From IMG/VR virus record IMGVR_UViG_3300030419_001555, positions 1 through 39,082 of that record: 39,082 bases of DNA, one strand, 5' to 3'. This document shows positions 1-39,082 of this stretch, piece by piece (the first letter of the stretch is position 1; the number at the start of each line of letters is the position of its first letter). The notes under the pieces were generated by a model. That model did not search any database, had not been told where the DNA came from, and saw only the letters and a program-made list of their open reading frames with translations. A program made the translations under genes and the position numbers. This DNA is from a virus.

Positions 1-270
1 ACTGCTGTTGAAGAATATGTTGAGAGAGCTGTAGAGAATAAGGATGTAGAGAACTATACCCTTGCTGATGTTGTTACTGAGGTACAGTTTGAAGAGTTTA
101 TAGAAAATCCTATAGAAAGTTTAACTGATATAAATATACAAGAAATAAGTATAAGTGATATAGGTTCTGATATGACTAATGACCAAAAGGAAAAAGCTCA
201 AGAAGTTGTAGTGCCAGTTATTTTGACTAGAATAGCTAGTATGGCAGCATTTATAATGAGGAAATCATAA
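1..270 (+). CDS. C-terminal part of an unknown phage protein (5' end outside window)
   Basis: An open frame enters from the left edge and ends at TAA 268-270, giving 89 residues. The sequence is acidic (many E and D) and then closes with a short hydrophobic stretch (VVVPVILTRIASMAAFI) and a basic RKS tail, which could be one membrane-anchoring helix. The stop overlaps the next start as TAATG, so it is cotranscribed and probably translationally coupled with the lysis genes. I do not recognise the family. Its position between tail genes and the lysis cassette suggests a structural or lysis-associated role, which is inference only. Confidence 0.7.
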   Translation, partial: TAVEEYVERAVENKDVENYTLADVVTEVQFEEFIENPIESLTDINIQEISISDIGSDMTNDQKEKAQEVVVPVILTRIASMAAFIMRKS

Positions 271-485
271 TGTTTAAAAAAATATGGAATTGGTTTATAG
301 AAATAATTAAAGAAACTTTAAATCTTTCCTGGACGTTAGTTGGTTTAGTAATAGCCACTTTAACTTTGACAGGAAGTGCGCAGCAAATTACTGGACTCGC
401 AACGTTAATTACCTTAGTTATATGGTTATTAACCATAGGATTTAGAAAAGGTAAGGATGAAGTCAAAAAATCAGCAAGTAGATAG
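270..485 (+). CDS. Small two-helix membrane protein, possible holin or antiholin
   Basis: This 71-aa protein starts at the ATG within a TAATG junction with the preceding gene. It has an amphipathic aromatic N-terminus (FKKIWNWFIEII), two predicted membrane helices at about residues 20-38 and 42-58, and a charged lysine/arginine C-terminus (RKGKDEVKKSASR). Size, topology and position directly before a DUF5675 protein and a second holin-like protein suggest a holin, antiholin or similar lysis-timing membrane protein. No signature motif proves this, so the function is inferred from topology and neighbours. A cryptic 33-codon ORF overlaps its 3' end in another frame. Confidence 0.6.
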   Translation: MFKKIWNWFIEIIKETLNLSWTLVGLVIATLTLTGSAQQITGLATLITLVIWLLTIGFRKGKDEVKKSASR

Positions 486-558
486 TCAGTGTGTGTCATA
501 TAAAAATGAAAAAGGTACAAATGTTACAATTTGTAACTGCAAGTACCCTAAAAGGTAG
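457..558 (+). CDS. Cryptic 33-aa Cys-containing ORF overlapping the holin-like gene
   Basis: The ATG at 457 follows AAGGTAAGG and opens a 33-codon frame ending TAG at 556-558, overlapping the end of the upstream gene by 29 nt and filling nearly all of the 82-nt gap before the next gene (ATG 568). The peptide has three cysteines, one at residue 12 and a CNC near the end (QCVSYK...ICNCKYPKR). It could be a small lysis-region peptide. A second, shorter ORF (506-571, 21 codons) competes for the same DNA. Support is limited to gap filling and a plausible ribosome binding site. Confidence 0.35.
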   Translation: MKSKNQQVDSQCVSYKNEKGTNVTICNCKYPKR

Positions 559-567
559 GAGAAAAAT

Positions 568-1122
568 ATGAAATTACAGGTTGTAAGGACACAATTTGGC
601 AAAGATGCCACAAACGGTATGCTTTTCGTTGATGGACTTTTTGAGTGCTACACTCTCGAAGACCAATATCAAGCAGTTAAAGTTATGCACGAAACATGTA
701 TTCCTGAAGGAACTTATGATATAACATTAAGAACTGTCGGAGGATTTAATGACCGCTATCAGAAGAAGTATCCAGATATGCACCGTGGTATGTTGTGGAT
801 AAAAGATGTTCCAGGATTTGAGTATATCTTAATTCATCAAGGGAACACAGACGAGCATACCTCTGGTTGTCTTATAATTGGAGATACACAACAGGATTTA
901 GACGTATCTTTCAATGGGATGGTCGGAAGCTCCGCAAATGCGTATAAAAAACTCTATCCTAAAGTGGCAAAACAGCTACTTATGGGCAATAAAGTGACCA
1001 TAGAATATAGCAAAGTACAACTAGATAAGCAAGAACCATCTGATGTTTATGAAAAGTTAAGTGAACTAAGTGGAGAAATCCAAATACTAACTGCTAAACT
1101 TGATGGTAAGAATATAATATAA
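568..1122 (+). CDS. DUF5675-family protein, possible peptidoglycan-active lysis enzyme
   Basis: This 184-aa protein starts at an ATG preceded by AGGAG. The pattern matches the DUF5675 family seen in phages: an early G-x-L-F-V-D-G and CYTLED, then CIPEGTYD (44-51), and the block LIHQGNTDEHTSGCLIIG with H90, S99, G100 and C101. The His...Ser-Gly-Cys arrangement resembles the catalytic H...[ST]xGC signature of YkuD-type L,D-transpeptidases, so a role on peptidoglycan is plausible but not established for this family. It lies between two small membrane proteins, the usual place for an endolysin, and no classical amidase or lysozyme is seen beside it. The C-terminal 40 residues are charged and helical and may be a separate segment. 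The stop overlaps the next ATG (TAATG). Confidence 0.8.
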   Translation: MKLQVVRTQFGKDATNGMLFVDGLFECYTLEDQYQAVKVMHETCIPEGTYDITLRTVGGFNDRYQKKYPDMHRGMLWIKDVPGFEYILIHQGNTDEHTSGCLIIGDTQQDLDVSFNGMVGSSANAYKKLYPKVAKQLLMGNKVTIEYSKVQLDKQEPSDVYEKLSELSGEIQILTAKLDGKNII

Positions 1123-1403
1123 TGTTTGAAAAATTTAAAAGAACAAGAGACTCTGAGGGAAAGTTTAAGAAGGACTTGTGGTGGACTCCTTGGAACGAAG
1201 CATGGAGTTATAAAATGAGTGAAGACTTGAAAGATATGATTGAGCGAACAGCTTGGACATTCGTTGAAGCCTTTATCGGTGCTTTAACTGTTGCTCCATT
1301 GGTTGGTGTAGACGCTGAAGTAATTCAGTTAGCTGCGTTAGCTGGTGGTGGAGCTGCATTAGCAGTAGTTAAAACATACGCTAAGAAACAAATTTCTAAA
1401 TAA
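1122..1403 (+). CDS. r1t-type holin-like protein
   Basis: The 93-aa product has a tryptophan-rich charged N-terminus (LWWTPWNEAW), then ERTAWTFVEAFIGALTVAPL and a second hydrophobic stretch AALAGGGAALAVVKTYAKK. The order E-R-x2-W-T-F-x-E-A-x3-A-L, followed by a small-residue helix and a lysine tail, resembles the phage r1t holin family. Holins make pores in the cytoplasmic membrane and set the time of lysis. It is joined to the DUF5675 gene by a TAATG overlap, so the two should be produced together. With the membrane protein at 270-485 there are two holin candidates; which is the effector and which the inhibitor cannot be told. Confidence 0.75.
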   Translation: MFEKFKRTRDSEGKFKKDLWWTPWNEAWSYKMSEDLKDMIERTAWTFVEAFIGALTVAPLVGVDAEVIQLAALAGGGAALAVVKTYAKKQISK

Positions 1404-1455
1404 ACATATAGTCTTTCAATAACTGTATAATTGTATTAACAGGATTGGAGAATGT

Positions 1456-2634
1456 ATCGCAAAGAAAAACCCTATACCTGAAGAGTGGGGAAATAATTTC
1501 TATAAATCAGGTTGGAAACCAGGACTAGAAGTCAACGAACAAAGTGGGTTAGGAGAAATAACACACGTTGGAACAGACCCTAATTACAGGGAAAAGTTTG
1601 ATGACATACTCTTACAATGGGGATTTGACCCTAAATTATACGAAATTGAAGGCTCAGTACGTGCATCTGCGTGGAATACACAACTAAAAGGTGGAGAAAC
1701 TACTACTTTTTATGCATTTAAAGGGATTGTACGCAAAAAAGACCCAGGACATGACAAATATTTTAAAGAATTATTCAAAAAAGCCTCTAAAAAGCCTCCT
1801 ATAACGAAGAAATATAGCGGTGGTGACACTGCTTTTATGTTTTTTATGGCTGATTGGCAGTTAGGTAAGCGAGATTTTGGAGTTGAGAATACTATTGCAA
1901 GGTATGACCAAGCATTACAGGACGCAGTTAATAGAATTAAAGATTTACGTAGGTTGAATGTAGCTATAGATGAAATCTACCTTGTTGGACTTGGTGATAT
2001 TACAGAAAACTGTACATCTAGCTTCTACGCATCTCAGCCTTTCAATGTAGAGCTATCACTTATAGAACAATATGCTCTTGCACGTTCAATGATAATGAAA
2101 ACAATAGATACTTTCCTTCCTCTTGCAGACAAAATAGTTCTTTGTGGAGTTCCAGGTAACCATGGCGAGATGTCAAGGGCAGGAAAAGGTGCAGTTTTTA
2201 CAGACCGTCTTGATAATAGTGACATTATGCACCTACAAATATGTGAAGAGATAATGGCTGCGAATAAAGAGAGATATAAAGGGGTTAAGGTTGTAGTTCC
2301 TAATGATTATCACCAAGTTATAGAAGTTAAATCAATAACTTGTGCCTGGACTCACGGACATATGAGTTCTGGCAGTGGCAATGCAGAAAATAAGATAGAA
2401 AATTGGTGGAAAGGACAAATGTATGGTTTTCTTCCTGCTGCAGAGGCTAAAATTCTCGTAACCGGGCATTATCATCACTTTCGCTCTAAACAACAAGGCG
2501 ATAGGACTTGGTTTCAATCTCCATCTTTAGATAAATCAATAGATTTTACAGCAAGAACAGGAATGTGGAGTCATCCAGGAGTATTAACGTTTACAATTAA
2601 CAAAAAAGGTTGGGATAACCTCTGTATATTATGA
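1456..2634 (+). CDS. Calcineurin-like (Mre11/SbcD-type) metallophosphoesterase; start codon uncertain
   Basis: Metal-dependent phosphoesterase. Counting from Met at 1837, the motifs are ADWQLGK (5-10), GLGD (51-54), GVPGNHGE (104-111), WTHGH (171-175) and GHYHH (210-214), which cover the metallophosphoesterase metal ligands. Related phage proteins are usually annotated as nucleases or phosphatases acting in DNA metabolism. The first ATG in frame (1837) falls inside beta-strand 1 and lacks a good ribosome binding site, yet the frame is open for 138 codons upstream (from 1423) and encodes a plausible N-terminal domain (PIPEEWGNNF..., WGFDPKLYEIEG). No ATG, GTG or TTG occurs in that stretch. Options are ATC at 1456 (GGAG five bases upstream), or ATG 1452 followed by a +1 shift. 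The true 5' end is unresolved. Confidence 0.85.
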   Translation: MAKKNPIPEEWGNNFYKSGWKPGLEVNEQSGLGEITHVGTDPNYREKFDDILLQWGFDPKLYEIEGSVRASAWNTQLKGGETTTFYAFKGIVRKKDPGHDKYFKELFKKASKKPPITKKYSGGDTAFMFFMADWQLGKRDFGVENTIARYDQALQDAVNRIKDLRRLNVAIDEIYLVGLGDITENCTSSFYASQPFNVELSLIEQYALARSMIMKTIDTFLPLADKIVLCGVPGNHGEMSRAGKGAVFTDRLDNSDIMHLQICEEIMAANKERYKGVKVVVPNDYHQVIEVKSITCAWTHGHMSSGSGNAENKIENWWKGQMYGFLPAAEAKILVTGHYHHFRSKQQGDRTWFQSPSLDKSIDFTARTGMWSHPGVLTFTINKKGWDNLCIL

Positions 2635-2635
2635 T

Positions 2636-2740
2636 TTAAATGTCATACCTGTTGCATTGGTAACAAAGTCCTGTTGTTCCATCTAAGACATCAGTTTGTT
2701 GACAATTTCTGCAAGTTATTATGTCATCTTGAATAGTCAT
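2636..2740 (-). CDS. 34-aa zinc-ribbon-like micro-protein
   Basis: The reverse-strand ATG (CAT 2738-2740) opens a 34-codon frame ending one base from the stop of the convergent phosphoesterase gene. The peptide has a clear CxxC...CxxC pattern: TCRNCQQ and GLCYQCNRYD, separated by a short loop, which is enough to bind one zinc ion. Its start is inside an ATGA overlap with the stop of the upstream micro-ORF, and AGGAAC lies 9-14 bases upstream. It is the last gene of the leftward block. Function is unknown; such mini zinc ribbons may bind nucleic acid or host protein. Confidence 0.6.
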   Translation of the reverse strand: MTIQDDIITCRNCQQTDVLDGTTGLCYQCNRYDI

Positions 2741-2805
2741 TTGATATTAGTTCCTATTAAGACACCTAACAATATAAGTATAAAATACTGTACTAGTTCT
2801 ATCAT
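2737..2805 (-). CDS. 22-aa single-helix membrane micro-protein
   Basis: A 22-codon reverse-strand ORF encodes a nearly uniformly hydrophobic peptide, MIELVQYFILILLGVLIGTN followed by IK, long enough for one membrane helix with a lysine end. Its ATG overlaps the upstream stop as ATGA (2802-2805) and its own TGA overlaps the next ATG as ATGA (2737-2740). The two perfect coupling junctions in an otherwise saturated gene string are the main support. Function is unknown; a small membrane effector is possible. Confidence 0.5.
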   Translation of the reverse strand: MIELVQYFILILLGVLIGTNIK

Positions 2806-2912
2806 TCTTCTACTACTACTATTTCCAAGGGGATATGTGTAGGCTTCTCTATAACTTTATACTCTTGCAAAACATTCTCCTTATCAACAATAATTTTAAT
2901 TCTTACTGTCAT
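2802..2912 (-). CDS. 36-aa hypothetical protein
   Basis: A 36-codon reverse-strand ORF (MTVRIKIIVDKENVLQEYKV..., ending EIVVVEE) starts inside an ATGA overlap with the stop of the 77-aa gene upstream and ends in an ATGA overlap with the 22-aa gene downstream. The alternating hydrophobic and charged residues suggest two or three beta strands. No family is recognised. Support comes from the conserved coupling geometry and continuous coding density. Confidence 0.5.
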   Translation of the reverse strand: MTVRIKIIVDKENVLQEYKVIEKPTHIPLEIVVVEE

Positions 2913-3142
2913 TCTTCCTCTTGCTTTTCTTCTTTTTCTCTCAAATCATTCATCACTTGCATATTAAAATTGTAATCAGTTACAAATTGAACAACTAATT
3001 TATCTATTTTGTGTGTGCTATGATTGTTTAATTTAATTCCTGTCTGTGAAACTTCTTGTCCTCCACAGGCATTAGCTAAATTTATTGCCCATTTCTTTAA
3101 TAGTTTTGGCTCTTTAAATATATTTTCTTCGCTTCTAGGCAT
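2909..3142 (-). CDS. 77-aa hypothetical protein
   Basis: The product is a charged, probably helical protein (MPRSEENIFKEPKLLKKWAIN...) with a long acidic/basic C-terminal tail (LREKEEKQEEE). The segment KLLKKWAINLANACGG looks like an amphipathic helix. It starts in a TAATG overlap with the 98-aa gene upstream and ends in an ATGA overlap with the 36-aa gene. No family is recognised. Being next to the annealing-protein gene cluster, it may be part of the early replication/recombination block. Confidence 0.65.
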   Translation of the reverse strand: MPRSEENIFKEPKLLKKWAINLANACGGQEVSQTGIKLNNHSTHKIDKLVVQFVTDYNFNMQVMNDLREKEEKQEEE

Positions 3143-3438
3143 TAGAAAGCTCCTTTCTTCATAAGTTCCTTTTCTTGTTTTGTTTTAAGAATCGCATAAC
3201 ATGTTTTTATTTTATAAATATGGTAATTTTCCTCTGTAACTTCCTTGTATTGTTCAATACAAAAATCATTACCGTCCATATCTGTTGCGTATGATTTAGG
3301 ATTGTCATTTTTTAAACTACAGAAATGCTTTCTTCTTGGCTTACTTTCAACAGTAAAGTCATGGTCTGGAAAACGTTTCTGTAGTTTGTTTACAATTTTA
3401 TCTAATTTAAATGATATAGGCTCTAATCCATCTGACAT
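3142..3438 (-). CDS. 98-aa hypothetical protein
   Basis: The protein (MSDGLEPISFKLDKIVNKLQ...) is basic in the middle (SKPRRKHFCSLKND) with three scattered cysteines and ends in a lysine-rich helix. The N-terminal FKLDKIVNKLQKRFPDHDF has a regular heptad-like pattern. Both ends are TAATG junctions, upstream with the ETSA-motif recombination-like protein and downstream with the 77-aa gene. No family is recognised; its tight coupling to the recombination-like gene suggests an accessory of that protein, which is inference. Confidence 0.65.
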   Translation of the reverse strand: MSDGLEPISFKLDKIVNKLQKRFPDHDFTVESKPRRKHFCSLKNDNPKSYATDMDGNDFCIEQYKEVTEENYHIYKIKTCYAILKTKQEKELMKKGAF

Positions 3439-4364
3439 TATCTAACCTTATCGTTCCAATTAGAAATAATTTCACTAGCTTGTGTTCCTGTTAGGTTGCC
3501 ATCTCCGTAAAGTTCTTTGAGTTCTTTAACACTATCTGCGTCAAGTTTATCTTGTGCTTTTCTCATAATGTCATTAACCCATTTCATTTGACCCTCACTA
3601 GCAGGATTATCTCCTCCAAAATTGCTCATTTCATCACCCCCTTGTGTCTTTTCCTCTGTATCAAATACTTTTTCTACATTATTAATATTACCTGTAGATT
3701 CTTCATACTTCTTCTCAAACTCATCAAGGAATTTATCCATCATACCGTTAGACCATTTCTCAACATCTTCCATAAAATCGTCCTCAGATACAAGCCTCGC
3801 ATAGACACTTGCCTGGATTTCCTTGCGTTGTGTTTCATCAGAACATATTTCCTGCATAACATGTTTCATTTGCTCTGCATTTTTATTGTTTTTAGTTGTA
3901 TTTGTCTTAGGTTCTGACACCATCTCATCAGCAACTTTTTCCATTGCAGCTTTCTCTTCTGCAGTAGGTTGATTCTCTTTCTTACGCATATCAACTTTTT
4001 CTACTTTGACTTTATCGTCTTTAAATTTCTGAGTCTTAGTCATTTCCTGCATAGATGGTCGCTTCTTACCACTACCTTGATACATCCAATTAGCTAATGC
4101 TCTACCTATAGCAGAAGTTTCGCAGTTCTCTACCCAGGAAGTATTATTTACATAAGCATTCCCTTGCCCTTTGGTTTCCTCTGCTATACCTGTCGCTACA
4201 GGATTTACGTCATCTATATCTTTATAAACTGACGCTTTAATAACAATAACTTGTGCATTTTCTGATGTATAGGTTGGTTCTGTTTCAATTCTTCCGTTTG
4301 GATTATCTTTCCAAAACTTAACTAACCTATCCTCTACGTTTTCGTACTCGTCTTGCCATCCCAT
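3438..4364 (-). CDS. Probable single-strand annealing/recombination protein (ETSAxGRALA type)
   Basis: This 308-aa protein carries E-T-S-A-I-G-R-A-L-A at 82-91, preceded by ATGIAEE and NNTSWVENC. This block is characteristic of a phage protein group commonly annotated as Erf/Sak/Rad52-like annealing or ssDNA-binding proteins. The N-terminus (VEDRLVKFWKDNPNGRIETE) also fits that group. A long charged, low-complexity linker (about 110-250) leads to a C-terminal module, SEGQMKWVNDIMRKA ... GTQASEIISNW, of the kind attached to phage DNA-binding proteins and resembling DUF3072. Likely role: annealing of complementary strands during replication or recombination. It sits in the leftward, presumably early, block. 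Subfamily assignment is from memory of the motif, not from a search. Confidence 0.65.
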   Translation of the reverse strand: MGWQDEYENVEDRLVKFWKDNPNGRIETEPTYTSENAQVIVIKASVYKDIDDVNPVATGIAEETKGQGNAYVNNTSWVENCETSAIGRALANWMYQGSGKKRPSMQEMTKTQKFKDDKVKVEKVDMRKKENQPTAEEKAAMEKVADEMVSEPKTNTTKNNKNAEQMKHVMQEICSDETQRKEIQASVYARLVSEDDFMEDVEKWSNGMMDKFLDEFEKKYEESTGNINNVEKVFDTEEKTQGGDEMSNFGGDNPASEGQMKWVNDIMRKAQDKLDADSVKELKELYGDGNLTGTQASEIISNWNDKVR

Positions 4365-4550
4365 TTACATATCCTTTCTTTTTTTGTCTCTATTTCTGAA
4401 GAAATCCTCTTCAGTAGTCATTGGCGTTCCATCCCAATCACATATCGGCTCGTAGTATTCTTTTGACCTACGAATTTCTAATTTATAAATCGTTCCAAAT
4501 AAATCAAAACGAAACTTTTTAGGTGTCTTACTTATTGTTGTCCAAGGCAT
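4365..4550 (-). CDS. 61-aa hypothetical basic protein
   Basis: The ATG at 4550 (MPWTTISKTPKKFRFDLFG...) was chosen over an ATG nine codons upstream because it follows GGAGGAGG at ideal spacing, the strongest ribosome binding site in the leftward block. The protein ends in a basic tail (FFRNRDKKRKDM). It overlaps the 3' end of the HTH gene by 23 nt and abuts the start of the annealing-protein gene directly. The FRFDLFGTIYKLEIRRSKEYYE segment looks like a beta hairpin. No family is recognised. Confidence 0.65.
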   Translation of the reverse strand: MPWTTISKTPKKFRFDLFGTIYKLEIRRSKEYYEPICDWDGTPMTTEEDFFRNRDKKRKDM

Positions 4551-4767
4551 TTTCCTCCTCCAATATTTTATAAACACGCTGTCTTGTTACATTATATATT
4601 TTTGCTATGACAGTAACTTTTACACCTCTTTGTCGTAGTTCCAACATATGTTCTTTTCTTGCTTTAATCATTATTAGCTTCTGCTCTTTAGCATATTCTA
4701 AATGCTCCATAATCTGTTTTGCTTTTTGCCTCTCAGAATTGTTATTTATTTCATCTATATAGGTCAT
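4528..4767 (-). CDS. Small helix-turn-helix DNA-binding protein
   Basis: The 79-aa product ends with a probable HTH of the resolvase/sigma-region-4 type at about residues 44-69: MLELRQRGVK, then VTVIAKIYNVTRQRVYKIL, where I-A-x2-Y-x-V-T-R-Q-R-V-Y-x-I-L matches the spacing of an HTH with recognition helix TRQRVYKIL. The N-terminal half is charged and helical. It probably binds DNA as a phage regulator or accessory. It starts in an ATGA overlap with the winged-helix-like gene upstream, so two DNA-binding proteins are made in tandem. Confidence 0.7.
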   Translation of the reverse strand: MTYIDEINNNSERQKAKQIMEHLEYAKEQKLIMIKARKEHMLELRQRGVKVTVIAKIYNVTRQRVYKILEEENALDNNK

Positions 4768-5048
4768 TCAACTAAATCCCTCATACTTTCTCTCTCTTTT
4801 GCTGTTGCTATAAGCTCATATGCACACGAGTTATTCGGTAAATCATGTGATAATATGTCATGCCCATCAGCTCTTAATTGGTGGATTGCTCCACTTATTC
4901 TTGGTATTCCATATTCATATATGAAAGTCATTGCGTGTATGTCTTTGTTTGGAGATAATCTTGCAACCTCTAACATCCATAACACTTTTGCTTTTTGACT
5001 TCTTAATTTTGGAATAGGTTTGTCCTGGAAAAACTCAAATAGTTCCAT
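4764..5048 (-). CDS. Helix-turn-helix domain protein (HTH_39-like)
   Basis: This 94-aa protein contains SQKAKVLWMLE followed by AMTFIYEYGIPRISGAIHQL and RADGHDI. The order 'A-x3-Y-G-I-P-R-I-S-x-x-I-x-x-L-R-x-x-G-x-x-I' resembles the small phage winged-helix domain HTH_39. It is likely a DNA-binding regulator or replication accessory. The start follows AGAGAGGAATA, a ribosome binding site that is part of a 30-bp sequence repeated 205 bp upstream. It overlaps the preceding gene by 14 nt and the following HTH gene by 4 nt (ATGA). Confidence 0.7.
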   Translation of the reverse strand: MELFEFFQDKPIPKLRSQKAKVLWMLEVARLSPNKDIHAMTFIYEYGIPRISGAIHQLRADGHDILSHDLPNNSCAYELIATAKERESMRDLVE

Positions 5049-5253
5049 TATTCCTCTCTTTCTTATTTTCTGTATATCTATCTTGTAATTGTTTAGGTAA
5101 CTTTGTCATTGACATAGCAATTTCGTTATTTCCTAATGGGCTTTCTTCTAATTCTTCTTGTAAACTATCTGCACCATAAATAATATCTATACTTTCTATT
5201 GGTTCTAAAGTATTTTTATCTATAATCACATAATCAGTATCGTGTAGCTTCAT
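5035..5253 (-). CDS. 72-aa hypothetical protein
   Basis: The acidic protein (MKLHDTDYVIIDKNTLEPIESIDIIYG...) begins with two likely beta strands and ends with TENKKERNN. The start follows AGAGAGGAATA at 5251-5270, the upstream copy of a 30-bp repeat; the downstream copy lies at this gene's own 3' end and supplies the ribosome binding site of the HTH gene. The C-terminal KKERNN is therefore shared with the 41-aa protein upstream. No family is recognised. Confidence 0.6.
   Translation of the reverse strand: MKLHDTDYVIIDKNTLEPIESIDIIYGADSLQEELEESPLGNNEIAMSMTKLPKQLQDRYTENKKERNNGTI
5046..5075. repeat. 30-bp direct repeat, copy A (gene end plus ribosome binding site)
   Basis: This 30-bp stretch (CATTATTCCTCTCTTTCTT plus ATTTTCTGTAT) matches 5251-5280 at 28 of 30 positions. 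Read on the minus strand it encodes the end of one gene (KKERNN), contains AGAGAGGAATA and finishes with the ATG of the next gene. Confidence 0.8.
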
Positions 5254-5359
5254 TATTCCTCTCTTTCTTTATTTCTGTATCTTTTATATAATCTTTTGGC
5301 GAAAGACTAAAGTTATTTGCAGCTATCTCTTTTAATGTTACGGTTTTATATTTTGCCAT
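5234..5359 (-). CDS. 41-aa hypothetical protein
   Basis: A 41-codon reverse-strand ORF starting at CAT 5357-5359 (MAKYKTVTLKEIAANNFSLS...) has a good AAAGGA site and fills the gap between two accepted genes, overlapping the upstream stop by 14 nt and the downstream start by 20 nt. The segment TLKEIAANNFSLSPKDYIK resembles a short amphipathic recognition peptide; phage and restriction proteins sometimes carry similar 'FxLSPxxYI' strings, which is a weak similarity. It ends with TEIKKERNNEATRY, whose KKERNN matches its neighbour through the DNA repeat. Confidence 0.55.
   Translation of the reverse strand: MAKYKTVTLKEIAANNFSLSPKDYIKDTEIKKERNNEATRY
5251..5280. repeat. 30-bp direct repeat, copy B (gene end plus ribosome binding site)
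   Basis: Second copy of the element at 5046-5075. It carries the 3' end of the 41-aa gene, the AGAGAGGAATA ribosome binding site and the ATG of the 72-aa gene on the minus strand. Confidence 0.8.
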
Positions 5360-5591
5360 TTAGATTTTCCTTTACTTCATCAATAACGCCTTGTACATAG
5401 TTAGTTCCGTCATCTTCTCCCATAACTAACATAATGTTACCTATTAAGATGTCTATTTGTTTTCCGATTCCTAAGACAGAATCAGCCAACTGCATATCGC
5501 AACCTAATTCTGTTGCTTTCGCATGAAGTTTTGCTCTAACTCTTTCTCTTTCCTCGTAGAGTTCTTTTAACTCTTTAGGTAGTTCGCTCAT
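5346..5591 (-). CDS. 81-aa hypothetical helical protein
   Basis: The start at 5591 (MSELPKELKELYEERERVRAK...) was chosen over an upstream ATG because it sits in an ATGA overlap with the zinc-ribbon gene and follows GAGGAGGA at 8-nt spacing. The N-terminal half is strongly charged with a heptad-like pattern, suggesting a coiled coil; the second half (GIGKQIDILIGNIMLVMGED) is hydrophobic and then acidic. No family is recognised. A small oligomeric accessory protein is possible. Confidence 0.65.
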   Translation of the reverse strand: MSELPKELKELYEERERVRAKLHAKATELGCDMQLADSVLGIGKQIDILIGNIMLVMGEDDGTNYVQGVIDEVKENLNGKI

Positions 5592-5761
5592 TTCATATCC
5601 TCCTCGCACTCACAACAGTAAATGCTTCCTAATTGTATTTCTTTAGATTGTAAGCACAAAGCACAAGTTGGAAGTTCAAAATTGTTCACTTCAATCTTTG
5701 TCCAATCAAATCCATTCCAACTTAATTTAAATCCGCTTTTATTGAATCCAGGAATACCCAT
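5588..5761 (-). CDS. 57-aa zinc-ribbon protein
   Basis: This reverse-strand ORF starts in a TAATG overlap with the SGNH gene stop and ends in an ATGA overlap with the 81-aa gene, so both ends fit the local coupling pattern. It reads MGIPGFNKSGFKLSWNGFDW..., then a CX2C-X12-CX2C array (TCALC ... YCCEC) typical of a single-zinc ribbon, and a short acidic tail. Function is unknown; binding of nucleic acid or host protein is a reasonable guess. Confidence 0.7.
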   Translation of the reverse strand: MGIPGFNKSGFKLSWNGFDWTKIEVNNFELPTCALCLQSKEIQLGSIYCCECEEDMK

Positions 5762-6528
5762 TATATGAGTACTCCTGTTTCATTTACGTATCTTTTAACT
5801 GCTCTAGCAATTCGTTTTGCTCCAATCTCATTTGGCTCAATCTCGTTGTAATAACATTTTGGCGACATTACTTCTCTAATGTCCAATACATCATAAGATG
5901 ATTTATATAAACGTGAGTTTTTATCTCTAGCTATCCTTGATATTCTGTCGTTCCACATACTTACAATAGCTTTCGCTGTGTAATCCATTCCGTAAAATCG
6001 TTGTGGATTGTATGCTAGGTTACCCTCGTAACAAGTCATCAAGAGATAAGTAGCTCGTGTTTTAAATTGTTGAAGCATAGTTTCGTATGCATTAGACAAT
6101 TTATCTAACTCACTAAGTAATAAACCATTTAACAAGTTTGTGTCATCAATTTCTTTAACCATTGAAATAAGTTTCAATAAGTCGTTTCCGCCTACACTAA
6201 CTACAACTAATTTAGATTTGTCGTTTATCTGATTTGCTTTTTCAATGCAATCATATATTGTATCGCCATCTCTACTTTGGTCGTTTATCATACTCATGTA
6301 TGTTTCGTTGGCGTAAGATTCTGCGAAATAGTCCACAGTTCCTTTGCCTGTTCTAGTGTAGGATTTACAATCAATAACACTATCGCCAATGAATGTGATT
6401 TCTGCTCGTTCATTAATGTTCTTTCTGTTCAAGCTAGTCTGAATAGTATTTCCATAAAACTGTTCGTCCTGGCTTGAGCTTTGCCCATCAATAAACCAAT
6501 CATCTGGCATATCGTGTATTTTGGTCAT
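5761..6528 (-). CDS. SGNH/GDSL-hydrolase-fold protein with altered catalytic block V
   Basis: The 255-aa protein shows SGNH block I FIGDSVID (G48-D49-S50), a block II-like glycine (RDGDT, G88) and block III VGGND (N115), so the fold and the nucleophilic serine appear intact. In block V, where D-x-x-H-P-N would be expected, the sequence is N228-E-I-E231-P-N-E-I-G236: both the Asp and the His of the usual dyad are replaced. I recall similar I-E-P strings in some actinophage relatives, so this may be a subfamily trait rather than decay. Canonical members hydrolyse esters or deacetylate sugars. It is the first gene of the leftward block and starts after AAAGGA. Catalysis by this variant is uncertain. 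Confidence 0.75.
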   Translation of the reverse strand: MTKIHDMPDDWFIDGQSSSQDEQFYGNTIQTSLNRKNINERAEITFIGDSVIDCKSYTRTGKGTVDYFAESYANETYMSMINDQSRDGDTIYDCIEKANQINDKSKLVVVSVGGNDLLKLISMVKEIDDTNLLNGLLLSELDKLSNAYETMLQQFKTRATYLLMTCYEGNLAYNPQRFYGMDYTAKAIVSMWNDRISRIARDKNSRLYKSSYDVLDIREVMSPKCYYNEIEPNEIGAKRIARAVKRYVNETGVLI

Positions 6529-6541
6529 ATTTCCTTTCTTT

Positions 6542-6572
6542 TTGACAATCTATATTAACATATTTATATATT
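6542..6572 (+). promoter_or_regulatory. Candidate rightward sigma-70-type promoter
   Basis: TTGACA at 6542-6547 is an exact -35 match. A 17-nt spacer leads to TATATA (6565-6570), or a 19-nt spacer to TATATT (6567-6572); both are imperfect -10 boxes in an AT-rich run. It would transcribe the dyad region and the 48-aa zinc-ribbon gene. Chance occurrence in AT-rich DNA is possible. Confidence 0.35.
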
Positions 6573-6674
6573 TATAGGAAGTTTTCTTTCTCTTTCTCGC
6601 TATATTTCTTTTGTTTTGGTGGTCTGGGTCGCCAGGTCCTGCAGCTTCCTGGTTGATTTGGGGGATTATAAGCA

Positions 6675-6742
6675 AGAAAGATTAGCTTTCGGTCATATTC
6701 TCAACAGGGCTGTAATGAATATTCCTACTTGCTAATCTATCT
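6675..6742. other. Nested inverted repeat (68 bp) on one symmetry axis
   Basis: Three pairs of arms share one axis at 6708.5: AGAAAGATTAGC/GCTAATCTATCT (6675-6686 with 6731-6742, 11 of 12 paired), ATATTC/GAATAT (6695-6700 with 6717-6722) and ACAG/CTGT (6704-6707 with 6710-6713). The internal loops are symmetric (8 by 8 and 3 by 3). No T-tract follows on either strand, so it is not a plain terminator. It could be a structured RNA or a large operator. Confidence 0.5.
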
Positions 6743-6893
6743 CTAACTTTTAAATACTTGTTGCTCCTATTCAAACACAAAAGTAACTTGTATTTATTAG
6801 TATGTTTCTAACTATACTACGTCTGGATTTTATGCAAACAGTTGTTTACATTATATTTTATATCTAGTATTCTTAATATTGGAAAGGCAATAT

Positions 6894-7040
6894 ATGTGCA
6901 GTATTTGTGGCAAAAGATTGCGAGAAGTTGATGATAGACATAACGCTCAACCTGTCGCTCTCGGTCACGCTTGTGATTATTGTAATCTCAATGTCGTGAT
7001 TCCTACCAGGATTGTCAATTTACAGATGTCTAAAGCATAA
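6894..7040 (+). CDS. 48-aa zinc-ribbon protein, monocistronic
   Basis: The ATG follows GGAAAGG at good spacing. The peptide begins MCSICGKRL, continues with DDRHNAQPVA and CDYCN, and ends in a basic IPTRIVNLQMSKA: CX2C ... CX2C, a single-zinc ribbon. The C-x2-C ... HNAQP ... C-x2-CN ... R-I pattern recalls a small hypothetical protein found in many phages, so I consider it genuine. It has its own upstream region and a strong terminator 27 nt downstream (7067-7118), making it a stand-alone transcription unit, unusual in a genome where most genes overlap. Function is unknown. Confidence 0.8.
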   Translation: MCSICGKRLREVDDRHNAQPVALGHACDYCNLNVVIPTRIVNLQMSKA

Positions 7041-7066
7041 GATTCCCTCTTATAGTACGTAGACAC

Positions 7067-7118
7067 AAGGTGTTGAAGGGTAAGTTCCTTGCATTTCTTA
7101 CCCTCACACCTTTTTTTT
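7067..7118 (+). terminator. Strong rho-independent terminator
   Basis: AAGGTGT-TGA-AGGGTAAG (7067-7084) pairs with CTTACCCT-C-ACACCTT (7097-7112), giving 15 base pairs with a small internal bulge and a 12-nt loop, followed by eight T (7111-7118). It ends transcription from the 48-aa zinc-ribbon gene. Confidence 0.9.
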
Positions 7119-7842
7119 GTGCTTTCTCTCTCTATCCTTCCAGGATTTAACGCAGATGCAGCGCGGATGCAGCTGACCAGGCGCTGTTTAGACTCTCGCA
7201 TCTCCTAATTTGACCCAGATTTAGACCAGATTACAGTTCACCAGGTATGTTTAACTACTATATCCTCGTATTTAATCAAAATGGGTACACTACATGATGT
7301 ATGTGAGTCAAAACAACACAATATATAGTATGTATGTAGCGTGATAGGAAATCTCTGTGTTGCTCAACCAGGTAATTTTCACTGGCTTTCAAGGCTGGGG
7401 TTCAATGGGGGGCGGCGTCTCATATATATGTATAGTACCTAGAAATATGCTGTTAACTAGGGGTACAATATGTAGTGGTACTAGATATAGTGGTGTACCT
7501 TATAAAGGCTAGTAAAAGGTGTTTTCTTTATGTTGGCTGTTATTTAACTAAGTAAAAATGGAAAGTACAGCTAACCCTGTGTCATCCCTCCCAAACCGAT
7601 AACAAATCTATTTATGACTTATTTTATATTATGAAGTAATAGGCTTTAACCCTAGTTACCATGGACCTGCTAAACCACTTTAATTTAAAGTTTATAATCA
7701 AGAATCCTTTTCTAAAAGCAGGAAGAACACTCTGATTGTTAGGATAAATTTAGCACAGATGTTTTCTTTTTACAAGTTTATGTTATTATTGACCCATAGG
7801 TTGCAAAAAATAATTCTTTATTCATTGCATCCTCCTTTCTGA
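7119..7842. other. Non-coding region with short repeats; possible control or origin region
   Basis: No convincing gene is present on either strand over about 700 bp, which is exceptional here. It holds a GC-richer patch (about 7140-7245) with GATGCAGC twice (7154, 7165), GACCCAGATTTA/GACCAGATTACA in tandem, ACCAGGTA at two places (about 7239 and 7368), and AT(G/A)TAGTGGT twice (7470-7479 and 7485-7494). GGGGTACAAT (7460-7469) resembles the extended -10 at 30697-30706. The function is unknown; a replication origin, operators or an untranslated RNA are all possible. Confidence 0.5.
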
Positions 7843-7900
7843 TTGAACGACAATATAGGACGCTATATAGCCCTCACGCAAGTGAGGGTTAGTCGTTTAA
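7843..7900 (+). ncRNA. Putative three-way-junction structured RNA upstream of the methyltransferase
   Basis: Three perfect stems nest as a junction: P1 TTGAACGAC/GTCGTTTAA (7843-7851 with 7892-7900, one G-U), P2 ATATAG-GACG-CTATAT (7853-7868) and P3 CCCTCAC-GCAA-GTGAGGG (7871-7888) with a GNRA tetraloop. Joining strands are 1, 2 and 3 nt. The GCAA loop favours the plus strand. An A9T7 run (7912-7927) follows. It could be a small RNA or a 5' leader element; no known ribozyme or riboswitch consensus was recognised. Confidence 0.55.
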
Positions 7901-7966
7901 GGAAACCTAAGAAAAAAAAATTTTTTTACAGCCTACTTTTGGAATCCAGGTATATTTAATAATGCA

Positions 7967-9547
7967 ATGAGAATAGGAAGTTTATTTAGCGGTATAGGCG
8001 GAATCGAGTACGGACTAGAGCGGTCTGGACTAGCCACCTCTTCAGAATGGATGATAGAGATGGACGAATACTGCTGTTCTATATTAAGAAAAAATTTTCC
8101 AAATACATTAGTAATAAATAAAAAAGTAGAAGAAGTAAACCCTTTGGATTTACCAAAGATAGATATACTGACAGCAGGATTTCCGTGTCAGCCTGTATCT
8201 GTAGCAGGTTCGAGAAAAGGAGTTAAAGATGAAAGATGGTTATGGGATGAAGTATGGAGATTTATTGATGTACTTCGACCACGATACTTTATCTTGGAAA
8301 ATGTCCCAGGAATATTTACAGCAAACAAAGGGAAAGCCTTTGAAAGAGTTATCAAAGATATTGCCAAGAGCAGGAGTTATAGATTTGAATGGCAAATTAT
8401 ATCAGCAAGAACAGTTGGTGCAGCACACCTTAGAAAAAGATTCTTCGGAGTTGGAACATTGGGAGACACCGAACACAATGGACCACTTGAATCCGAGGAC
8501 AGGGGAAGCATTGGAGAACGTACTATACAGAGGCGACAAGGAGAAGAAATCCAAGAGAAAGTCAACAGGAAATCTCAGGGAGAATCCAAAGATAACTCAG
8601 TATTCAACTCCAAGAGCAAGTCAAGCAACGAAACCGATAAACAAACAAGCTCCGTCAGTGAAAGCAGGGAAACACGGCTCGACATTGGAACAGGACATGG
8701 GAGAGAGAAATCCAGAGTTGATAGGGAAAAGGCTGAACTATGGATGGGTAGCACGGCTCATGGGTTTTCCAGATGGATGGCTGAGTTAGGTTTACTTAAT
8801 GTATGGACAGGTAATGTTAATAATTGGAGAACTCCAACAACAGCAGATAAAAAAGAAGATGCTTTAAAACACGCAACTAAATTACTACAAGGAAAAGATA
8901 CAAGAGCATCAGGTGAATCTGTACAAATAACATTAGCTGACCAGGTAGCTATGGATGATATAAAAAATAATCCTGAACTATTTGAAAAATATAAAGACCA
9001 CATAATGATGAAAAGACCTAACTTACCTGAACAAAAAATCTTTGTAGATTATTTAAGAAGTATTACTTCTATAAAAGAACTATCTGAAAAAACAGATATA
9101 AAAAAATCTACTATAGAACATTGGTTTAGATACGATACTTCAGGCTTTAGTTATCCAAATATAGAAGATTGGAATAAAATAAAACCCTTTTTATCAGAAG
9201 TTAAATACGACAAAGAAATGACAACTCTTGAATCTTTTGAATGGAAAAGCAATAAACATAAATTTGGAACACCATTAACAAGTTCTGAAAGACCTTCTAT
9301 TAAAAGAATAATTGAAGGAAACAATCCTAAAAAACAATTAAGTGAAGACCCTAAAGTTTATTTTGAAGAAGATTACGATATGTGGGAAATAGGTATGCCT
9401 AGGTCTATGGAGAACTATGAAGGAAGAAAAGAAAAATTAACAGCTTTAGGTAACGCAGTAGTTCCACAATGTGTAGAGCTTGTTGGAAGATTAATATTAA
9501 GAGCTGATAAATTAAAAACTTTAGTTTTTGACAACGATATAAAATAA
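7967..9547 (+). CDS. DNA cytosine-5 methyltransferase
   Basis: C5-methyltransferase transferring a methyl group from S-adenosylmethionine to cytosine. Visible motifs: I FSGIGG (7-12), II-like EMDEYC, IV GFPCQPVSVAG with catalytic C74, VI ENVPG (111-115), VIII HLRKR (154-158), and X LGNAVVPQ near 494-501. At 526 aa it is longer than the usual minimal enzyme: between VIII and X are a polar low-complexity stretch, a segment beginning NNWRTPTTAD with ASGESVQITLADQV, and an HTH-like KELSEKTDIKKSTIEHWFR, presumably target recognition. Residues 88-275 are also coding in the +1 frame (8229-8789). The ATG has no clear Shine-Dalgarno sequence, unlike the internal ORF. No partner endonuclease is seen, so it may protect phage DNA. 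Its target site is unknown. Confidence 0.93.
   Translation: MRIGSLFSGIGGIEYGLERSGLATSSEWMIEMDEYCCSILRKNFPNTLVINKKVEEVNPLDLPKIDILTAGFPCQPVSVAGSRKGVKDERWLWDEVWRFIDVLRPRYFILENVPGIFTANKGKAFERVIKDIAKSRSYRFEWQIISARTVGAAHLRKRFFGVGTLGDTEHNGPLESEDRGSIGERTIQRRQGEEIQEKVNRKSQGESKDNSVFNSKSKSSNETDKQTSSVSESRETRLDIGTGHGREKSRVDREKAELWMGSTAHGFSRWMAELGLLNVWTGNVNNWRTPTTADKKEDALKHATKLLQGKDTRASGESVQITLADQVAMDDIKNNPELFEKYKDHIMMKRPNLPEQKIFVDYLRSITSIKELSEKTDIKKSTIEHWFRYDTSGFSYPNIEDWNKIKPFLSEVKYDKEMTTLESFEWKSNKHKFGTPLTSSERPSIKRIIEGNNPKKQLSEDPKVYFEEDYDMWEIGMPRSMENYEGRKEKLTALGNAVVPQCVELVGRLILRADKLKTLVFDNDIK
8229..8789 (+). CDS. 186-aa overprinted ORF nested in the methyltransferase gene (+1 frame)
   Basis: The ATG follows AAAAGGAG with a 6-nt spacer, an excellent ribosome binding site. 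The product has YFDHDTLSWKMSQ (15-27), SKILPRAGV (42-50), ELEHWETPNTMD (74-85), YSTPRASQ (125-132) and LNYGWVARLMGFPDGW (169-184). These match, from memory, the order of a widespread phage protein type: 'DPxTxSWKTSQ ... PRSGM ... WPTPT ... LNPxWVEWLMGFPxGWT', usually annotated as methyltransferase-associated or hypothetical. The host frame over the same bases carries genuine C5-methyltransferase motifs VI and VIII. Both frames therefore look functional. It may be a recognition or accessory subunit; no catalytic residues were identified. Expression is unproven. Confidence 0.6.
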   Translation: MKDGYGMKYGDLLMYFDHDTLSWKMSQEYLQQTKGKPLKELSKILPRAGVIDLNGKLYQQEQLVQHTLEKDSSELEHWETPNTMDHLNPRTGEALENVLYRGDKEKKSKRKSTGNLRENPKITQYSTPRASQATKPINKQAPSVKAGKHGSTLEQDMGERNPELIGKRLNYGWVARLMGFPDGWLS

Positions 9548-9564
9548 AATGTATTAACATAAAA

Positions 9565-9583
9565 ATGCGTCTGGGGAGACGCC
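9565..9583. other. Hairpin after the methyltransferase gene
   Basis: GCGTCT-GGGG-AGACGC (9567-9582) is a perfect 6-bp stem. On the plus strand no T-tract follows; on the minus strand TTTTT follows (complement of 9561-9565), so it would work as a terminator only for leftward transcription. Confidence 0.5.
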
Positions 9584-9615
9584 ATATAAAGTAAAAGTAT
9601 ATGACACTGTACGAC

Positions 9616-9640
9616 AGAACTGCACTTCGGTGCAGTTTTG
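9616..9640 (+). terminator. UUCG-capped hairpin, probable terminator of the methyltransferase transcript
   Basis: AACTGCAC-TTCG-GTGCAGTT (9618-9637) is a perfect 8-bp stem with the very stable UUCG tetraloop, followed by TTTTGTGTT. The short T-run makes termination likely but possibly partial, allowing read-through to the terminase genes. Confidence 0.7.
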
Positions 9641-9667
9641 TGTTATCATAAAGAAAAAGGAGATAAT

Positions 9668-9733
9668 ATGCCGTACACAAAAAAAGGAAAGAAAAAGAGA
9701 TACCCTTCTAAGAGGATTAAGAAGAACTCTTAG
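9668..9733 (+). CDS. 21-aa highly basic micro-protein
   Basis: An AAAGGAGA site precedes the ATG at good spacing. The peptide MPYTKKGKKKRYPSKRIKKN (plus S) is over half lysine and arginine, which suggests nucleic-acid binding. Its TAG lies two bases before a TTG-initiated zinc-ribbon ORF, which then overlaps the terminase gene. The strong ribosome binding site and location in an otherwise unexplained gap support it; the length makes it hard to prove. Confidence 0.5.
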   Translation: MPYTKKGKKKRYPSKRIKKNS

Positions 9734-9735
9734 TT

Positions 9736-9834
9736 TTGATAAACGTAACCTGCCCAAGATGTGGTGGAGTGTTATTACCAAGCAAAAAAATGAAATGCCG
9801 AAATAAGGAATGTAAAAACTATGGCAAAAAATAA
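9736..9834 (+). CDS. 32-aa zinc-ribbon micro-protein (TTG start)
   Basis: The frame has TCPRCGG and MKCRNKECKNYG, a CX2C ... CX4C zinc-ribbon pattern, with a basic C-terminus. No ATG is in frame; TTG at 9736 lies two bases after the preceding TAG, which would allow translational coupling, although a clear ribosome binding site is lacking. The 3' end overlaps the terminase start by 14 nt. The four spaced cysteines in a short ORF argue that it is real. Confidence 0.5.
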   Translation: MINVTCPRCGGVLLPSKKMKCRNKECKNYGKK

Positions 9835-11737
9835 ATTATGTTACGCTGCAGGATGTCATAGACCTCTTCCAAAAAATAGAAAAAAATATTGCAGTGATAG
9901 GTGTTCTAATAGAATTAACATGCAAAAAAAACGTGCTAGAAAACTAGGCGTTGAATGGGAACAAGAAGAAGATACATTAGTTATACCTAGTCAAAAAACA
10001 AATGTTCAATCAAGAAGAGGCAAAGTCTATAATGACATTGTTGAATCAGGTTTAGCCCAGGAAATATTAGAAAAGAAAAATACAATTAAAGGTGTAGCAA
10101 AGATATTAGAAACAACTGATGGAGCAGTATCTATGGCATATTCTGCTTATGTTGAAGATTTAGAATTAGAAAAAGCACAAGAAAAATGGTCATTACCGCA
10201 AGTTGCAGAAAAAACATTATCAGACTTTAGTGACTTTAGAGATAGATATTTTCAAACAGAACAAGGTGTAGCATACGAAACACCTGATTTTCATATTAAA
10301 TGGATAGAAGAAATTATGAAAACTATTGAAGAAGGTGGACAGCACATGATATTATCACCGCCTCGTCATGGTAAAACAGATTTATTAATACATTTTGCTG
10401 TATGGTTAATCTGTAAAAATCCAAACGTAAGAATACTTTGGGTTGGAGGTAATGAAGAAATATCTAAAAATGCAGTGAGTTCTGTACTTGACCAACTAGA
10501 AAATAACGAATTATTAATAGAAGAGTTTTGTGGACCTGGAGAAAAATTTAAACCAACATCACGTACAGGTAAAGCCTGGTCTCAAAATGGTTTTACTGTA
10601 GGAACAAGAACGGTTACAGGAATTAAAAGTCCTACAATGGTTGGATTAGGACGTGGTGGTAAAATACTTTCAAGAGACTGTGACATAATAATTGCAGATG
10701 ACATTGAAGACCACAGTTCTACTATGCAACCATCTAGTAGAGAAAATACAAGAAATTGGTGGACTACAACATTATCAAGTAGAAAAGAGGAACATACAGC
10801 TATTGTAGTTATTGGTTCAAGACAACATTATGACGATTTATATTCTCATTTGTCTGAAAACGAAAGTTGGACAACAACAATAGAAGAAGCACACGATACA
10901 GCTTGTACATTACCTGAAGAAGTAGAACATACAGATTGTATGTTATGGGGTTCTAAAAGAACACACAAATGGTTAATGGATAGAAAACGTGCTGCAGAAA
11001 CTACAGGTGGTAGAGCTATATATGAAATGGTTTATCTTAATGTTGCTATGCCTGAAGGACTTGCATTATTTGATAGAGTAGAAATAGAAGCATGTAGAGA
11101 CCAAGGTAGAGATATAGGAACAGTACCGCCTGGAACTAGACTTATTGCAGGTTTAGACCCTGCGTCAACAGGTTACCAAGCTGCTTTTTTATGGGCTGTT
11201 GATGTTGAAAGAAATGTTTTACATATGGTAGATATGAACAACTCTTTAGGAGGAGGTATTCCACAAGCATTAAATGTAATTAAAGAATGGTGGATGAAAT
11301 ATAATTTATCACATTGGGTTATTGAAGAAAACGGTTTTCAAAAAGCAATAAGACAAGACAGAAGTATTAGAGATTTTGCTTCGACTCACGGAATATTTTT
11401 AGAAGGACACGAAACTCACAACAATAAATTTGACCCAATATTTGGTGTTACTGCTATGAGACCATTATTTACTGAAAATAAAATTTCTTTGCCATATCTT
11501 GGATTTGAAGCCCAAGAAAAGGTAAACTTATATACGAGTCAGTTGGTTTATTTTAGTTCTGCAAAAACTAAAAGTAAGTCGATAGGTACAAAGACTGATA
11601 TAGTTATGGCTAGTTGGTTTCCTATGAAAGCAATAAGACGTATGCAAAAAGAACGTTTTGCTGAATTAGGGTACGATTATAGTCCTAGCTTTTCAGGGTA
11701 CGAACCTAGTAGTATTGATATAGATAATTGGAGATAG
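9821..11737 (+). CDS. terL: Terminase large subunit (ATPase and nuclease) with N-terminal zinc-finger
   Basis: DNA-packaging motor that cuts concatemers and drives DNA into the prohead. Residues 1-35 hold a Cys4 cluster (C7, C12, C24, C28) followed by a basic helix. Residues 65-115 contain an HTH-like TIKGVAKILETTDGAVSMAY. The ATPase domain has Walker A PPRHGKT (180-186) and Walker B CDIIIADDIED (277-287), with IGSRQHYDDLY as the coupling region. The RuvC-like nuclease shows D436 (AGLDPAS), the acidic pair in VIEENGF (492-493) and D583 (KTDIVMA). At 638 aa it is longer than many because of the N-terminal module, which may provide the DNA recognition normally given by a small subunit; no separate small-subunit gene is seen next to it. 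Confidence 0.95.
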   Translation: MAKNKLCYAAGCHRPLPKNRKKYCSDRCSNRINMQKKRARKLGVEWEQEEDTLVIPSQKTNVQSRRGKVYNDIVESGLAQEILEKKNTIKGVAKILETTDGAVSMAYSAYVEDLELEKAQEKWSLPQVAEKTLSDFSDFRDRYFQTEQGVAYETPDFHIKWIEEIMKTIEEGGQHMILSPPRHGKTDLLIHFAVWLICKNPNVRILWVGGNEEISKNAVSSVLDQLENNELLIEEFCGPGEKFKPTSRTGKAWSQNGFTVGTRTVTGIKSPTMVGLGRGGKILSRDCDIIIADDIEDHSSTMQPSSRENTRNWWTTTLSSRKEEHTAIVVIGSRQHYDDLYSHLSENESWTTTIEEAHDTACTLPEEVEHTDCMLWGSKRTHKWLMDRKRAAETTGGRAIYEMVYLNVAMPEGLALFDRVEIEACRDQGRDIGTVPPGTRLIAGLDPASTGYQAAFLWAVDVERNVLHMVDMNNSLGGGIPQALNVIKEWWMKYNLSHWVIEENGFQKAIRQDRSIRDFASTHGIFLEGHETHNNKFDPIFGVTAMRPLFTENKISLPYLGFEAQEKVNLYTSQLVYFSSAKTKSKSIGTKTDIVMASWFPMKAIRRMQKERFAELGYDYSPSFSGYEPSSIDIDNWR

Positions 11738-13507
11738 ATGCCTTTAAATAGCGATAAGTTATACGATAAAATTGATTACCTAAGAATAATCAATAGAGAT
11801 AATCTTCTTGATAGGTCACGTGTAAGAGACATTATGAACGGTGGAGAAGCTGGAGTCAAAGCCTTATTGGGTGATGGTGCTAATGTTGAATACCATCAAT
11901 TACCAGCACCTAATTTATTTTTAACAGCTTTAGATAGATTTGCACAAAAATTAGGTAGAAGCCCTGATTTAAAAATAGATATAATTAATGAAAAAGATTC
12001 ACAACGTGCAAAAAAGAAATCTGAAAAACTAGAACGAATTGTCATGGCTTATGACAAAAATCAAAAATTAAATATGCAATTACCACAAGTTGGTAGATGG
12101 TTACCTGGTTATGGTTTTGTTGTTTGGACTTTAGGGCATAGAAGAGATAAAGATGGTAATCCTTACCCTTATGCAGAATTAAGAGATTCTTTTACTTGTT
12201 ATCCTGGATATTTTGGAAATGACCAACAACCAAAAGAATTAGCAATAATTACAAGAGTTCCACATAAGATACTTGCAGAACAATATCCTAAAGCTAAAAG
12301 CATAATTTATGCAAGAAATACAGATGATGAAGTATCACCGTATTCAGCATTATTAGGTTATGGTGAAAAAATGAATAATTGGTCTTATTCAAATGGTGAT
12401 GGAAAAGTTGTAGTTGAGTATAGAGATGAAGAAGGAACATACGTATTTTTACCTGAAAATAAAAAAATTATAGATTTTATGCCTAACCCTTTAAAGTCAG
12501 GTCCTTGTTTTGTAGTAGCTAAAAGATATGCTTTTGACCAACTACAAAGTCAGTTCCAACACATTACAGGTCTTATGGCTAACATGGCAAAAATTAATAT
12601 TCTTGGAACTATTGCTATGGAAGATGCAGTATTTACAGAAACCAATATTGTTGGTGAAATAGAATCAGGTAAATACAGAAAAGGTAGATATGCAGTTAAC
12701 TACTTAGCACCAGGCTCAAATGTATCAAAACCTGTTAACAATTTACCATATCAATTATTTCAACAAGTAGATAGATTAGAAAGACATTTACGACTAGGAG
12801 CAGCTTATCCTGTATCTGATGATGGACAATCTCCAAATGCATTTGTTACAGGTAGAGGATTAGAAGAACTTGGTCAATCTGCTTCACTTCATGTTAGAGA
12901 ATATCAAACTGTTTTAGCAGACGCTATACAAGAATTAGATTCAAAAAGATTAGAATATGATGAAGAAATGTTTCCAGGCGTAAGAAAACCTATGGCAGGT
13001 TATCATAAAGGAACTGCTTATAAAGAAACATATTCTCCACAATCTGATATAAAACAATTTTACACAACACGAAGAGTGTATGGTGTAATGGCAGGATTTG
13101 ATGAACCGCAAAAAATAATAACAGGACTGCAATTAAAACAACAGGGTATTATTGATACTCAAACATTACAAGAAAATATGGATGGGTTAGATAATATAAC
13201 AAAGATTCAACAAAGAATAAATGCAGAAAAAGCAGAGACAGTTTTATTTGAATCTCTTATGGCACAAGCTGCAGAAGGAAATCCACAAGCTACAATGGCA
13301 GCTATAGAAATAAGAAAGAATCCTTCAAAAATGTCAGAAATATTAGATAAGTTTTACACAGCAGAAGGTGAAGAGCCAACTCCTGAAGAATTAGCAATGA
13401 TGGGAATGGGTGGACCACAAATTCCTACAGGACCTGGAGGTGGATTACCTGGAATAGACCAAGTAATAGGAGCTTTAGGGCAACAAGGAGGACCTCCTAG
13501 TGGATGA
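11738..13507 (+). CDS. Portal protein
   Basis: This 589-aa protein begins directly after the terminase stop, the usual position of the portal, which forms the dodecameric ring at the capsid vertex through which DNA enters and leaves. It starts LNSDKLYDKIDYLRIINRDN, has a central mixed region with FRDS-type beta strands (YAELRDSFTCYPG), long helices (RLERHLRLGAAYPVS, YQTVLADAIQELDSKRLEYDE) and an acidic to Gly/Pro-rich C-terminus (GGLPG...GGPPSG), all usual for portals. Identification rests on position, size and helix pattern rather than one signature motif. Confidence 0.85.
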   Translation: MPLNSDKLYDKIDYLRIINRDNLLDRSRVRDIMNGGEAGVKALLGDGANVEYHQLPAPNLFLTALDRFAQKLGRSPDLKIDIINEKDSQRAKKKSEKLERIVMAYDKNQKLNMQLPQVGRWLPGYGFVVWTLGHRRDKDGNPYPYAELRDSFTCYPGYFGNDQQPKELAIITRVPHKILAEQYPKAKSIIYARNTDDEVSPYSALLGYGEKMNNWSYSNGDGKVVVEYRDEEGTYVFLPENKKIIDFMPNPLKSGPCFVVAKRYAFDQLQSQFQHITGLMANMAKINILGTIAMEDAVFTETNIVGEIESGKYRKGRYAVNYLAPGSNVSKPVNNLPYQLFQQVDRLERHLRLGAAYPVSDDGQSPNAFVTGRGLEELGQSASLHVREYQTVLADAIQELDSKRLEYDEEMFPGVRKPMAGYHKGTAYKETYSPQSDIKQFYTTRRVYGVMAGFDEPQKIITGLQLKQQGIIDTQTLQENMDGLDNITKIQQRINAEKAETVLFESLMAQAAEGNPQATMAAIEIRKNPSKMSEILDKFYTAEGEEPTPEELAMMGMGGPQIPTGPGGGLPGIDQVIGALGQQGGPPSG

Positions 13508-13718
13508 ACAAGAAGTTTTAGTTAGGTTTATGGATATGATTAACCAAGAAGATTGGAATACTGATGTATTTACAGGAGATGCAGAAATACAACCATCAAG
13601 AATAATGATGACAAACTTCCTTACATTACCTACACCTCATCCTGATGTTTTTATAAATATACAATTTGATTATGAATTTAATCCAGAGTTAGGAAATGAG
13701 TTACGTGGCGAAATTTAA
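13500..13718 (+). CDS. 72-aa hypothetical virion-region protein (GTG start)
   Basis: The GTG at 13500 follows GGAGG with an 8-nt spacer and overlaps the portal stop by 8 nt. The acidic protein reads MDEQEVLVRFMDMINQEDWN... and ends PELGNELRGEI. The ribosome binding site lies in the near-palindrome AGGAGG-A-CCTCCT (13486-13498), itself part of the portal coding end. No family is recognised; its place between portal and structural genes suggests a small head or connector protein. Confidence 0.65.
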   Translation: MDEQEVLVRFMDMINQEDWNTDVFTGDAEIQPSRIMMTNFLTLPTPHPDVFINIQFDYEFNPELGNELRGEI

Positions 13719-14091
13719 TAGAGGCAGAAAAAATAAAGATTTAGCAGCAGCAACTGATATGACAGGTGGTGGAGCTTATGCAGACATTGTTGTACCTCCA
13801 CAAGCAGAAGGTGATTCGTTTGGACAAACTAAAGATTTACAAACACAAGTAGATTCTGTAAGTAATCCAGCAGATGCTAATTTAGTAAACGCAGCACGTA
13901 TGATACCACCTTCACCAGTGAATTTAGGTGCAGCAACAAATAAACTAAATGAACCAATTACTTCAGGTATACCATTAGGTGCAGGAGACAATGGTGGATT
14001 AAACATGGGAACAGATACAGTAAGTAACTTTATTAAAGCTGCTAAAATAGAATTTCCTGACCCAATATGGGATGAATTGTTAGATGCGTAA
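13696..14091 (+). CDS. 131-aa hypothetical structural protein
   Basis: The ATG at 13696 lies within the end of the previous gene (23-nt overlap), with TTAGGA upstream. After a basic start (NRGRKNKDLAAATDMTGGG) the protein is low in complexity and rich in Gly, Ala, Asn and Pro, ending with a short acidic helix (FPDPIWDELLDA). It looks mostly disordered with a C-terminal docking peptide. Its TAA overlaps the giant gene's ATG (TAATG), so the two are coupled. A chaperone or linker for the giant protein is possible, by inference. Confidence 0.65.
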   Translation: MSYVAKFNRGRKNKDLAAATDMTGGGAYADIVVPPQAEGDSFGQTKDLQTQVDSVSNPADANLVNAARMIPPSPVNLGAATNKLNEPITSGIPLGAGDNGGLNMGTDTVSNFIKAAKIEFPDPIWDELLDA

Positions 14092-17000
14092 TGTATTACC
14101 GCACAAATTTTAATTTACCATTACACAAAGAATCTTTAGCATCTTTTAATTCTTTAAATAACGAACAAATAAATTCTTTTAGAAGAAGCATTACGCCTGA
14201 GTTAGCAGAAAAAATATTATCTATAGCTAAAGCATATCCAACATTAGATAAAAGATTAGCAGTATATACAGGATTATATGGATTAGAAGCAGATGATGAT
14301 TTAATATTACGACTTGCACAAAAACAACAAAATGCATTAGAAAAACAACAAAGAAGTGTTAGGCAGAGTCAAGTTGGTTGGGGTAAAAGAGCAACGCAGT
14401 TAGGATTTTTAGCATTAGATGCACCATTTCAAAACATATCACAAAATTTTAAATCTACTGTTGTAGCAGCACAAGAAACAGGAATGCCTGTAGGAAAAGC
14501 AGTAGCTAAAAACTTACTTACAGCATTTAGTCCATCAGTAGAATTTTCAGATAAAGCTAGAGAATCATTATTAGGAGAAGAATTTGCTGAAACATACAGG
14601 GCAACTAAAGAAGCATATGGTCCTACAGAATGGAGAAGAGCTAGAGAACAACAGAAAGCAGGTAATCCTTTAAATTTAGGAACAGGTATTTTACCTAATT
14701 CTATGGATTTACAAGATACAGAAGTATATAGAAAAGAAATAAAATTAGGTAAGACACCATTAGAAGCGTATACGATTGCTGAACAAACTTATGGAAAACC
14801 AATAACAGATGAATTTGAAAAAGATGAATATAGATATAAATATACAACACCACAAGGAGAAAGAGTTCCTATATCACCTGGAAGAGTTGTTGCAGGACAA
14901 TTCAGTAAAGAATCTGACGTATCGTATGCAATAGTAAGTACGATAATTGATGGTGCTTTTAGATTGGGTGCAGACCCAATAAATATTTTATTAGGTTACG
15001 GTGCAGGAGTTAAAACTGCAGCTAGAACTGTTGTAACACAAGCTGCTGTAGATGATTTTATAAGAAATACTCCAACTATAGCTAGAGCATTAAAAACTTT
15101 AAAACCTACTAAAGGAGGAAGAGAAGCTAGAGCATTAACATTTGGAAAAACAGCAAATCAAATACTTGATACAAAATGGGGAGATGAATTTGTAGATGCT
15201 ATGACTCAAAACACTTCTGTAGCTAGATTACGAATGATACCTGGTTTTAAAAAACTTGACCCTAGAGTTTTAGATTATTTAGCAAAAGTAGGTGACAAAA
15301 ATATAATGAGAGAATCACTTAGAAGTTTAATGAGACAAGGTGATTTTTCAGAACTTATGGTTGCACCATACTCAGGTGCTTTTGTTGGAGATGAAATAAG
15401 ATTAGCTGCACAAAATGCACCATTAACAAAATTACCAATGCGTAAAAGTTTAGTAGGTGAAGCATCAGACGCATTAGCTAAAAGATTAGGTGGAAGTACA
15501 GACGTTGCACCACTAAGAAGAACAGTTGGTGCGTTTATGGGTAAAATGAAAAACGACCCATTTGCTGGTTTAGTAGGAATGGGAAGTCAATTAATGTATA
15601 GCCTTCCTTTAAAAACAAGAAGATTATTTGATTTAGCACCTGATAAATATGCAGCAATAACACAAATTACAGAAACAATAAACAACATAGAAGGCTCTTT
15701 AGTCGCTATGGGAGAAAAAGAACCTGTAAGAGATTTATTTATAAAAGAATTATTAGAATCAAAAAATCAACAAGATGTTGTTAATGTTGTCGAAAAACTA
15801 AATGAAAGAATTGCAAAATTTGTAGTAAAAAATAATCCTGATTTAGCTGAAGACCCAGATGCACTTGAAGAAATGATAAGAGTTTCAAAGGTGGTATCTA
15901 ATACTTTAGAAACTAAAAAATATTTTTATGATGCAGATGGAGTAGCATTATCGTTTCCAGGAACTAAAATTGAATATTTAGCTGATGCAGTTCAAAAAGC
16001 TGATGGTACTTTCCAAAGTAAAACAGTAGCTGCACCTACAGCTTTAACTATGTCTCAGTTTGCAGAACATTTTGTTCCTTTAATTGATTATCAAGAATTA
16101 GCTAAAGCAGGTAAAAGATTTAATAGATTAGTTGGACCTAGTGGAAGTAGATTAAAATCTGTTATGTGGCATGACCCTAAAAAATCTGCTTTTTCTAAAA
16201 TTAATCAACAGTTTTTTAAAGTTCCTAGAAAAGCATTTGTACCTGACCCTTCAAGAGGCGGAAGAGTATCATTATCTCCACCAGGAAACGTAGATTACGT
16301 ATATAACGATATTTTTATGCAGAGAGTATTAAAACCATCATGGATGTTACGTTTAGCATTAGCGTTAAGAGTTCCACCTGAAGAATCAGTTCGTATAGCA
16401 TTTTATGGAGGACCTAATGTATTTTCACATCCTTTACTTTTAACTTCATTAAAAAGTGATATTGGACGTAAAGGTAAAACTGTTGTACAGATGCAAGGAA
16501 GTCTAGGAGAACAATTTTTTGCTACAAAAATATTTAATGAAGAAGCAGAGATGATAGCTGAAATGGTTGGTAATAAAGATATGGTAGATGCTATTACTAA
16601 TTTAAAATACGAACAAATTGAAAAATCAATTAAACATTTACGATTAAATGTAAATACAGCAGGAGAAGTAGGCGATTCTTATTTAGCATCTTTTTTACGT
16701 GGCGACAATATGACAGATTATGCTTTTGACGAAATAATTGGTGAATTACCTAAATTAAAAAAACAAAGAGTTACTGACCGTAATGTTAGATTAATGGCTG
16801 AAGATATAGTGAGTTGGGAGTTAGAAGAAATTGAAAATGCTGTTTTAAAAATTGATGGTACAACATTAGAAGGTGCTGCTGTTTCAGTTGCACCGTATAA
16901 AAGTTTAAAAACAACAATAGATAAAGCAGAAGAAGGTTTTCAACAAACTATAGAACAATATTTATCACAACCAAATGTGATGAAAGCATTACAAAAAGAA

Positions 17001-20000
17001 AATCATGTATTACAAGTTACAAGAAATTTTGCAGGAGATGTAACACAAGGAGAAGCATTAGTTCCTCCTACATTAATTGATTTAAATGTAGGGATTGTAA
17101 ACAAAACTGTTAATAATATGACTCTTGAACAAGCTAAAGATACTTTAATAAACTCTTTATCAATAGCTATCAAAAGCCATGAAAGATATGTTTACCCTAC
17201 TATACCTATGGTAAATGCATTAAAGAGAGATAAGTTATATAAATTAATAGATTTACGTGGTCAAATACCAAGAATAAGAGTTTATGACGGTATAGATAAT
17301 ATAAATATTGATTCTGTAGTAAGAAAAGAAATTCTTGAAGCTATGTTTGAAAGTAATTTTAATACAGCAAAACTAATTATGAAGAAAAAAGGTGGCTATG
17401 CACAAGCTGCACCATCAGGAACTATTTTTAATGGTGACCCTATGTATATACAAGCTATGTCAAATCAAACTTTATTACAAAGATTTTTACCTGGTAAAAG
17501 TCGAAAATCAAAAGATGAAATGTATTTAATGGCTAAGAAACATAAAAATACAGGTTCTGATGTAATACAAGAAGAATGGTGGTACGGATTTATTGAAGAT
17601 TTATTTAGTGTAGCAAAAGACCCTGCATATGTAATGGTAGCTAAAGATGGTGTTGAAAATGCAGTTGAGTATTTTACAAAAAATCCTAATGGTAAACAAT
17701 ACATACAAGATTTAATACAACAAAGTGATGAGCCAGAAGTAAGAAGAATATTAGAAAAAGAATCAGAACTTAAAAAATGGTTACAAGCTATTAATTACGA
17801 TATTGCAAGATTACAAGGAAATCCTTCAAGAAAAATTAGAAGAGGAAACAGAGGAATATCTCAAAGACAAGCTAGAGAAATAATACATAATGCAGAAGGA
17901 GAAATGATTCTTCCTGATTATGAAGCAGATTTATCATTAGGTTCACAACAAGTTAAAGAATTTATTGCTAATAGTGGATATTTAAATGGAGAAGATTGGC
18001 TTGAAATGGCACAAAAATATGCTGTTCAAAATAATAGAACAAGAAGTTATTATGGAAAATTTTATAAAAAAGTTAAAAAAGAATTTAATAAAGACATTGT
18101 TGAAAACGGATTAGGACCTAGAGAACAAGCATATCTTAAATCAGGATATGATTTTAACAAAGGTGCAACATATGAATCATCAATGGAGAAATGGGATAAA
18201 TTATTAGAAGCAGGATATAGAAACTTATTAGCAAAACCTTCTGATTGGTTAAATAGAGACCCAATGTTTAGATGGTCTTTTTATACAGAAGCACCAAATT
18301 TTATACCTACGTTTGATGAAAAAACAACAAAAGAATTTTTAGTAGGTGCAAAACCTTGGATTGAAGGTAGTCAAATGTGGGATGATATAGTCCGTGCATC
18401 AAAAATACCTAAAATAAAAGAAGAAGTAAGTGTTACTAGCCTTGAACAAGCAGAGACGTTATTAAAATATAAAGCATTAGAAAATGTAAAAGACTTACTG
18501 TATGCAAGTTCTGACAGACATGTATTGTCTGATGTTATGGCTACGTATGTTCCATTTCCTGAAATATGGCAAGAAGTTGCAAAGACATGGGGTAAATTAA
18601 CAATAGATAATCCACAAAAATTTAACAGAACACGTATAGCTATAGACGCAGGTAAAGAATCAAAACCTTGGGATACGCACAATGCTTTCTTTGAAACAGA
18701 CCCTGTAACAGGAGAATTAATGTTTAATTGGGTTGATGTTGCTAATGTAATGACATTTGGTGTAGCATCCATTCCAGGACAAATGGGATTTGCACCTGTG
18801 CAGTCAGCTTTATTAGGAGAAGATTTAAGAGACGAAGGTGTAAAAGTAAGACCATATGGATTCTTAGAAGGTTTGAACTTAGTAGCAGCTAATGGTTTTT
18901 CACCTGGTTTTGGTCCTAATGTACAAATGGCTTACAAAGTATTTACAAAATATTTTCCTACACCAAAATGGTTAGATGATTTTATTTTAGGAAACTTTAA
19001 TGCACCTGGCGGTGGTTTTAATATTGCTGATGAATTACCAGGTTGGGCGAAAGATATTATATTAAAACAACCATTTATGGGTGATGGTGCTGCTTCAGAA
19101 GAAATGGAAGCATCAGTAGCTGCAACAGTAATGGATATATATACTATGTATTACTATGCAGGTAAATGGACGCCTGATGATACTGAATCACAAAAAGCAG
19201 CATTAATAGAAGCTATGGATGCAGCATCAAAACATTGGATTATTAGAGGAATGGCTAAAGGTGCTTTTCCTACAGCTATACAACCACGTTATGAATTAAA
19301 AGATAAAAATGGTACTTGGTGGGGAATACAGGTATTAGCACAAAAATATCAACAGATGCTAGAAAATAATGACTTTGATTATTTTGTAACATCACAACAA
19401 TTTATTACTAGATTTGGTATTAACCCAATACCATTAAGACAAGCAACTACTGAAAAGAAAGGTAGATTTCCTGCTAGAAAAGAATCATTTAAATTTTGGC
19501 AACAAACTGAAAATAAACAATTAATAGAGGAATATCCACAAACAGCTATATATATAAAAATGGATAGTTGGGATGATGAATTTTCATACCCTGCATTCTT
19601 AGAAGGTTCTGAAACATTAGACCCACAAGACTATAGAAGAGCATTACAACAAACACTTCTACAATTTGAGTTAGAGGAATACAGACAGGATTTAGTAAAT
19701 GACCCATCAATGACTGACGCTGCTAGAAGAGAAGCATATACATCAAAAAAGAATAAATTAGTTGACGAATACAAAATGATTCCATATGGAAACATAGGTA
19801 ATGCAATTATTAGAGCAGAACAAGATTATGTAATGCAAGAATTTAGAATGTGGGAAGACAATGAAATATTAAAAAATTCTGCTGAATATAAACCTCTTAA
19901 ATTATTCTTAGATAAATATGATGAAGCAATAAATGTAGTATTAAACGGTGGTACTTTTACTGTGGGAGATGAGAGCTATACTGTATATGGTAGTGGTGTT

Positions 20001-20180
20001 AAAAATAAGACTGCTGCAAACTTAAAAGGTAGTAACGAAAATACTGCAGCTATAAGGATATTGTTAGATAAATATGCTAGACAATTAGCTAATGAGTATA
20101 AAGATACTAACTTTATAGACATGTATTTAGGTAACTTTTGGAAAGAGCTAGATAACAGAAGATATGAGAAGGATTTTTAA
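14091..20180 (+). CDS. Giant 2029-aa putative internal virion/ejection protein
   Basis: One uninterrupted frame of 2029 codons. The N-terminus is helical (SLNNEQINSFRRSITPELAEKIL), then come RLGADPINILLGYGAGVKTAA (about 289-309) and long alternating helical stretches; the last third has ASSDRHVLSDVMATYVPFPE and IWQEVAKTWGKL followed by aromatic-rich segments. I recall 'YVPFPExWxEVxxTW'-like strings in very large structural proteins of marine and actinobacterial phages. No polymerase, helicase or transglycosylase motif was found. Its size and place between portal and scaffold suggest an internal core protein ejected with the DNA, or an unusual tape-measure equivalent. The exact role is unknown. 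Confidence 0.75.
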   Translation: MYYRTNFNLPLHKESLASFNSLNNEQINSFRRSITPELAEKILSIAKAYPTLDKRLAVYTGLYGLEADDDLILRLAQKQQNALEKQQRSVRQSQVGWGKRATQLGFLALDAPFQNISQNFKSTVVAAQETGMPVGKAVAKNLLTAFSPSVEFSDKARESLLGEEFAETYRATKEAYGPTEWRRAREQQKAGNPLNLGTGILPNSMDLQDTEVYRKEIKLGKTPLEAYTIAEQTYGKPITDEFEKDEYRYKYTTPQGERVPISPGRVVAGQFSKESDVSYAIVSTIIDGAFRLGADPINILLGYGAGVKTAARTVVTQAAVDDFIRNTPTIARALKTLKPTKGGREARALTFGKTANQILDTKWGDEFVDAMTQNTSVARLRMIPGFKKLDPRVLDYLAKVGDKNIMRESLRSLMRQGDFSELMVAPYSGAFVGDEIRLAAQNAPLTKLPMRKSLVGEASDALAKRLGGSTDVAPLRRTVGAFMGKMKNDPFAGLVGMGSQLMYSLPLKTRRLFDLAPDKYAAITQITETINNIEGSLVAMGEKEPVRDLFIKELLESKNQQDVVNVVEKLNERIAKFVVKNNPDLAEDPDALEEMIRVSKVVSNTLETKKYFYDADGVALSFPGTKIEYLADAVQKADGTFQSKTVAAPTALTMSQFAEHFVPLIDYQELAKAGKRFNRLVGPSGSRLKSVMWHDPKKSAFSKINQQFFKVPRKAFVPDPSRGGRVSLSPPGNVDYVYNDIFMQRVLKPSWMLRLALALRVPPEESVRIAFYGGPNVFSHPLLLTSLKSDIGRKGKTVVQMQGSLGEQFFATKIFNEEAEMIAEMVGNKDMVDAITNLKYEQIEKSIKHLRLNVNTAGEVGDSYLASFLRGDNMTDYAFDEIIGELPKLKKQRVTDRNVRLMAEDIVSWELEEIENAVLKIDGTTLEGAAVSVAPYKSLKTTIDKAEEGFQQTIEQYLSQPNVMKALQKENHVLQVTRNFAGDVTQGEALVPPTLIDLNVGIVNKTVNNMTLEQAKDTLINSLSIAIKSHERYVYPTIPMVNALKRDKLYKLIDLRGQIPRIRVYDGIDNINIDSVVRKEILEAMFESNFNTAKLIMKKKGGYAQAAPSGTIFNGDPMYIQAMSNQTLLQRFLPGKSRKSKDEMYLMAKKHKNTGSDVIQEEWWYGFIEDLFSVAKDPAYVMVAKDGVENAVEYFTKNPNGKQYIQDLIQQSDEPEVRRILEKESELKKWLQAINYDIARLQGNPSRKIRRGNRGISQRQAREIIHNAEGEMILPDYEADLSLGSQQVKEFIANSGYLNGEDWLEMAQKYAVQNNRTRSYYGKFYKKVKKEFNKDIVENGLGPREQAYLKSGYDFNKGATYESSMEKWDKLLEAGYRNLLAKPSDWLNRDPMFRWSFYTEAPNFIPTFDEKTTKEFLVGAKPWIEGSQMWDDIVRASKIPKIKEEVSVTSLEQAETLLKYKALENVKDLLYASSDRHVLSDVMATYVPFPEIWQEVAKTWGKLTIDNPQKFNRTRIAIDAGKESKPWDTHNAFFETDPVTGELMFNWVDVANVMTFGVASIPGQMGFAPVQSALLGEDLRDEGVKVRPYGFLEGLNLVAANGFSPGFGPNVQMAYKVFTKYFPTPKWLDDFILGNFNAPGGGFNIADELPGWAKDIILKQPFMGDGAASEEMEASVAATVMDIYTMYYYAGKWTPDDTESQKAALIEAMDAASKHWIIRGMAKGAFPTAIQPRYELKDKNGTWWGIQVLAQKYQQMLENNDFDYFVTSQQFITRFGINPIPLRQATTEKKGRFPARKESFKFWQQTENKQLIEEYPQTAIYIKMDSWDDEFSYPAFLEGSETLDPQDYRRALQQTLLQFELEEYRQDLVNDPSMTDAARREAYTSKKNKLVDEYKMIPYGNIGNAIIRAEQDYVMQEFRMWEDNEILKNSAEYKPLKLFLDKYDEAINVVLNGGTFTVGDESYTVYGSGVKNKTAANLKGSNENTAAIRILLDKYARQLANEYKDTNFIDMYLGNFWKELDNRRYEKDF

Positions 20181-21728
20181 ATGAGTCAATACTTAGATGA
20201 GAAAACGTTAGAAGATATACAAAACTATCTTGCGGGAATAGATGAATCACAAACTTATGCAGATTTCCAACAAGAACAAGGTATACAAAATTTCTTAGTA
20301 GAAATAACTAAAAACATACAAATACCGTTAAGAAAAGAAGTAGACGGTAAATATGTTGGTGTTGAAGTTTATAGTTTGCTTGATATTATATCAGGAAATA
20401 CAGATTTTGATTTAACAACAGGAACAGGCGATTATTATGACAAATTTCAAGATGCAAGTTTACAAATAGCTAATGCTAATGATATGCAAACATATGTTGA
20501 CAGTGTTGCTAATTATTTAGAACTTTTAATAAATCCACAAACAGATATTAATAATGTAACTGTAAGTCTTATTCCAGAAACAGGTAGTCAAGACCCTGTA
20601 CAAGCCGCTTCTCAACAAATAAAAACAGATATGAAAGATATTTTTGATTTAGTTAATTCTTGGACACAAGGAACTGTTGAACTTGAAAATGGTGAAACAA
20701 AAGTATTTACTGAAGATAATCGTAAAATAGGTGGGTTATTTCCAGGTATACAGTTAACACGAGATGCTGAAACAGGTGAAGTAGTAAGAGGTTCAAGTGA
20801 ATTTTATACAGGATATAACATTACTATTGATGACAAAAATCAATATGTTAGATACGAAGTAGACCCTACAACAGGAGACCCAATATTAGAATTAGTTAGA
20901 GATGAAAATGGTAATCCTATAAAGCCATGGTTTACACGTGGTTCTGCGGCAGAAGCATTTATTGGAATGTCACCTACTGAAATATTTAATATGCAACAAC
21001 AATTAGCTGCTGCAGGATTAGATTTATCATCTTATAATTTTGTTCCAGGAGAAATAGACTTTTCAACAACAGAAAATGAAATAGGATTTTTAGCAGATTT
21101 AATGACACAAGCAAATGATATGCAATGGTTAGCACCAAATATGCAATATATAGATAAAGAAGCACCAACAATATTAGGTCAATTATCACCATTTCTTAAA
21201 TTAAGAGAAGAAGATATGTTACTTTCAGGTACTGCTTTAGACCCAAAATTTCAAAAATCATTAGAACAATACGGAAAAGAAGTTTTACCTCCTTCAGATG
21301 TAGAAGTAAAACAAGCTATAGATGGTTTATTTGCATCTAAAGGATTAACAGCAACTGCTGCAGATTATAAAAAATATGGAGAAATATTAGCAGATTTACA
21401 ATCACAAGCAGCCGCAAGAGAAATACAAATAAAACAAAATCAAATGTCATTAAATGACATAATAGGTTTATCTACAGGAGAATATACAAGAACTCCTGGA
21501 CAAGGATTCCGTGATATAAAATTTAATGTTAAATTACCTACACCTGAAGAAGCTAGAAGTAAATTAGGAAAGCCTATGCTTACTCCTATAAATGTAGCTC
21601 AGGAATTAAATAATCAATTTGAAAAACTAGAAGCTGGTAAAATATCAGCAGTATCTGAAATGGCAGGTAGAAGAGCTTTAGCAAATAGTTTTAGAGATAA
21701 CTTTTTAGCTTTTGAGGAGAGTTGGTAA
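20181..21728 (+). CDS. 515-aa putative virion protein
   Basis: The gene starts immediately after the giant gene stop, with AAGGA seven bases upstream. The protein is acidic and Gln/Asn-rich, with an N-terminal helix (LDEKTLEDIQNYLAGIDES), a beta-rich centre (YVRYEVDPTTGDPILELVRD) and a C-terminal helical end. Repeated short motifs such as LPTPEEARSKLGKPMLTP suggest linkers. No family is recognised. It is embedded in the block of large structural proteins and overlaps the lysozyme-like gene by one base (TAATG), so it is likely a virion component. Confidence 0.65.
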   Translation: MSQYLDEKTLEDIQNYLAGIDESQTYADFQQEQGIQNFLVEITKNIQIPLRKEVDGKYVGVEVYSLLDIISGNTDFDLTTGTGDYYDKFQDASLQIANANDMQTYVDSVANYLELLINPQTDINNVTVSLIPETGSQDPVQAASQQIKTDMKDIFDLVNSWTQGTVELENGETKVFTEDNRKIGGLFPGIQLTRDAETGEVVRGSSEFYTGYNITIDDKNQYVRYEVDPTTGDPILELVRDENGNPIKPWFTRGSAAEAFIGMSPTEIFNMQQQLAAAGLDLSSYNFVPGEIDFSTTENEIGFLADLMTQANDMQWLAPNMQYIDKEAPTILGQLSPFLKLREEDMLLSGTALDPKFQKSLEQYGKEVLPPSDVEVKQAIDGLFASKGLTATAADYKKYGEILADLQSQAAAREIQIKQNQMSLNDIIGLSTGEYTRTPGQGFRDIKFNVKLPTPEEARSKLGKPMLTPINVAQELNNQFEKLEAGKISAVSEMAGRRALANSFRDNFLAFEESW

Positions 21729-23071
21729 TGGAATATACACCACAACAATTAGCAGAATTTTTACAATTTGCAGTTAATTATTTGAAACTAAATGAAGAAA
21801 AAATAGAGTTTATTAGTGATGATTTACATTTAGACCCAACTAAAGATAAGGATATACAAAAATATATTGCTATTGCTTTAGCTGAACATGGTGAGCCTCA
21901 GACTGCAACAAGCACTGGTATTTCAACAAATACACCAGGAGATGGTGGAAATTCAAGAGGACCATGGCAGATACACATACCTACATGGGAATCAACATTA
22001 AGAACGTATGAAGTGTTTGACAAGTATGATGATATTAAAGAGGCTTTAGATGACCCTGGATTAAATGCATTAGCTGCAGTTATTATTGCACAACAAAAAA
22101 CAGGAGATGAAAGAACTGATGGAATTAATAATTGGCAAACAGTTATGAATAAATCAAAAACAGAAGCAGGAACAGAAATAATAGAGGATGACCCATATGG
22201 AATTAAAAGTGGTAAAGGACAAGTTTATGAGTTTACTGATAAATATGAACAACAGATTATGACTGATACTTTAGGACAAGAACAGCAAGAAACAGAACTT
22301 ATCCAAGATAAAGTAGGGAGTATTCAAAAAGAAAATGCTGAAAGATTTAAAGAAGACTCTATGAATATGTCATTGATAAAAGGTAAGTTACTATCTGCAC
22401 AAGAAGGTAATTTATTTAATCCATCTGAAACATTTGTACATATGGTAGGTGGAAGAATGGCACAAACAAGTGGTTCTGCTATAAATAAAACAATTCAAAA
22501 TTCATTATCTAATGTAGATGTTAGTACATTATCTAACAATATGGCATTAGATTTATATTCTTCTTTAATTAATCCATACGTTCCATTGAATGCAGAATAT
22601 GGAGGATTAAGTGCAGAAGGAGATACAACTAATATTATGGATAAATTACAAACTCAGATGTTTGAAGATGATGCCAAATATTACGATACTAAAACTAAAA
22701 AAATATATTCAGGTAGTGAGATAAATAAAAAAGATGCATTAGTTAGAAATGCTCATTATTCAAGACTTAAAAATAGTACATCAAGTGATGACTTGGGTAA
22801 TTTAATGTTAACTTATCAATACATTTTAAGAAACAAAAATCCTTATGTGAAAGTAGATGACAGTATTTCATCAGAAGTAGCTAACAACAAAGAAGAAGAT
22901 AATGAAGAAGGCGTACTAACATCAATGGGTAATGCAATGCCTGATGATAATGCAGGTGCAAACTTCTTAAATAACTTTGAAAAAGTATTACGTATTAATC
23001 CACAAAATGGAAATAAAAAAGTAAATAATGATGTAGGAAATGCTTCACGTGATTTTATGAGAGATAGATAA
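21728..23071 (+). CDS. Virion-associated lysozyme/transglycosylase-like protein
   Basis: The ATG at 21728 was preferred over an upstream TTG because GAGGAGA lies seven bases before it and the junction is TAATG. Residues 45-110 resemble a lysozyme-like fold: AIALAEHGEPQTA, with E53 or E56 as the possible catalytic acid, then GDGGNSRGPWQIHIPTWEST, where S-x-G-x-W-Q-I is the usual second motif of transglycosylase/lysozyme domains, and LNALAAVIIAQQK. The remaining 330 residues are polar and without recognised domains. It probably helps the phage cross peptidoglycan during DNA entry. Placement among the large internal proteins supports an ejected enzyme. The enzyme class is inferred. Confidence 0.7.
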   Translation: MEYTPQQLAEFLQFAVNYLKLNEEKIEFISDDLHLDPTKDKDIQKYIAIALAEHGEPQTATSTGISTNTPGDGGNSRGPWQIHIPTWESTLRTYEVFDKYDDIKEALDDPGLNALAAVIIAQQKTGDERTDGINNWQTVMNKSKTEAGTEIIEDDPYGIKSGKGQVYEFTDKYEQQIMTDTLGQEQQETELIQDKVGSIQKENAERFKEDSMNMSLIKGKLLSAQEGNLFNPSETFVHMVGGRMAQTSGSAINKTIQNSLSNVDVSTLSNNMALDLYSSLINPYVPLNAEYGGLSAEGDTTNIMDKLQTQMFEDDAKYYDTKTKKIYSGSEINKKDALVRNAHYSRLKNSTSSDDLGNLMLTYQYILRNKNPYVKVDDSISSEVANNKEEDNEEGVLTSMGNAMPDDNAGANFLNNFEKVLRINPQNGNKKVNNDVGNASRDFMRDR

Positions 23072-23253
23072 TGGCTACAAAAATAAAATGGAAAGATGAT
23101 GAAGAGTTAGTAGAAGTATTTGAAAGCATGGGTATGCATAACATTGATGAATTTGTTGATGGAGATTACATTAAAGAAGATTTTTATAATGATGATGGTG
23201 TTCAAACATTATTAGAAAAAGGAATGTCGTTAGCTGAAATTATAAGGTTGTAA
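23071..23253 (+). CDS. 60-aa acidic hypothetical protein
   Basis: The small acidic protein (MATKIKWKDDEELVEVFESM...) has a helical start, a DGDYIKEDFYNDDGV middle and an amphipathic end (LLEKGMSLAEIIRL). Its ATG overlaps the lysozyme-like gene stop (TAATG), and the giant gene at 23255 starts one base after its own stop. It may be an assembly chaperone or minor virion part for the giant protein; no family is recognised. Confidence 0.65.
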   Translation: MATKIKWKDDEELVEVFESMGMHNIDEFVDGDYIKEDFYNDDGVQTLLEKGMSLAEIIRL

Positions 23254-23254
23254 T

Positions 23255-26200
23255 ATGCCTACAAGCAGAGGAATGAGAATACCAGAGTTTGAAAGAACAA
23301 TACTTGATAATTTAAATACACTATTAAATGAACAAGAAGGTGCTGAAGAATTAAGAAGAATTTTTAGTGAGCTTGAAGAGTCAACACAATTAGAAGTAGT
23401 AAGAGGTATATTAGAAGAATTTGAAAGAGGTACAACAAATGATGATATTGCAAGAATGGTTGGAACACAAGCTAGTTCACAAGGTGCTTCTTTAAGTCAA
23501 GCAAGAGGATTAACTCTTGTAGACGTAATAGAGGAACTACGTTTAAATAGAGACTCGATTGTAAGTCAAAATACAAATTTAGAAACAGCGTATCTTGGAG
23601 ATAGACCAGAACCTAGAAGAGAATTGAGTAGAGAAACACAAGCAGCTTTAGATAATACTGCAGAGAGATATAGAAATAGAGAAGGTATATTTAGAAATAC
23701 TCATCCTATTGTAGAAGAAGGAGACCATAAATTTTTTATTGAATTGTACGAAGCATTAAAAGAAGATAACCCTGATTTTGAAAAAGCATTTAGAGAAATG
23801 GTTATGGAAGATGGTGCTTGGCATTATGATGATGTATTTGATATTGAAAAAAGAAGTAAACTTGTTGAAACATTAGATAATATGGGTATTACAACAAGAA
23901 AATATGGTAAAAAAGTTCAACGTTCTGGAGATTGGCATCCTGTTGGTAATCAACTTTATGAATTTGTAAATTTTGATTACTTGGAAGCTAGAGATAGTTG
24001 GTGGGTAAATCAAACACCAAGTGGTAATGCAGTACAAGAGTTTGCTAAAAAGAATAAAATTGTTCTTTCTCATAGTGGTTTAAAATTAGCTAGATTTAAT
24101 GAACAATATTTAGATGGAGATGGAAAATTACCTGATAATTGGGTTATGTTAAATCAGTTTCGTTCAGTAGATATTGATGACAATACTCTGCCTTTGTCTT
24201 CAGGAAATAATAGAGATGTAACAATAAAAAATAATTTTGATGAACTAGCAGAAGCAAATGCTCGTAATAGATTATTTATATTTCCTGAGGATATGGAAAC
24301 AGTACAAAATAAACTTGGAAAGTTACATAATAAAATAATAAAAACAAAATTATTTGAAGGTGGTAGCGATAAAATAGTTTCAAAAATAGGTCAAAAAGTA
24401 GGTAAGGGTAACAATGAAAGAACTCTTAACGCTTTATTTGCATCAAGAATAAATACTTCCGCACACGAATCAAGTTTTTATAAAGCGTTAGATTTGCTTT
24501 ATGGAAGAAATGATGTAAATGATATTACAAGGTTAATTAATAGAGCTGTAATAGATACAGTACAAAACAGAAATTCAATACTCATTGGTTCTAAAAAAAA
24601 GGGTGGATTTATGGATATTCGAAAAAGTATTGTAAAAGACAGAATACCAAATGGTAATCCTAAAGAATGGTTTGATAAAATAAAACAACGTGGTTTGCCT
24701 TGGCAGAAAATATCTACTAGACCTAGCCAAGTATTTGGTTTAGTTTATACATTACCTGATGGAACAGACATAATAGCAACAATATTAGGTAGTGATGCTT
24801 CAAGTTCAAGACAATATCCACACATAATAGAACCTAATGGTCAAATAGTAGCTAATTTTATAAATCTTGACCCTGCCCATGTAATAGGTGCTTATCCTAG
24901 TATGAAAAAAATAGAATCGGTTAAAAAAATGTTAATGAGAAAATCTGCTACCTGGTGGATGGAACTTATGGAATATGCAGATGAAGTTGGTGTGGCTTTT
25001 GTAAACTCACCTATCAATGCTCACGTTGCAGATACTTATCATGCTCTTGGTACTTTTGACTTTCAAAATGACCATAAACCAGGAGTAGATATTGGATGGG
25101 ATGGAGCTGGTGGTATGATTAGAATGCCAATACCACCTGAAATAAATAAGTTAGGAAAAGGAAAAAGATTTAAATTTAAGTATAGTTTAATGCACTTTGC
25201 TTCAGAAGCTCCTTTTCTTGTTAGTGACAAAGTTATGGTAAAAACACTACCTATTAGAAAGGCTTTAGATTCAAGAGATGTCAGATTCTTAATAGCTGCA
25301 TCAGAAGGATATTATGACCCTGGAAGTGATTATATAAAAATGGGTTCACGAATAAGGTCAGAGTTAAAAGCTGATAGGCTTATTACTAAATATCTTAAAT
25401 CAAGAAGTTTAGATGCAAATTCTTTATTTCCCATTTACAGCGATAAAATAAATGATTTGGATAATGCAGTTAGTGGTTCTTATTTAGCAGATTTTACTAC
25501 TCTTAATGAAATTTTTAATATGATTAAAGACGGAGAAATTCCAACAAGTGACATTGCAAGAATACTATTAGCATCAGATGCATTAGATGATTATGTTTTA
25601 GGAAATTTAGTAGAAGGTGCTGATGGTTATGTGGAACATCCTATATGGAAAAGAAATGAACCTTTTTCAAAAAGCATTCTTGATGAATTAGAAAAAGCAC
25701 AATTTGAAACAGGTGACGCAACAAAATTTAAAAAAACATTAGAAGGTGTAAGACATTTAGCTAGTGAAAACTTTGATTGGGCAAGAGCAAATATGACTAG
25801 AGAAGCAGGGAATTTAGATTTTTTAATAAGCTCTTTATTATCACAAGCAAATGATATTGCGTTAAATGATTATGAAGGTAAGACATTAGCTGATAGAATA
25901 GCTGATGTAAACGGTTCATATACTCTTGTTGAGGATGCTCGTCAATTACCTGCAGAAACTTTACAAACATACAAAGATACATTTATTAGAGAAGGTGCAG
26001 AAGTAGAAACAGTTGCAGAAGTAGAAAGACCAAGAGATGTTGTTTCTACAAATCTTGAAAACAATCTAACACAAGGAAACCTTTATAGAGAACTAGAAAA
26101 TCAAGCCATGGCAATGGATGTAGATGTCTTTGAAGCAGAAAGTGGAGAGTATCTAAATGATATTGTAAACGATACGGATTTAGCTGTATTTGTTCCTGAT

Positions 26201-28300
26201 GATATGACATTATTTGGACAAATGCGTAGTGGATATGCTAGTAGTCCTGTTAGTTATTTTGATGAGATGTTGCAAATTAATCAAATGGAAGTTTTAACAG
26301 AACGTTATCAAACATTAGCAAATATGTTTGAATTAGGTAATGGTGCTATTGATGGTGAAGGTAGAGTAGTTCACACAGGTAAAAAAATATCAGATTATTT
26401 TAGACATGAGTTTATGAAAAATATAGATAAAATCGTTACTCATTCAGTAGGAGTTACTAGAACAGGAATAGAAATAATTGCTGCAGATATAGAAGTAACT
26501 CAACATAATCATGTAGATGATTTTATTGAAATGGCTCTTATTTATAAAGATAATCAAGGTGAAATTAAAAAAACTTATGCAGTAACAAATGTAGACATAA
26601 GAGGTGGTGGTGATGCTATTACTATGTATGATACATTAGTTGCAGGTGCAGGACCTGATAATTTACCTTACCCTGACTATGTAATAGGTTCTTATCCTAC
26701 ATATATTTTAAAAAATGCATTACTTGCAGCTATAGAAGATTTAGAACAAAAAGCATCTGCTGATATAAATCAAGCACCAAGAGAAATAAGGCATGTAAAT
26801 TTATTGCATGACGTAGATAACATACTAGAACACAGAATGTTTGCTATGGGAAGAGTCGGTAATGCATTAGGTGCATTTGAATATACAAACACTCCTTTTG
26901 AAGGATTTAGTGAGCATGTACTTGGTGATACAACAGACATAAATAGTATGCATCCTGGTGAATTACAAGCAGGTAGTGATACTAGCTATATAGATAGAGA
27001 TTTTAGAAATACACCTGATGGAAATATGAATATTGGTACATTATGGCAATCAATAACGTTTGATGAAGTAGATTTCTATAACCTTTATCAGACAGAGTTT
27101 ACAATTCAAGAGTTAGAAATATTTATGAATGGTATAGAATCAATAGCTGAAAACAATGACATTATTATAAGTGGAGAAATAGTAGACGTCAATAATCGTG
27201 GAGTATTAGATTTTGAAAAAAGAGGAAATAATCCTATTACTGAAATTGCAAGAGATATAGAGAATACTAATACTTTTAAACTAGGAAATTTACAAATTGA
27301 TGCACCATCACATTTATTTGGACCTTATTTAGATGCTGAATTAAATAAAGTGTTTAAAGATGCACAAATATTTTCTCAACCAGGTAGACAAGCAATCGGT
27401 GAAATGGGAAATATAGGAACATACAGAATGGCTAGAAATCAAATATCAGATACACGTTCAAATTTAAACAATACAAGTCAATATGATATAGATGAACTAA
27501 GAATGAACTATTCCTTAAATAGAGATGTAGGCACAGGCTTTGGAAATGTAGAAGGTAATGTTGGTAAATTACATAGTGCATCACCTGTTAAACCTGTTCC
27601 TTTAAGAAAAGAATTAAGACAGTTAGCTAAAGCATTTGCTAAAACACCTGTAGGTAGAGCATTAGGTGTTGCCTGGAAAGGTATAGATATAGGTGAAACA
27701 TTAATAGCTGCAGGATTTAAAAAAGCAAGTGAATCAGCCGCTAAACGTGCAATAGCTAAAGGGTTAGGTGCAGCAGGTGCAGCAGCAGCCTCAGCGCCAA
27801 TTACATTTGCAGCAACTGTGTGGGGAATATACGAAATATCAAACCTTATTGTACAGATGGGTCAAGAAATACCTGATATGGTTAGCTTAATTAAAAAGAG
27901 AAACAACGTTATGAAGAATGGTCAGGATTGGGAAAAAGCTGAAATGGAAGATAGGTTTTGGAAAGATATGGGTAAAGAAGCATTAGAAGGATTACAAGGT
28001 GCAGCTAAGTATTCTCCTGCAGAACAAATAGCAGATTTTATTTGGCAACCTGCTTTTGATGCAATAGGTAGATATGCTGAAGGAAGAGATGAAACAGAAT
28101 TAAACTTTCCTGCAGTAGAAACAGTACCTGACACTAATGATATTTATTACTCTAATAGAACACCGCAAGATAAATTAGACTTAATGCAAGATAGAATTGA
28201 TTATGATACTCTATTTTATGGGTATTTAAACAATAATCCAGATGCTAACGTTGTAGCTGATAGAACGTTAGAATTAACTAATACAGTATATAATAGGTAA
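23255..28300 (+). CDS. Giant 1681-aa putative internal virion protein with C-terminal hydrophobic segment
   Basis: A single 1681-codon frame. The first 100 residues are charged helices (EFERTILDNLNTLLNEQEG), the middle is mixed alpha/beta with WWMELMEYADEVGVAFVNS and HFASEAPFLVSDKVMVKTL, and near residues 1500-1540 there is an Ala/Gly-rich hydrophobic stretch (AAGAAAASAPITFAATVWG) that could insert in a membrane. It then ends with a helical, acidic tail. Membrane-inserting segments in internal virion proteins form DNA-entry channels in other short-tailed phages, so a similar role is reasonable. No polymerase or peptidase motif was found. Together with the 2029-aa protein it makes up over a quarter of the window. 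Confidence 0.7.
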   Translation: MPTSRGMRIPEFERTILDNLNTLLNEQEGAEELRRIFSELEESTQLEVVRGILEEFERGTTNDDIARMVGTQASSQGASLSQARGLTLVDVIEELRLNRDSIVSQNTNLETAYLGDRPEPRRELSRETQAALDNTAERYRNREGIFRNTHPIVEEGDHKFFIELYEALKEDNPDFEKAFREMVMEDGAWHYDDVFDIEKRSKLVETLDNMGITTRKYGKKVQRSGDWHPVGNQLYEFVNFDYLEARDSWWVNQTPSGNAVQEFAKKNKIVLSHSGLKLARFNEQYLDGDGKLPDNWVMLNQFRSVDIDDNTLPLSSGNNRDVTIKNNFDELAEANARNRLFIFPEDMETVQNKLGKLHNKIIKTKLFEGGSDKIVSKIGQKVGKGNNERTLNALFASRINTSAHESSFYKALDLLYGRNDVNDITRLINRAVIDTVQNRNSILIGSKKKGGFMDIRKSIVKDRIPNGNPKEWFDKIKQRGLPWQKISTRPSQVFGLVYTLPDGTDIIATILGSDASSSRQYPHIIEPNGQIVANFINLDPAHVIGAYPSMKKIESVKKMLMRKSATWWMELMEYADEVGVAFVNSPINAHVADTYHALGTFDFQNDHKPGVDIGWDGAGGMIRMPIPPEINKLGKGKRFKFKYSLMHFASEAPFLVSDKVMVKTLPIRKALDSRDVRFLIAASEGYYDPGSDYIKMGSRIRSELKADRLITKYLKSRSLDANSLFPIYSDKINDLDNAVSGSYLADFTTLNEIFNMIKDGEIPTSDIARILLASDALDDYVLGNLVEGADGYVEHPIWKRNEPFSKSILDELEKAQFETGDATKFKKTLEGVRHLASENFDWARANMTREAGNLDFLISSLLSQANDIALNDYEGKTLADRIADVNGSYTLVEDARQLPAETLQTYKDTFIREGAEVETVAEVERPRDVVSTNLENNLTQGNLYRELENQAMAMDVDVFEAESGEYLNDIVNDTDLAVFVPDDMTLFGQMRSGYASSPVSYFDEMLQINQMEVLTERYQTLANMFELGNGAIDGEGRVVHTGKKISDYFRHEFMKNIDKIVTHSVGVTRTGIEIIAADIEVTQHNHVDDFIEMALIYKDNQGEIKKTYAVTNVDIRGGGDAITMYDTLVAGAGPDNLPYPDYVIGSYPTYILKNALLAAIEDLEQKASADINQAPREIRHVNLLHDVDNILEHRMFAMGRVGNALGAFEYTNTPFEGFSEHVLGDTTDINSMHPGELQAGSDTSYIDRDFRNTPDGNMNIGTLWQSITFDEVDFYNLYQTEFTIQELEIFMNGIESIAENNDIIISGEIVDVNNRGVLDFEKRGNNPITEIARDIENTNTFKLGNLQIDAPSHLFGPYLDAELNKVFKDAQIFSQPGRQAIGEMGNIGTYRMARNQISDTRSNLNNTSQYDIDELRMNYSLNRDVGTGFGNVEGNVGKLHSASPVKPVPLRKELRQLAKAFAKTPVGRALGVAWKGIDIGETLIAAGFKKASESAAKRAIAKGLGAAGAAAASAPITFAATVWGIYEISNLIVQMGQEIPDMVSLIKKRNNVMKNGQDWEKAEMEDRFWKDMGKEALEGLQGAAKYSPAEQIADFIWQPAFDAIGRYAEGRDETELNFPAVETVPDTNDIYYSNRTPQDKLDLMQDRIDYDTLFYGYLNNNPDANVVADRTLELTNTVYNR

Positions 28301-28302
28301 AT

Positions 28303-29535
28303 ATGGCAACATTTAAAGAAGGTATAGGACTAGACCAAGCAGATAGATTAATTATTGTAGATGGTAAGTATTACGCTATATACGACTATACAACGATTGG
28401 TGGAAATACTATGCCTTTAGTTATAGAAGTAGATGTATTAGAGGTATTAGCTAACCCAGGTGCAGCAATAGAAACAAGTATAGAAGAGTTTGAAAGCGAT
28501 ACAGGATATATGTTTCAACCAATATTTATGGTTTCACAACTTTCAAAGACAGACCCTACAGATGAAACTACAGATTTAGATTATATTTTGAATTTTACTA
28601 AAAATCAGTTAGAGAAAAAAGCAAATGTATTAGGTAAAAAATGGTTTTTAAATGATGATGTTCAAAGGTTATTTGCTTTACAAGCAATAACAGGTGAAGA
28701 TGTTTCAGAATATTTAGACCCTATATTAGAAGGATATGGAACTGCTGATGAAAGAGAATGGATAGAGTTAGTATATAGAGACCCTGATAAAGCAGAAGAA
28801 ATAGTTTATGATAACTATGAAAATTTATTGTTAAGTACTAATCAAATGAGAATTACAGGACCTGGAGTTGATGCTTTGTTAAAAGATTTAGCAGGAGACG
28901 TATCATCAGGCAAGTTTGGTACAGGACAAGCAGCTTCAGCTAAAGTAAATGAAATCATTAGTTACCTTACTGATAGTGTAAAAAGAGATATGGCAGGTGG
29001 AATAAACGCCATAGATGAAGAATATAGACAATATGTAGGACAAATAGATGAAACACAATCAGGAATTGCAGCAGCTTATAAATTAGTTAAAGATTATTTA
29101 GGGGAAGATATTGCTAAAACATATAGAAGCAATGGTATGTTAGAGCAATATGCAGGTCTTCTACGTGCAGATGCTTCAGCAGGATATACAGAAGGTGGTG
29201 GACCTAATGAAACAAAACTTACTAATGATTTACAAGCAGCACATGATAAAATATTTCCTGGTTTTGAAGGAAGTAAACATAGTGATTGGTCAGGACCTAT
29301 ATATGAAATAGGCGGTACTACTTTAGGTAAAAGTTTTTTAACAGTAGAAGAAAAAAAACAAATGGATTTAATAGCACAAAAAGTAGGTGGAGATATGAAT
29401 CTGTATGAACAAGAGTTAAGAATACAATTTGAAAATGATGCTGATTACCAAGATAAAGTATTGTCAGGTTCTACATCAGTATTTAATCAAGACATATCAG
29501 CAGTATTTGTAGGACAAGGAATGAGTAGAAGATAA
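28303..29535 (+). CDS. 410-aa putative virion protein
   Basis: The ATG lies two bases after the giant gene stop, with AGG eight bases before it. A beta-rich start (DRLIIVDGKYYAIYDYTTIG) is followed by long helical segments and acidic linkers; the C-terminal part includes GGTTLGKSFLTVEEKKQ and ends VFVGQGMSRR. No family is recognised. Overlap by one base with the next gene (TAATG) and position in the large-protein block support a structural or assembly role. Confidence 0.65.
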   Translation: MATFKEGIGLDQADRLIIVDGKYYAIYDYTTIGGNTMPLVIEVDVLEVLANPGAAIETSIEEFESDTGYMFQPIFMVSQLSKTDPTDETTDLDYILNFTKNQLEKKANVLGKKWFLNDDVQRLFALQAITGEDVSEYLDPILEGYGTADEREWIELVYRDPDKAEEIVYDNYENLLLSTNQMRITGPGVDALLKDLAGDVSSGKFGTGQAASAKVNEIISYLTDSVKRDMAGGINAIDEEYRQYVGQIDETQSGIAAAYKLVKDYLGEDIAKTYRSNGMLEQYAGLLRADASAGYTEGGGPNETKLTNDLQAAHDKIFPGFEGSKHSDWSGPIYEIGGTTLGKSFLTVEEKKQMDLIAQKVGGDMNLYEQELRIQFENDADYQDKVLSGSTSVFNQDISAVFVGQGMSRR

Positions 29536-30677
29536 TGGCAGAAGTAACAGTATGGAGACAAGATACACCTGATGGTGAAACATTTAGTGATGAATATGCA
29601 AAATCAGAGGGTTTTACTAACGCTGAAGATTTTGCTCAACACTTAATAGAAACTGCAGGATATAGTGCAACACCTGTTACTTTAAATCCTGATTTTGGTG
29701 GAGGTATTCCTGAACCAACAGGAAATGAAATAGATGCTGCATCACTTGCAGCTGCATCTGCTTCAAGAAGTTTAAGTAGTAAATTTAAATTAAATCAAGT
29801 TGATTTAGAAGGAACGTTTAAAGAATATTTTGATGCACAAGCTGCACAAGAAAGTACAGCACAAGGTCCATCTACTTTTGACCAAATGAAAGGTTTATAT
29901 CCTTGGTTAGATGACAGATTAGTTAGAATTTATTTAGATAAATTTGCAGAATCAGGTAGCGAAAGATTGGCTATCGCTGAAATGAGAGTTGACCCAATTA
30001 TGGATACAGTTTATCCAGGTATTAGAAGAGATGATGGCACATTAAGAATGACTGAACAAGAATATGTTTTTGCGATAGATAGTATGAAAGCAAGTTTAAG
30101 AAAATTTAATTTAAATCCTAATGAATTTGTAGATGATATGTCTTCTGCTATAGCAGGTGATGTATCTCCAATGGAGTTTGACGAAAGATTAGAGATGGGA
30201 TATGAAGCAGTTGTTAATAACATTCCAGAAATAAAAGAAGCATATTTAACAAACTTTGGTGTTGATTTACCTAACGAATCTATATTCGCTATGTTTGTTT
30301 CTCCTACTGTATCTAAAAATATATTAGAAGGTAACATACGTGCATCCCAAGTATTAGGTGAAGCAGAAAGTGCAGGTATTACAGGCATTACAACATCAGC
30401 AGCTTCTAATTTAGTATCGCAAGGATTAACACAAGAATCAGCTAGAAAAGGATTTTTATCTGCTTCACAATCATTAACAGGAATACAGGCAGCAGCTAGA
30501 AGTCAAGGTAGAGAAAACATTACAGCAGTAGATTATGTTGAAGCTACACAGTTAGGTTCTGCAGAAGATGTAGAAGCACTTAACAGAATTATGGCACAAC
30601 AGAAAAGTGGTAGTGCTGTGAGAACAGGTGCTAAGAAAACACAAACAGGCGAAACAACAGGATTAATCGAAGGATAA
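29535..30677 (+). CDS. 380-aa putative virion protein, end of the internal-protein block
   Basis: The protein starts with WRQDTPDGETFSDEYAKSEGF, has a helical middle (LRMTEQEYVFAIDSMKASLR, then FDERLEMGYEAVVNN) and an alanine/serine-rich C-terminus (SNLVSQGLTQESARKGFLSA). Such Ala/Ser/Gln helices are typical of tail or internal core proteins, but no family is identified. It is the last gene before the promoter at 30680-30706, so it closes the internal-protein transcription block. Confidence 0.65.
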   Translation: MAEVTVWRQDTPDGETFSDEYAKSEGFTNAEDFAQHLIETAGYSATPVTLNPDFGGGIPEPTGNEIDAASLAAASASRSLSSKFKLNQVDLEGTFKEYFDAQAAQESTAQGPSTFDQMKGLYPWLDDRLVRIYLDKFAESGSERLAIAEMRVDPIMDTVYPGIRRDDGTLRMTEQEYVFAIDSMKASLRKFNLNPNEFVDDMSSAIAGDVSPMEFDERLEMGYEAVVNNIPEIKEAYLTNFGVDLPNESIFAMFVSPTVSKNILEGNIRASQVLGEAESAGITGITTSAASNLVSQGLTQESARKGFLSASQSLTGIQAAARSQGRENITAVDYVEATQLGSAEDVEALNRIMAQQKSGSAVRTGAKKTQTGETTGLIEG

Positions 30678-30679
30678 AC

Positions 30680-30706
30680 TTGCACCACTATATATTGTGG
30701 TATAAT
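30680..30706 (+). promoter_or_regulatory. Promoter of the capsid operon (extended -10)
   Basis: TGGTATAAT (30698-30706) is a perfect extended -10 (TGnTATAAT). TTGCAC (30680-30685) is a weak -35 with a short 15-nt spacer, as tolerated by extended -10 promoters. An inverted repeat ACCAC/GTGGT (30684-30688 with 30697-30701) sits across it and could be an operator. Confidence 0.7.
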
Positions 30707-30880
30707 AATTTCAAGCTGCGTTTGTAAGTCCGCAGGTAAATATGACTTCTATTTTGTATTCGGTCTTGATGCCTACTACAAGACCTGTCAAATAAAAAAA
30801 GTAGAGAAAAAGTGGAGATAGGCAGAGGATACTCATACACCTCTTGTAAAAATAACGTGTGAAGTAAGGACAATTAAATA
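30707..30880 (+). other. Structured 5' leader of the scaffold/capsid transcript
   Basis: The roughly 165-nt untranslated leader folds into at least two hairpins: CTGCG/CGCAG (30716-30720 with 30731-30735) and GGTCTTG/CAAGACC (30762-30768 with 30779-30785, 10-nt loop). A 17-codon ORF (30742-30795) with AGG upstream lies across the second hairpin and may be a leader peptide or chance. No known riboswitch consensus was recognised. Confidence 0.5.
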
Positions 30881-31339
30881 ATGGCAGAAGAGCAAAATAA
30901 CTCGGAAGTAAACGATTCAAGCGATAAAAACTGGAAAGCTATGAGAACTGAAAATGAACAATTAGCTAAAAGAGTCGCAGAATTTGAAGCTAAAGAAAGA
31001 ACAAATGTTTTTAAGGAAGCAGGTCTTGATACTTCAAAGGGAGTCGGAAAAGCAGTTGAAATGATTTATGACGGTGAACTAACTGTTGAAGGAATACAAT
31101 CATACGCATCTGAAGAATTTGGAGTAGAGTTTGGGCAACAAGACGGAATACAAGATACTATAAAAAGTACAGAACAAAGTCAGGAACGTCTAAACAATAT
31201 TAACCAAAGTTCGGTTGTAGATATTTACAGCGAAGATGTAGTTGGTGCTATTCGTAATATAGAACAAAAGGGAACTACCAAACAATCAATAACTGCCAAA
31301 CTTACTGCTATAGAAGAAGCTAAAAAGAACGACAAATAG
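30881..31339 (+). CDS. Scaffolding-like protein
   Basis: This 152-aa, highly charged protein sits directly upstream of the major capsid protein. It starts with an acidic, Asn/Ser-rich segment, continues with a coiled-coil-like region (RTENEQLAKRVAEFEAKERT), and ends in a lysine-rich helix (TAKLTAIEEAKKNDK), the usual plan of phage scaffolding proteins that guide capsid assembly and then leave. It is small for a scaffold, but size and sequence vary widely. AAGGAC lies about 12 nt before the ATG. The assignment rests on composition and position. Confidence 0.75.
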   Translation: MAEEQNNSEVNDSSDKNWKAMRTENEQLAKRVAEFEAKERTNVFKEAGLDTSKGVGKAVEMIYDGELTVEGIQSYASEEFGVEFGQQDGIQDTIKSTEQSQERLNNINQSSVVDIYSEDVVGAIRNIEQKGTTKQSITAKLTAIEEAKKNDK

Positions 31340-31398
31340 TAACTTTTAAGTCTTCTTCAAAAAAGTAAAAGTAAACAATTTAATAGGAGAAGATTAAT

Positions 31399-32523
31399 AT
31401 GGCAGAAATAAATGTTGGTTCAACAAACAACACTATTTACGCACAACAAATTAATAACTTTACTGGTGAATTGTTTAAAGTTGGTGGTCAAAGAACACCT
31501 CTACTTTCCGCAGTCGGTGGTTTGAACGGTGGTAAAACATTAAATTCTACATTTTGGCAAGTCCAAGTAGAAGATAATGCAACCATTTCTTCAGAACCTG
31601 GCAAAGGACAAGAAGGTGCTGCACCTACAGAATATCTTGGAAGAGATAGAGCTGCATATACTTATGTAACTCAGATTTTCCATAAAGGTGTACAAATGAC
31701 CTATACAGCTTTAGCATCCACAGGTAACCAAAATCCTTTTGCGTTGTCAGCTGATATTGCTAATCAATCTGATGGTGATGGAACTACAACAGCCGCAAAC
31801 GAATTAGGTTTATTCGGTGGAAATCCAGTAACAGATGAATTTGCATTACAGCTTGAAAAAGCTATGGAAAAAGTAGCAAGAGAAGTAGAATGGTTCGCAT
31901 TCAATGGTTCTTTCTCAGATGGTGCTAACACCTCACCTGGGTCAGGAACTAGAGAAATGTACGGTATTGATGTATGGATTACATTAAACAAGAACTCTAG
32001 TAACTCTGCAGCAGTAAACCCATTAGGTGGTAACTGCTACTACAACGACACTGCAGGTGACGGAACTGGTTCAACACAAGTCATCTCTTTCGCAACTATA
32101 TCAGGTGCGTTAAAGAGAATGTATGACAACCATGCTCCAATGAAACAACCTGTACTTTGTGTTAGTCCACAACAACTGCTAGACCTTAACAACGAACTTG
32201 TTAAAGGTACAGTTGATATAGCTGGAGCAATTATTCCTAGAGATAGGAACATTGCTGGTATTGATGTAGATACAGTGGTTACACCGTTTGGTTCAATAGG
32301 ACTAATGGTTATTGACCCTGACATCATGCCAGACAACACTGCTTTCATCTTAGACCTAGCTTACATACAACCAGTATTCACCAACATCCCAGGATTTGGT
32401 ACTGTGTTTGTTCGTGACCTAGACCAAGATGCTAACGCAAGAATTGGTAAAGCAATTTATATGGAGATGGGATTCGAGTTCGGACCTCCTTCATATCACT
32501 GTAAAATCCAAGCAGTATCGTAA
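31399..32523 (+). CDS. Major capsid protein (HK97-fold, SU10-like)
   Basis: The 374-aa shell protein begins MAEINVGSTNNTIYAQQINN and has a strong AGGAGA ribosome binding site, as expected for an abundant product. Features: an N-terminal arm with TPLLSAVGGL, an extended-loop region (FWQVQVEDN), a helix FALQLEKAMEKVAREVEWFAF, a central beta region (VDTVVTPFGSIGLMVIDPD), and the closing strand GKAIYMEMGFEFGPPSYH. This order resembles SU10/DUF5309-type HK97-fold capsid proteins. Codon use is noticeably more C-ending than in its neighbours (for example AAC, TTC, CTC), typical for high expression. It follows the scaffold by 59 nt. Confidence 0.88.
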   Translation: MAEINVGSTNNTIYAQQINNFTGELFKVGGQRTPLLSAVGGLNGGKTLNSTFWQVQVEDNATISSEPGKGQEGAAPTEYLGRDRAAYTYVTQIFHKGVQMTYTALASTGNQNPFALSADIANQSDGDGTTTAANELGLFGGNPVTDEFALQLEKAMEKVAREVEWFAFNGSFSDGANTSPGSGTREMYGIDVWITLNKNSSNSAAVNPLGGNCYYNDTAGDGTGSTQVISFATISGALKRMYDNHAPMKQPVLCVSPQQLLDLNNELVKGTVDIAGAIIPRDRNIAGIDVDTVVTPFGSIGLMVIDPDIMPDNTAFILDLAYIQPVFTNIPGFGTVFVRDLDQDANARIGKAIYMEMGFEFGPPSYHCKIQAVS

Positions 32524-32544
32524 AGCAAAAAGTATAAATAATTA

Positions 32545-32585
32545 GTAGAACTTTGTGTGGCACTCCACCGCCACACAAGTTCTGC
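32545..32585 (+). terminator. Long hairpin after the capsid gene, without T-tract
   Basis: GTAGAACTTTGTGTGGC (32545-32561) pairs with GCCACACAAGTTCTGC (32570-32585), about 16 bp with one bulged T and one T-G pair, and an 8-nt loop. No T-run follows, so it is more likely a transcript-end stabiliser, processing site or weak attenuator that raises capsid mRNA over the downstream genes than a full terminator. Confidence 0.65.
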
Positions 32586-32600
32586 TATAGTAAGGAAGAT

Positions 32601-32933
32601 ATGAAAAGTAAAATAGCTTTAATAGATGTTTCAGAAGATAACAATGATAGCCTCGCTGTAAAAACAGACGGTATGTTACTTGCTGGTGTTGAGTTTCCTG
32701 CAGCAATGACAGGTTCTGCAATCACATTTGATTTTTCTATGAACGGTAGCACAGGCTGGGTTGATGTTTTTGAAACAGATGGCACAGAAGTAAGTTATAC
32801 AGTTTCAGCAGGAAACATGGTAAGAGTAGACCCTTCAGGTTGGGCTTTTGCAAGTAACGGTTACATAAGAGTATCATCTAACGGAACAGAAGCAGCAGAC
32901 AGAAGCATAGTATTACACTTTAGACATAGTTAG
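32601..32933 (+). CDS. 110-aa putative capsid-associated or decoration protein
   Basis: The ATG at 32601 follows AAGGA at five bases; a longer frame reaching back into the hairpin was rejected. The protein is beta-rich (LLAGVEFPAAM, AITFDFSMNGS, GWVDVFETDGT, GYIRVSSNGTE, SIVLHFRHS), consistent with a small immunoglobulin-like or jelly-roll fold. Position directly after the capsid gene suggests a capsid decoration, head-fibre or head-completion protein. No motif proves which. Confidence 0.7.
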   Translation: MKSKIALIDVSEDNNDSLAVKTDGMLLAGVEFPAAMTGSAITFDFSMNGSTGWVDVFETDGTEVSYTVSAGNMVRVDPSGWAFASNGYIRVSSNGTEAADRSIVLHFRHS

Positions 32934-32941
32934 GAGTTACA

Positions 32942-33136
32942 ATGAGTATGCTCTTAATACTTAAAGAAGGTAGAGTTTTAGATATTGATTCTAAAGGTTC
33001 TACACCTATTCAGGAATCCTATCCTATGGAAGCTGCTGTACCTGTAAGTGAAGTACGTAGTGCTTCTTTTGGTATGGCTATGTTTGGACAATCACACTTT
33101 GCTAAAACAGTAAACGCAGAAGATAAGGCAGCTTAA
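32942..33136 (+). CDS. 64-aa hypothetical structural protein
   Basis: A small protein (MSMLLILKEGRVLDIDSKGS...) with GGAG upstream, a beta-strand start and an Ala/Glu-rich middle (YPMEAAVPVSEVRSASFGM). It lies between the decoration-like protein and the neck protein and its TAA overlaps the next ATG (TAATG). No family is recognised; a small head-completion protein is a possible role. Confidence 0.6.
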   Translation: MSMLLILKEGRVLDIDSKGSTPIQESYPMEAAVPVSEVRSASFGMAMFGQSHFAKTVNAEDKAA

Positions 33137-34146
33137 TGAGTACAACAATAGGCGGATTAGTAGATAGAGTTTTTAGAGAGTATCTTGAACCTGCTGATGA
33201 TTTACAATCTTATACAGCATTAGATACAACGTTATCTTCTAGCGGTACAACGTTATCTTTTAACGGTGATTTATTAACACAAGAAGAAGAAGATGTTATG
33301 GATGCAGGAACTATTATAGAAGTAAATCAAGAACTTATGTATTGTACTGATTTAGATACTGTAAATAACAATGTTACAGTTGTAAGAGGACAAAGAGGAA
33401 CAACTGCAGTAGAACATGCAAGTGGCTCTTTAGTTAAGATAGCACCTGTTTTTACAAGAAAAGCTGTTTTTGATGCAGTGTGTGACCAAATTAAAAATTT
33501 ATTTCCAACTTTATTTGCTGTAGATACACAATCTATTACAGCATCAACAGGTTATACATTAATTGGTGATTACTCTTCGCCTGGAACTCACAATTATATA
33601 GTATCAATATTAGGTGCTATATCACAATATACAGATTTTAGTGCAGGTTCAGATACTACAGGAACAATTTTTCAACCTGTAACAACATCTTTAATAGAAT
33701 TACCAAATCCTTTTACTTATACAGACGATACAAGCACAGAAAGAACAATGACATATTCTACAGGTCCTAGTGTTGTACATGCAGTACAGTTTTCAAATAT
33801 AGCTTCAGGTCATACAGTATATGTAACTTTTAAGAAAAAATTTATAGAACCTACAGCAGAGTCTGATACATTAGCAACTATTGGTTTAGAAGATGAGTAT
33901 GAACCAATCATTATGGTTGGAGTAACAGCTCAATTAATGTCTGGTAGAGATATACCTTCAGCTACAACAGATTATATATCTGACCAATTAGCAGTTTCTA
34001 ATTTTCCTGTAGGTAGCAGTAATGCTGTTAGAAATTCATTGCTTCAATATCAACAACTTTTAATTAATCAAGCAAGAAAATATCTAAGAGCCAAATATCC
34101 TGAAGCAGTATCAGTAGACGGTAAGGTATTTGGCATTCAGTCATAA
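33136..34146 (+). CDS. Neck / head-to-tail connector protein
   Basis: The 336-aa protein begins STTIGGLVDRVFREYLEPAD, followed by paired strands (TTLSFNGDLLTQEEEDVMDA, GTIIEVNQELMYC, NNNVTVVRGQRGTTAVEHAS) and FTRKAVFDAVCDQIKNLFP. I recall this arrangement from actinophage proteins encoded after the capsid and annotated as head-to-tail adaptors. The rest is beta-rich with a helical end (LLQYQQLLINQARKYLRAKY). It probably joins the portal to the tail. It shares a TAATG junction with the next gene. Confidence 0.65.
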   Translation: MSTTIGGLVDRVFREYLEPADDLQSYTALDTTLSSSGTTLSFNGDLLTQEEEDVMDAGTIIEVNQELMYCTDLDTVNNNVTVVRGQRGTTAVEHASGSLVKIAPVFTRKAVFDAVCDQIKNLFPTLFAVDTQSITASTGYTLIGDYSSPGTHNYIVSILGAISQYTDFSAGSDTTGTIFQPVTTSLIELPNPFTYTDDTSTERTMTYSTGPSVVHAVQFSNIASGHTVYVTFKKKFIEPTAESDTLATIGLEDEYEPIIMVGVTAQLMSGRDIPSATTDYISDQLAVSNFPVGSSNAVRNSLLQYQQLLINQARKYLRAKYPEAVSVDGKVFGIQS

Positions 34147-36086
34147 TGCCTAGACTTACAACACAAGCTGAAGAAAATAATCCTAAAAGAAAAGGTTACG
34201 ATTTTCGTGTAGATAATCAATTATATAGGTCTGCAATTACTCCTGATAGAGAAATGATGATACAGTCATCTGATGTTCAAGAACAAGGTGTTAATGTAAA
34301 ACAAAATGCTGAAGATTTTACTTCTAACATTGGACGTATATATTCAAGAACAAATTTTTCAGGTGGTTCTAATTTAGATAACGCACATAGAAGAGATGGA
34401 ACAGAAAAAGATGTTAAAAGGTTTTGGGATAGTGAAGGTGTAGATGTATTTAATCAAGATTTAGGTAAAGCATATAATGTTCAGTTATTAAATACTACAG
34501 AATTAGAACAAGCGTTAAGTTCAAGTGATAATGATAATTCTTTAGCTGTGGCAGGAACAAATATTTTTGCGTCAGATGATGCTACTTTATATATATCTAC
34601 TGATGGTGGAGATACATGGAGTACACAATCTACAAACTTAACAGCAGGTTATCACATAAAAGGTTTAGCAGTAAGTGGTTCAGATTTATATATAACTGCT
34701 AACAATGGTTCAGCAGGAGAAATAGAATTACTTCCTACTGCTAATGCAACTCCTGGTTCTTCATCACAAAAAATGTCTGCTGCTATCTATGATAAGATAT
34801 GGGCGGTTAAAGGACAGTTCTTAGTAACTATAGGTAATGCAATACACGCTTATGATGGAAATACAACTGTAGGTTCTGCAATTATTACATTAGGAACAGG
34901 AGAAACATTCACAGACGTTTGTGATGCAGGTGCTGCTGTTTTAGCTACAGCTTCTGATGGAAAAATATATTCTTTTAAAGATATATCAGGAGTATTAACT
35001 GCTAAAGGTCAAACAGAAATTACAGGTGAATCTCCAACTTGTATAGTTGAATCCCAGGGTATAGTTTTTTATGGAACTAAAGCTACACAGATAACAGGTA
35101 ACAAAGTTATTGGAAGATTATACCGTGCAGATTTAACTGTAGCTGATGACTTATATGTATTAGCAAATAATCAATTAATAAAACAATGGGATGTAGACGC
35201 CATTGATAATGCACCTTATGCTTTATATACAACAAGAGATTCTGTTTATTGTGGAATAAAAGAATCAGGAAGTACATCATATCTATGGAGATATTATTTA
35301 CCTACTGCAGGTATAGCTAGATATTGGAAAGCAAGTGCAGGTGGAAATGTTTATGGAATATGTGAAGTTAATGAAAAGTTTTTATTTACAGTTAGTGGTA
35401 GTGGAGTTTATCAACAAACAGGTAACTATGAAGAAGAAGGTTATTTAATTGCACCTCCTGCAGATTTCTATACAGCAGAAGCTAAACAATTTGTAGGTGC
35501 AGAAGTAGATACAGAAGAACTTGCTACTGGTGAAAGTGTAGAGTTACATATATCAAATAAATACGAAGCTATAAATGATTCTAATGACAGTAGTTTTGAT
35601 TTAGAAGTAAATGTTGATTCAGGTGTTGGTGGAGTAGAAACACAGATTTCAAGGGTAGCTAGGTATGTTATACCTAAAATAGTTTTAAAAGGTAATAGCA
35701 CTTCAACTCCAAAATTTAAATCTTTTCAAATAAGAGCTTTGGCAAGACCTGAATTAGTAGTAGTACAAATACCAGTTAATTTATCAGACAGAGTAGAAAG
35801 ACCTTTTAGAAAACCTATTAAAGTTAAAAATTTAGGGGAAACAATTTACCAATCTTTAAAGGATAAAGAAGGAAATGCTGTAACTCTTGAAATATATGAC
35901 CCTGCAGAAATAATTAGAGGTGTTGTAGAAAAAATAAGTTATCCAATACAAAGTAATCCAAACATTGGCAGCGTAACACAATATGCTATACTGACTATCA
36001 GAGGTACTCGACAAGAGACCTTCAGCCAAATTACATCAGGAGATATACTTGGTGTAAATGGTTTCTCAATAATGAGATTTGGATAA
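34146..36086 (+). CDS. Beta-propeller-like tail protein (tail hub or nozzle)
   Basis: The 646-aa protein has an N-terminal arm, then repeated four-strand blades from about residue 130 to 430, including an Asp-box YISTDGGDTWS (149-159) and repeated blade ends such as IHAYDGNTTV, GKIYSFKDISG, VYCGIKESGS. The C-terminal third is a beta-sandwich-like region ending GVNGFSIMRFG. Large propeller proteins just after the neck gene serve as tail nozzle or hub proteins in short-tailed phages, which is the likely role. The Asp-box alone does not indicate sialidase activity, and no catalytic residues are apparent. Confidence 0.7.
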   Translation: MPRLTTQAEENNPKRKGYDFRVDNQLYRSAITPDREMMIQSSDVQEQGVNVKQNAEDFTSNIGRIYSRTNFSGGSNLDNAHRRDGTEKDVKRFWDSEGVDVFNQDLGKAYNVQLLNTTELEQALSSSDNDNSLAVAGTNIFASDDATLYISTDGGDTWSTQSTNLTAGYHIKGLAVSGSDLYITANNGSAGEIELLPTANATPGSSSQKMSAAIYDKIWAVKGQFLVTIGNAIHAYDGNTTVGSAIITLGTGETFTDVCDAGAAVLATASDGKIYSFKDISGVLTAKGQTEITGESPTCIVESQGIVFYGTKATQITGNKVIGRLYRADLTVADDLYVLANNQLIKQWDVDAIDNAPYALYTTRDSVYCGIKESGSTSYLWRYYLPTAGIARYWKASAGGNVYGICEVNEKFLFTVSGSGVYQQTGNYEEEGYLIAPPADFYTAEAKQFVGAEVDTEELATGESVELHISNKYEAINDSNDSSFDLEVNVDSGVGGVETQISRVARYVIPKIVLKGNSTSTPKFKSFQIRALARPELVVVQIPVNLSDRVERPFRKPIKVKNLGETIYQSLKDKEGNAVTLEIYDPAEIIRGVVEKISYPIQSNPNIGSVTQYAILTIRGTRQETFSQITSGDILGVNGFSIMRFG

Positions 36087-36096
36087 GAAAATAGTA

Positions 36097-36102
36097 TATA
36101 AT
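36097..36102 (+). promoter_or_regulatory. Possible -10 box before the fibre genes
   Basis: TATAAT is exact and lies 12 nt before the ATG at 36114, in the only gap between tail protein and fibre. No -35 match is seen at 16-18 nt, and a start so close would give a nearly leaderless transcript, so support is weak. Confidence 0.25.
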
Positions 36103-36113
36103 GAAAGATAGAT

Positions 36114-36764
36114 ATGACAGCTAGAGAGACTAATTTAGTAAACGCTTTTGAAACCACACTTGCTGCACAGTTAGCTAGTGGTGGTACTTCAATGAATTTG
36201 ACAGATGACCCAGGAGTAGATTCTCCTGCATATTTTGTAATAGACCCTGATAATGACAGCACAAGAGAAGTTGTATTATGGGCTTCAGGAACAAACCATG
36301 CTGCTGCTACAGTAACAAGAGATATTGATAGCAAACATGGTACTGACCCTACACATGCAGCAGGAACTAAAGTTAGATTAGCTGTAGTTAAACAACATTT
36401 TGAAGAAGCACATGATGCTATACAACAAGGATTCGTTTTAGAAGATGGTAATGGAGATGAAGTTACTATTGCTCCTGCTGTTGCATCAGGTGTATATACA
36501 GCAAGAGAAGTTAAGTTTGTTGAAGGTGGTGGTATTGACATTGACTGGACAGACACAGATGCAGGTACAGATGGTGACCCTTATGATTTAACTTTTACTG
36601 TATCAGTTACTGCATCAGAAATTGCTGCAGGTACACTTGTTACAGAATCAGAAAGTATTTCATCAAACGATAATGACACAACAATTCCAACATCAGCAGC
36701 AGTTAAAGACTATGTAGATACTCGTGGCTTTGCAGATATTGGATTAATAATAGCACTAGGATAA
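36114..36764 (+). CDS. Tail fibre protein
   Basis: The 216-aa protein is rich in Asp, Thr, Ala and Gly. Its start (LVNAFETTLAAQLASGGTSM) and the strand-turn repeats (YFVIDPDNDSTREVVLWAS, THAAGTKVRLAVVKQHF) fit a fibre attached to the tail. The end (TTIPTSAAVKDYVDTRGF) is the 'PTSxAVKDYV' string commonly found in phage fibres before a tip or adaptor region. It likely mediates host contact with the downstream tip proteins, which follow within a few bases. Confidence 0.75.
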   Translation: MTARETNLVNAFETTLAAQLASGGTSMNLTDDPGVDSPAYFVIDPDNDSTREVVLWASGTNHAAATVTRDIDSKHGTDPTHAAGTKVRLAVVKQHFEEAHDAIQQGFVLEDGNGDEVTIAPAVASGVYTAREVKFVEGGGIDIDWTDTDAGTDGDPYDLTFTVSVTASEIAAGTLVTESESISSNDNDTTIPTSAAVKDYVDTRGFADIGLIIALG

Positions 36765-36774
36765 GAGGAATAAT

Positions 36775-37107
36775 ATGGCAAATGTATTTAAGAACGCATA
36801 CGCAGATGGAACTACATCTCTAGCAGATTTAATTCCTGCATTAGATTCTAATCATGAAGCAATAGTCTTGATGCTTAGAGCAACTAATGTAGATGGAACT
36901 AATGATGCAACTGTAGATGTAAGAGTCGTAGATGGTTCTTCAGGTGACTCATATATTGCTTATACTATGACAGTACCTGCTGACACTTCTTTAGATGTAT
37001 TAGGTACATCTAAGTTAGTATTAGAAGCTACTGATAAAATACAAGTAAAAGCATCAGCAGCATCAGATATAGAATTTTTTGCAAGTTATCTTGAAATAAC
37101 AGATTAG
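36775..37107 (+). CDS. 110-aa virion protein of the fibre region
   Basis: AGAGGAATAAT gives a strong ribosome binding site. The beta-rich protein (AIVLMLRATNVDGTNDATVD, SYIAYTMTVPADTSL) ends LVLEATDKIQVKASAASDIE and SYLEITD, the arrangement of a small trimeric or sandwich protein often seen in marine phage fibre regions. It likely is a fibre adaptor, collar or head-decoration protein. No catalytic features. Confidence 0.65.
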   Translation: MANVFKNAYADGTTSLADLIPALDSNHEAIVLMLRATNVDGTNDATVDVRVVDGSSGDSYIAYTMTVPADTSLDVLGTSKLVLEATDKIQVKASAASDIEFFASYLEITD

Positions 37108-37116
37108 GAGTAACCC

Positions 37117-37752
37117 ATGTCGTATGGATATTTGGGTGATACTTCAACCAAGATAAAACAAGTTAGGAAAAATGATGGCGTTATTTCGGTTACTAATGCG
37201 TTAGATTTAAAAAGTCAAGGACATTTAGGTGGCTCATTAGAACTTATTGAAGAACAAACTATATCAACTGATACTTCACAAGTAGATTTTACTTCAATTA
37301 AACAAAGCATATATGATGTGCATTTATTATATATTATTAATGCAAAAAGTGATACAGATAATAAAGATTTTGCATTAAGAGTAAGCACAAGTGGAACTTT
37401 TCAAACTGGTACTGATTATCATAGAGCATTATTTGAACTTAATTCAGCAAATAGTTCTACTGAAAGTATAGCAACAACAGCTGGACAAATGGATATTACA
37501 CAACATACAGGTAATGCAACTAATGAAGTAGCTAATGCGTATGTGTATATTTATGGGGCAGGAAATTCTTCAAGTATGACTTATTGCACTTCACACTCAA
37601 CAACAAGAGATAATGGGGGTAATTTTAAACTTATTTTTGGTGGTGGTGCTTACGACCAAGCAGGAGAAGTGGACGGATTTAGAATTTTTATGGATGGTAG
37701 TGGCGATATTGCTAGTGGTGTATTTAGATTATATGGGGTTAAACAACTATGA
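37117..37752 (+). CDS. Fibre-tip protein, paralogue 1
   Basis: The 211-aa protein starts SYGYLGDTSTKIKQVRKNDG (a short head found also in paralogue 4), then LELIEEQTI, DFTSIKQSIYDVH, a central beta region and the closing DGFRIFMDGSGDI...SGVFRLYGV. The last motif is shared in spirit by the next two genes (SGTIRTYGL, SGTFTLYKV). It probably forms a host-binding tip domain. The head section may fix it to the fibre. Its TGA overlaps the next ATG (ATGA). Confidence 0.7.
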   Translation: MSYGYLGDTSTKIKQVRKNDGVISVTNALDLKSQGHLGGSLELIEEQTISTDTSQVDFTSIKQSIYDVHLLYIINAKSDTDNKDFALRVSTSGTFQTGTDYHRALFELNSANSSTESIATTAGQMDITQHTGNATNEVANAYVYIYGAGNSSSMTYCTSHSTTRDNGGNFKLIFGGGAYDQAGEVDGFRIFMDGSGDIASGVFRLYGVKQL

Positions 37753-38276
37753 GTAACCTAAGATTAATTAATGAAACAACAGTAGGTACAGATGTATTTT
37801 CTGTTAATGTAGAAGATGTATTTTCAACAGATTTTGATATTTACAAAGTAACAATATTTGGTCTTGAAAGAACACAAGGCTCAACACAAACAAGAATTCA
37901 TATGAGGTATATAAATAATAGTGGAAGTGTTGTAACTGGTAGTACTTATGAATATGCAACATACAGACTTAAATCAAACACTTCTTTTACAGAAGCTAAT
38001 AGTACAGGTACTACATATCAGCAATATGGACAAATAGATGAATATCCAGAGGGTGCAGGTCTTGTAGCATATATATTTAATCCAAATAATTCAAGTAGTT
38101 ATACATTTCAATTATGGCAAATGATGTCAGCATATAATAGTGTTTCAATAGCTTATAAAGGTATTGGTTTTGAACAAACCGAAGCAAGTTATACAGGATT
38201 CCAAATTCTTGAAGTATCTGGAAGGGAATTTAGTAGTGGAACTATAAGAACTTATGGATTGAGAGTTGATAGCTAA
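37749..38276 (+). CDS. Fibre-tip protein, paralogue 2
   Basis: This 175-aa protein lacks the N-terminal head of paralogue 1 but keeps the core: LRLINETTV, FSTDFDIYKVTIFGL, RYINNSGSVVTGSTYEYATY, and the end SSGTIRTYGLRVDS. The alignment by eye with its neighbours is clear at the start and end and loose between, as expected for a receptor-binding domain under diversification. It is coupled on both sides (ATGA before, TAATG after). Confidence 0.7.
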   Translation: MSNLRLINETTVGTDVFSVNVEDVFSTDFDIYKVTIFGLERTQGSTQTRIHMRYINNSGSVVTGSTYEYATYRLKSNTSFTEANSTGTTYQQYGQIDEYPEGAGLVAYIFNPNNSSSYTFQLWQMMSAYNSVSIAYKGIGFEQTEASYTGFQILEVSGREFSSGTIRTYGLRVDS

Positions 38277-38785
38277 TGGCAGGTAGTTTAGTACAAGTAG
38301 ATACAGAAACAGTAACAAGTTCAACTGCAAGTGTTACATTAACAGGTATAAATACAGATGATGTTTATATGGTAGCTATGAGTGGTATGCAGTCAGCTTC
38401 AGATTCTCAAATATATGCAAGAGTAACGACAGGCGGTACTGCTGATACAGATAGCGAATATGATTATGCAAACAAATATTTAAAAGCCGATGGAAGTTTT
38501 GCTAATGATGTTTCAGCAAATAATGATAGGTGGACTCCTACTTCTACACTAGAAGCAGATTATGGTGGCTACGCTATGATTATGTATCTTTATAATTTTA
38601 ATAATTCTTCTGAATACAGTTATATGTCATCTGAAGAAGCGCATATACAAAGTGGAACAACAACAGTAAGAGGTTTACAAGGTGGTGGAGTTCATACTGT
38701 TGCTGAAGCCAATGACGGCATTAGTTTTAGTATGGGTAGTGGAAACATTGAAAGTGGTACTTTTACCTTGTATAAGGTGGTGTAA
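38276..38785 (+). CDS. Fibre-tip protein, paralogue 3
   Basis: The 169-aa protein follows the same plan: SLVQVDTETVTSSTASVTL, INTDDVYMVAMSGM, ARVTTGGTADTDSEYDYANK, and the end SFSMGSGNIESGTFTLYKVV. The central loops differ strongly from those of its neighbours. Likely a receptor-binding tip domain. It overlaps the preceding stop (TAATG) and the next paralogue starts nine bases after its stop. Confidence 0.7.
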   Translation: MAGSLVQVDTETVTSSTASVTLTGINTDDVYMVAMSGMQSASDSQIYARVTTGGTADTDSEYDYANKYLKADGSFANDVSANNDRWTPTSTLEADYGGYAMIMYLYNFNNSSEYSYMSSEEAHIQSGTTTVRGLQGGGVHTVAEANDGISFSMGSGNIESGTFTLYKVV

Positions 38786-38794
38786 TATAAAATT

Positions 38795-39082
38795 ATGAGT
38801 AAGTACGGATACATAGGAAAAGATGGACCAACACAAGCTATTAAAAGTAATGCAGGTGTGTTAACTACTAAAGAACATAGAGATTTAATACTTGATGAAA
38901 AGTTATTTATACCAGGACAATTAGAATTAATTGAAACTAAAACTGCATCATCATTAACTACACCAAATTATATAGATTTTAGTTCTATACAATCTAATGT
39001 TTATGATGTTCACTTTTTTACTTGGTCTATGGAAGGCACAAACTCAAATCCAATGTATATACAATTTTTTGAAAATGGAACT
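38795..39082 (+). CDS. Fibre-tip protein, paralogue 4 (3' end outside window)
   Basis: The ATG at 38795 opens a frame that runs off the right edge after 96 codons. It begins SKYGYIGKDGPTQAIKSNAG, like paralogue 1 (SYGYLGDTSTKIKQ), then has LELIETKT, IDFSSIQSNVYDVHFFT, matching LELIEEQT and DFTSIKQSIYDVH of paralogue 1. It therefore carries the head plus core and suggests that the array continues beyond the window. Confidence 0.75.
   Translation, partial: MSKYGYIGKDGPTQAIKSNAGVLTTKEHRDLILDEKLFIPGQLELIETKTASSLTTPNYIDFSSIQSNVYDVHFFTWSMEGTNSNPMYIQFFENGT

Follow-up and report, generated by a model that had tools for sequence, protein, structure and literature searches.

We describe a viral locus in which a single stretch of DNA very likely encodes both polypeptides of a C5-cytosine methyltransferase. 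In this view, the outer gene product (alpha, frame 0) would supply the catalytic and SAM-binding domain with motifs I–VIII and the C-terminal helix with motif X, and a nested product (beta), begun at its own start codon within the gene and read in +1, would supply the small DNA-reading domain with TP modules and motif IX; alpha and beta would probably combine as a single enzyme for the methylation of phage DNA. Both frames remain uninterrupted in hundreds of loci, motif IX lies in beta only and alpha is open through to motif X. Expression, including the separate translation of beta, as well as assembly, activity and the recognition role of the TP modules, is inferred, and there are no expression data.

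Architecture of the locus

The window, that is, the whole stretch of DNA that was analysed, is a virus record of 39082 bases, and all positions below refer to it. The locus has the following features.

7967..9547, + strand: alpha, C5-cytosine methyltransferase chain of 526 aa with motifs I–VIII and X (ORF call)
7967..8464, + strand: alpha catalytic domain, motifs I–VIII (motif search, HhaI match)
8215..8222, + strand: SD-like AAAAGGAG, six bases 5' of the beta ATG at 8229 (not diagnostic)
8229..8789, + strand: beta, nested ORF in the +1 frame, 186 aa, with TP modules and motif IX (ORF call)
8465..8789, + strand: alpha frame of the overlap past motif VIII, hydrophilic, drifting but open (selection, stop counts)
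8466..8582, + strand: beta module TPNTMD...TGNLRE (BLASTP to the Spartoi enzyme)
8733..8780, + strand: motif IX of beta, LNYGWVARLMGFPDGW (motif search, profile comparison)
8807..9283, + strand: TP/HTH-like module in the alpha frame (homologues 50-57% identical in the beta frame of other contigs)
9437..9469, + strand: motif X LTALGNAVVPQ in alpha (motif search, pattern at 9449)

The best matches of alpha were Pfam PF00145 (2e-50) and PHROG_363 (4.9e-55), and its best solved relative was HhaI, across residues 2-162. Motif IV (AGFPCQ) was located at 8174, and a motif pattern search of alpha did not find motif IX in frame 0 of the window. An earlier note, made from the sequence alone, had claimed that a +1 ORF lies at 8229-8789 inside a C5 methyltransferase gene. 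This claim held, as the ORFs and all of the motifs that it named were confirmed: motif VI RPRYFILENVPG, motif VIII AAHLRKRF and STAHGFSRWMAELG in the alpha frame, and YFDHDTLSWKMSQ, LPRAGV, two TP modules (ETPNTMD, STPRASQ) and LNYGWVARLMGFPDGW in the +1 frame.

In an AlphaFold2 model of alpha, block pLDDT was 79-98 for residues 1-170 and 31-49 for residues 171-290; it was 67 at residues 491-500, and 94 and 91 for the helix at 501-520. The model was used only in its confident parts, and to mark the unconfident ones, and its alignment held some single-chain rows. A large-terminase gene (9821-11737) lies just downstream of alpha. Elsewhere in the window, the minus strand at 5761-6528 encodes a 255-aa protein with FIGDSVID and GGNDLL that matches PHROG_14008 (unknown function) and that looks, by these motifs, like an SGNH/GDSL-type hydrolase.

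Beta carries motif IX and target-recognition-type modules

When a beta profile was compared with the motif IX stretch of single-chain enzymes, hhalign matched them at 96.6% (E 5.5e-10, 26 columns), aligning LNPxWVEWLMGFPxGW of beta with LNPxFVEWMMGLPxGW of the single-chain phage enzymes. The single-chain profile aligned to HhaI residues 14-307, with the MMGLP-type stretch falling on motif IX of HhaI. By BLASTP, window beta residues 80-186 also aligned with residues 226-318 of the single chain encoded by Rothia phage Spartoi (E 1e-9), and both TPNTMD and TGNLRE lie within the match. Because the motif IX profiles match and the in-frame recognition region of the Spartoi enzyme is matched as well, beta holds the part that is missing from alpha. 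The homology between beta and the single-chain enzymes is shown for the C-terminal part of beta only. That the TP modules correspond to the target-recognition part is likely, by inference.

Window beta also matched PHROG_1008 (7.1e-8, residues 1-184). Pfam gave no meaningful match for the three betas tested (E 0.57 for window beta), NCBIfam gave none for the five betas tested, window beta included, and the beta profile searched against the PDB returned only two matches, both with E > 1. The AlphaFold2 model of beta was poor (pLDDT 66, pTM 0.31), with no Foldseek match at E <= 0.001, and was left unused.

Both reading frames are kept open

None of 5000 alpha-preserving synonymous shuffles of the window overlap was open in the +1 frame (mean 5.1 stops), and in the same shuffles the +2 frame, which has 16 stops, was expected to have 16.6. 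For 190 distinct nested loci, such shuffles predicted 833 stops in the +1 frame, where 0 were observed, and 2667 in the unused +2 frame, where 2756 were observed. These 190 loci had been picked for motif IX in an open +1 frame. The 15 single-chain genes contained 51 +1 stops versus 87.5 by shuffle, none of the 15 being open, and the shuffle baseline for +1 stops is somewhat high in places. Because of this baseline and the preselection of the loci, the independent weight falls not on these stop counts but on the other tests.

In the alpha frame between motifs VIII and IX, 212 loci had 0 stops versus 885 expected from beta-preserving shuffles. These loci, of the nested class, were preselected for an alpha that reaches motif X, and since they were thus selected for openness, the real check is the unselected remainder. 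Among 245 loci with motif IX in the +1 frame, a script found alpha open to X in 213 and X in beta in 12. Reading of the printed rows added 11 alphas open to a variant X (GNSL, GNAL, GNTI, LGQV) and seven loci with X in beta, so that the latter order, which resembles that of M.AquI, is found in a minority of relatives (12/245 by script, 19/245 after reading). The alpha of L009 is likely to be open to a degenerate X (RNGQVP). In L264, from a Thiotrichales MAG, beta is open and has motif IX, but a stop interrupts alpha early and an X-like stretch follows later in its frame; the pair may have decayed, the sequence may be in error, or there may be some other cause.

Selection acts on both frames

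We calculated two ratios over the doubly silent rate (SS): SN/SS for changes that are silent in alpha and alter beta, and NS/SS for changes that are silent in beta and alter alpha. The 210 nested rows were reduced to 190 distinct ones (at least one base different), from which disjoint pairs were formed in bands of identity. Rows counted as distinct can be very close: L148, the window copy, differs from L013 by three bases. No locus was used in two pairs, but near-identical ones recur, and the pairs are therefore not fully independent.

Beta is constrained throughout the overlap. For the whole overlap, 31 disjoint pairs at 75-98.5% alpha identity (close pairs) gave an SN/SS of 0.21 (0.17-0.27) and an NS/SS of 0.37 (0.27-0.52), and 64 pairs at 60-75% gave 0.38 (0.34-0.43) and 0.40 (0.35-0.48), respectively. 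When a fake beta frame was imposed on single-coding alpha as a control, the ratio for close pairs was 0.75 (0.56-1.06) upstream and 0.86 (0.63-1.37) downstream, and 0.88 and 0.82 for the 60-75% pairs. Alpha is constrained over motifs VI–VIII and IX. Over motifs VI–VIII, SN/SS and NS/SS were 0.21 and 0.08 for close pairs and 0.36 and 0.15 for the 60-75% pairs. Over the motif IX stretch they were 0.23 and 0.39 (0.24-0.97) for close pairs and 0.23 and 0.41 for the 60-75% pairs; the interval for close pairs reaches up to 0.97, and constraint on alpha here, though likely, has weaker support. Between motifs VIII and IX (region B), SN/SS was 0.20 and NS/SS 0.91 (0.68-1.40) for close pairs, and 0.48 and 0.93 for the 60-75% pairs. 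In this region the residues of alpha drift and its frame is kept open. Because the region borders were set by +1 stops, regional stop counts are partly true by construction, whereas SN/SS is not.

In the lineage of the window itself (12 pairs), SN/SS was 0.19 (0.11-0.29) in the overlap, versus 1.00 upstream and 0.90 downstream. Clear constraint on alpha was seen only over motifs VI–VIII (0.13), the ratio for the whole overlap being 0.71 (0.51-1.16). Between motifs VIII and IX alone, the beta ratio had a wide interval (0.33; 0.11-1.23) and is not firm, because the doubly silent changes were too few (2.5).

Nested loci are widespread

The 290 distinct full-length loci comprised 209 nested, 32 that have motif IX in +1 but lack a standard X in alpha, 28 single-chain and 21 others; motif IX was found in both frame 0 and +1 in 0/290 with the patterns used. 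In an early set of sources, found mostly by beta queries, beta overlapped alpha in the +1 frame in 145/149, three of which are split rather than nested (L005, L007, L008). This set repeats some contigs, includes the window as L148 and two loci that are cut off; Llama and Spartoi differ. A scan seeded only with motifs I–VIII returned 80 loci, of which 74 were full-length after removal of two duplicates and four cut ones. Forty of these 74 were nested, 13 single-chain and 11 others, and 10 had motif IX in +1 without a standard X in alpha. The nested share is biased upward because the seed consisted of seven nested rows and one single-chain row.

Among bacterial genomes, the beta profile matched at least 26/398 in the phylum of Acinetobacter and at least 7/398 in that of Brevibacillus, the centre genome being counted in each; these are lower bounds because scoring covered only some of the first-look candidates. 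All 42 bacterial rows recovered with the beta profile, in a search blind to alpha, overlapped an alpha in the +1 frame, 29 having the motif IX pattern and 31 the motif X pattern in alpha. Several of the 42 are one gene counted twice, and at least four (L381, L382, L383, L386; 23-25 bits, no motif IX pattern) are weak and likely echoes.

By name, the nested rows in our tree span 11 bacterial phyla (Bacillota, Actinomycetota, Elusimicrobiota, Planctomycetota, Chloroflexota, Myxococcota, Pseudomonadota, Spirochaetota, Gemmatimonadota, Bacteroidota and Verrucomicrobiota) and one archaeal MAG. Many nested bacterial or archaeal rows are MAG contigs, which may be prophage or misbinned. The pair was also found on three plasmid records (L345, L346, L390), from a collection whose gene table is incomplete. 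The double-coding stretch of Bas79 (L342) is present at 100% identity in six other coliphages named likewise, which we take to belong to the BASEL collection, and is for that reason open to experimental test.

Some rows were left in their class after reading of the printed sequences. Two of the nine "X-only" rows (L157, L179) are nested with LMAYP, and the other seven (L181, L195, L280, L210, L224, L290, L308) look single-chain with a variant motif IX. Of seven "none" rows, four (L008, L208, L217, L329) contain text resembling motif IX in a different frame. The class counts were left as they were for all of these rows. A nested ORF alone was rejected as the criterion of the class in view of Streptococcus phage MM1 ORF13/ORF14 (L344), a lookalike in which the outer gene has motif IX in frame and the annotated nested "putative methyltransferase" lacks it.

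The paired motifs and the internal ribosome-binding site

Opposite [LMV]-M-G of beta, alpha reads x-[HNDY]-G in 209/209 nested loci, a pairing that is forced by the code because methionine has the single codon ATG. In 123/209, exactly 14 residues separate this triple from the GN of motif X. The earlier note had placed the AHG-type pattern VAHGxPxRVDRL next to LGNAVVP; in the window, ~215 alpha residues lie between AHGFS and LGNAVVP. It had also suggested that the AHG- and LMG-type motifs may in every case come from one segment read in two frames, which was not supported, since single-chain enzymes read MMGLP in frame; the pairing within nested loci held and is explained by the genetic code.

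The ribosome-binding site that had been noted for the nested ORF is real and lies six bases before the ATG, but its value as evidence did not survive. An SD-like site with a start was present at the equivalent place in 12/15 single-chain relatives, 10-12 codons past the PCQ motif, and in 73/140 nested representatives, and glycine codons at the site were not shifted to GGA/GGG (0.58 vs 0.62 in the whole of alpha). The site was therefore rejected as evidence for beta. The stretch K-G-x-x-D-E-R after PCQ (8215-8231 in the window) often encodes an SD-like site and a +1 start without a nested gene. The site may be a by-product of this conserved methyltransferase stretch, and it is conceivable, by inference, that such a site and start were a pre-adaptation easing the gain of a nested gene.

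The other claims fared as follows. The result named as a refutation, a +1 frame broken by stops in homologues, was seen in 15/15 single-chain genes, but these have motif IX in their own frame. The proposed substitution check for constraint in both frames found it in beta over the whole overlap and in alpha over motifs VI–VIII and IX, not between. The idea of a widespread dual-coding pair hidden in annotation held, on the open +1 frame of the nested loci, the constraint and the bacterial rows found with the beta profile. The earlier note missed that the nested motif is motif IX of C5 methyltransferases and that M.EcoHK31I is a precedent.

A module found in either frame

The ~160-residue TP/HTH module that follows the beta stop in the alpha frame was found there as 17 distinct sequences, window included, 46-100% identical over the aligned stretch. 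The same module lies in the beta frame, wholly within both ORFs, in 11 distinct relatives (50-57% identical to the window), and in some of them the double-coding stretch reaches 1.0-1.1 kb. A twelfth +1 copy, in the IMG/VR contig L157 (3477-3896), lies past the end of alpha and represents a third position of the module. Substitutions in the module favoured its own third codon position in both settings (fractions 0.51 and 0.60; L157 is included and the pairs are not independent). One bolder reading, which remains only a possibility, is that recognition cassettes of one family swap between the two frames of one gene. In addition, L346 (Paenibacillus polymyxa plasmid pAP1) shows motif IX twice in the beta frame, the second past a stop, as if duplicated.

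In a quick tree of 181 catalytic domains, left from the 290 after near-copies and unclassed rows were dropped, the nested label needed 16 changes, at least seven of them forced by well supported branches. The layouts have thus interconverted, in a direction that is unsettled. Loci with motifs IX and X together in a second ORF (AquI-like; L005-L008 and others) are scattered among nested and single-chain rows on this tree. Because single-chain relatives carry the TRD/IX stretch in frame, the beta frame is probably the older one over that stretch. Over motifs VI–VIII the alpha frame is likely, again by inference, to be older, and the overlap would be reciprocal, each chain overprinting the other.

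Alternative explanations

Could the +1 frame be reached without a separate beta? A programmed +1 frameshift after motif VIII would make the TRD and motif IX an extension of alpha. In its favour, many relatives have the +1 frame open alongside motifs I–VIII, and some have motifs IX and X in a second frame with a short first ORF. However, beta is constrained over motifs VI–VIII (SN/SS 0.21), which would be untranslated in +1 if the shift took place at VIII; beta accordingly starts upstream of VIII. Moreover, the alpha frame continues open beyond VIII as far as X, and beta of the nested class ends before X. We consider the frameshift very unlikely, although no search for a slippery site was made. 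It is also very unlikely, and already disfavoured, that only one frame is real and the other is an echo of its constraint and biased codon use. Echoes of this kind probably exist, as in the four weak bacterial rows; the +1 ORF14 of MM1 is open and has no motif IX, the enzyme around it reading IX in its own frame, and single-chain genes have fewer +1 stops than their shuffles (51 vs 87.5). On the other hand, SN/SS rests on alpha-silent changes only and was 0.21 against 0.75-0.86 in the fake-frame controls, alpha-preserving shuffles expected 833 stops where 0 were observed, and in whichever frame it lies, the moving module is better conserved at positions 1 and 2 of its codons than at position 3.

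Beta might instead be made as a regulator or anti-defence protein whose gene simply happens to overlap that of the enzyme. The absence of evidence for enzyme activity and the lack of a confident model of beta leave room for this reading, but the C-terminus of beta is homologous to the very part of single-chain enzymes that alpha is without, and in-frame and nested motif IX are mutually exclusive, which makes this rival very unlikely too. We thus retain the two-polypeptide methyltransferase as the preferred reading.

Comparison with known methyltransferases

The closest known system is M.EcoHK31I, whose large chain contains motifs I–VIII and X and whose small chain contains motif IX (PMC3404938). 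M.EcoHK31I recognises YGGCCR and its small-chain gene is nested in the +1 frame; M.EaeI is similar. The activity of M.EcoHK31I is reported to need both polypeptides, by the title of a 1995 NAR paper. The window locus has the same division, with motif IX in the small chain and not in the large one, and the same nesting; because the division of motifs matches, the kind of enzyme would already be known from E. coli, by analogy and without a direct alignment. The two may differ in that the predicted target-recognition domain of M.EcoHK31I was placed in the large chain (PMC3404938), whereas constraint in the nested loci points to beta for the recognition-type modules, with alpha unconstrained between VIII and IX; however, the alpha of the window also carries a beta-type TP/HTH module. 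M.AquI (CYCGRG) is likewise a C5 methyltransferase split over two polypeptides, but there motifs IX and X both belong to the small subunit, and the window has its X in alpha. Single-chain phage enzymes such as Spartoi gene 40 share the catalytic domain, a homologous TPNTMD module and the type of motif IX; unlike the window, they have TRD and IX in one frame, with the +1 frame broken in all 15 examined.

What is likely to be new is the breadth (phages, 11 bacterial phyla and one archaeal MAG), betas without a Pfam or NCBIfam match, and a module in either frame. The literature that we searched contained no title on nested phage methyltransferases, and as coverage was incomplete, unpublished status is unproven; passages of PMC8227390, PMC3711429, PMC6536676, PMC3925955 and PMC2413257 do not mention nested methyltransferases.

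Annotation and implications

The betas tested match PHROG_1008 and the alphas PHROG_363, separate families that are both labelled "DNA methyltransferase", and among the results examined the PHROG library entries did not link them as one locus. Both ORFs of the nested pair are annotated in Escherichia phage K1G (ORF30/31) and Paenibacillus phage Likha (LIKHA_51/52), the two positives among eight phage records whose feature tables were examined (L001, L002, L003, L010, L011, L342, L343, L389). In the match listing for the Bas79 stretch, 3/25 rows show two features under the match. Because the betas tested have no meaningful Pfam or NCBIfam match, a gene of this kind is readily annotated as an enzyme on its own, and we infer that a recoded alpha gene expressed as "the methyltransferase" would destroy beta.

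Long conserved double coding on the same strand is usually seen as a feature of small viruses. Overprinting in prokaryotes is described in one review as wider than thought (PMC8227390), and nested double coding looks like a common way to encode a phage C5 methyltransferase (40/74, a share biased upward). If cassettes do swap between frames, the enzyme of the window could carry two recognition sets, one per chain; the architecture of reciprocal overlap would then be old, repeatedly gained or lost and used to diversify specificity.
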